Positions 1 to 40,291 of a DNA stretch of 40,291 bases are shown one piece after another (position 1 is the first letter of the stretch; every line of letters starts with the position of its first letter). The notes under the pieces were generated by a model. The model saw nothing but the letters and a program-made list of their open reading frames with translations, did not search any database and had not been told where the DNA came from. This DNA comes from Lutibacter sp. (GTDB lineage Bacteria; Bacteroidota; Bacteroidia; Flavobacteriales; Flavobacteriaceae). The stretch is from contig JAUSOJ010000016.1 of NCBI GenBank assembly GCA_030656195.1, positions 1-40,291 on the forward strand. The letters run 5' to 3'. A program made the position numbers and the translations under genes.

Positions 1-2
1 CT

Positions 3-1079
3 TGTCCGTGTGCCTTGGGATTGGCCACACCTATGTCGGTTATGGTTGGCGTTGGCAAAGGTGCCCAAAGCGGCATCTTAATCAAAAATGCCGAAGCGCT
101 AGAAATGATGAACAAGGTAAATGTTTTAATAACCGATAAAACAGGAACGCTGACAGAAGGAAAACCATCCGTTGAAAAAGTGGTGGCATTGGAAGGAGAT
201 TCAGAAGATTTATTGCAGCAAATCGCTTCCTTAAACCAATACAGTGAACATCCATTGGCGCAAGCCGTGGTAAATTATGCCAAGTCAACTAAGACCGAAC
301 TGACTAAAGTTGATGATTTTGAGGCGGTAACAGGAATGGGCGTTACAGGAACGGTTGCCAAAAACAAAGTGGCTTTGGGCAATAAAAAATTGATGGAAAA
401 AATAAAAGCGACCATCCCAAAAGATTTAGAAGCCCAAATTTTAGCCGAACAAAAATTGGGGAAAACAGTTTCGTATATTTCAGTAGATCAAAAAGCCTTG
501 GGTTATGTGAGTATCACCGATGCCATTAAAAAAACCAGTGCAGCCGCCATTAAAAATTTGATGGAGCAAGGAATTGAAGTCATAATGATCACGGGCGACA
601 ACGAAAATACTGCCAAAGCAGTTGCTGATGCGTTGCATTTAACCAATTTTAAAGCAGGATTTTTACCTGAAGACAAATTAGAATTTATTAAAAAACTGCA
701 AGCTGAAGGGAAAATAGTTGCCATGGCTGGCGACGGCATCAATGATGCGCCCGCACTTGCCCAATCGAATGTTGGGATTGCCATGGGAACAGGAACCGAT
801 GTCGCCATTGAAAGTGCGGCAATGACTTTGGTTAAAGGCGATTTACAAGGCATTGTAAAAGCAAAAAATTTAAGTCACGCCGTAATGAAAAACATCAAAC
901 AAAATCTGTTTTTCTCATTCGCCTACAATGTTTTGGGCGTTCCCATTGCGGCAGGAGTTTTATTTCCTGTTTTCGGATTGTTATTGTCGCCCATTATTGC
1001 CGCTTTGGCGATGAGTTTCAGCTCTGTTTCGGTGATTGCAAATGCTTTGCGTTTGAGAAATTTGAGCCTTGACAAATAA
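3..1079 (+). CDS. copA: Copper-exporting P1B-type ATPase, C-terminal part (5' end outside window)
   Basis: This is the C-terminal part of a heavy-metal P-type ATPase that pumps Cu(I) out across the inner membrane using ATP. The reading frame is open from the window edge and begins with the metal-channel motif CPCALGLATP (nt 3-32), so the TTG at 15 is not a start. The phosphorylation motif DKTGT is at nt 135-149. It is followed by the SEHPLA nucleotide-binding histidine motif, TGDN, and the hinge AGDGINDAPAL. The last two membrane helices carry FAYNVLGVP and MSFSSVSVIANALRLR, the YN and MxxSS signatures of the Cu(I) P1B-1 subgroup. The missing N-terminal part should hold the metal-binding domain(s) and the first helices. 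It converges on the T9SS repeat protein, with 37 bp between the two. Assignment to P1B-1 is strong; the physiological role (efflux or cuproenzyme loading) is not visible here. Confidence 0.93.
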   Translation, partial: CPCALGLATPMSVMVGVGKGAQSGILIKNAEALEMMNKVNVLITDKTGTLTEGKPSVEKVVALEGDSEDLLQQIASLNQYSEHPLAQAVVNYAKSTKTELTKVDDFEAVTGMGVTGTVAKNKVALGNKKLMEKIKATIPKDLEAQILAEQKLGKTVSYISVDQKALGYVSITDAIKKTSAAAIKNLMEQGIEVIMITGDNENTAKAVADALHLTNFKAGFLPEDKLEFIKKLQAEGKIVAMAGDGINDAPALAQSNVGIAMGTGTDVAIESAAMTLVKGDLQGIVKAKNLSHAVMKNIKQNLFFSFAYNVLGVPIAAGVLFPVFGLLLSPIIAALAMSFSSVSVIANALRLRNLSLDK

Positions 1080-1118
1080 TAAATTCCCGGATTTCAACAA
1101 TTGAATTGGGGATTTATT
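1078..1118. terminator. Putative bidirectional terminator hairpin between convergent genes
   Basis: AATAAATTCCC (1078-1088) pairs with GGGGATTTATT (1108-1118), an 11-bp stem with one G-T wobble. The 19-nt loop itself holds TTCAA-CAA-TTGAA. The stem overlaps the copA stop codon and ends just outside the stop codon of the convergent gene, as expected for a shared terminator. There is no long U-tract, so confidence is moderate. Confidence 0.45.
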
Positions 1119-4100
1119 ACCTTATTAAACTAAAATGGCCTTTATATTCTGAAGTTATTCCGTTATAATCTGTCATTTTAGCCAAATACCAATAATCTGT
1201 TGAAACTGCTTTATGGGAATTGTAAAATCCGTCCCAACCCTGCTGAGAAGCGCTGAAATTTGTCATTAACTTGCCGTATCGGTCGAAAATATAAATTAAA
1301 GACGATTTAAAAACTGCCGGATCCACGCCTAAAACATTCCAAGTATCATTATAACCATCATCATTTGGCGTAAAGAAATTTGGGAAACCAAAAACATAAA
1401 CCGTTACTTGAGCGATACCGCAACTATTTTTATCACGGACAAATACGGTATGCGTTCCGGGAATAACTTCGGAAAAAACCGGATCGTCCTGATAAGGTCC
1501 GGAAATATCATCCAGAGAAAATTCATAATCGCCTATGCCCAAATTTTGGCCGGCATTATTTATGGTGATGGAATTATTGCCCGAATTGTCAGCGACTTGA
1601 ATGTCTTCCGAAGAAATATCGGCAATAATAGATTCTGTCATGGTGATTTGCTTCGGAAAAGAGACGCAACCCAAATTTGAAGTTGCAATTACCGTATAAA
1701 CGCCGGCTTCAAAAATATCCGCAAATGGTTGGTCACTTATGATTTCACCTGCATCATTTGTCCATTCATAAGTATAAGTTCCGAGCGGATTATAGATTGA
1801 AATTGTTTTTGGCAAATCGTTTAAACAAACAATTCCCGTTTCATCAAGATCAAATTGAGGCCGCGGATTTACGGTTAATTTTAACACTGGCGCAATGCCA
1901 AAACAATTGCCGTTCACCGCACTTTCAACGCGCACCCAAATGGTTTGGCTAAACGGGACTTCACTTAAATAGGCGTTTGCCGGACTAATGATATTGGTTT
2001 CCGAAAGCGCATCTACCTGATTTCGATAATAACCAACCCGTAAATTTGGACTTGGAAACAAGGAAATTATTTCTGAAGTGACTAGTGCCAAATTAAATTC
2101 ATGCAAGCCGTCAATGTTGGCATCATCGTCGCAAACCGTTATTTGACGACTATAATTTGGCGGAAATTTGGTCACTGTGACGGACAAATTGACCCTCACA
2201 ATGCGATAACATGAATTTGCAGCGGCCACCCGTGCATAAACAGTGGAACTTATAGCATTGGAAAAAGAGGATTTATTTAGGGCATTTATTCCCGAAGCTG
2301 CGTTGGCTGCGGATAAGTGATAAGTAGCATTTAAATTATTATCGCCCAAAGTCACGAAAAAATCAGCTTCTGAAAGATTAAAATTCACGATACCATCTGC
2401 ATTTCCATCTTCATCGCACTGCACCAATTCATAAGTCGTTAACAACGCTTTAGGCAATGGTTTTACTTCAACAATGAAAGAAGTGTCCGCATTACAAGCC
2501 ACATTTTTAGGATTTTTGTTTTTTACCCTAACATAAATGGTTTGCTGGTTCGCAACACTATTTGTATAAGCGGTGGGATTCAAAATTTGACTGGTATAGG
2601 CCGCATCTCTATAATAAGTTACCTCAAAAACGAAGGGTGATTGTGTGTTCAAAATAATCGTTTCCCGCTGGGTTAAATCAAATTGAAAAAAACCATTCGT
2701 GTCATTTCCGTCTAAATTATCATCACAATAGGATAAATTGGGAATATTTGCCGGCACGGCCGGATAAGCCATATCTAAAACCTGAATGGTAAAACTGGTA
2801 ACATCAAAACAAGTAGCGCTGTTTTTTACCTGAATCCGCGCATAAATTCTTTCTTCGGCATAAGGCGTAACATTGGTAAAAGGATTTGGCAATGCATTTA
2901 TATTATTATCAGCATTGGCTTGCGTTGCAAAATAGCTGACTTCAAAAGTTGCAGAATCCTGCGTTCCTAATATAGCTGCATCTTTTAAGGTTTTTAAATC
3001 GAATTGATACAAGCCGTCGTTGTTAATGTCACATTGCAAAATATTGGTTGTGGAGTTTGCAATTGGTGGCGCAACAACTTCAAGATTAAAAGAAGTTAAT
3101 GCATAACAACCCGCTCCCAATACCGGTTCAACACGCGCCCATATTTTTTGACTTCTTGATAAATAAGCATCTGTTGTTGCAAATAAAGCTGGCGGCGGGG
3201 CTGTTGAAGGATCTGAAATTGCTGGATTATAAATTTCAAATTTCGCAAGTACAGCATCACTTTGCAGTATATAATAAGTAACTATTAATCCTGTTTGCCC
3301 TCGCAAAATGTCGTTGGTTCTGTCTTCCAAATTAAAAAGATACTTGCCATCTGCATCCACATCGCAAAAAATTAAAGGCGCTGGTTCATACGCGATTGGT
3401 GTTGGTACTACAACAATTTTAAAAGAAATGATTTCAAAACAACCGGCCGAATTTTCAATTCGCGCCCAAATGGTTTTGGTGCCGCTGCTTCTGTAAGGAC
3501 TTGTTTGCGCATCAGATCCAAGTTTTGCAAACGACTCAAATTCATGATAAGTTACGGTCACTCCAGTTTGAGTACCTTTTATTTTAGCTGACAAAGCCTC
3601 TAAGTCAAAATTGTAAAATCCGGTGCCATCATCGCAACCAAAAACATCATTTTCTAAAGGATTTGCAGTTGGACTTGGAACCGAGGTAACTGCTACTTCA
3701 TCTGAAAATGATTTAATTAAAATTCCTGTTGTAGGATCTGTGATTCGAACATTCACCATGTAACTTCCTGCCTGCGTCACTTGACGTTCATACGCTGCAT
3801 TGCCACCAGGATTCCAAGATTCCCATAAATTAGTTATATTGTTTTTTTTAAGCCATTCATAGCTGACAATGTTTCCATTGCCAAATGTTAATGCCGACAG
3901 CCAAGGAAACACAAATTCATTATCGCAAAGTATAAAATCGGGTCCTAATTCAGCCTGAATGCTACAATCTAATGCAGCACTCGGGTTTGGCGAAATACTG
4001 CCTGTCCATTTAATTTTGAAACCGGCGTTGGTTCCGGAATATTGATTGACTAAAATAAGATATTCATCGCCAGCGGCAACAGTCATCCAAGATTCATACA

Positions 4101-4521
4101 AGTCAGAAGCAGAAGCATTTCCAACTCCTGTTGTGCCACTTGTGCCACCTAATTCATTTTTAATCTTGTTACATTTAATTGGATCTGGCAATTGACCGCA
4201 GGTTGGATTTGGGCCATAAACAGCAAAATCCCAGTCCTCACTTGGGTTATTTGGAATAATGTCAAATCCAAATTGACCACCTATTACTAATTTTACTCGA
4301 AACCAATACGAATTGCTTTCAACTGTTCCGGCTCCTGCTGCACCCAAACAACCGGATACAGAGACTGGCAAAAAGTCATCAACGTTACCAATACCACTAA
4401 CAGCGCTTTCGTTATAAGCATCAACACAAACCGGCAAGGCATTTCTGCAATCTGCCTGGCTGTAAATATTAAAAAATCCGACAACTAAAAAGAATACAAA
4501 GGTTATGAAGTGTCTTTTCAT
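1117..4521 (-). CDS. T9SS type B sorting-domain protein with six internal repeats
   Basis: A secreted or cell-surface protein of 1134 residues. Residues 1-21 form a signal peptide (hydrophobic run ending IYSQ). Residues 22-180 resemble the N-terminal beta-rich domain common in large flavobacterial surface proteins, and 190-285 look like an Ig/PKD-like fold. Six repeats of about 85-105 residues follow (about 295-378, 385-487, 496-582, 598-689, 701-785, 796-887). Each opens with an acidic CDxDxDG...FxL segment and closes with TIWARV...CF...SF.I.V. Residues 1045-1134 (FPNFFTPNDDGYNDTWNV ... IFDRYGKL ... GWDGFYN ... DYWY) are a gliding-motility-associated type B C-terminal domain that targets export through the type IX secretion system and surface attachment. 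No catalytic domain was recognised; an adhesin-like role is an inference. It has its own upstream promoter and is not co-transcribed with copA. Confidence 0.9.
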   Translation of the reverse strand: MKRHFITFVFFLVVGFFNIYSQADCRNALPVCVDAYNESAVSGIGNVDDFLPVSVSGCLGAAGAGTVESNSYWFRVKLVIGGQFGFDIIPNNPSEDWDFAVYGPNPTCGQLPDPIKCNKIKNELGGTSGTTGVGNASASDLYESWMTVAAGDEYLILVNQYSGTNAGFKIKWTGSISPNPSAALDCSIQAELGPDFILCDNEFVFPWLSALTFGNGNIVSYEWLKKNNITNLWESWNPGGNAAYERQVTQAGSYMVNVRITDPTTGILIKSFSDEVAVTSVPSPTANPLENDVFGCDDGTGFYNFDLEALSAKIKGTQTGVTVTYHEFESFAKLGSDAQTSPYRSSGTKTIWARIENSAGCFEIISFKIVVVPTPIAYEPAPLIFCDVDADGKYLFNLEDRTNDILRGQTGLIVTYYILQSDAVLAKFEIYNPAISDPSTAPPPALFATTDAYLSRSQKIWARVEPVLGAGCYALTSFNLEVVAPPIANSTTNILQCDINNDGLYQFDLKTLKDAAILGTQDSATFEVSYFATQANADNNINALPNPFTNVTPYAEERIYARIQVKNSATCFDVTSFTIQVLDMAYPAVPANIPNLSYCDDNLDGNDTNGFFQFDLTQRETIILNTQSPFVFEVTYYRDAAYTSQILNPTAYTNSVANQQTIYVRVKNKNPKNVACNADTSFIVEVKPLPKALLTTYELVQCDEDGNADGIVNFNLSEADFFVTLGDNNLNATYHLSAANAASGINALNKSSFSNAISSTVYARVAAANSCYRIVRVNLSVTVTKFPPNYSRQITVCDDDANIDGLHEFNLALVTSEIISLFPSPNLRVGYYRNQVDALSETNIISPANAYLSEVPFSQTIWVRVESAVNGNCFGIAPVLKLTVNPRPQFDLDETGIVCLNDLPKTISIYNPLGTYTYEWTNDAGEIISDQPFADIFEAGVYTVIATSNLGCVSFPKQITMTESIIADISSEDIQVADNSGNNSITINNAGQNLGIGDYEFSLDDISGPYQDDPVFSEVIPGTHTVFVRDKNSCGIAQVTVYVFGFPNFFTPNDDGYNDTWNVLGVDPAVFKSSLIYIFDRYGKLMTNFSASQQGWDGFYNSHKAVSTDYWYLAKMTDYNGITSEYKGHFSLIR

Positions 4522-4576
4522 AAGTTTTCTTTGGGAATGGCTAAATTTCTGCGATCAAATCTTTGCTTTATCTTTT

Positions 4577-4605
4577 CAAATTTAAAATTAAATTCTTAAT
4601 TGCAA
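4577..4605 (-). promoter_or_regulatory. Putative promoter of the T9SS repeat protein
   Basis: Read on the minus strand there is a TTG (4605-4603), an 18-nt spacer, and TAAATTTG (4584-4577), which matches the Bacteroidetes -7 consensus TAnnTTTG. Transcription would start near 4570, about 50 nt before the ATG at 4521. Pattern match only. Confidence 0.5.
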
Positions 4606-4650
4606 TCTTTTTAAATGACTTTTTAATTGAGCCTAAGGTAATTATAGACC

Positions 4651-4684
4651 AAAAAGGTTGATTTCAACAGAAAACAACCTTTTT
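4651..4684 (-). terminator. Rho-independent terminator of the leu operon
   Basis: AAAAAGGTTG (4651-4660) and CAACCTTTTT (4675-4684) form a perfect 10-bp stem with a 14-nt loop, about 17 nt beyond the leuB stop codon on the minus strand. The stem ends in a T-run when read from the minus strand, so it would terminate leuCD-leuA-leuB transcription before the T9SS gene. Confidence 0.7.
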
Positions 4685-4700
4685 TAAATTATTGATTTTT

Positions 4701-5759
4701 TTACAAATTCGCCACCAGCCAATTTCCAACTTCGCTTGTTTTATAGGCTTTGTTTTTTCCTGATAAATCTTCCGTAACAATGCCTTGTTCCAATGATTTG
4801 TTCACCACATTTCTGATTGCTTCCGCCTCCTCTTTTAGTTTAAAAGTGTCTTCAAACATCATAGCGGCCGATAAAACGGTGGCCAGCGGATTGGCAATAT
4901 CTTTTCCGGCTGCCTGCGGATAAGAACCGTGGATTGGCTCATACAAAGCATTTTTATCACCTACGGAAGCCGAAGGCATCAAGCCCATTGAACCTGAAAT
5001 TACCGAAGCTTCATCGGTTAAAATATCTCCAAACAAGTTTTCTGTGATCAATACATCGTAAGAATTTGGCCATTGCACCAAACGCATGGCAACAGCATCA
5101 ACAAACTCATAAGAAACGGTGACTTCCGGATAATCTTTTTCCATGGATTGCACTGTTTCCCGCCACAATCTTGAAGTTTCCATCACATTTGCCTTGTCCA
5201 CACAACACAATTTTTTTGTGCGCGTCATGGCCAATTCGAAGCCTTTTTTTGCCAAACGGATTACTTCCTCTCTTGTGTACGTGCAGGTATCAAATGCCGT
5301 TTCACCGCCATCTTTTCTTCCTTTTTCACCAAAATAAATGCCGCCTGTCAGTTCCCGTAAAAAAACCAAATCGGTTCCTTCAATGCGCTCTCTTTTTAAG
5401 GGAGAATTGTCAATTAAAGAAGGAAAAGTAAATGTGGGTCTGATGTTCGCGAACAATCCCAATTTTTTGCGCATTTTAAGCAAACCTTGTTCCGGACGCA
5501 CTTTTGCTGAAGGATCGTTGTCGTATTTCGGATGTCCGATGGCCCCAAAAAGCACCGCATCGGCATTTAGGCAAATTTCGTGGGTTTCATCGGGATACGG
5601 ATCGCCAACGGCATCAATAGCTGCGGCACCTGTAAGTGCGGGTTTCCAGATTATTTGGTGGTTAAATTTAACCGCAATGGCGTCACAAACCTTTACCGCT
5701 TGCGCGATTACTTCCGGACCAATTCCGTCGCCGGCTAAAAGTGCTATTGTCAATTTCAT
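4701..5759 (-). CDS. leuB: 3-isopropylmalate dehydrogenase
   Basis: NAD-dependent oxidative decarboxylation of 3-isopropylmalate to 2-oxoisocaproate in leucine synthesis; the same enzyme can act on 3-methylmalate in the citramalate route to isoleucine. The 352-residue length is normal for the family. It begins MKLTIALLAGDGIGPEV, has the central RELTGGIYFGEKGR segment, the metal/substrate-binding stretch NLFGDILTDEASVISGSMGLMPSAS, and the NAD-binding EPIHGSYPQAAGKDIANP. It is the last gene of the leuC-leuD-leuA/cimA-leuB operon, separated from the synthase gene by a 263-bp repeat-rich spacer and followed by a terminator hairpin. Cytoplasmic. The start is the first ATG and gives the canonical N-terminus. 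Confidence 0.97.
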   Translation of the reverse strand: MKLTIALLAGDGIGPEVIAQAVKVCDAIAVKFNHQIIWKPALTGAAAIDAVGDPYPDETHEICLNADAVLFGAIGHPKYDNDPSAKVRPEQGLLKMRKKLGLFANIRPTFTFPSLIDNSPLKRERIEGTDLVFLRELTGGIYFGEKGRKDGGETAFDTCTYTREEVIRLAKKGFELAMTRTKKLCCVDKANVMETSRLWRETVQSMEKDYPEVTVSYEFVDAVAMRLVQWPNSYDVLITENLFGDILTDEASVISGSMGLMPSASVGDKNALYEPIHGSYPQAAGKDIANPLATVLSAAMMFEDTFKLKEEAEAIRNVVNKSLEQGIVTEDLSGKNKAYKTSEVGNWLVANL

Positions 5760-5820
5760 ATTTAGATCTTTATTTTTTTGAAAAATTATAAATTTTGAAT
5801 TTTAGATTTTGGGATTTTTT

Positions 5821-6001
5821 AAACGCAAAGCTCGCAAAGATAAAACCGCAAAGTGCGCTAGAAAAATTTTCATTATTCATTTTAATTATTCATTATTAAT
5901 TTACGGACCTGCGTTAAGGATTGCGTGGTTTGTTTGAGCTCTTTTTTTGTATTTCACAAAAAAAAGCGAGCCACAAAAGCCTGACCCGCCAGCTGGCGGG
6001 G
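5821..6001. repeat. Repeat-rich intergenic element between leuA/cimA and leuB
   Basis: The 263-bp gap between two operon genes is not ordinary A/T-rich spacer. It holds three CGCAAAG copies (5824-5830, 5833-5839, 5847-5853), then ATTATTCAT-type repeats (about 5871-5900), a GAGCTCTTTTTTT / AAAAAAAGCGAGC inverted pair (about 5936-5971), and a perfect 16-bp GC-rich palindrome, CCCGCCAGCTGGCGGG (5985-6000). The composition differs sharply from its flanks. It could be a dispersed intergenic repeat (REP/MITE-like) or a processing hairpin. No coding potential was seen. Confidence 0.55.
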
Positions 6002-6022
6002 AACGCCCAAATTTTTATTGTT

Positions 6023-7540
6023 TTAAATATTCAACATTTTTTGGGTGGCTTTAATGGCGGAAACCGTTTGGTCTGAATCCAATCCTCGGGTAATGAACCT
6101 TTTCTCATCGTTTTGCCAAGTGATAATGGTTTCGCATAAGGCATCGGAATTGCTTCCCGGCGGAATCCTCACCGCATAATCCACCAATTTTGGCAAGGCC
6201 TTTTTCTTCTTTTTGTATATTTTTTGCAAGGCATTCATAAACGCATCAAACTGTCCGTCGCCATACGCATGTTCTTCATACAACTGCCCGTCCATTTTTA
6301 CGGCAATTGTTGTGGAAGGTTTTAAGCCCTTGGAATGCGTTAAAACATAGGATTCAACAGTGATTTTTTCCTGATACAGATTGCTGTTGAGCACATCGGA
6401 AATGATGTAAGGCAAATCTTCCTTGGAAACCAATTCCTTTTGATCGCCCAATTCGATAATGCGCTGGGTCACTTTTTTTAAATCTTCCTGGTTGAGTTCG
6501 AGTCCCAATTCCTGCAGATTTTTTTCAATATTTGCTTTTCCCGAAGTTTTTCCCAAGGCATAAGAGCGTTTTCTTCCGAAGCGTTCGGGCAACAAATCGT
6601 TGAAATACAGATTGTTTTTATTGTCGCCGTCGGCGTGAATTCCGGCAGTTTGGGTGAACACATTTTCGCCGACTATCGGTTTGTTAGCCGGAACCCTGAT
6701 ACCCGAAAAAGCCTCAATCAGTTTGCTGACAGAATACAAAGACGTTTCTTTCACCGAAATTTCAACCTCATTTTTGTAGAAGTCGTTGATGACCGCAACA
6801 ACACTAGCCAACGGCGCATTTCCGGCCCGCTCTCCCATTCCGTTCACGGTGATGTGCAATCCTTTTGCACCGGCATCGATGGCTTCCATGACATTTGCCA
6901 CGCTTAAATCGTAATCGTTGTGGGCGTGAAAATCGAAATGCAACTGCGGATATTTAGCGGTTATTTTTGAAAAAAACTGATAGGTTTCTTTGGGTGTTAA
7001 AACGCCAAGCGTATCAGGCAACAAGATTCTGGCAATGGGCTGCGTGGCTAAAAATGCCAAATATTGGAACACATATTCGGGTGAATTTCGCATTCCGTTG
7101 CTCCAGTCTTCCAAATACACATTGGTGGTGATTCCTTCTTTTTGCGCCAATTCAATCGTATCTTTTATTTCAGCAAAATGCTGCTCGGGTGTTTTTTTAA
7201 GTTGGTGCGTTAAGTGGTTTAAAGAACCTTTGGTCAGTAAATTTTGAACCTTTGCTCCCGCCCTTTTCATCCAATCTATCGACTGGCCGCCATCAACAAA
7301 AGTGAGCATTTCAACGCGATCTAAATACCCGTGTTTTTTTGCCCATTCCGTGATGTTTTTTACCGCCTGAAATTCACCTTCTGAAACTCTTGCCGAAGCA
7401 ATTTCGATTCTGTCCACATGAAGTTCTTCCAGCAAAAGCTTAGCTATGGTCAGCTTTTCGGCTGCCGAAAAAGAGACTCCGGATGTTTGTTCACCATCGC
7501 GAAGTGTGGTATCCATGATTTCAATTTTTCTTTTTTTCAT
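6023..7540 (-). CDS. leuA/cimA: 2-isopropylmalate synthase / (R)-citramalate synthase family enzyme
   Basis: Acyl-CoA-dependent condensing enzyme of the DRE-TIM metallolyase family, 505 residues. The N-terminal barrel (about 1-270) has the catalytic MDTTLRDGEQTSGVSF and the metal-site HFDFHAHNDYDLSVAN. The linker has GVHADGD-like AGIHADGDNKNNLY and ERFGRKRSYALGK. The C-terminal 375-505 is the LeuA allosteric domain (PKLVDYAVRIPPG). Automatic annotation would call it LeuA. However, IEIASARVSEGE, LLTKGSLNHL and NVYLEDWSNG are the segments I recall from Leptospira interrogans citramalate synthase, and the residues matching its pyruvate pocket (Leu81, Leu104, Tyr144) are Leu79, Leu102 and Tyr142 here. 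It may therefore condense acetyl-CoA with pyruvate rather than 2-ketoisovalerate. It sits between leuD and leuB, whose products would serve either route. Confidence 0.88.
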   Translation of the reverse strand: MKKRKIEIMDTTLRDGEQTSGVSFSAAEKLTIAKLLLEELHVDRIEIASARVSEGEFQAVKNITEWAKKHGYLDRVEMLTFVDGGQSIDWMKRAGAKVQNLLTKGSLNHLTHQLKKTPEQHFAEIKDTIELAQKEGITTNVYLEDWSNGMRNSPEYVFQYLAFLATQPIARILLPDTLGVLTPKETYQFFSKITAKYPQLHFDFHAHNDYDLSVANVMEAIDAGAKGLHITVNGMGERAGNAPLASVVAVINDFYKNEVEISVKETSLYSVSKLIEAFSGIRVPANKPIVGENVFTQTAGIHADGDNKNNLYFNDLLPERFGRKRSYALGKTSGKANIEKNLQELGLELNQEDLKKVTQRIIELGDQKELVSKEDLPYIISDVLNSNLYQEKITVESYVLTHSKGLKPSTTIAVKMDGQLYEEHAYGDGQFDAFMNALQKIYKKKKKALPKLVDYAVRIPPGSNSDALCETIITWQNDEKRFITRGLDSDQTVSAIKATQKMLNI

Positions 7541-7616
7541 GTCGATTTTTATTTATTGTAATTTTTCGTGCGGAAGAAAAATAACTCGGATTCTCTTAGA
7601 TTATAAATTTATGGGT

Positions 7617-8213
7617 TTAAAAAGGTCTTGCTGAAGCAAATTCCTGAATCTCCGATTTCATTTTTGTTAAATAATCAATATCATCATAGCCATTTAGCAT
7701 ATTTTCCTTTTTATAGGAATTGATGTCAAATGATTCCTGATCGCCGCTTTCCAATAAAGTAATGGTTTGGTTTGGCAGATTTATTTCAATTTCCGTATCC
7801 GGATTTGCTTTAATCGCCGCAAAAATTTTGTCCAAAAATTCAGCGCTCACCTGTACAGGCAATACACCAATATTCAAACAATTTCCCCTAAAAATATCGG
7901 CAAAAAAGCTCGAAACCACGCATCTGAATCCGTAATCGTAAATTGCCCAAACGGCATGTTCTCTGGAAGAACCCGAACCGAAGTTTTTTCCGCCCACCAA
8001 AATTTTTCCCTTATAAACGGGATTGTTTAACACAAATTCCACTTTTGGCGTATTGTCTGGATTGTATCGCCAATCCCTAAAAAGATTGTCGCCAAAACCT
8101 ACACGCTCGGTCGCCTTTAAAAAACGCGCCGGAATAATTTGGTCGGTATCCACATTTTCAACTGGTAAAGGCACTGCGGTGCTTTCTAATATTTCAAATT
8201 TATCGTAAGCCAT
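7617..8213 (-). CDS. leuD: 3-isopropylmalate dehydratase small subunit
   Basis: Swivel-domain subunit of isopropylmalate isomerase, which with LeuC converts 2- to 3-isopropylmalate (or citramalate to 3-methylmalate). The 198-residue length is typical. Key motifs are VDTDQIIPARFLK near the N-terminus and GGKNFGSGSSREHAVWAIYDYG, the conserved active-site loop contributed by this subunit. It lies 79 bp downstream of leuC and 76 bp upstream of leuA/cimA in the same operon. Cytoplasmic. The ATG at 8213 gives the canonical N-terminus (MAYDKFEILESTAVPLP). No anomaly was seen. Confidence 0.96.
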   Translation of the reverse strand: MAYDKFEILESTAVPLPVENVDTDQIIPARFLKATERVGFGDNLFRDWRYNPDNTPKVEFVLNNPVYKGKILVGGKNFGSGSSREHAVWAIYDYGFRCVVSSFFADIFRGNCLNIGVLPVQVSAEFLDKIFAAIKANPDTEIEINLPNQTITLLESGDQESFDINSYKKENMLNGYDDIDYLTKMKSEIQEFASARPF

Positions 8214-8221
8214 TGTTTATT

Positions 8222-8260
8222 TGTTAAATGTTGTATGTTAGACGTTATATGTTAAATGTT
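8222..8260. repeat. Short direct repeats in the leuC-leuD spacer
   Basis: TGTTAAATGTT occurs at 8222-8232 and 8250-8260, with further TTATATGTTA/TGTATGTTA variants between. This low-complexity pattern fills the 79-bp gap between leuC and leuD. It looks like slipped-strand expansion; no function is evident. Confidence 0.5.
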
Positions 8261-8292
8261 ATAAGTTTTTTAAACAATATTTCGTTAAGGGC

Positions 8293-9687
8293 CTATAATA
8301 AAGTTCTCGGATCGGTTAAAACACCAGTAACTGCTGTTGCTGCTGCCACAAGCGGACTTGCCAACAAAGTCCTTGAACCAGGACCTTGTCGTCCTTCAAA
8401 ATTTCTGTTTGAAGTGCTAACTGCCAATTTTCCGGCAGGAACTTTATCGTCGTTCATCGCCAAACAGGCAGAACAACCAGGCTCGCGCAATTCAAATCCG
8501 GCCGCATTGATAATGTCCAGCAATCCTTCTTCTTTTATTTTCGCTTCCACATCATGTGAGCCGGGAACCAACCAAGCGGTAATATTATCCGCTTTTTTTC
8601 TTCCCTTCACAATAGAGGCAAACGCCCTGAAATCTTCAATTCTTCCGTTGGTGCAACTACCCAAAAACACAAAATCCACTTTTTTCCCAATCATTTTGTC
8701 TCCTTCATGAAATCCCATATATTCGAGCGATTTCTTGTAAGAAGCAACACCGCCTTCAACCGATTCCGCTTTTGGAATGTAGTTTGAAATACCAGTTCCC
8801 ATTCCAGGATTGGTTCCATACGTAATCATCGGTTCAATGTCTATTGCGATAAAATTGATTTCTTCGTCAAAAACCGCATCAGCATCTGTTTTTAGCGTTT
8901 TCCAATAATCCATCGCTTTGTCCCAGGCTTCTTCTTTTGGCGTAAACAATCGGCCTTTTATGTAGTCGAAAGTCTTTTCATCAGGAGCGATAATTCCGCC
9001 GCGGGCACCCATTTCGATGCTTAAATTGCACACGGTCATTCGGCCTTCCATACTCATATTTTTAAACACATCGCCGGCATATTCCACAAAATAACCAGTG
9101 GCGCCAGATGCTGAAAGTTTAGATATCATGAACAAAGCCACGTCTTTTGGGGTAACCCCAAAACCGAGTTTTCCATTCACGTTTATCCTCATTTTTTTTG
9201 GCTTTGGCTGCATAATACATTGTGAAGACAGCACCATTTCAACTTCTGAAGTTCCAATACCAAAAGCCACTGCACCAAAAGCGCCGTGGGTTGAAGTGTG
9301 CGAATCTCCACAAACAATGGTTGCTCCAGGGAGGGTAATTCCGTTTTCCGGACCAACCACATGGACAATTCCGTTTTTTTGATGTCCCAATCCCCAATGC
9401 GTAATGCCCCATTCGGCCGCATTTTGTTCCAATGCTTTTAACTGGTTTGCGGATAACGGGTCTTCAACCGGCAAATGTTGGTTGATGGTTGGTGTGTTAT
9501 GATCGGCTGTGGCGAAAGTTTTTTCAGGAAACAATACGCTGTTATTTCTGCTTTTTAATCCTAGGAACGCTACCGGACTTGTCACTTCATGAATCAAATG
9601 TCGGTCGATAAACAACACATCGGGTCCGTCGTTAATTTTTCGAATCACGTGCGAATCCCAAACTTTATCAAATAATGTTTTACTCAT
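8293..9687 (-). CDS. leuC: 3-isopropylmalate dehydratase large subunit
   Basis: Aconitase-family catalytic subunit of isopropylmalate isomerase, 464 residues from the ATG at 9687. The open frame extends to a TTG at 9726, but the extra 13 residues (VAKNRQIKK...) are not part of the family and lie in the presumed leader, so [16 protein letters not shown] is the start chosen. The three [4Fe-4S] ligands are visible: Cys345 in FLGSCTNGR, and Cys405 and Cys408 in [10 protein letters not shown]. The substrate loop [15 protein letters not shown] is at about 126-139. It is the first gene of the leu operon, directly downstream of a good promoter match. Cytoplasmic, partner of LeuD. Confidence 0.96.
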
Positions 9688-9756
9688 TTTTATTATTTTT
9701 TTTATCTGTCTATTTTTTGCAACCAATACAAACGGTTATGATTGCAAGAACGGGTG

Positions 9757-9786
9757 CAAAATTATAAAAAACAATAAAAATGTCAA
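9757..9786 (-). promoter_or_regulatory. Promoter of the leuCD-leuA/cimA-leuB operon
   Basis: On the minus strand TTGACA (9786-9781) is followed by TAATTTTG (9764-9757), a full match to the Bacteroidetes -7 consensus TAnnTTTG. There are 19 nt between the TTG and the TA. Transcription would start near 9750, leaving a leader of about 60 nt. No leucine-rich leader peptide or T-box-like structure was recognised in that leader. Confidence 0.7.
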
Positions 9787-10266
9787 TTTGATTAATTTTG
9801 ATCTACGATACCCAAACTGCTTTTTTAATGACTGCAATATTGGTTTTGATATTTTATGATTTTACAGGAATGCTGTGATTTAATTTTAAATTTTTTAAAA
9901 GCTTTTTGGCACAACAGAAACAATGGCTTAAGAGATTATTTATTTGGCAATTTTATTGAATAATCATCCGTATTTTTAGATATGAGTCAATAATAAACGC
10001 ATTTTCATAAATAATTCTCAGTGTTTATTTCTCATTTGATTTTTAAAAATGATATTGTTTAATCGTCTTTATGACCAAAATCACTGCAAATTTTATAAAT
10101 GTCATTCAATTTTTAGGCTGAAATACTACGACATCCAAAAAATTAAGTGCTTGTTTATTTGCTTATTTTGTAATGATTATTCCTAAAAATTACGCAAAAT
10201 ATAATCAGATTTGTTTAGATACATTATAGACTTTCAATCAGTTTCTCAATAAAAAATCGATTCAGC
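9787..10266. other. Long intergenic stretch with no gene recognised
   Basis: About 480 bp of very A/T-rich DNA between the divergent leu operon and the L,D-transpeptidase gene. No plausible ORF, tRNA or strong hairpin was seen. A plus-strand TAATTTTG box at 9793-9800 has no gene directly downstream; it could be chance or drive an unannotated transcript. Confidence 0.4.
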
Positions 10267-10274
10267 TAATTTTG
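10267..10274 (+). promoter_or_regulatory. Putative -7 box of the L,D-transpeptidase lipoprotein gene
   Basis: TAATTTTG matches the Bacteroidetes -7 consensus and lies 50 nt before the ATG at 10324. The matching -33 element is weak (GTTT at 10241-10244). Pattern match only. Confidence 0.45.
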
Positions 10275-10323
10275 CGTACGAAAGGCGAAATCCATATCTT
10301 TACTATGAAACTTCAATAACGCC

Positions 10324-11898
10324 ATGAAAGCAATTTCTGTATTTTTTTTAATGCTCTTACTTCTCATTTCATGCAAAGAGAAAGTGCCGCCTAAAGTTGT
10401 GCTGATTCCTGAAATTGAAATTACGGAAGCCGGAAAAATTATCCCTATAGATTCGTCTAAAATTGCCAAAATTAAAGATTCGAGTGTTATTGCTTTTTAT
10501 CAAGCCAACCAAAACAAAACTTTCTGGATTATCGATCCTTCAAGAAAAAAGATTGTTGCGCTGTTTAATAATGTTCAGGAAGATGGTTTATTTCCGAAAG
10601 ATTTCGACTTAAAAAAAATTCAAGATTCAGAAGAAAATCTATCTAATTTATCGAATTCTGAATTGGCAGATTACGATATTTTACTCACAGAAAATTTAAG
10701 TCGATATGTTCAAAAAGTTTCAAAAGGAAATTTAAATCCGAATAAGCTTTACAGCAATTGGGAATTAAAGGAAAACAAGATCAACTATAAACAATTGCTG
10801 CTCAATTTTCAAAAAAAAGATTCTTTTAACTTTGCCCTTAATTCAGCATCGCCAAACCATATTGTTTATAAACGTCTAAAAGAAGCACTTAAAATTGTAA
10901 ACACCTTGCCAAAAGATGCTTTTAAAAAAATTGAAGTCAAAAATAAAATTGTTTTAAACGACTCCAATCCTGCAATGATTGAAATCAAAAAAAAATTAAT
11001 TTATTGGAAAGATTTAAAACCTTTAGACAGCATTACCGCCATTTATGATGAGGCCACGGAATTGGCCGTTAAGAAATTTCAACTGCGCCACGGACTTGGG
11101 TTGGACGGGGTTATTGGCGGCGGCACTTTACAAGCCTTAAACTTTAACAAAGAAGACCGAAAAAAACAAATTATTGCCAATATGGAACGCTGGAGATGGT
11201 ATCCGAGGGAATTTGAAGATGATTACTTCATTATTAACATTCCCGATTACACTTTGCGTGTTGTTAAAAACGATGATACCATAAGAACTCACAAGGTAAT
11301 TATAGGTCGGCCATCAAGAAAAACGCCTGTTTTATCTTCCAAACTCACCCATTTAATATTCAATCCAACCTGGACCGTTCCGCCAACCATTTTAAAAAAC
11401 GATGTTGTTCCGGCTGCGGCCAGAAACCGAAATTACTTCAGCAGTAAAAATATTACCATTTATGATGCTAACAATCGGGTGGTAAGTCCTTGGGATTGGA
11501 ACGCCAGCAGATCGAGAAGCTATCGTTATGTCCAAAGTCCGGGAGCCGCAAATTCACTTGGATTGGTTAAATTTATGTTTCCGAACCGATTTACCGTCTA
11601 TCTGCACGATACCAATACCCGAGGTTTTTTTGAAAAGGATATTCGCGCATTGAGTTCGGGCTGCATTCGGGTTCAAGATCCGTTTGAACTTACAGCCTAT
11701 ATATTGGATGATCCAGAAAAATGGAATTTGGAAAAAATTGACGAAGCCATAAACACCGGCAAAACATCACAAGTACAAATTAAAAAAGAAGTGTACATTC
11801 ATATTTTTTACTGGACCGCCTGGAGTGAAAATGGCATCCTGCAATTTAGGGACGACCTTTACAGTTTGGATATGGATTTGTATAAGAAGTTGGATTAA
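10324..11898 (+). CDS. YcbB-like murein L,D-transpeptidase lipoprotein
   Basis: A 524-residue periplasmic enzyme expected to make 3-3 cross-links in peptidoglycan or attach proteins to it. Residues 1-17 are a lipoprotein signal peptide with lipobox LLISC (Cys17). A helical scaffold region (about 60-210) precedes a peptidoglycan-binding segment (about 219-275, ending KKFQLRHGLGLDGVIGGGTLQALN). The YkuD catalytic domain (about 300-480) contains NIPDYTLRVVKND, the histidine of YLHDTNTRGFF (His428) and the nucleophile Cys447 in SSGCIRVQDP. This order matches the E. coli YcbB/LdtD architecture. It is monocistronic, with a -7 box upstream, and convergent to a second L,D-transpeptidase. The start codon is fixed by the signal peptide. 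Confidence 0.92.
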   Translation: MKAISVFFLMLLLLISCKEKVPPKVVLIPEIEITEAGKIIPIDSSKIAKIKDSSVIAFYQANQNKTFWIIDPSRKKIVALFNNVQEDGLFPKDFDLKKIQDSEENLSNLSNSELADYDILLTENLSRYVQKVSKGNLNPNKLYSNWELKENKINYKQLLLNFQKKDSFNFALNSASPNHIVYKRLKEALKIVNTLPKDAFKKIEVKNKIVLNDSNPAMIEIKKKLIYWKDLKPLDSITAIYDEATELAVKKFQLRHGLGLDGVIGGGTLQALNFNKEDRKKQIIANMERWRWYPREFEDDYFIINIPDYTLRVVKNDDTIRTHKVIIGRPSRKTPVLSSKLTHLIFNPTWTVPPTILKNDVVPAAARNRNYFSSKNITIYDANNRVVSPWDWNASRSRSYRYVQSPGAANSLGLVKFMFPNRFTVYLHDTNTRGFFEKDIRALSSGCIRVQDPFELTAYILDDPEKWNLEKIDEAINTGKTSQVQIKKEVYIHIFYWTAWSENGILQFRDDLYSLDMDLYKKLD

Positions 11899-11900
11899 AT

Positions 11901-11932
11901 TAATCTTTTATACACCTTAAAAGAAAAGATTA
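11901..11932. terminator. Hairpin between convergent transpeptidase genes
   Basis: TAATCTTTT (11901-11909) pairs with AAAAGATTA (11924-11932), a 9-bp A/T-rich stem with a 14-nt loop just after the stop codon at 11898. It has no clean U-tract, so it is a weak terminator candidate for the plus-strand gene. Confidence 0.35.
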
Positions 11933-12047
11933 CTTCGCTTTGAGAAAAGAGAAAAAAGTCTTTTTAAAATAGTATTGAAATCATTGAAGATTATTGTTTA
12001 AAGTCCGACAGCTTACTTTTAATATCTAATATTTGATATCTTATATA

Positions 12048-12731
12048 TTATGAAGGATAATAAACAAATATGCACGATTTGTCTTTAATGGTATCAATAA
12101 CCTCTTTGGTGAGTTCTTGCGACAAAGCCAAACAGCCCAAGCTTCTGCCCAATCGTCCGTTTTGTTTTGCAAATTGTTCAGAAACATAATCGGCACCGTG
12201 AACCACAATGGCTCTTGCTCTGGCGTTGCTGTTCACTCCTTTATCCATACCGTCCAATCGCAAAGAATAACCGTGTTTACCGTAATACGTTTCTCCGGTT
12301 ACATAAAATCCCAAGCTGCTTTGATAAGATTCGGGCTTGTCGGAAAAATTGGCCGCATATTCATTGCCTGAATTTCTGCCGTGAGAAACCAAAGACTGAT
12401 ATAAAATAATGTTGTTTTTTAGGTCGATGACCCATAACCTATTCTCTTTGGAAGACAAACTATAATCAACAAGGGTTAAAATATCTTTTTGGATAGCGCC
12501 TTTTTCTTTCAACAGAAAGTAGCCTTCCATCGCTTTTGTGAAGCTTATTTTGTTGGGAAGCATAAAATTATTGGTCATCAAATTATGGTAAACAGCATCT
12601 GCTTTAGCTTCATTACTGTTGTTGACAACGGCTTCAATTAATTTTGTGCTTTTTGGTTTAAACGAAAATGCGGAGTTAATTGTAAAGAAAAAAATTCCGA
12701 TTAACAATAGGGAGATTGTTTTATAAATCAT
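12048..12731 (-). CDS. Small murein L,D-transpeptidase catalytic domain protein (YkuD_2-like)
   Basis: A 227-residue exported protein. A signal peptide covers about residues 1-23 (FFFTINSAFSF). The rest is a single catalytic domain of the murein L,D-transpeptidase family found in many Bacteroidetes and Proteobacteria. The histidine is in AIVVHGADYVSE (His178) and the nucleophilic cysteine in GRLGRSLGCLALS (Cys200). There is no peptidoglycan-binding module. It probably acts on peptidoglycan cross-links or protein-to-wall attachment in the periplasm; its exact substrate cannot be told. It lies tail-to-tail with the larger YcbB-like enzyme, to which it is not closely similar. Confidence 0.87.
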   Translation of the reverse strand: MIYKTISLLLIGIFFFTINSAFSFKPKSTKLIEAVVNNSNEAKADAVYHNLMTNNFMLPNKISFTKAMEGYFLLKEKGAIQKDILTLVDYSLSSKENRLWVIDLKNNIILYQSLVSHGRNSGNEYAANFSDKPESYQSSLGFYVTGETYYGKHGYSLRLDGMDKGVNSNARARAIVVHGADYVSEQFAKQNGRLGRSLGCLALSQELTKEVIDTIKDKSCIFVYYPS

Positions 12732-12769
12732 TGTAAATCATTAGGTTTAATATCAAACTTTAAGAGGGC

Positions 12770-12800
12770 GCAAGTTAGGGCTTTAAAATTGTGCTGCAAA
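12770..12800 (-). promoter_or_regulatory. Possible promoter of the small L,D-transpeptidase gene
   Basis: On the minus strand TTTG (12800-12797), a 19-nt spacer and TAACTTGC (12777-12770) resemble TTTG-N19-TAnnTTTG with an imperfect -7 box. The leader would be about 30-40 nt. Confidence 0.3.
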
Positions 12801-13094
12801 ACATTGTCAATATATTTTAAAAAATTTAACATTTTGTGTTTTTTGTAAGTAAATTTTTCACCAAAGCAACGGACCTTATGCGTTTTAAAACTTAATTAAA
12901 CCTTTTTTATTGTGTTGCTTTATCATAAATATAGATTTCTTCCTCCTATAGCTTTTAATCTATTGTACATAATTTCAATTTTCTGGAATTGTGATTTTTT
13001 ACTAGTCGCATTCCAAAATATTTGGAACCATCACCTTCAGTAATAAATAATAAATAAGAAATGATAGTAAGTTATTTTAATTTTATATTTTTAC
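12801..13094. other. Intergenic stretch upstream of the GH97 gene
   Basis: No gene was recognised in this A/T-rich stretch. It contains a perfect inverted repeat, TTCCAAA-ATA-TTTGGAA (13011-13027), about 90 bp before the GH97 start. That could be a protein-binding site. No consensus -7 box is visible; TATATTTT near 13085 is the closest. Confidence 0.4.
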
Positions 13095-13113
13095 AAGTGT
13101 ATATAAAACACTT
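13095..13113 (+). promoter_or_regulatory. Candidate arabinose-regulator operator at the GH97 start
   Basis: AAGTGTATATAAAACACTT is a 19-bp inverted repeat (AAGTGT-N7-ACACTT) that ends 3 nt before the ATG at 13117. The same half-sites with the same spacing lie at the araB promoter (21912-21930). A protein bound here would cover the transcription start and ribosome entry region, which fits a repressor. The obvious candidate is AraR, the Nudix-related repressor known in Bacteroidetes; I did not verify its motif. Confidence 0.65.
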
Positions 13114-13116
13114 AAT

Positions 13117-15042
13117 ATGAAAAATAAAATTATCTTGTTTATTTCAGGTCTTTTGCTAATTTCATGTAGCATAAAAAAAGAAAATGCCGTTTTTGTGAAT
13201 CCAACTGAATCTTTGAAAGTTGAATTTAATTTAACCGTTAATAAAACACCCTTTTACAAAGTTTTTTATGAAAACAACCTTGTAATTGATTCTTCCCATT
13301 TGGGAATAATTATGGAACATGCCAATTTTTATGATGAAATGAGCATTGTGAAAATTAGTGAACCTATTCTTGTTGAGGATTCATATTCTATGCTTCACGG
13401 CAAACAAAAAAATATTGATTATAAAGCAAATCAGTATACAGTGCATCTTAAAAATAAGCAAGGTGAATTGATGGATATCATTTTTAATCTTTCAGATGAC
13501 GGACTCGCTTTCAGATATGAGTTCCCTGAAACTTCCAAAGACCTTAAAAAAATAATTGAGGAAAAAACAACCTATAATTTTACCGAAAATGCGAAAGCCT
13601 GGCTTCAACCTATGTCAAAAGCCAAAACAGGATGGAAAGAAACCAATCCGTCTTATGAAGAAAATTACGCCATGGGCGTTCCCGTAAATACAAAACCAGA
13701 AATTGGCGAAGGCTGGGTATATCCTGCTTTGTTTAACTCAAATGACACTTGGATTTTGGTTTCTGAAACCGGACTGCATTCCAACTATAGCGGCACGAGG
13801 TTGGTTTACAATGAAACTTTGGGGGGAATGCAAGTGGCTTTTCCCCAAAAAGAAGAAGTTTTGGATGAAGGCGCTTTAAATCCGGAATCTAAATTTCCCT
13901 GGATTACACCTTGGAGAATAGTAACTGTCGGATCCTTAAAAACAATTACCGAAAGCACTTTAGGGACAGATTTGGCGGACAAGGCAATCGCTATGGATAC
14001 TTCATTCATAAAAAGTGGTTTGGCTTCTTGGAGCTGGGTTTTGCTAAAAGATGATTTTACAAATTATGAAACCTCGATGAAATTTATTGATTATGCCGCT
14101 TCTATGAATTGGGAATACTGCTTAATTGATGCCGATTGGGACGTTAAAATCGGGTATGATAAAATGAAGGAAATGGCCGATTACGCCAAAAGTAAACAGG
14201 TAAAACTTTTGGTTTGGTACAATTCATCAGGAAACTGGAACAGCACCGTATATACCCCAAAAAGCAAATTATTGACACATTCAGACAGAGAGGCTGAATT
14301 TGCCAAACTTCATGAAATGGGCATTGCAGGGTTAAAAATTGATTTTTTTGGCGGTGACGGACAATCGATGATTAACTATTACCACGATATTTTAAAAGAT
14401 GCCGCAACACATAAATTGATGATAAATTTTCACGGCGCAACATTGCCAAGAGGTTGGCACAGAACCTATCCAAATTTAATGACTGTGGAAGCGGTAAAAG
14501 GACAAGAGTTTATCACCTTTTTTCAAGAAACTGCCGATTTACAGCCCAGCCATTGTGCCATGCTTCCTTTTGCCCGCAACGTTTTTGATCCAATGGACTT
14601 CACGCCGATGGTATTGGATTCAATTCCAACCATCACCAGAAGAACAACACCGGCATTTGAACTTGCTCTACCAGTATTGTTTTTATCCGGAATTCAACAT
14701 ATTGCTGAAATTCCTGAAGGTATGGCCAAGCAACCTAAATATGTGGTGGACTATTTAAAAGACATTCCAACAAATTGGGATGAAGCTAAATTTATTGATG
14801 GCTACCCAGGAAAATTTATGGTGATGGCGAGAAAGAAAGACAACACTTGGCATATTGTCGGCATCAATGGAGAAAAAAGCACTAAAGAAATTGAAATAGA
14901 TTTGACGTTTGTTTCAGGCAAAAACGGAATGCTCATTTCCGAAGATGAGAAGGGCTTTAAATTAGACAATATTATTTCATCAACCAACAAAAAATTAATT
15001 GTTAAAATGAAACCTTTCGGTGGATTTGTGGCGAAATTCTAA
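13117..15042 (+). CDS. GH97 glycosidase lipoprotein (alpha-galactosidase / beta-L-arabinopyranosidase type)
   Basis: A 641-residue glycoside hydrolase family 97 enzyme. Residues 1-17 are a lipoprotein signal (LLLISC, Cys17). An N-terminal beta-sandwich (about 25-280), a TIM barrel (about 295-540) and a C-terminal beta domain follow. The barrel has GLKIDFFGGDGQ with Asp409, and NLMTVEAVKGQEF with Glu464. Their 55-residue spacing is the same as the nucleophile/acid pair (Asp415/Glu470) I recall from the retaining enzyme BtGal97b, and unlike inverting SusB-type GH97. Retaining members act as alpha-galactosidases or beta-L-arabinopyranosidases. Next to the arabinan genes, and with the operator it shares with araB, removal of beta-L-arabinopyranose or alpha-galactose caps is likely. 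It converges on the SSS symporter with a shared terminator. Confidence 0.88.
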   Translation: MKNKIILFISGLLLISCSIKKENAVFVNPTESLKVEFNLTVNKTPFYKVFYENNLVIDSSHLGIIMEHANFYDEMSIVKISEPILVEDSYSMLHGKQKNIDYKANQYTVHLKNKQGELMDIIFNLSDDGLAFRYEFPETSKDLKKIIEEKTTYNFTENAKAWLQPMSKAKTGWKETNPSYEENYAMGVPVNTKPEIGEGWVYPALFNSNDTWILVSETGLHSNYSGTRLVYNETLGGMQVAFPQKEEVLDEGALNPESKFPWITPWRIVTVGSLKTITESTLGTDLADKAIAMDTSFIKSGLASWSWVLLKDDFTNYETSMKFIDYAASMNWEYCLIDADWDVKIGYDKMKEMADYAKSKQVKLLVWYNSSGNWNSTVYTPKSKLLTHSDREAEFAKLHEMGIAGLKIDFFGGDGQSMINYYHDILKDAATHKLMINFHGATLPRGWHRTYPNLMTVEAVKGQEFITFFQETADLQPSHCAMLPFARNVFDPMDFTPMVLDSIPTITRRTTPAFELALPVLFLSGIQHIAEIPEGMAKQPKYVVDYLKDIPTNWDEAKFIDGYPGKFMVMARKKDNTWHIVGINGEKSTKEIEIDLTFVSGKNGMLISEDEKGFKLDNIISSTNKKLIVKMKPFGGFVAKF

Positions 15043-15057
15043 GAAACATATTACAAC

Positions 15058-15084
15058 AAAAAAGAGGGCATTGCCCTCTTTTTT
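15058..15084. terminator. Bidirectional rho-independent terminator
   Basis: A perfect 12-bp stem (AAAAAAGAGGGC at 15058-15069 with GCCCTCTTTTTT at 15073-15084) and a 3-nt loop, flanked by A-runs and T-runs. It lies between the convergent GH97 gene and the 3' end of the ara operon and can serve both directions. Confidence 0.88.
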
Positions 15085-15111
15085 TAATACTTAAACTAAT
15101 TTTACAATAAC

Positions 15112-16731
15112 TTAATTACCATTAAAAAATATCATAACTCCTATTACTATGGCAACAACCAAAATAGATACCGCTATGTCAACCCAAGTATAACTATTCT
15201 TATTTTTAATCCTTTCTTCTTCGGTAATAGTGCCAAATGTAAGATTTTCCACTTTTTCTTCAGTTGGTGCTTTGGTCAATAAACTCACAATAATGGTAAG
15301 GATGATACAGAATAAAAAGAACCATGCCCCGAAGGTTAAGAAATTCATATCTCCCAACTTAAACAATAAACCTTTAGGGTCTAAGGAATCTTTTGTCAAT
15401 TCCAATACAATTCTGAAGGCCCCCACAATAAAACCAACAACCAATGTAACGAAAGCCCCTTGGCCGTTAATTCGTTTATGAAATATTCCCATAAGGAAAA
15501 CTGCCACAATAGGAGGTGCAATATAAGATTGTACTTTTTGTAAATACTCATACAAAACTCCTGAAATATTAGCCATAATAGGAATCCAAATAATACCAAT
15601 AATTACCACAATTACTGTTGCAATTTGTCCGGTTCTTACCAATTTTTTTTGAGGTGTATTTGGTCTTAGTTTTTGGTAAATATCTACCGTAAATAAAGTT
15701 GATACCGAATTAAAGACCGAAGCTAAAGAACTCATCAATGCCGCCAACAATCCGGCAGCAACCAATCCGCGCAATCCGGAAGGCAATAAATTACTCATAA
15801 GCACAGGAAAAGCCTGATCGGGCGTATCGTAATGCAATTCGCCACGCATTTTTAAGGTAACCGCAATAACACCTGGTACTAAAAATAAAAATACAGGGAG
15901 TAATTTCAACAAAGCGCCAAAAATGGTTCCCCTTCTTCCTTCTGTTATGTTTCTGGCCGTTAAAGTACGTTGCACAATATATTGGTCTGTACACCAATAC
16001 CACACACCCACAATGGTGCTGGTAATAAACAATGCCGGCCACGGAAACTCTGGATCCGAAGCAGAACGCCACATATTTAAATACCCAGGTTCTAAGGTTT
16101 CTTTCATACTTCCCCAACCGCCAACGTGTTCCAAACCAATATACGTTAAAGCTCCTGCACCAATCACTAAAATAATAGCTTGCAGCGTTTCGGTATAAAC
16201 TACCGCTCGCATACCGCCAATTACCGTGTAAATTCCTGTCAGAATTACCGTTGCAATGGCTCCTGTCCAAAAATCAATGCCAAGCAATGCAGAAACTACG
16301 ATACCACCGGCGTAAATAGTAACTGAAATTTTTGTAAGTACATAGGCAATAATAGAAAATACAGAAAGAATCCAACGTGATCTTGCATCAAATCGTTTTT
16401 CCAGAAACTCTGGCATTGTAAATACGCCACTTCTCGCATAAAATGGCAAAAATACCCAACCTAAAAGGAGAACAACCCAAGCCTGGATCTCATAAATAAG
16501 CATCGGTAATTTGTTCCCTGCTCCAGCTCCTGCCAATCCAACAACATGTTCAGAACCTATATTGGATGCAAAAATGGATGCTCCCACAACAAACCAGCCT
16601 ATATTTCTGCCTGCCAGAAAATAATCTTCCGTATTTGCCTGTCTTTTACGTACTACCCAAACAACAATTCCCAGCAATACCAAGAAATAAATTCCGATGG
16701 ATACCCAATCTAATGCGTCAAGTGTTTTCAT
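15112..16731 (-). CDS. Sodium/solute symporter (SSS family), probable L-arabinose importer
   Basis: A 539-residue inner-membrane protein with about 13-14 hydrophobic segments, typical of the SSS family (vSGLT-like). The N-terminus (DWVSIGIYFLVLLGIVVWVV) and ASNIGSEHVVGLAGAGAGN are characteristic; the latter precedes the Na+/substrate-binding core. It is the last gene of araB-araD-araA-galM-SSS, only 4 nt beyond galM. By context it takes up L-arabinose with Na+; this is inference, since SSS substrate specificity cannot be read from sequence. It is one of two symporters in the locus, the other being the GPH protein at 25.2-26.5 kb. Confidence 0.9.
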   Translation of the reverse strand: MKTLDALDWVSIGIYFLVLLGIVVWVVRKRQANTEDYFLAGRNIGWFVVGASIFASNIGSEHVVGLAGAGAGNKLPMLIYEIQAWVVLLLGWVFLPFYARSGVFTMPEFLEKRFDARSRWILSVFSIIAYVLTKISVTIYAGGIVVSALLGIDFWTGAIATVILTGIYTVIGGMRAVVYTETLQAIILVIGAGALTYIGLEHVGGWGSMKETLEPGYLNMWRSASDPEFPWPALFITSTIVGVWYWCTDQYIVQRTLTARNITEGRRGTIFGALLKLLPVFLFLVPGVIAVTLKMRGELHYDTPDQAFPVLMSNLLPSGLRGLVAAGLLAALMSSLASVFNSVSTLFTVDIYQKLRPNTPQKKLVRTGQIATVIVVIIGIIWIPIMANISGVLYEYLQKVQSYIAPPIVAVFLMGIFHKRINGQGAFVTLVVGFIVGAFRIVLELTKDSLDPKGLLFKLGDMNFLTFGAWFFLFCIILTIIVSLLTKAPTEEKVENLTFGTITEEERIKNKNSYTWVDIAVSILVVAIVIGVMIFFNGN

Positions 16732-16735
16732 ACTC

Positions 16736-17923
16736 TTATTTTACAGAAAATTTAAATGAAGTTTTTGAGCTATATTTTTCCCCTGGGTTTAAAACCGTTG
16801 AAGGAAAATCTTTCTGGTTTGGGGAATCGGGATAGTGCTGTGTTTCCAAACAAAATCCGGTTCTGTGTGCATACGTTCCGCCAGTTTTGGATGGCAATGT
16901 TCCGTCTAAAAAGTTACCGGTATAAAATTGAATTGCAGGCTCATCAGAATAAATTTCAAGCAACCTTCCGCTTTCTGGATGATAGGCTGAAGCCGCTAAT
17001 TTAAAACCTACATTTTGATCATTCAACACCCAGCAATGGTCGTATCCCAATCCTTTTTTCAATTGGTCATCTTTTGTTTCAATATCTTTTCCAATAATTT
17101 TGGCTGCTCTAAAATCGAAAGGCGTACTTGTTACATCAGCTAATTTTCCTGTTGGAATTAAAGTTGCATCAACCGGAATATAGGTATCGGCATTAATGGT
17201 GATTTCGTGGTCCAAAATTGTTTTTGAAAAATTGGCCGACAAGTTAAAATAAGAATGCTGCGTTAGATTTACGATGGTTTTTTTATCGGTAGTCGCTTCA
17301 TAAAGCACCTCTAAAGTGTTGTCATTTGTAAGTGTATAAGTGACCACGGCAGTCATATTTCCCGGATAACCTTCTTCCATATCCTTGCTTAAATAAGTCA
17401 GTTTTAAGGACGCTGTGCTGTCTCCTTGTATGGCAACTGCCGTCCAAACCACCTTGTCGAAACCTTTTACGCCACCATGCAAATGATTGGCTCCATCATT
17501 TGTCGCCAATTTATACTCGGTACCATCCATGGAAAATTTTCCTTTTGCAATTCTGTTTCCGTATCGGCCTATAATGGCACCAAAATACGGATTGTTTTTT
17601 GTGTAATGTGCAAGGGAATCGTAACCTAAAACAACATCTTCATACAAACCATTTTTATTTGGCGCTTTTAAAGAAGTGATGATTCCGCCATAAGTAATTA
17701 CATCCACTTCCATCCCTTTTTGGTTTTTTAGCGTGTAATTATCAACGCTTTCTCCTTCTGGCGTGGTGCCATAAGATGCCTTTTCTATAGTTGGAATTTC
17801 CATTTTTTGTGTATCGGTTACTTCATTGTTTTTTTCTTCTTTTTGATTGCCCTTACATTGAATGCTAATGATGGCAAAGAGCATTATGCCAAAACCGTAC
17901 AGGTAACTTTTTTGAATATTCAT
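16736..17923 (-). CDS. galM: Aldose 1-epimerase (mutarotase), exported
   Basis: A 395-residue mutarotase that interconverts alpha and beta anomers of aldoses. The catalytic domain (about 50-395) has ITSLKAPNKNG, the substrate loop GRYGNRIAKGKF, NHLHGGVKGFDK with an active-site histidine, and the second histidine in LTQHSYFNLS. An N-terminal hydrophobic stretch (residues 8-22) indicates export. Cys23 follows ISIQ, a poor lipobox because Gln is at -1, so lipidation is uncertain. It lies 26 bp after araA and 4 nt before the symporter gene. A periplasmic mutarotase would supply the anomer preferred by the transporter. Spacing shows it is part of the ara operon. Confidence 0.93.
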   Translation of the reverse strand: MNIQKSYLYGFGIMLFAIISIQCKGNQKEEKNNEVTDTQKMEIPTIEKASYGTTPEGESVDNYTLKNQKGMEVDVITYGGIITSLKAPNKNGLYEDVVLGYDSLAHYTKNNPYFGAIIGRYGNRIAKGKFSMDGTEYKLATNDGANHLHGGVKGFDKVVWTAVAIQGDSTASLKLTYLSKDMEEGYPGNMTAVVTYTLTNDNTLEVLYEATTDKKTIVNLTQHSYFNLSANFSKTILDHEITINADTYIPVDATLIPTGKLADVTSTPFDFRAAKIIGKDIETKDDQLKKGLGYDHCWVLNDQNVGFKLAASAYHPESGRLLEIYSDEPAIQFYTGNFLDGTLPSKTGGTYAHRTGFCLETQHYPDSPNQKDFPSTVLNPGEKYSSKTSFKFSVK

Positions 17924-17949
17924 AATTTAGTTGTCTGTTTAATTATTTA

Positions 17950-19458
17950 TTATAGGCCATGCTGAAATAAGTGATAATACACTTCATTCGCATTTAGTTT
18001 ATCCTTAAAATCCCTAATACTTGTATTTGCATCAATGACAAGCAATTCAATCCCTGCGATATCCGCAAAATCCTCCATATATTCAGTTGTAACGGATTGG
18101 CTGTAAACTGTATGATGCGCACCACCTGCCAAAATCCAAGCAGTTGCCGCAATTTCCAAATTTGGTTTAGCATCCCACAAAACCCTTGCTACCGGAAGTT
18201 TTGGCAAATCTGCCATCGGTTTAACCGCTTCAACCTCGTTTACAATCAATCTAAATCTGTTGCCCATATCAACCAAAGAAGCATTGATGGCATTTCCCGG
18301 AGCAACATTGAATACCAATCGCGCAGGATCTTCTTTACCTCCAATTCCTAAAGGATGCACTTCACAAGAAGGCTTTCCTTCCGCAATTGACGAACAGATT
18401 TCCAACATATGCGACCCTAAAACATAGGATTTTTGAGGTGTAAAATGATAGGTATAATCTTCCATAAATGAAGTTCCGCCTTCCAATCCAATATTCATCA
18501 CTTTCATCGCTCTAACCATGGCTGCCGTTTTCCAGTCGCCTTCGCCACCAAAGCCATAGCCATCAGCCATTAGGCGTTGCACTGCAATTCCCGGTAATTG
18601 TTTCAATTCACCCAAGTTTTCAAAAGTATCCGTAAATGCTTTGAAACCGCCTTCCTCTAAAAAAGCTCTTAAACCCAATTCTATTCTTGCGGCATCAACC
18701 AAAGAATGTCTTTGTGCGCCGCCTTTTAAAAGTGATGGCGTTAAATTATAGGATGATTCATACACTTCCAGCAGATTATTTAAATCGCTTTCTGAAACTT
18801 TATTGATTTGTTTAACAACATCCGAAGAATCAAATCCATTAACTGAAAAACCAAAACGGATTTGCGCTTCAACTTTATCGCCTTCCGTTACGGCAACTTC
18901 ACGCATATTGTCTCCAATTCTGGCAACTTTTAAATGTTGCAATTCATCCCAGCCCAATACCACTCTTGACCAAACGCCCAATTTTTTCTGAACGCCCTCT
19001 TCTTGCCAATGGCCCACAACAATTTTGCGTTTTTTACGCATTCTCGACATGATAAATCCAAATTCCCTGTCGCCATGAGCCGACTGGTTTAGGTTCATAA
19101 AGTCCATATTCATTGTTGACCAAGGAATTTCCGCATTAAACTGCGTATGTAAATGACACAACGGTTTGTTTAAAATAGACAATCCGCGAATCCACATTTT
19201 TGCAGGTGAAAAAGTATGCATCCAAGCAACAATACCGATACAATTGTTATTTGCATTGGCTTCCTGACAAACATTGGTAATTTGATCTGGCGTTTTTACC
19301 GTTGGTTTAAAAATTATTTTAACAGGAATATGTGCTGATGCATTTAATCCTTTTACAATTTGTTGTGAATTTTCTGCAACTTGTTTTAGCGTTTCTTCAC
19401 CATATAAATGTTGGCTTCCTGTAACAAACCAAATTTCTTTTTGAGCTATATCTATCAT
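17950..19458 (-). CDS. araA: L-arabinose isomerase
   Basis: Converts L-arabinose to L-ribulose in the cytoplasm, the first step of catabolism. The 502-residue length is standard. The N-terminus [20 protein letters not shown] and the segment [21 protein letters not shown] are diagnostic, as are [30 protein letters not shown] and the C-terminal [15 protein letters not shown]. It is the third gene of the ara operon, 27 bp after araD. The ATG at 19458 gives the canonical start. Confidence 0.98.
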
Positions 19459-19485
19459 TTTTGAAAAATGTTTTTTGAATATTAA

Positions 19486-20187
19486 TTATTGACCGTAGTA
19501 GGAATCTTTTCCATGCTTACGTTCGTAATGCTTTTTTATTAGTGAATCTTTAAGTCTAGGCGCATTCGGGTTTATTTGTAAGGTTAAATAAGCCATATGT
19601 GCAACCGTTTCTAAAACTTTACTGTTATAAACCGCTTTTGCGGCATCTTTTCCCCAAGTAAAAGGACCGTGATTTCCAATAAGCACCATTTCAACTTCTT
19701 TATAGGAAAGACCTTTATTTTTGAAACAATCCAATATTTGGATGCCTGTGTTGTGTTCGTAATTTCCTTTTATGAGTTCATCACTCATTGGCGGCGCGCA
19801 AGGAATATCGGTTGTTAAATGATCTGCATGGGTGGTTCCGAATATTGGAATGTCCAATTTCGACTGTGCCCAGGCAACTGAATAGGTTGCATGTGTATGG
19901 GCAATACCGCCTATATCATTCCAGTTTTTATACAAATAGGCATGCGTTTTTGTGTCGGATGACGGGCGCATTGTGCCTTCAATAATGTTATTCTCAAAAT
20001 CTAAAATAACGATGTCTTCAGGTTTAAGCAACTCATAAGGAACGCCGCTTGGTTTTATGGCGAAAACACCTTTTTTCCTGTCAACGGCACTCACATTTCC
20101 AAAAGTGTAGATCACCAAACCCAATGCATTCAACTGCATATTGGCTTCGTAGCATTCTTGCTTTAATTCTTTATATATGGAACTCAT
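19486..20187 (-). CDS. araD: L-ribulose-5-phosphate 4-epimerase
   Basis: Class II aldolase-family enzyme that converts L-ribulose 5-phosphate to D-xylulose 5-phosphate, delivering carbon to the pentose phosphate pathway. It is 233 residues, as usual. Visible motifs are FGNVSAVDRKKGVFAIKPSG near the N-terminus (phosphate site), HTHATYSVAWAQ, and GTTHADHL, which supplies zinc-binding histidines; a later NHGPFTWG carries the third histidine. Its start overlaps the 3' end of araB by 17 nt, suggesting translational coupling. Cytoplasmic. Confidence 0.97.
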   Translation of the reverse strand: MSSIYKELKQECYEANMQLNALGLVIYTFGNVSAVDRKKGVFAIKPSGVPYELLKPEDIVILDFENNIIEGTMRPSSDTKTHAYLYKNWNDIGGIAHTHATYSVAWAQSKLDIPIFGTTHADHLTTDIPCAPPMSDELIKGNYEHNTGIQILDCFKNKGLSYKEVEMVLIGNHGPFTWGKDAAKAVYNSKVLETVAHMAYLTLQINPNAPRLKDSLIKKHYERKHGKDSYYGQ

Positions 20188-21865
20188 TGACTTTGGATTT
20201 TTGGGTTATATTTTCTGCAAAAAAACTTAATTCATCATAAGATTTCATCAGTTTTTCATAAATGGCCACTTTATCAATTTCAGGGAAATAGGTCGCTTCA
20301 AAATCGCTTCCCATTTTTTTGCTGGCTTCAATTACATCCGCATAAATTCCGGCTGAAACTGCTGCATAAACTGCTGCGCCTAGTGCCGGCGCCTGATCTG
20401 ATGCGGCAACTTTTATAGGTTTGTTTAACACATTGGCAAGGGTTTGCATAATAAAAGGTGATTTTCTTGCCACGCCTCCAATGCCTATTACACTATTTAT
20501 TTTTACGCCTTCCTCCTCAAATCTGTCCACTATTTTTTTAGACCCAAAGCATATTGCATTTACAAGCGCTTTAAAAATATGAGGCGCTTTGGTGCCTAAT
20601 GATAAATTTGAAATCGCGCTTTTTAGTTCTTGGTTGGCATCCGGCGTTCTTCTTCCGTTAATCCAATCCAGCGCTGTAGGAATACTTTCTGATAATGGGA
20701 TTTTTTCGGCCTGTTCGCTTAATTTTTCAATGAAGTTGGCCTCCATTTCTGCTTTCAACTGAGTTTTTTGCAGTTCATTAAGTACTGAAGAATTGAGTAT
20801 TAAATTGTCTACTGGCCAGGATACTATTTCTTTAAACCAAGCCAATACATCGCCAAAAGCAGATTGCCCCGCTTCCAGTCCAATATATCCAGGAATTACG
20901 GAACCATCTACTTGTCCGCAAATTCCACGAACAGTTTTTGAGCCTATAACTTCTTTTGAAGATACAATAATATCACAGGTTGAAGTTCCCATGACCCGTA
21001 CCAAAGTATGCTCGTCTATTTTGGCGCCAACGGCTCCTGAGTGTGCATCAAAAGTTCCTACTGCAATTACGGTGTCGGTAGTTAACCCTAATTTTGTTGC
21101 CCATTCCGAACTTAAATTTCCGGCAACCACATCAGAAGTATAAGTCTCCTCATATAAATTTCCGCGAAGTTGCGCAAGATATGGATGCAACTGGCCTAAA
21201 AATTCTTCAGCCGGCAAACCATTCCATTCTTCATGCCACATCGCTTTATGTCCAGCTGCGCATCTGCTTCTTTTAAATGATTGTAAATCTTTATTTTCAA
21301 TCAATAAATAAGTTATTAAATCACAATGCTCCATCCAAGTGAAAGCAGCATTTTTTACAGCTTCATCTTCTCTTATGATGTGCAATATTTTTGCCCAAAA
21401 CCATTCAGAAGAATAAATTCCGCCTTCATATTTTGTATAATCAACGCCTCCCCAACTTACGGCAAGTTCATTAATTTCATTGGCTTCCTTAATAGAAGTA
21501 TGGTCTTTCCAAAGCACCATCATTGCATTTGGATTGGTTTCAAAACCTTTAACCAAAGCCAACGGTGTTCCATTTTCAGAAACAGGAATTGGTGATGAAC
21601 CTGTGGTATCTATGCAAATGGCTTTTATTTGGGACGGATTTACATTTCCGTTTTTTACCACATTTTTTATGGTATTTTCCAATCCTTCAATATGATCTAA
21701 GGGATGCTGGCGAAATTGATTTTTTGAAGCATTGCAAAAGTCTAAATTTTTCCATCGCTGATACCAATGAACATCCGAAGACAATTCTTGTCCGTTATCT
21801 GTATCAATCAAAACTGCCCGAACAGAATCTGTTCCATAATCCAATCCTATAACATAATTTTTCAT
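20171..21865 (-). CDS. araB: L-ribulokinase
   Basis: FGGY-family kinase that phosphorylates L-ribulose with ATP, 564 residues. The N-terminal domain opens with YVIGLDYGTDSVRAVLIDTDNG (phosphate loop). The middle has VIAVGTFDAHSGAVGAKI, and the C-terminal domain has IGIGGVARKSPFIMQTLANVLNKPI and DQAPALGAAVYAA, the ATP-site segments. It is the first gene of the ara operon, with a promoter and the AAGTGT-N7-ACACTT palindrome directly upstream, and overlaps araD by 17 nt. Cytoplasmic. Confidence 0.97.
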   Translation of the reverse strand: MKNYVIGLDYGTDSVRAVLIDTDNGQELSSDVHWYQRWKNLDFCNASKNQFRQHPLDHIEGLENTIKNVVKNGNVNPSQIKAICIDTTGSSPIPVSENGTPLALVKGFETNPNAMMVLWKDHTSIKEANEINELAVSWGGVDYTKYEGGIYSSEWFWAKILHIIREDEAVKNAAFTWMEHCDLITYLLIENKDLQSFKRSRCAAGHKAMWHEEWNGLPAEEFLGQLHPYLAQLRGNLYEETYTSDVVAGNLSSEWATKLGLTTDTVIAVGTFDAHSGAVGAKIDEHTLVRVMGTSTCDIIVSSKEVIGSKTVRGICGQVDGSVIPGYIGLEAGQSAFGDVLAWFKEIVSWPVDNLILNSSVLNELQKTQLKAEMEANFIEKLSEQAEKIPLSESIPTALDWINGRRTPDANQELKSAISNLSLGTKAPHIFKALVNAICFGSKKIVDRFEEEGVKINSVIGIGGVARKSPFIMQTLANVLNKPIKVAASDQAPALGAAVYAAVSAGIYADVIEASKKMGSDFEATYFPEIDKVAIYEKLMKSYDELSFFAENITQKSKVNEFHI

Positions 21866-21888
21866 TCAAAAATCTTTTAATATAATTA

Positions 21889-21896
21889 CAAATATA
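21889..21896 (-). promoter_or_regulatory. Putative -7 box of the araBDA-galM-SSS operon
   Basis: Read on the minus strand this is TATATTTG, a full match to TAnnTTTG, 24 nt before the araB ATG. The operator palindrome occupies the place where the -33 region should be, so a bound repressor would block RNA polymerase. Confidence 0.55.
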
Positions 21897-21911
21897 ATAT
21901 AATTATTTAAT

Positions 21912-21930
21912 AAGTGTATAAAAAACACTT
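21912..21930 (-). promoter_or_regulatory. Candidate arabinose-regulator operator upstream of araB
   Basis: AAGTGTATAAAAAACACTT, the same AAGTGT-N7-ACACTT palindrome found before the GH97 gene; here it extends one more base pair on each side (T/A). It lies immediately upstream of the -7 box of araB. AraR is the expected binder, by inference from other Bacteroidetes; no regulator gene is in this window. Confidence 0.7.
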
Positions 21931-22000
21931 ATATTTTATTATTTTAATTATTTACGTGTAATTCAATATTTTATATTCATTAAAAAGTTTTAAAAACTTG

Positions 22001-24034
22001 CTATTTTATCTTAAAAATTAAAACAGTCACAGAATAAGCCGGAATATTAATATGTAAATTGCCGCCTTTCAGTTTTACGGCGCTTTCTTTCGGACTTATG
22101 TTTTTGGGTGATTTAAAAGAGTTTTCGTCCGCTAAATCTTCGCTTTTTAAGGTAAGTGCCACTCCTTTTGAAACCAATTGCTTCCCTTTTAAATTGATGT
22201 TAAGATCTTGTGCATTGGCTGCAGTATTCACCAATTTGATAATTACTTCTTTTTTGTCGATATCATTTACCGCTGATGCAAACAAATCATTTTGACCGGT
22301 GACCGGTTTTCCATCTTTTGTTATGGCAATTAAATCGGTTCCTCTATTGGTTGCAAACAATTTTTGAACGTAATAATTTGGGGTGCCATAAGATTCCAAA
22401 TTGTTAAACCAAATCATATCAGGAGCCCATTGAAATGCGTCAATATGTGCAATTAAAGGGGCATATGATGTTAAATGAACAATATCCGCATTGCGCTCTA
22501 AACCTGTCATAAAAGCAGCTTCAGAAAGTGCTGCTTCCCAATTGTTTTCCTTCGGGCCATCTGCTACATCTTTTGGATGGGCAGCATATTCACCAGCAAA
22601 TACTTTAGGGCCTTTTCTATCATAGTTGTCATATCGTGTTGCATTTTCCCTAAACCACTTTGGGTCTTTATAATAATGCTCGTCTATAATCTCAACATTC
22701 AATTTTTTAAGTTCTTCCCAGCCATAATCAAAATATTCGCCTTCTGGAAACGGACCGCTGCCAGAAATTATAATGATGTTTGGATCTTTATCCTTAATGG
22801 CTTTTTCAAATACTTTATATCTTTCAATATATTGCGGGCCCCATTGCTCATTTCCTACTCCGATATATTTTAAATTGAAGGGTTTTGGGTGACCCATTTC
22901 GGTTCTGATTTTACCCCAAGGCGTATCAGATGCACCGTTGGCAAATTCTATCAAATCCAATGCATCTTGAACATACGGTTCCAATTCGTGCATTGGCACC
23001 AATTCACCCGTGTTGAATTGACAGGCTATTCCACAACTTAAAATAGGCAAAGGTTCTGCGCCCATATCTTCTGATAGCAGGAAATATTCAAAAAACCCAA
23101 GTCCGAAACTTTGAAAATAATCAGGTGCCAATTTGTGGCTAAACTCTGTATTCCATCTGTTGATCAGTGTTGTTCTGTTTTCAGGATCGCCTACGGTTTT
23201 TTTCCATTGGTAGCGTTGTTCCAGTGTTCTTCCTTCCACAATGCATCCGCCAGGAAAACGCAAAAATCCAGGATTCATATCATCTAACAGTTGCACTAAA
23301 TCTTTACGCAATCCGTTTTTTCTTCCTTTCCAAGTATCTTCAGGAAATAAAGAAATCATATCCAAATCAATGGTTCCATTCCCTTCAAAAGTAATTTTTA
23401 CCTGTGCTTTTGCTTCTGTTTGCGTAGCGGTAAGTTGCGTTGTATAATTTTGCCAATCGGTTCCTTTGGGATCAATGCTGGTTTCTCCCAAAACATGGTT
23501 GTCTTTGTCGATAAATTGTACCCTGATTTTTTTGATGGCGCCGTCATGATTGGCTGCTTTTAAAGACAGGTTGTAACGCGCATCTTTTTTGATGCCCATT
23601 CCCCTAAAACCTTCATTGATGAGCGCATATCCTTTGTCATTATTGACTAAAACCCTGCTAAAATTTGGATTGGCAGTGTTTGCAGCAGTTGTTATAATTG
23701 TTGCAATTCCCGATTGTTTGTTCAATGAATGACGGCTACTATTTGGCTCAATCCATCCCATCATTGGCAATTCAAACTCAAAAGACCTGTTTTTAATCAT
23801 CTCGGCATACAATCCGCCATCAGCAGCAAAATTGATGTCTTCAAAAAAAATCCCGTACATCGTTGGCTGAATTTTAATACCTGTGTCTTTAAAACTGACC
23901 ACTAGATCTAAAGTTTCATTAGAAGCTGAAGTTGTTTTTGAAGTTAAATCATCATTTCCTATATTTTTAAAACTGAATAAACCGCCTATGATTAAAGCGA
24001 TTAAGATTGTGTATTTTAAAACTGACTGTTTCAT
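22001..24034 (-). CDS. GH51 alpha-L-arabinofuranosidase with N-terminal beta-sandwich, exported
   Basis: A 677-residue retaining alpha-L-arabinofuranosidase. A membrane/signal segment lies at 7-21 (KYTILIALIIGGLFSF). A carbohydrate-binding-like jelly-roll domain (about 75-230) precedes the GH51 barrel (about 240-560) and a C-terminal beta domain. The acid/base is Glu396 in GVGNEQWGP and the nucleophile is Glu482 in VFAGEYAAHP. It resembles the larger GH51 type found in Bacteroides arabinan loci, and probably acts in the periplasm to remove Araf side chains from imported oligosaccharides. It is the last gene of the susCD-led cluster, separated from the preceding GH43 by an 87/88-bp tandem repeat that duplicates its own start region. 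The start is fixed by the signal segment. Confidence 0.92.
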   Translation of the reverse strand: MKQSVLKYTILIALIIGGLFSFKNIGNDDLTSKTTSASNETLDLVVSFKDTGIKIQPTMYGIFFEDINFAADGGLYAEMIKNRSFEFELPMMGWIEPNSSRHSLNKQSGIATIITTAANTANPNFSRVLVNNDKGYALINEGFRGMGIKKDARYNLSLKAANHDGAIKKIRVQFIDKDNHVLGETSIDPKGTDWQNYTTQLTATQTEAKAQVKITFEGNGTIDLDMISLFPEDTWKGRKNGLRKDLVQLLDDMNPGFLRFPGGCIVEGRTLEQRYQWKKTVGDPENRTTLINRWNTEFSHKLAPDYFQSFGLGFFEYFLLSEDMGAEPLPILSCGIACQFNTGELVPMHELEPYVQDALDLIEFANGASDTPWGKIRTEMGHPKPFNLKYIGVGNEQWGPQYIERYKVFEKAIKDKDPNIIIISGSGPFPEGEYFDYGWEELKKLNVEIIDEHYYKDPKWFRENATRYDNYDRKGPKVFAGEYAAHPKDVADGPKENNWEAALSEAAFMTGLERNADIVHLTSYAPLIAHIDAFQWAPDMIWFNNLESYGTPNYYVQKLFATNRGTDLIAITKDGKPVTGQNDLFASAVNDIDKKEVIIKLVNTAANAQDLNINLKGKQLVSKGVALTLKSEDLADENSFKSPKNISPKESAVKLKGGNLHINIPAYSVTVLIFKIK

Positions 24035-24077
24035 CTGCTTATATTTTATTTTTTATTGGTACAGATGCTGTTCGCCA

Positions 24078-24122
24078 TTAAACATTTCTGTGTGTATCAA
24101 AATTTGTTATGGCTCGTTTCAT
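24078..24122 (-). other. 14-codon mini-ORF (copy B) upstream of GH51
   Basis: Encodes MKRAITNFDTHRNV followed by TAA, preceded by the same A-rich leader as the GH51 start. It may be translated as a leader peptide or be a by-product of the tandem duplication. Both mini-ORFs stay open despite several substitutions between them, which is weak evidence for use. Confidence 0.35.
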
Positions 24123-24164
24123 CTGTTTATATTTTATTTTTTATTGGTACAGATGCAGTCGCCA

Positions 24165-24209
24165 TTAATCATTTCTGTTTGTATCAAAATTTGTCATGGC
24201 TCTTTTCAT
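24165..24209 (-). other. 14-codon mini-ORF (copy A) upstream of GH51
   Basis: Encodes MKRAMTNFDTNRND followed by TAA. It begins 11 nt after the stop codon of the upstream GH43 gene and could couple with it. It is the parallel copy of the mini-ORF at 24078-24122. Confidence 0.35.
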
Positions 24210-24220
24210 CTAATTAATTT

Positions 24221-25168
24221 TTAATAAAATTCAAATAATGGTTTTCCTTTATTATCAAATTTTACTTCCATAACTCTTGTGTGCCTATTTGAATCATATA
24301 ATGGATCGCCAACAATTTCTTCGTAATCTCTAGCATGATAAATACATAAAGGTGTTCCGTCTTCTGCTACAGTGAAGCTGTTATGCCCTGGCCCAAATAT
24401 TTTCTTTTCGTAATCTGTCTCCAATACAGGATATCTTGATTTTATCCATGAATTTCTATCCAACAAATCAGATGCTGAATCTGCTTCCATCATACCCATA
24501 CAATAACATGCGCCTGTAGCACTTGCCGAATATGTAATATAAATTTTACCATTATTTTTTAAAACTGCCGGTCCTTCATTTACCCAAAAATCAATTCTCT
24601 CCCAGTCGTAATCAGGTGTTGTAAGCATAAATTGCGGTGTTTTTAACTTAATCGGCGATTCCATTTCCGCTAAATATAAATTTGAAGCAGCAAACTGTCC
24701 GCCTGTTTTTTCGGCCCAACAAAAATATCTCTTCCCTTTATTTTCGAAAACAGTTCCATCTAACGAAAAATCTATAAAGGATTTATTATCTCCCTCGGCG
24801 GCTTGCATCTGCCCTAACTCAATCCATTCATCTTTTAATGGATCTTGACCTTTACATTCAAGCACATAAGGCCTTAATTTCCATATATCATCAACCTCAC
24901 TGGCTGCAAAATAAATATACCATTTCTCATCAAGGTAATGTAATTCCGGTGCCCATATATGCTGACTCATAGGTCCTGCTTTATGCTTATGCCAAACATT
25001 AAATATTTCAGCTTTTTGCAGTCCTTTTATCGTTTCAGCTCTTCGAAGTTCGATGGAATCAAATGACGGAACTGAACCCGTAAAATAATAATAACCGTCG
25101 GCGTGTTTATAGATAAACGGATCTGCACGTTGCTCAACAATTGGCGTATTTTTACCTGTTATATCCAT
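24221..25168 (-). CDS. Cytoplasmic GH43 exo-alpha-L-arabinofuranosidase (GH43_26-like)
   Basis: A 315-residue five-bladed beta-propeller hydrolase without a signal peptide, so intracellular. The GH43 triad is visible: general base Asp16 in QRADPFIY, the pKa modulator Asp137 in FSLDGTVF, and general acid Glu198 in VNEGPAV. The N-terminal region and the FGPGHNSF ending resemble subfamily 26, whose characterised members release arabinose from alpha-1,5-arabino-oligosaccharides. It starts one base beyond the stop codon of the GPH symporter gene, so the two are translationally linked. The likely job is cleaving short arabino-oligosaccharides brought in by that symporter. Subfamily is from memory of the fold, not a search. 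Confidence 0.85.
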   Translation of the reverse strand: MDITGKNTPIVEQRADPFIYKHADGYYYFTGSVPSFDSIELRRAETIKGLQKAEIFNVWHKHKAGPMSQHIWAPELHYLDEKWYIYFAASEVDDIWKLRPYVLECKGQDPLKDEWIELGQMQAAEGDNKSFIDFSLDGTVFENKGKRYFCWAEKTGGQFAASNLYLAEMESPIKLKTPQFMLTTPDYDWERIDFWVNEGPAVLKNNGKIYITYSASATGACYCMGMMEADSASDLLDRNSWIKSRYPVLETDYEKKIFGPGHNSFTVAEDGTPLCIYHARDYEEIVGDPLYDSNRHTRVMEVKFDNKGKPLFEFY

Positions 25169-25169
25169 T

Positions 25170-26510
25170 TTATATTTTTAGTTTGATTTTTATTGTTTCA
25201 TAATATTCATCAGTAATCTTATAGCGGAACATTAGTAAACCCATAATTACATGAAATACCCCAGGAATAATTGTTAACATAAGTGCAAGACCAAGCAATG
25301 TTTTTTCACTTTGGATACTGTCTGGAATGTATTCAAAAAAGTCCAGCAAATAACCAACTGTTGCCCCAGCTATTCCCATTCCAGCTTTTTGAGCGAAAGA
25401 AATTCCTCCAAAAGATAACCCTGAAACACGTTTTCCAGACTCAGCGTGTCCGTAATCAACTGCTTCTGCAATAGCCGACCAGAATACCGGTGCATGTAAA
25501 TCAACCACAAAGGACAGTATAAAATACAATACGTAAGCCAAAAGCATATCTCCAGGTTTAATGACAAAGAACATCACTAAACTAATTACACCAACTGCAA
25601 GCTGTGTGTATTTAAAGAGTTTCACTTTACAATAGCGTTTAGTGATAAATGTAGAGACTGGCATTGCTAAAATTGCTGCAGTAACGCCTGTTGCCATAAA
25701 AGTAGACTGTACGCTAGCATCACCTCCAAGAAAATACTTGGCATAAAAAATAGCTACAGAACCACGAATTACATAACCTACTGTTCCAGTAAAACAAACA
25801 CCAAATAAAAGGGTCCATTGACCATTTTTAAAAAGCAGTTTGAATTGTTCTAACAACGGTGTTTTATCTACGACATGTTCAACACGTTCTTTTGTTGTAA
25901 AGAAACTAAATAAGAAGAGAAGTGTTCCCATAAGTGCCATTAATCCCATTGCAAGCTGATAACCTTTGGCTAAGTCATTTTTACCTAATGATGCTGCCAT
26001 AACAGGAACTACAATTGAAACAAGAAAGGCTGCTATTTTTGCAAAGAAAAGCCTATAACCGTTTGCAGACAATCGTTCTTTTGGATCACTGGTCAACACT
26101 CCTATCAAGGATATGTAAGGAATTGTCACCGCAGTAAACATTAGCGTTACAAAAATATAAGTAACATAAGCGTAAATTAATTTACCTGAATAATCGAAAC
26201 CCGGAGTTGTAAACGTCAAGAAAACGGAGATCCCAAAAGGAACGGACAAAAACAAAAAATAATGTCTGTAACGTCCCCATTTTGTGGTAAATTTATCGGT
26301 AATAAGGCCCATTAGCGGATCGGTTATTGCATCAATAAACCTGACTAAAAGAAACATTAACGCCATGTCTTTGGGTTTTAAACCATAAACATCGGTATAG
26401 AAAAACGTAATAATTAAAAACATTGAAGAGATAACAACGTTTACTGCTGCATCACCTGACCCATATCCAATTTTTTCAAGTATGCTTAACTTTTGATTTT
26501 TAAATTTCAT
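25170..26510 (-). CDS. GPH-family sugar:cation symporter (MFS)
   Basis: A 446-residue inner-membrane transporter with about 12 hydrophobic helices, of the glycoside-pentoside-hexuronide:cation symporter family. The family motif after helix 2 is clear: RFIDAITDPLMGLITDKF followed by TTKWGRYRHYF. It lies in the PUL between GH127 and a cytoplasmic GH43 that begins one base after its stop codon. It is therefore likely to import arabinose or short arabino-oligosaccharides from the periplasm. Specificity is inferred from context only. Confidence 0.9.
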   Translation of the reverse strand: MKFKNQKLSILEKIGYGSGDAAVNVVISSMFLIITFFYTDVYGLKPKDMALMFLLVRFIDAITDPLMGLITDKFTTKWGRYRHYFLFLSVPFGISVFLTFTTPGFDYSGKLIYAYVTYIFVTLMFTAVTIPYISLIGVLTSDPKERLSANGYRLFFAKIAAFLVSIVVPVMAASLGKNDLAKGYQLAMGLMALMGTLLFLFSFFTTKERVEHVVDKTPLLEQFKLLFKNGQWTLLFGVCFTGTVGYVIRGSVAIFYAKYFLGGDASVQSTFMATGVTAAILAMPVSTFITKRYCKVKLFKYTQLAVGVISLVMFFVIKPGDMLLAYVLYFILSFVVDLHAPVFWSAIAEAVDYGHAESGKRVSGLSFGGISFAQKAGMGIAGATVGYLLDFFEYIPDSIQSEKTLLGLALMLTIIPGVFHVIMGLLMFRYKITDEYYETIKIKLKI

Positions 26511-26578
26511 ATTTTATTTTTCTAAATGTTTTTTATTTTTAACAGTTAAGCGTCAATCACTTCTGTTATTTAGTTGTT

Positions 26579-28555
26579 TTAGTTTTTCGATTTTTCTTGA
26601 ATCCAAACTTTCATTTTTCCAATACCTCTGTTCGACCAAGCATAGTATGGTACGGCTTTCAGCTTTTCATTATTGATGGTGTTAACGCCACCCAAAAGAT
26701 TGGCTTCTTTTTTAACTTCAAAAACATCGGTATCAAAAATCACAATTTTATCATACCCGTTTTTGTTGTCGATCTCTTCCACTGCATAAACTATAGGCCC
26801 ATATTCAAGCGCTACCTTTCCTTTATTTTCCAATACTATTTCATTTGTAAGCACTTCTTTCACTTCCATAGGAAAATCCAATTCAATTTTGTCATTTTTC
26901 TTCCAATTTCTGGTAATGGCAATAAATCCATCATCTCCTATATTTTCAAATGATTCGCCATTGACGGTCACTGAATTTTTTGATGTTGATTTTGTTGCAT
27001 AACTGTATAAATCGCCAGGTAAAACCTGATTTATTGCCCAACCAGGAACGCGCAGTTTTATAGTAAATTCAGCGTTTTTTTGAGGATTGACAGTTATGGA
27101 TACTTTACCGTTCCATGGATAATCGGTTTTTTGTGAAAAATCAATGCTGTTGTTTTCAATTGCTACCAAGGCTTCATTGGATGCATATAAATTTACATAC
27201 ACCGTGTTTTTTGATTTAGAGTACATCAATCCCGGAATTGAAGGGATAAATCGTATTAAATTTGTTGGGCAACAAGAACAATCGAACCAAGATTGGCGCG
27301 TACATTCTCCACGGTTAAATGTATAAACGCCATCCGATTCCAAGGCATTTGGGTAGAAAAATTTCTCGCCGTCTAAAGACAAACCCGAAATCAATCCGTT
27401 GTATAATGTGCGTTCAATCACATCAAAATATTTAGAATTTCCATATAAATTATGCAATCTGTGATTCCAATAAACGCTTCCAATGGCTGCGCAAGTTTCA
27501 TTGTACGCCGTTAAATTCGGCAATTCATAGTTTTCGCCAAAGGCTTCACCATCGTGTCTTGAGCCTATGCCGCCTGTGATGTACATTTTTTTATACACCA
27601 TATTTTCCCATAACTTATTGACTGCTTTTTCATAGGAAGTGTCTTTTTTAATGGCAGCAATATCCGTCATTGCAGCATACATATAAACAGCCCTTACCGC
27701 GTGTCCAACAACCTCATCCTGATCAACCACAGAAATATGGTCTTGTGAATACGGTCCAAATAATTCGTGATTTTCAGGATTTCCCCTATTGTCCAAAAAG
27801 TATTTTGAGAGGGTTAAATAGGCTTCTTTATTGGTGATTTGATACAGTTGAATCAGTCCGGTTTCAATAATTTGATGTCCGGGAACGCCGTGAATTTTCC
27901 CTTCGCCTTCGCCAAAAGTCGCTATCATTAATTCCGCATTTTTTAGAGCGATGTCCAAAAAATTTCTTTTTTCTGTTGCACGATAATGCGCTGCAGCGGC
28001 TTCATACAAATGGCCTGCATTGTATAATTCATGGCTCATAAATAAGGATTCCCAACGTTTTCCTTCAACCACTTTTACCCAAGGCGCAGGCGGTTTTGCC
28101 GGGTTAATGGTACGCCAAGTTGTTAAATAGCCATCTTTCTCCTGGCCAACTTTTACTATGCCAATTAATGAATCCAACAATTTATCGAGGGTTGGATTTG
28201 GCGCGCTAATTAATGAATACGAAGCGCCTTCTATAATTTTATAAATATCCGTGTCATCAAAAGGCATTTGTCCTTTAACAGTTCCTTCTTTTTGTTTTCC
28301 CGCAATTAAAAAGTTGTCCAAACGGCCTTCTTCTTCACACTTTTTGATGGCATATTCAATGGTTTTTTCCTGAACCCTTTTTATGATGGGCAACCAAAAC
28401 TCATCGGTTAACTTTACGTTCTTAATATCAACAGGCGTAATGGTATACCCTATTTGTTGCTTATTGATTGAATCTTGGTGCTTTTCAACGGGATTACATC
28501 CAACAATTATTGTTGATATTGTAAAAAATAGCACCAGCTTTTTTGTAAATCTCAT
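26579..28555 (-). CDS. GH127 beta-L-arabinofuranosidase lipoprotein
   Basis: A 658-residue GH127 (DUF1680-type) enzyme. The start at 28555 (MRFTKKLVLFFTISTIIVGC) gives a lipoprotein signal with Cys20; the longer frame to 28609 adds a non-signal stretch and is rejected. An (alpha/alpha)6 barrel spans about 45-430, with beta-sandwich domains after it. The zinc/catalytic site seen in HypBA1 is present: Glu353 and Cys355 in YNETCAAIG, and Cys426, Cys428 and Cys429 in FDCSCCPTN, the CC pair including the nucleophilic cysteine. It removes terminal beta-L-arabinofuranose, which is not a normal part of linear arabinan. It lies downstream of a 44-codon gene remnant and upstream of the GPH symporter. 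Confidence 0.9.
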   Translation of the reverse strand: MRFTKKLVLFFTISTIIVGCNPVEKHQDSINKQQIGYTITPVDIKNVKLTDEFWLPIIKRVQEKTIEYAIKKCEEEGRLDNFLIAGKQKEGTVKGQMPFDDTDIYKIIEGASYSLISAPNPTLDKLLDSLIGIVKVGQEKDGYLTTWRTINPAKPPAPWVKVVEGKRWESLFMSHELYNAGHLYEAAAAHYRATEKRNFLDIALKNAELMIATFGEGEGKIHGVPGHQIIETGLIQLYQITNKEAYLTLSKYFLDNRGNPENHELFGPYSQDHISVVDQDEVVGHAVRAVYMYAAMTDIAAIKKDTSYEKAVNKLWENMVYKKMYITGGIGSRHDGEAFGENYELPNLTAYNETCAAIGSVYWNHRLHNLYGNSKYFDVIERTLYNGLISGLSLDGEKFFYPNALESDGVYTFNRGECTRQSWFDCSCCPTNLIRFIPSIPGLMYSKSKNTVYVNLYASNEALVAIENNSIDFSQKTDYPWNGKVSITVNPQKNAEFTIKLRVPGWAINQVLPGDLYSYATKSTSKNSVTVNGESFENIGDDGFIAITRNWKKNDKIELDFPMEVKEVLTNEIVLENKGKVALEYGPIVYAVEEIDNKNGYDKIVIFDTDVFEVKKEANLLGGVNTINNEKLKAVPYYAWSNRGIGKMKVWIQEKSKN

Positions 28556-28571
28556 TTTGTAATCTTTGTTT

Positions 28572-28706
28572 TTAAAATATTTTATAAGTGAAAATATTTG
28601 TTGTTGCAACGCCTATTGACAAGGTTTTTTCTTTACCAATAATTTGTTTGGTTAATTTAACTTCCGCCTTTTTTCCAACCTTATTTATTAAATTAAATGA
28701 ATTTCC
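28572..28706 (-). pseudogene. Orphan C-terminal coding remnant (44 codons), family unknown
   Basis: The 177-bp gap between the serine hydrolase and GH127 holds an open frame on the minus strand that has no start codon. It starts directly after an in-frame TGA (28709-28707) and ends with TAA (28574-28572). It reads GNSFNLINKVGKKAEVKL, then a short middle, then SIGVATTNIFTYKIF. Its alternating hydrophobic/lysine pattern and ending look like the last strands of a beta-sandwich at the C-terminus of a secreted glycosidase. It probably marks a gene lost by deletion. I could not assign a family. Confidence 0.4.
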
Positions 28707-28732
28707 TCAAATTATGTATTTTTTAATAACTA

Positions 28733-30073
28733 TTAATTAATTTGAATGTTTATTAAATCATATACTTTCTCTAAATATTCAGTATACAAGGGGTCTCTTT
28801 TAAACATATTGATATAAAAAAGAACAATTAAATCATTTTCAGGGTCAATAATATATTCCGTACCTAACATACCGCCCCATGAAAAAGCTGAATTTGAAAC
28901 AGCTTTGATATGCTTATTTTGCTCATTTGCAAGTTGAAATCCCAATCCGAACTGAAAACCTTTTCCTCCAGAATTTACTTCTGGCAAACGATTTACAGTG
29001 GTCATTTGAATAACTGTTTCAGGTTTAAGGATACGGTTTCCATTAAATTCACCATTATTCAATAACATCTGACAAAACTTGGCATAATCCTCAATGGGAC
29101 CATTTAATCCAATGGCAGCTTCAGCATAGGTTTGTTTACTGCTAACCGCAGCTTCAGCATACATGGTTGAACCTGTATCTAACTTGCCATCAACAGCGCT
29201 ATATGGTTTTACAAATCGTGTTAAATAATCAGTCGTAAAATACCAGTTTGTATCTTTCATGCCCAAAGGTTCAAATATGGTTTCTTTAACATATTCTTGT
29301 AAAGGTTTTCCCGATATCCGCTCAATCATATACCCTAACATATTAGTGCTTACGTGGTAATTCCACTCTGAACCGGGGTCAAAACCGAGCGGGTATTTTA
29401 CCAAGTCTAACATCTCTTCTGATAGATAGTTAGACTCTGAATTCCCTCCAAAACTACGTTGTCCATTAGGTATGTTGTCGGGTAAGACGCCTCCAAATCC
29501 CGCTGGAGCACTATTTTTTTCTCCATTTTTACGGCGAATTTCACCCACCAATCCGGCATTTAATCCAGATGTATGTGACATCAGGTGAGCAAAGGTCATT
29601 GGTGTTTTGACCAGACGGGTTTCATAAGTACCATCCTCATTCACTTTAGTAACCACTTGGTTAGGAATTTCAGGGAAATATTTGGACACAGGGTCATCAA
29701 CCGCTACCAATCCTTTATCAACAAGTGTCATAAATGCAACGGTAGTAATGGCTTTGGTTTGAGAAAATAACACATAATAATCATCGATTGCTGCTGGAAT
29801 ATTATTCTCAACATCTTTTAGCCCAAAAGCTTTGCTATAGATTACATTTCCTCCTTTAGCAACAAAAGCAGTAACACAATTTAATTGCTTATTATCGATA
29901 TACGATTGCAGTAAAGAATCCAAACTTATTATTCCTCCGCTATTTATTCCAAGTTCTTTAAAATCAGCATTTTTATTAAGACTTTGGGGCAGACCTACTT
30001 GTTGATTCGAAGTGGTTTTACAACCATAAGAAATTAACAGAAGTAAAAGCAATACAACATTTAATTTTTTCAT
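28733..30073 (-). CDS. Serine hydrolase lipoprotein (class C beta-lactamase / family VIII esterase fold)
   Basis: A 446-residue beta-lactamase-related protein. The start at 30073 gives the lipoprotein signal MKKLNVVLLLLLLISYGC (Cys18). The SxxK motif is SQTK (Ser104, Lys107). The second motif region is SEWNYHVSTNMLGYMIE (Tyr239), the Y-x-V-S version common in esterase-like members rather than the YxN of lactamases. SHTSGLNAGL is also characteristic. It lies inside the PUL, between the alpha/beta-hydrolase-DUF3237 gene and the GH127 gene, so a carbohydrate-esterase role is more likely than antibiotic resistance. Substrate unknown. Confidence 0.85.
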   Translation of the reverse strand: MKKLNVVLLLLLLISYGCKTTSNQQVGLPQSLNKNADFKELGINSGGIISLDSLLQSYIDNKQLNCVTAFVAKGGNVIYSKAFGLKDVENNIPAAIDDYYVLFSQTKAITTVAFMTLVDKGLVAVDDPVSKYFPEIPNQVVTKVNEDGTYETRLVKTPMTFAHLMSHTSGLNAGLVGEIRRKNGEKNSAPAGFGGVLPDNIPNGQRSFGGNSESNYLSEEMLDLVKYPLGFDPGSEWNYHVSTNMLGYMIERISGKPLQEYVKETIFEPLGMKDTNWYFTTDYLTRFVKPYSAVDGKLDTGSTMYAEAAVSSKQTYAEAAIGLNGPIEDYAKFCQMLLNNGEFNGNRILKPETVIQMTTVNRLPEVNSGGKGFQFGLGFQLANEQNKHIKAVSNSAFSWGGMLGTEYIIDPENDLIVLFYINMFKRDPLYTEYLEKVYDLINIQIN

Positions 30074-30131
30074 TTTATATTTTTTAAAGCTTATCAAAAC
30101 ACATCGTCTGACAAATTGTTAAGTTCAAAAA

Positions 30132-31487
30132 TTAGAGCACTTTCCATATCTGAATCGACACATAATCCATTTTTCCAACTGGCTTACAAATAAAAATAGC
30201 ATTATTTAGCCAATCATATTTGGAGTTTATAGGCGCTTCGAATTTAGGGGCTGTCCGAAAATAAATAGCTGATGAACCCAAGGAACTGCTCACTTCACTA
30301 TCCTTAGGAATATAAAGCAAACCAACATTGCGGACTTGAATCAACACATTGTCATCCGTTTTGATGGTGTATACTGCATCTAATTCAGTCCGTTCTCCAT
30401 TTCTGCTTATATATTGATAGTCTGCACCACCTTTAAGTACACTGCCTTTTAATTTGGGCCCTTCAAATGTTCCGCCAGATATTGGGATGATGACTCTTTC
30501 CCCTTGAACCGTTTCTCCCAATTTAATCGGCTGGTCTATTGTTACTTTCAATTCGCATGTAAACTCTAAATCAGGCGCAATATATTCCTGAGAAATTGAA
30601 CGCTCCCAAAAAATCGAAGAAGAAAAGTTCTTGGTTTTCATGGTCCATCCTGGGTAAGAACCTAATTCAGATTTCAAAAAGACCGTAGAAATTTCATTTT
30701 TATTTTTAAACTGCCAGTCAAGCCAATCAAGCGTGATACGAGCAAATGAACCTCCAAACTCCTGATCAAAAGTTCCTCCATGTCCACCGTCAATCAAATT
30801 TGCAAAAGCAATTGGAACGTCGTTAATTCTTTCAAAATCTAAAAGCGCATTGTTATATGCAATATCTGTTTCACCTCCAACAATATAAATTATACTGCCA
30901 TGCAATGAATTTAAAGATTCTTTGTTGGCTCCTGCCATGGTCATGTCGCCCATACCAGAATTAAACATCATGTTTGTTTTTACACGACTGTCATCAGCAA
31001 TGGCCATCACTTGAGCTCCACCGCAAGACATTCCACAAGAAGCTATTTTATCCAAATCTACCATTTGATAATAATCACTGTTTTTATTATTCGCCTGTTC
31101 CGAAATCCAATCAATTCCCTCCAAAAGCTTTTTATTGGCAGTAGGTTCATGAACTCGTTCTTCTACGGTCATTTGCAATTCACCAATGGCTATAACAATA
31201 TATCCTCTAGAAGCAACTTCAGTTAACAACCTTTCATGATGAATAGAAGAATTCATACATCCACCATTCGCCCATATCAAAATGGGTAATTCACCCTCGG
31301 TTTTGGTTGCTAGTTTGATATCATAGGGGCGATATACAACAAAATTGGGCAGTGTTTTTTCTGATGCTGCAATAGCTTTATAAGGACCACTACCCCCATT
31401 GTCTATTATTTTAATTTTCTCAATTTGTCCAAAACTATATATTGTAAGCAAGAAAAATAACAAAACCAAAACTGTGTCTTTTTTCAT
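30132..31487 (-). CDS. Secreted alpha/beta-hydrolase fused to a C-terminal DUF3237 domain
   Basis: A 451-residue exported protein; the start at 31487 gives a signal peptide (residues 1-20, cut near YSFGQ). The N-terminal alpha/beta-hydrolase (about 45-265) has an oxyanion-side IWANGGCMN, the nucleophile elbow GMSCGG (Ser154), Asp208 in GGETDIAY and His236 in DGGHGGTF: a complete triad. Residues about 305-451 match DUF3237 as I know it (ISGGTFEGPKLKGSVLKGGADYQ in part, YFRTAPKFEAP, YDWLNNAIF). DUF3237 has no known function to my knowledge. In this PUL the hydrolase could remove feruloyl or acetyl esters from pectic arabinan, an inference from position. Neighbours are a GH43 upstream and the serine hydrolase downstream. 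Confidence 0.82.
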   Translation of the reverse strand: MKKDTVLVLLFFLLTIYSFGQIEKIKIIDNGGSGPYKAIAASEKTLPNFVVYRPYDIKLATKTEGELPILIWANGGCMNSSIHHERLLTEVASRGYIVIAIGELQMTVEERVHEPTANKKLLEGIDWISEQANNKNSDYYQMVDLDKIASCGMSCGGAQVMAIADDSRVKTNMMFNSGMGDMTMAGANKESLNSLHGSIIYIVGGETDIAYNNALLDFERINDVPIAFANLIDGGHGGTFDQEFGGSFARITLDWLDWQFKNKNEISTVFLKSELGSYPGWTMKTKNFSSSIFWERSISQEYIAPDLEFTCELKVTIDQPIKLGETVQGERVIIPISGGTFEGPKLKGSVLKGGADYQYISRNGERTELDAVYTIKTDDNVLIQVRNVGLLYIPKDSEVSSSLGSSAIYFRTAPKFEAPINSKYDWLNNAIFICKPVGKMDYVSIQIWKVL

Positions 31488-31551
31488 ATTTTTTCGTCTG
31501 TTTTGCAAATTGCTTTCGCTAAAATTAATATGTGTTTTGATAATTTCATTT

Positions 31552-32556
31552 TTAATCCATTGGTTTTACAGTTGGCCAACCATCTACCCAGGTTATTTCT
31601 TTTACAATTAATTTTGGCAATGCTTTATCATTGGCATCATATCCGTGCATAAAAGTATAGTCTTTACCATCAAAGGTAAACACACTATTATGACCAACGC
31701 CATACCAATTTTTATTGCCTTCAATCACTAAAAATCCACCACCTTTATTAAGTTCTTTTCCGACTTTATCAAGGTATGGCCCTGTCACTGATTTTGAGCG
31801 ACCAACCACTAATTTATAGGTGCTGTCTTCACCACGACAACAATAATCCCATGACAAAAACTGATAGTAATAATCGCCCTTTTTAAAGATAAAAGGCCCT
31901 TCTAAAGCTGCATTTCCTGCATTTGAATCTTCTAAATAATTATCTCTGTCACGTTTCGCAATGGTTGTCCATTCTTCTGGTTTCGCTACCTCTTTCAAAT
32001 TGGCATTTAATTTTACCATTTTTAATCCGCTCCAAAAAGAACCAAATGCTAACCAAGGGGTGTTATTTTCATCGAAAATTAAATTAGGATCAATTGCGTT
32101 CCACATATCTCTATTTGGCACTGACTGAATGACAATTCCTTGATCTTCCCATTTGTAATTTTCATCATTTGGATTTAATGTTTTATTTGTTGTCAAACCA
32201 ATTGCTGACGTATTTTTTCCAAATGCTGAAACAGAATAATATAGGTAATATGTATTGTTGTGAAATGAGATATCAGGGGCCCAAATATGCCCATTAAATT
32301 CTGGAGCCACATCTAAAGCCCATTCTGGAAATTTAGCAAAAACAGGATCTGATTGTTTCCAAGTTTTTAAATCTGTTGAAGTAAAGATTGTAATTCCGGG
32401 CCCTGTACAGAATAAGTAATAAGTATCTCCTTGTTTAGCCACTACGGGATCGTGTGTAATTGGCCTAATTTGAGCACAAGAAATTGTAGTGCTTAAAACT
32501 GAAACTAATATGGCTAAACTACCAATTAGTTGTTGAAATTTTTTATTGCTTTTCAT
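31552..32556 (-). CDS. GH43 endo-alpha-1,5-L-arabinanase (GH43_5-like), exported
   Basis: A 334-residue five-bladed propeller enzyme predicted to cut the alpha-1,5-arabinan backbone. A signal sequence covers about residues 1-27; Cys27 in TTISCAQ is a poor lipobox, so secretion by signal peptidase I or lipidation are both possible. The triad is Asp36 (THDPVV), Asp156 (NAIDPNLI) and Glu219 (ALEGPFIF). FLSWDYCCRGEDSTYKLVVGRS is the signature segment of characterised endo-arabinanases. It begins 7 nt after the stop codon of the preceding GH43 gene, in the same operon. Confidence 0.9.
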   Translation of the reverse strand: MKSNKKFQQLIGSLAILVSVLSTTISCAQIRPITHDPVVAKQGDTYYLFCTGPGITIFTSTDLKTWKQSDPVFAKFPEWALDVAPEFNGHIWAPDISFHNNTYYLYYSVSAFGKNTSAIGLTTNKTLNPNDENYKWEDQGIVIQSVPNRDMWNAIDPNLIFDENNTPWLAFGSFWSGLKMVKLNANLKEVAKPEEWTTIAKRDRDNYLEDSNAGNAALEGPFIFKKGDYYYQFLSWDYCCRGEDSTYKLVVGRSKSVTGPYLDKVGKELNKGGGFLVIEGNKNWYGVGHNSVFTFDGKDYTFMHGYDANDKALPKLIVKEITWVDGWPTVKPMD

Positions 32557-32563
32557 AATATAA

Positions 32564-33556
32564 TTATTGGATTCCTTCTGAAGTCATTACTATTCGTTGC
32601 ATTGTTCCATCGTCATTATAGTTAAGTTCATCTATACAAACTGAACGTCTAAAACTACCGCCATTTGGTTGAATACTTCCATTGTGATATATGAAATAAT
32701 CTTTTCCTTTAAACTCAATAATAGCCTGATGGTTTGTATTGCTATTTCCAGCCACTTCATTTAAAATCCCTTTGAATTCCCATGGTCCATTGATGGATTT
32801 GCTCATTGCATAAGCGGTTTTTTCAGGAAATTGATAAGCAAAGGATAAATAATACCAATCTCCTTTTTTATGAATCCAAGGTGCTTCCGTAAAATTTGGC
32901 AATTCGATGGTCATGATGGGCCCATCCAATTCAATCATATTTTCTTTTAGTTTTGCGTAATAACAAATGGTATTCCCCCAAAACAAATAAGCTTGTCCGT
33001 CATCATCAATATACACAGACGGATCAATATCATCCCAGCTAATGGCCGTTTGTTTGGTCATATCATTGGTGACAATTGCTTTCCCTAAGGCGTCTTTAAA
33101 CGGTCCGATTGGACTGTCGGAAACCGCAACACCTATCGCTTTTCCGTCAATAGTTGCGTGAGAAACAGTTACATACCAATAAAATTTACCGTTGCGTTCA
33201 ATTACTTGGGCAGCCCAAGCGTCATTGCTTGCCCAAGCAAAATCAGAAACTTTTAGCGGAACGGGATGTTCTTCCCAAGTAACCATATCGGCTGAGGAAT
33301 ACACCAGCCATTCATTCATTCTGTAAAAATTAAAATCGTCAGGCGCTTCGTCGTGACCCGCATACAAATAAACTTTATCGTTATAAACAATTGCGGCAGG
33401 ATCAGCGGTAAACTTGTCTTTTATGACAGGGTTGTTAATTTTTACTTCTTTTTGAATATTTTCAGTTTTTTCAACTGTTGAAGCCTCGTCTGTTTTCTTT
33501 GGATTACAGGATGTTATAATGGCAATAAATAACAGGGTTAAAAAAGTGTTTTTCAT
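32564..33556 (-). CDS. GH43 lipoprotein (GH43_29-like), arabinofuranosidase/xylosidase type
   Basis: A 330-residue GH43 enzyme. The start at 33556 (MKNTFLTLLFIAIITSC) gives a lipoprotein signal with Cys17; the frame open to 33643 adds an implausible leader. The triad is Asp52 in FTADPAAIV, Asp178 in WDDIDPSVYI, and Glu224 in FTEAPWIHKKGDWYY. The compact length and FTEAPWIHK motif resemble subfamily 29, a member of which is present in the Bacteroides thetaiotaomicron arabinan locus. It probably removes arabinofuranose branches; the exact linkage cannot be told from sequence. It is co-transcribed with the neighbouring GH43 genes. Confidence 0.85.
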   Translation of the reverse strand: MKNTFLTLLFIAIITSCNPKKTDEASTVEKTENIQKEVKINNPVIKDKFTADPAAIVYNDKVYLYAGHDEAPDDFNFYRMNEWLVYSSADMVTWEEHPVPLKVSDFAWASNDAWAAQVIERNGKFYWYVTVSHATIDGKAIGVAVSDSPIGPFKDALGKAIVTNDMTKQTAISWDDIDPSVYIDDDGQAYLFWGNTICYYAKLKENMIELDGPIMTIELPNFTEAPWIHKKGDWYYLSFAYQFPEKTAYAMSKSINGPWEFKGILNEVAGNSNTNHQAIIEFKGKDYFIYHNGSIQPNGGSFRRSVCIDELNYNDDGTMQRIVMTSEGIQ

Positions 33557-33646
33557 TTTAGTTCTTATTAAAGCGTTATTCAACTTTGTCAATTCATAAA
33601 GTATATGTTTTTTTTTCGAATACCCTATAAACTGAAAAAGCAATTA

Positions 33647-35266
33647 TTAATATAATTTCTTGGCCCAAATAGGCTGACCATTTGGTGTGAAACCTGAATA
33701 TGTTAAGGTAACTTTTCTTGGTGATGCTTCCCAATCCCAGGCATCGGCCACATTGCATTTGTTTCCGTTCAGGGTAAGTATTCCTTTTCCACTGTCGTAC
33801 GCCCAAGTTCCTGTTACGCCTCCCGACACTTTTCCGTCGGAAGTCAAAGTCACATTGACCGATTTTTGAATGGTTTTGTATTGATAATTCATCGTGATTT
33901 GCTCCCAAGTCCCAACAAATGAAGCTGCTGTGATGGTTGTTTTAGGCACTGCCGCATAACGTTCAGGCGCAATTGTTGGCCAGCCATCTTCAGTCCATTG
34001 AATGCTGCGAACATGACCCATCATGACTGCATTTGAGGCATTAATTCCCGGGACATTTTCTGGAAGCCTGGCCTGAGAGGCATAAAACCACTCTTTTGAA
34101 TCGGGATTTTGAAATACCGAACAATGCGCAAAACCAACCCAGCCGGTATGATTTTTAAAACCAAATGGATGTGTTAGCATTGGCCAAGATTCTGCGCCAA
34201 AAGTCACATTTCCTCCATCAATACCAACATAAGGCCCTAAAATATCTCTAGATCTCACAACGCGGGTATTGTAGGCAACGGACAATTCATCATAAGCCAA
34301 AAACAAATAATAATATCCGGTATCTTCATTAAAAATAATTTCCGGGCCTTCCAAAGCCTGCCAACGGTTTGTGTTTACTGCTCCACGACCGGCAATGCGA
34401 ACACCATAATCGGAAATGTTTTCAAGTTTGTATGGTTTTCCTGTTGCCGGATTCAATTTTAAAGCTGCTATGCCGCTATGCCAAGAACCATAAATTAAAT
34501 ATTCTTCTCCATTCGGTGTTGCAATAAAACTAGGATCGATAGCATTGAATTTAAAATAAGCACTCCAATCGTTGCCTCCATTTCTCAAATAACTTTTTAC
34601 GCCGTCCGGTTCAGAGCAAACCACCATTCCTTTATCTACCCAAACATTGGTAGCCAAATCATCAGATTCCGCCAGACCGATAAATGCCCTTTCCGACCAA
34701 GAAGTGTTGGTGTCTGTTCCAACAATTGGATTTGTCACCACAATGCTGTAATACATTCTGTATTTGTTGCCCACTTTTTTAATGTGAGGCGCCCAAAAAC
34801 CATAATTTGGATTTTCAATTGGCGGTAAAGCGGGAATCATTCGTGCCCTTTTGTTATTTAAGGAATCTTTTACCCATTCAGGCGCTTTGGTCATAGCTGA
34901 ACCCATATATTCCCAGGTTACCAAATCTTTAGAACGCCTGTATGGGAAATGCCCATATCCTTCATGTGCATTTCCATAGGAAGCATCTGTTTGGTACATA
35001 TAATAATATTCACCGCACTTTTCAACTGTAGGGTCATGCACGTTTGCCAGATTCCATTTTGAACGATCTTGCCAAGAGGAAATAGCCGTATAATTATCGG
35101 CATAAGTTGGTCCGGGAAATGTATTTGGCACAACCACAATCGGATCAGGATCAGGATCAGGATTCGGTTGCAGGTTGTCATCACCAGCGCAACTATTTAT
35201 TGAAAATACCAATAAAAAAATGATACTAATTGATAAAAATTTAAAAATAAGATTCGACTTTTTCAT
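33647..35266 (-). CDS. GH43 surface endo-arabinanase lipoprotein (GH43_4-like) with C-terminal domain
   Basis: A 539-residue lipoprotein (lipobox FSINSC, Cys26) with a Pro-Asp linker (PNPDPDPDP) after the lipid anchor, typical of outer-surface lipoproteins. The propeller domain (about 55-430) carries Asp78 (NVHDPTV), Asp244 (NAIDPSFI) and Glu306 (ALEGPEII). A C-terminal beta-barrel-like domain (about 435-539, GTWEQITMNYQY ... GQPIWAKKLY) follows, as in endo-arabinanases of subfamily 4 found in Bacteroides arabinan PULs. It is predicted to make the first cuts in arabinan at the cell surface, next to SusCD. The linker is encoded by GGATCA repeats. Confidence 0.88.
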   Translation of the reverse strand: MKKSNLIFKFLSISIIFLLVFSINSCAGDDNLQPNPDPDPDPIVVVPNTFPGPTYADNYTAISSWQDRSKWNLANVHDPTVEKCGEYYYMYQTDASYGNAHEGYGHFPYRRSKDLVTWEYMGSAMTKAPEWVKDSLNNKRARMIPALPPIENPNYGFWAPHIKKVGNKYRMYYSIVVTNPIVGTDTNTSWSERAFIGLAESDDLATNVWVDKGMVVCSEPDGVKSYLRNGGNDWSAYFKFNAIDPSFIATPNGEEYLIYGSWHSGIAALKLNPATGKPYKLENISDYGVRIAGRGAVNTNRWQALEGPEIIFNEDTGYYYLFLAYDELSVAYNTRVVRSRDILGPYVGIDGGNVTFGAESWPMLTHPFGFKNHTGWVGFAHCSVFQNPDSKEWFYASQARLPENVPGINASNAVMMGHVRSIQWTEDGWPTIAPERYAAVPKTTITAASFVGTWEQITMNYQYKTIQKSVNVTLTSDGKVSGGVTGTWAYDSGKGILTLNGNKCNVADAWDWEASPRKVTLTYSGFTPNGQPIWAKKLY

Positions 35267-35280
35267 TGGTCTATGGGGTT

Positions 35281-36840
35281 TTATTTTCCTTCCAATACGA
35301 TTACAGAAAACGGAGGGATTGTTATTTCAACGGTATTCTTTTTAACTTTAAAGTTTTTAAATTCCTTTGGAACAATGTTTTTCGGATTGTTAAATGTATT
35401 GTGGTCTTCTACTTTTGCTGAAGTTAAAATGGTACCCGTAAATTTTCCAATTCCAAGTTCTTTTAGATCAATTTCAACTTTATTTTCTTTTTTTGAATCA
35501 ATATTTACCAAAGAAACATGAACCAGTCCGTTTTTGTCTTTTGATGCTGAAACTGACAATGCAGGAAGTGTTTCGCCTCCATAAGTATATGCAGGACCTT
35601 CAAATGAAATTGGCAAAAGCTGCGCATCATGATGCACATTGTACATTTTCATTACATGATAGGTTGGTGTCAACAACATTTTATCGCCTTCAGTTAAAAT
35701 AACTGCCTGTAACACATTTACAGTTTGCGCAAGATTGGCCATTTTCACCCTTTTGCTGTGATTGTTAAAAATATTTAAGGTTGTGCCTGCAATCATGGCG
35801 TCTCTCATTGTGTTTTGTTGGTATAAAAATCCGGGATTTGTTCCTTCTTCTACATCATACCATCCTCCCCATTCATCAACAATCAATGCCACTTTGTTTT
35901 CTGGATCATATTTATCCATAATATCAGAATGTTTGTTTACCAATTCTTCCATTCTTAATGCTGTTTTCATCGTAGCAAAATATTGTTCTTCATTAAACTT
36001 GGTTGAAGACCCTTTTTTCTCCCATTTCACAAATGAATAGGAATGCAAGGCAACGCCTTCAATTAAATTTTTAGGAATGTCGCGCATTAAAACTTCTGTC
36101 CAATGATAATCGGCAACGTTTGCACCAGAAGCAATTCTAAAAAGTTTGTCGCTGTTGGTCCAATCGGTCATGAACGTTGCATATTGTCTGTAGATATTTG
36201 CATAATATTCTGGCGTCATATTGCCACCGCAGCCCCACATTTCATTACCAACACCCCAATAGGTTACATTCCAAGGTTTTTCTCTTCCATTTTCATTTCT
36301 TAAATCGGCCATCGGACTGCCTCCTTTATGTCCAACATATTCAACATATTCAGTAAATTCTTGTACCGTACTGCTTCCAACATTTGCTGCTAAGTATGGT
36401 TCTGTGCCCAATACTTCACATAATTCTAAAAAATCATGGGTGCCAAAACTATTGTCTTCAACAACGCCACCCCACCATCTGTTTACCATGGAAGGCCTGT
36501 CTTCTTTAGGACCAATACCGTCTTTCCAATGGTATGTATCTGCAAAACAACCTCCCGGCCATCTTAAATTTGGAATTTTCAATTCCTTTAAAGCTGCAAT
36601 AATGTCATTGCGAACGCCATTGGTGTTCGGAATAACGCTATTTTCTCCAACATAAAAACCATCGTAAATACATCGTCCTAAATGTTCTGCGAAATGGCCA
36701 TAGATATGTTTGCTTATTACAGGCGCTGATTTGTCATTTTTAAGCGTAAGCACTGTAGCATTATTTTGTGAATTTCCACTTTGAATTCCTAAGATGAAAA
36801 CAAATAATACTATTGAAATTGATTGTTTTAAGTTTATCAT
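35281..36840 (-). CDS. GH51 alpha-L-arabinofuranosidase, secreted
   Basis: A 519-residue GH51 enzyme with a signal peptide (about 1-24, SGNSQ). The barrel holds the acid/base Glu200 in YWGVGNEMWGCGG and the nucleophile Glu323 in LIVDEWGGWYD; the substrate segment NLRWPGGCFADTYHW is also present. The C-terminal beta domain ends PPFSVIVLEGK. It is probably periplasmic, trimming alpha-1,2/1,3-linked Araf branches. It is the first enzyme gene after susCD, separated from susD by a strong hairpin. It is the smaller of two GH51 types here, without the jelly-roll of the 22-24 kb gene. Confidence 0.93.
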   Translation of the reverse strand: MINLKQSISIVLFVFILGIQSGNSQNNATVLTLKNDKSAPVISKHIYGHFAEHLGRCIYDGFYVGENSVIPNTNGVRNDIIAALKELKIPNLRWPGGCFADTYHWKDGIGPKEDRPSMVNRWWGGVVEDNSFGTHDFLELCEVLGTEPYLAANVGSSTVQEFTEYVEYVGHKGGSPMADLRNENGREKPWNVTYWGVGNEMWGCGGNMTPEYYANIYRQYATFMTDWTNSDKLFRIASGANVADYHWTEVLMRDIPKNLIEGVALHSYSFVKWEKKGSSTKFNEEQYFATMKTALRMEELVNKHSDIMDKYDPENKVALIVDEWGGWYDVEEGTNPGFLYQQNTMRDAMIAGTTLNIFNNHSKRVKMANLAQTVNVLQAVILTEGDKMLLTPTYHVMKMYNVHHDAQLLPISFEGPAYTYGGETLPALSVSASKDKNGLVHVSLVNIDSKKENKVEIDLKELGIGKFTGTILTSAKVEDHNTFNNPKNIVPKEFKNFKVKKNTVEITIPPFSVIVLEGK

Positions 36841-36857
36841 ACTATTTAAAATTTAAA

Positions 36858-36890
36858 ATTATGTGGCAAGCCTTATGCCTGCCACATAAT
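36858..36890 (-). terminator. Hairpin between susD and the enzyme genes (attenuator or processing site)
   Basis: ATTATGTGGCA (36858-36868) and TGCCACATAAT (36880-36890) form a perfect 11-bp stem with an 11-nt loop, in the 84-bp gap between susD and GH51. On the minus strand it is followed by an A/T-rich tract rather than a clean U-run. It may partly terminate transcription or stabilise the susCD transcript. Confidence 0.65.
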
Positions 36891-36924
36891 CAATAAAAAA
36901 ACTCAAATTAATTAACAATATTTT

Positions 36925-38487
36925 TTAATACCCAAAATTTTGAACTGTACCGGGGTTGTTATCCATTTCCAGTTGAGGAATTGGGAAAAATTCTCTGCCT
37001 GGTTTATAAGTGTCATATTCGGCATCTCTTGATTTTAACCAAGTTAATTTTGACGCATCATTTAACCATCCCCATCTGCGAATGTCATCAAAACGGTGAC
37101 CTTCCAAAGCAAATTCCAACAGCCTTTCATGCGCTATTTGATCTCTCATTTGCGCTTGCGTCATTCCTGGTTTTACAATTGCTAAATCTGGCAAGTTTAC
37201 ACGGCTTCTAACGGCTTGAATATATTGGTAGGCCAATGCAGTTGCTCCAGTTTCATTTAAACTTTCGGCATACATCATCAATACATCTGCGTAACGCATA
37301 ATACGTTCATTAATTCCGGATCTCCAGTCAAATTCATTTGGTTGTCCACCATCTGAATTTTGGTATTTTCTACAAAATAAATCATTTAAATCACCTGAAT
37401 TGCCTCCATAAAATGTTGCAAAATTTTGACCATACAACATCATTCCTCCCGGTTTGTTATAAAACATGGTTGCATCTAAACGAGGGTCTACCTGATTGGT
37501 CACAGTTTTTTCAATTTGGAAATCGTTAAATAATGATCTGGTTGGCTGAACGTCTGTCCAACCAAAACCTCTTGGTCCGTAAGTAATTGCTCTTGCAGAT
37601 GTTTTTCCCCATCCTGAAGCCGGAGCGCCGCCCCAACCTAAATCAACACCACCTGCATCTCTGCTAAATTGCACTTCAAATACCGATTCGGAATTATTTT
37701 CATTGACAGCCGTAAAATTATCTCGATAATTAGGCACCAATGAATAAACATTTAAGTCGATTACCTTTTTAAAGTTATCTCTGGCATTTGGAAAATCTTT
37801 GGTAAACAAATAGGCTTTTCCTAAATAAGCCAAAGCCGCACCTTTTGTTGCTCTGCCCAATTGGCCTGCATCTAATCCAGATACACTTGTATAAGATACA
37901 GGAAGTAAATCTGACGCAGTTTTGAAATCAGAAATAACCTGGGCCCACCCTTCTTGATTAGATTTTTGCGGGTGGTATATTTGATTATTGCTAACAGGTA
38001 ACGGAACACTGCTAAACATGTTTACTGCATGAAATAAATACAATCCTCTTAAAAAATAGGCTTGTCCAAGAATTCTATTTTTCAACGCATCGTCCATTGC
38101 TATGTTTGGCACATTATCTAAAACCTGATTGGCACGGTTAACACCTTGATAATAGGTTTCATAAGCCCACCCATAAATGGCTGCATCTGAAACACTTGAG
38201 TTAAAGCGACCAACATTAAACATAGAGCCCCACGGACTTTGGCTTCTGCAATCATCGCCTTTAAGGTCTAATAATAAAGGTGTGCTTCTCATATAAGTTC
38301 CGTCGGTCAATAAACTTCCATAAACGGCATTTACACCTTTAAGGGCATCTTCATCCGTTTTCCAAAATGACCCTTCAGTTTCTACGTTTGGATCAACTTG
38401 GGTTAAATCTGCCTCTTTCACACAACTCACAGTTACAAGTGTTATTGAAAGAAAAACAAGTAGATAATATAATTTAGTGTATTTCAT
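36925..38487 (-). CDS. susD: SusD-like (RagB/SusD) glycan-binding lipoprotein
   Basis: A 520-residue outer-membrane lipoprotein that caps the SusC transporter and binds arabinan oligosaccharides. The signal peptide ends LVTVSC (Cys22). The helical TPR-like core is recognisable: GSFWKTDEDALKGVNAVYGSL, ILGQAYFLRGLYLFHAVNMF, and a C-terminal YAESLNETG ... AVRSRVNLPDL ... IAHERLLEFALEGHRFDDIRRWG, the diagnostic RagB/SusD ending. It lies 33 bp after susC and is cotranscribed with it. Ligand specificity is inferred from the surrounding arabinan enzymes. Confidence 0.95.
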   Translation of the reverse strand: MKYTKLYYLLVFLSITLVTVSCVKEADLTQVDPNVETEGSFWKTDEDALKGVNAVYGSLLTDGTYMRSTPLLLDLKGDDCRSQSPWGSMFNVGRFNSSVSDAAIYGWAYETYYQGVNRANQVLDNVPNIAMDDALKNRILGQAYFLRGLYLFHAVNMFSSVPLPVSNNQIYHPQKSNQEGWAQVISDFKTASDLLPVSYTSVSGLDAGQLGRATKGAALAYLGKAYLFTKDFPNARDNFKKVIDLNVYSLVPNYRDNFTAVNENNSESVFEVQFSRDAGGVDLGWGGAPASGWGKTSARAITYGPRGFGWTDVQPTRSLFNDFQIEKTVTNQVDPRLDATMFYNKPGGMMLYGQNFATFYGGNSGDLNDLFCRKYQNSDGGQPNEFDWRSGINERIMRYADVLMMYAESLNETGATALAYQYIQAVRSRVNLPDLAIVKPGMTQAQMRDQIAHERLLEFALEGHRFDDIRRWGWLNDASKLTWLKSRDAEYDTYKPGREFFPIPQLEMDNNPGTVQNFGY

Positions 38488-38520
38488 TTTTTTATATTTT
38501 TAAATTTATTTATCGCATGA

Positions 38521-40291
38521 TTAAAAATCAACCTCTACTCCGAACATAAATCCTCTTGGATTTGGGAAAGATCCATAATCAAATCCTCTGGAAAACAAAC
38601 CTCCGTTGTTAAAGTCTGGGTCATATCCTTTGTATTTGCTAATTGTAAGCACATTTTGTCCAGAAGCATAAACTCTTGCTCTTTGTACAATTTTAGTGTC
38701 TTTTAAAGGAACGTTAAAGCCAAGTTCAATGTTTTGAAGTTTTATAAAATCTCCATTTTCAATAAAACGACTTGACAATCTGTTATTTCCGTTAGGGTCA
38801 CCAATTACTGGTCTAGGAATATTTGTGTCGGTATTTTGAGGTGTCCAGTAATCTAACATATCTGTATGGTGATTTACGTAATCTCCCAACATTAAGTTTT
38901 GATAAGTTCCGTTAAGCACCTTATTGCCACCGCTACCTTGCCAGAAAAATGAGAAATCCCAGTTTTTGTATGAGCTGCTAAAGTTTAATCCGAAACTGTA
39001 TTTTGGGATTGCAACTCCTTGAAAACTTCTGTCAGCATCTGTAATAAGTCCGTCGTCATTTAAATCTCTGAATTTTATATCGCCAGGCGCTGCTGAAGAT
39101 TGAAATGCGTGCGCAGCAATTTCTGCCTGATTTTGAAAAATACCTTCCACTTCATAAACATAAATTTCACCAATAGATCTTCCTACTTCAGTTTTAGATC
39201 CGGCTCCATAAATTGGATTTCCATCTAAACCTATTTTTAACACTTCATTTTTAAGCGTTCCTAGGTTAGCAGAAACGTTGTATTTAAAGTCCCTGTATTC
39301 ATTGTTGTAAGAAACAGTAAATTCAAGACCGTTGTTTTTTACTGATGCAGCATTGGTAATAATACTCGCAGGAAAAGAACCTGTTGAAAAAGGAAGCGGC
39401 ACTGCAGCTAAAAGATTTGTAGATTTTTTTTCAAAATACTCAGCGGTAAATTCTAATTTATTTTCGAACAATCCCAATTCTACTGCTGCATTTATGGTTT
39501 CTGTATCTTCCCATTTAATATTAGGGTCTTTTAAGGTAACTGCCGTTGTTCCCGGCGCCAAAGTATTTCCAAATACATAGCTTGCAAAACCGTTAACAGT
39601 TCCTGTATAACCATAATTTGCGATGGTATTGTTTCCTAATTGACCATATCCACCCCGTATTTTCAAGGTATTCATATATTTTGGGAGCGTTATAAAACTT
39701 TCGTTGTTAACTTTCCAAGCTCCTGATACAGAAAAGTAATCCCCTGTATTGTTTTCAGCAGGGAATAAAGAAGATCTGTCTCGTCTGAAATTAGCCGTTA
39801 ACAAATAACGATCATCATAAGAATAATTTAATCTGCTGATGTATGATAGTGATGTAATGGTGCTTTCATATTCTCTTGCTGAAATGTCATCGGCATATTC
39901 TATGTGGCTAATTTCTCCCGGTTCAAAACCTACACCTCTTGAAATATGATTTTTATGATCAAATCTTTCTTGAACCCAACCTACTAAAACATCAAACTTG
40001 TGTTTTTCAACATCAAAGGAATAGTTAAGTATATTATCAACAATGGTTCTTGTTTCGTTACCGCTTGTAAGATCTAATTCCGATTCTTCATTAGTGGTAA
40101 GGTAATACCAACCTAAATCACTTGGCGGATTAAAAAATTTCGTTTGCCAGTCTAATTGGTCGGCGCTTGCTCTTATAGTATATTTCAACCCTTTAATAAT
40201 TTCAAGTTCCCCCCAAACATTTCCAATAAACCTATTACGTTCGTTACTGTTATCCCGTAAATTATTAAAACCAATTACGTTTAAAGTGATT
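38521..40291 (-). CDS. susC: SusC-like TonB-dependent transporter, C-terminal part (5' end outside window)
   Basis: C-terminal ~590 residues of an outer-membrane beta-barrel of the SusC/RagA family. The frame stays open through the window edge (reading ITLNVIGFNNLRDNSNERNR at the edge), so the TTG at 40188 is not a start. Typical segments are FRRDRSSLFPAENN, LKIRGGYGQLGNN, IKWEDTETINAAVELGLFENKLEFTAEYF, GDIKFRDLNDDGLITDADRSFQG, and the C-terminal NPRGFMFGVEVDF with aromatic last residue. The plug domain, TonB box and signal peptide are missing. It is the partner of the SusD protein 33 bp downstream. Confidence 0.95.
   Translation of the reverse strand, partial: ITLNVIGFNNLRDNSNERNRFIGNVWGELEIIKGLKYTIRASADQLDWQTKFFNPPSDLGWYYLTTNEESELDLTSGNETRTIVDNILNYSFDVEKHKFDVLVGWVQERFDHKNHISRGVGFEPGEISHIEYADDISAREYESTITSLSYISRLNYSYDDRYLLTANFRRDRSSLFPAENNTGDYFSVSGAWKVNNESFITLPKYMNTLKIRGGYGQLGNNTIANYGYTGTVNGFASYVFGNTLAPGTTAVTLKDPNIKWEDTETINAAVELGLFENKLEFTAEYFEKKSTNLLAAVPLPFSTGSFPASIITNAASVKNNGLEFTVSYNNEYRDFKYNVSANLGTLKNEVLKIGLDGNPIYGAGSKTEVGRSIGEIYVYEVEGIFQNQAEIAAHAFQSSAAPGDIKFRDLNDDGLITDADRSFQGVAIPKYSFGLNFSSSYKNWDFSFFWQGSGGNKVLNGTYQNLMLGDYVNHHTDMLDYWTPQNTDTNIPRPVIGDPNGNNRLSSRFIENGDFIKLQNIELGFNVPLKDTKIVQRARVYASGQNVLTISKYKGYDPDFNNGGLFSRGFDYGSFPNPRGFMFGVEVDF

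Follow-up and report, generated by a model that had tools for sequence, protein, structure and literature searches.

Palindromes upstream of GH97 and araB in a Lutibacter genome are predicted operators of the repressor AraR

Genes and palindromes at the locus

The window, i.e., the whole 40,291-nucleotide stretch of Lutibacter sp. DNA that was analysed, carries a GH97 glycosidase gene convergent with a presumed araBDA-galM-SSS operon, and a 19-bp palindrome lies at the GH97 start and again upstream of araB. The gene calls of an earlier note on this DNA were all confirmed by Pfam, and the features are as follows.

13086-13093, + strand: candidate -7 box TATTTTTA of GH97, a 5/6 match to TAnnTTTG, one base upstream of the operator
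13095-13113, + strand: predicted AraR operator AAGTGT-ATATAAA-ACACTT at GH97 (motif match), its 3' end 3 nt before the ATG
13117-15042, + strand: GH97 glycosidase (Pfam; closest solved structure 5xfm)
15112-16731, - strand: SSS-family sodium:solute symporter, convergent with GH97 (Pfam)
16736-17923, - strand: galM-like aldose 1-epimerase (araM-like mutarotase; Pfam)
17950-19458, - strand: araA, L-arabinose isomerase (Pfam)
19486-20187, - strand: araD, class II aldolase family (Pfam)
20171-21865, - strand: araB, ribulokinase (FGGY family; Pfam), ATG at 21865
21889-21896, - strand: candidate -7 box TATATTTG of araB, 15 nt downstream of the operator
21912-21930, - strand: predicted AraR operator upstream of araB, reading AAGTGTTTTTTATACACTT toward araB

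The two 19-mers stand exactly where the earlier note had placed them; their arms are identical and 7 bp apart, the spacers differ at one base when both are read on the + strand, and the GH97 copy does end 3 nt before its ATG at 13117. The order of sites in that note's title was reversed: the copy at 13095-13113 belongs to GH97, and the one at 21912-21930 to araB.

The best sequence match of the GH97 product is the beta-L-arabinopyranosidase 5xfm (E = 1.5e-139), which we take to be the structure of BT_3661. A single-sequence structure prediction (pLDDT 37) was discarded, and the model that was used, built from 29 sequences (pLDDT 88), matches 5xfm, a "beta-arabinopyranosidase", with a TM score of 0.94. 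Residues D409 and E464 align with BT_3661 D408 and E463, which are described as a potential nucleophile and a potential acid/base, respectively, and both are invariant in the 29 sequences. The likeness to BT_3661 covers best sequence match, fold, and catalytic residues; identity is 36-37%, and the window gene carries a predicted AraR site. From sequence and model, we predict that GH97 is a beta-L-arabinopyranosidase/alpha-galactosidase freeing L-arabinose, a likeness which would explain its membership in an arabinose regulon.

Occurrence of the motif in the window and genome

Within the window alone, the pair of palindromes is suggestive of a regulatory signal. Among simulated windows, 60 each from order-2 and order-3 Markov models, none contained an exact match to AAGTGT-N7-ACACTT, and order-2 simulated sequence yielded one exact match in 30 Mb (about 0.1 per genome). 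A pair of 6-N7-6 palindromes with any identical arms was found in 24/60 (order 2) and 28/60 (order 3) simulated windows, falling to 3/60 and 2/60 when the arms had at least two G/C, and the window's count of the motif at up to three mismatches (27 vs 21.5 expected) is not above chance. As chance pairs are common in simulated windows, it is the genome-wide and comparative evidence that decides.

A whole-genome motif scan found exactly three exact copies in the 2.9-Mb genome, compared to one for the reversed-pattern control, and all three precede arabinose or pentose-phosphate genes, namely GH97, araB, and a transketolase-transaldolase pair on another contig. There are eight copies with one mismatch, two of which lie between araR and the divergent susC; the other six, away from ara genes, are all inside ORFs, and the many hits at unrelated genes that the earlier note had named as a warning sign are not seen. 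At up to two mismatches, the genome gave 148 sites vs 207 for the reversed control, and because there is no excess, 2-mismatch sites were left out of the analysis.

An AraR relative in the same genome

The earlier note had proposed AraR as the natural candidate and stated that its gene is not in the window. Both points hold: an AraR relative is encoded at 11987-12721 of contig C323, the same contig as the transketolase-transaldolase operator, and the motif equals a published operator of Bacteroides thetaiotaomicron AraR (BtAraR). The protein has a Nudix domain (PF00293) and NrtR_WHD/AraR_C domains (PF21906, PF19368), all above the cut-off, and matches BtAraR (5bs6) with E = 1.2e-68 and 104/220 aligned residues identical (47%). 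All three arabinose hydrogen-bonding residues (R34, R86, H131) are retained, as are six of the seven hydrophobic arabinose contacts Y5, F36, G47, G48, F49, V92, and F129 (V92 is Thr) and the recognition-helix core K179-R180-N181. The six base-contacting residues are reported to be absolutely conserved in AraR orthologues (PMC4666351), and three of the six differ here (K184S, K204R, R205K); identity of all six is treated as descriptive, not as AraR-defining. In a seven-member AraR clade that includes this protein, position 184 is S or N, 204 is R or T, and 205 is K; BtAraR and this clade meet at a node with a support of 0.17 in a tree built without XylR sequences.

Conservation in relatives

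The earlier note had also asked whether the sites are kept in related genomes, and they are, in congeners and across genera. Exact sites occur in 6/6 same-genus genomes whose AraR is at least 70% identical vs 4/32 others (Fisher 8e-5). Among 80 named relatives, the 15 closest all carry the GH97 operator (exact in 11, with one mismatch in 4), and sites at araB, tkt or tal, araR, and susC are also found in congeners. Aligned GH97 loci, chosen for having a site and including the window, comprise 14 exact and 5 one-mismatch copies among 19, with operator position and arms conserved across genera amid diverged upstream DNA. In GH97 homologues further away the site is mostly missing, with 3/64 carrying it within one mismatch. 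G067, from another genus and with an AraR of 71-73% identity, has one-mismatch sites only and no exact ones, and in G005, the nearest congener, the site at araB is degenerate, with an AAGTTT arm.

For same-genus genomes without a 70% AraR, the exact sites of G017 and G029 have no query genes in the 7-8 kb around them and those of G011 and G021 have G+C-rich spacers; we take the exact sites in all of these as chance or unrelated. The stretches examined in G056, G039, and G074 contain none of the query genes. Exact sites are also present in G066, G073, G088, G118, and other order-level genomes.

Position of the operators in the promoters

Across the same 19 GH97 loci, the operator ends 3-10 nt before the ATG with a TAnnTTTG-like box within two bases upstream; a box matching at least 5/6 lies no more than two bases from the edge of the operator in 19/19, whereas 1000 shuffles gave a mean of 1.6 and a maximum of 6. 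A -7-like box also lies at the operator edge in 5/5 tkt-type loci, while a good match at the edge was found for 0/6 araR and 0/6 susC sites. Because such a box abuts the GH97 operator, the operator probably covers the transcription start. The earlier note had called this position unusual, which we do not uphold: it is conserved, and it is expected for the short leaders of Bacteroidetes, the most common leader in B. thetaiotaomicron being 23 nt.

Alternative explanations and a possible recognition switch

A chance pair of AT-rich palindromes, for which the many simulated windows with a repeated-arm pair speak, is exceedingly improbable, being contradicted by the cross-genus conservation of position and arms, by the third exact copy at tkt, and by the two near copies at araR/susC. 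It is very improbable that the palindromes function as RNA elements, either a 5'-leader hairpin or a terminator/attenuator close to the start codon of GH97. Pairing of the 6-bp arms is feasible (-4.3 kcal/mol in the GH97 leader), and at araB the fold is slightly more stable than that of shuffled sequence (z -1.41, with 19/200 shuffles as good). However, there is no extra stability at GH97 (z -0.37), tkt (-0.40), or susC (+1.27), and we rejected a hairpin or attenuator because 3/4 sites fold no better than shuffles. In addition, the araB site is upstream of its -7 box and so outside the transcript from that promoter, the susC copy (AAATGT...ACACTT) disrupts the 6-bp pairing, and no T-run follows the GH97 site.

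We also consider it unlikely, at a few chances in a hundred, that the sites belong to another regulator, be it an NrtR-family paralogue (XylR or galactose-type), a Crp-like protein, or an HTCS. The genus does contain NrtR paralogues, at about 50% identity, and they too keep R34, R86, and H131, so that these contacts alone do not separate AraR from them. Nevertheless, the window genome (G000) has a single AraR match at E <= 1e-20, in a comparison that left out XylR sequences, and that match adjoins two sites; the published Crp-like motif TATGTTnTAnAACATA differs from the palindromes; and the paralogue clade lacks Lys179, having Asp, Ser, Ala, or another residue at position 179, and mostly has AAATGT-N7-ACATTT sites nearby instead. 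This clade is mostly galT-linked, with galK and a symporter beside galT in the two loci examined.

The araR/susC operators are hybrids with one AAATGT half. Tentatively, with the odds somewhat against it, we suggest a one-base switch in which Lys179 repressors would read G at the third position (AAGTGT) and the galT-linked sister clade, an undescribed NrtR-family galactose repressor, would read A (AAATGT-N7-ACATTT). In this reading, most catabolic promoters carry two G half-sites, and the hybrids at araR/susC may bring weaker autoregulation or cross-talk between two sugar circuits. If upheld, the covariation of Lys179 with this base would allow a specificity code open to testing to be read from the AraR-DNA crystal structure, and it would point to a new sugar regulator.

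A predicted arabinose-responsive AraR circuit

Both palindromes are very probably operators of the arabinose-responsive, NrtR-family AraR encoded on C323, as motif, regulator, and gene content all suggest. Without L-arabinose, an AraR dimer would bind each palindrome. At GH97 and transketolase it would cover the start of transcription and the leader, directly downstream of the -7 box; at araB it would lie on the upstream part of the promoter, with the -7 box about 15 nt further downstream. L-arabinose would release AraR and so jointly induce GH97, araBDA-galM-SSS, the transketolase-transaldolase pair, and araR with the neighbouring susC. The earlier idea of a local regulon is supported as to joint control of GH97 and araBDA-galM-SSS, but not as to a solely local reach, as the transketolase-transaldolase and araR/susC sites are on another contig.

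Comparison with the Bacteroides AraR system

The Lutibacter circuit resembles that of B. thetaiotaomicron AraR (BT0354, NrtR family; PMC4666351) in operator, Nudix/winged-helix regulator, and arabinose contacts. The BT0365 oligo that was gel-shifted contains AAGTGTAAAAAAGACACTT, a BtAraR operator of the form AAGTGT-N7-ACACTT (PMC4666351), and the window palindromes have the same arms and spacing as this tested site. The published regulon includes araMPRDAB, susC/D, and GH97 genes (PMC4666351). Both systems have an ara operon for catabolism that includes mutarotase and symporter genes, and in both GH97 and susC/D are among the predicted targets. In contrast, the Lutibacter genes run in the order araBDA-galM-SSS and araR lies on a different contig, unlike in B. 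thetaiotaomicron, araB has one operator where Bacteroides araM has a tandem pair, the base contacts of the regulator differ at the three positions given above, and the operator abuts the GH97 ATG, a comparison from which Bacteroides GH97 genes were left out. Neither transketolase nor transaldolase is a word of the main text of PMC4666351, and our analysis adds this pair as a likely AraR target and ties the GH97 gene to L-arabinose release. We class the circuit as the known AraR regulon occurring in a member of the Flavobacteriaceae (Lutibacter), a well conserved and essentially ordinary case which extends the Bacteroides regulon into this family with a promoter-level picture of repressor placement.

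Palindrome copies across the genome

The earlier note placed two 19-bp palindromes (AAGTGT-N7-ACACTT) at 13095-13113, upstream of GH97, and at 21912-21930, upstream of araB, and both are exact matches at those positions. The window is one complete contig (C42) of a 2.92 Mb Lutibacter genome (G000), and araR lies on another of its contigs, C323.

13117-15042, plus strand: GH97 gene
araB start at 21865, minus strand: SSS, galM-like, araA, araD and araB genes, convergent with GH97
C323:11987-12721, minus strand: araR, with NUDIX, NrtR_WHD and AraR_C domains

Upstream of araB is an arabinan-type locus with arabinofuranosidase-type, GH43, GH127, MFS transporter and SusD genes; it also holds a Beta-lactamase-family (PF00144) protein and a DUF3237/chlorophyllase-like protein (28733-31508). 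Two L,D-transpeptidase genes (YkuD, YkuD_2; 10324-12731) adjoin GH97 and, as far as seen, stand outside the regulon.

Genome-wide, the pattern has three exact copies versus one for a reversed-pattern control, with about 0.1 expected per genome under an order-2 model (one match in 30 Mb simulated). The third, at C323:9047, stands upstream of a transketolase gene (9203), after which comes a transaldolase gene. Two one-mismatch copies (C323:12748-12766 and 12813-12831), both hybrids of one AAGTGT and one AAATGT half, lie between araR and a TonB-dependent SusC-type gene that is incomplete, extending past the contig end. The remaining six one-mismatch copies all fall within ORFs of at least 100 aa, and two-mismatch copies show no excess over the control (148 vs 207). 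The scan proposed in the earlier note returned matches upstream of GH97, araB and transketolase with near copies at araR and susC, and the predicted regulon, regarded there as local, extends beyond the window to C323. Another recurring palindrome, AAATGTTC-N3-GAACATTT, has at least four copies in this genome (C73:8045, C83:20907, C118:16069 and C122:15275, by a two-mismatch scan).

Regulator and enzyme

The best solved relative of the C323 AraR is B. thetaiotaomicron AraR (BtAraR, 5bs6; E = 1.2e-68, 104 of 220 aligned residues identical). The arabinose contacts R34, R86 and H131 are retained, as are six of seven hydrophobic contacts (V92 is Thr); among base contacts K179, R180 and N181 are retained, and K184, K204 and R205 are S, R and K. 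Per the excerpts of PMC4666351, BtAraR binding to a BT0356 fragment is abolished by L-arabinose, and the predicted BtAraR regulon includes ara, susC/D and GH97 genes. We consider it very probable that the two window palindromes are AraR operators, with binding and induction predicted from sequence.

The closest solved match of the GH97 protein is 5xfm (E = 1.5e-139; the next scores 2.4e-41), a 'beta-arabinopyranosidase' that we take to be BT_3661, and its AlphaFold2 model (29 sequences, pLDDT 88) superposes on it with a TM of 0.94. D409 and E464, invariant across those 29 sequences, align with BT_3661 D408 and E463, which the excerpts of PMC12102758 describe as its potential nucleophile and acid/base. 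Because the predicted enzyme would release L-arabinose, its membership of an AraR regulon would be natural.

Conservation in relatives

The comparison took in 80 GH97 relatives from named genomes. Each of the 15 closest carries the operator within the upstream 400 nt (11 exact, four with one mismatch); among the other 65, three of the 64 whose upstream sequence sufficed for scoring have a site within one mismatch. Six same-genus genomes have an AraR of at least 70% identity (G000, G005, G012, G020, G028 and G032; G028 is identical to NZ_JAAZUI010000002.1, Lutibacter sp. B1, over 15,587 bases compared). In the stretches fetched from them, sites recur at GH97, araB, tkt or tal, araR and susC, with uneven coverage, not each gene being visible in each stretch; that of G005 stops just past araB, whose site has an arm mismatch, with no GH97 visible. 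An exact site occurs in 6/6 of these genomes vs 4/32 others in the genus set (Fisher 8e-5), and G067, of another genus (71-73% AraR), has one-mismatch sites only. Together with the closest GH97 relatives, these congener sites bear out conservation of the operator in related genomes. Exact operators upstream of transaldolase away from araR (L175:3589 in G032, L176:3390 in G012) support pentose-phosphate genes as AraR targets. Three genomes from other families of the order (G073, G088 and G118) hold 6, 7 and 6 exact sites, possibly reflecting larger NrtR-type regulons.

Palindrome position and candidate promoter boxes

In 19 aligned GH97 loci, the window's included, all selected for having a site (14 exact, five with one mismatch), the operator ends 3-6 nt ahead of the ATG in 18 and 10 nt ahead in one; L093 has an additional in-frame ATG abutting it. 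A TAnnTTTG-like box (at least 5/6) ends no more than two bases before the operator in 19/19 (1000 shuffles: mean 1.6, maximum 6) and at the upstream operator edge in 5/5 tkt-type sites. At araB the geometry is reversed: by plain count, 14/16 loci have a box (at least 5/6) 14-16 nt past the operator on its downstream side, one has it at 9 nt, and L166 (G005) has none. The araR and susC sites have an edge box in 0/6 each. The excerpts of PMC7366714 give TAnnTTTG as the -7 consensus, worked out in B. fragilis and borne out in F. johnsoniae, and put the leader of most B. thetaiotaomicron mRNAs at 23 nt. An operator covering the transcription start and such a leader must end a few bases short of the ATG, so the position that the earlier note called unusual is to be expected; the nearness itself stands.

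Hybrid sites and Lys179

In six congeners, araR and susC sites have one AAATGT half in 11/12 and two AAGTGT halves in 0/12, and are possibly weaker. Across the GH97, araB, tkt and tal sites compared, 34/42 are perfect, 6/42 hybrid (four GH97, two tkt-type) and 2/42 otherwise mismatched. Beside 13 Lys179-type regulators, 17/22 sites are hybrids. In the AraR-DNA structure of PMC4666351 (Table 2), Lys179 contacts the operator G that changes to A in the AAATGT half. A sister clade of AraR (16 loci) has D, S, A, T, G or M there, and lies beside galT in 10/16 loci and hisG in 3/16; of three examined with longer flanks, two continue into galT, galK and a symporter, and the third adjoins histidine genes.

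L041, L045, L049, L052, L054: AraR paralogue without K179, beside galT
L184:1356-5993 and L186:6082-10899: the same, with galK and an SSF symporter besides

Near this clade, 14/15 sites within one mismatch are AAATGT-N7-ACATTT, and 4/16 loci have no such site nearby. In a wider set of 115 distinct regulators (30 loci of the first set, 25 new loci, 60 of 85 places without a locus), a G half occurs in 33/36 K179 regulators with a typeable site (exceptions L198, L200 and L270; 44 more have no such site) and in 1/14 without K179 (L054; 21 more have no typeable site). This covariation is a lead only, because related sequences are not independent and K179 loss may be mainly one event. It could reflect a one-base switch in which K179 AraR reads G and the galT-linked paralogue, a predicted new galactose repressor, reads A, hybrids being weaker or cross-talking. 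We hold this reading tentatively, at somewhat under even odds, and hybrids at 6/42 catabolic sites make it less likely; they also leave the perfect-versus-hybrid hierarchy a tendency only, strongest in Lutibacter. The K179-less paralogue beside galT, with AAATGT-N7-ACATTT-type or near palindromes nearby, is a candidate NrtR-family galactose repressor. No NrtR or Nudix galactose regulator was found among the literature matches listed, judged by titles and abstract openings, nor is one described in the excerpts of PMC3878776 and PMC5507952.

Comparison with known AraR regulons

Among the literature matches listed, by title and abstract opening (subscription papers and RegPrecise being outside the scope), none concerned an AraR regulon in Flavobacteriaceae. 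The BT0365 gel-shift oligonucleotide of BtAraR contains AAGTGTAAAAAAGACACTT, a motif equal to the Lutibacter operator motif (excerpts of PMC4666351). The predicted AraR regulon is of a known kind, and Lutibacter, within the Flavobacteriaceae, is a new lineage for probable AraR operators.
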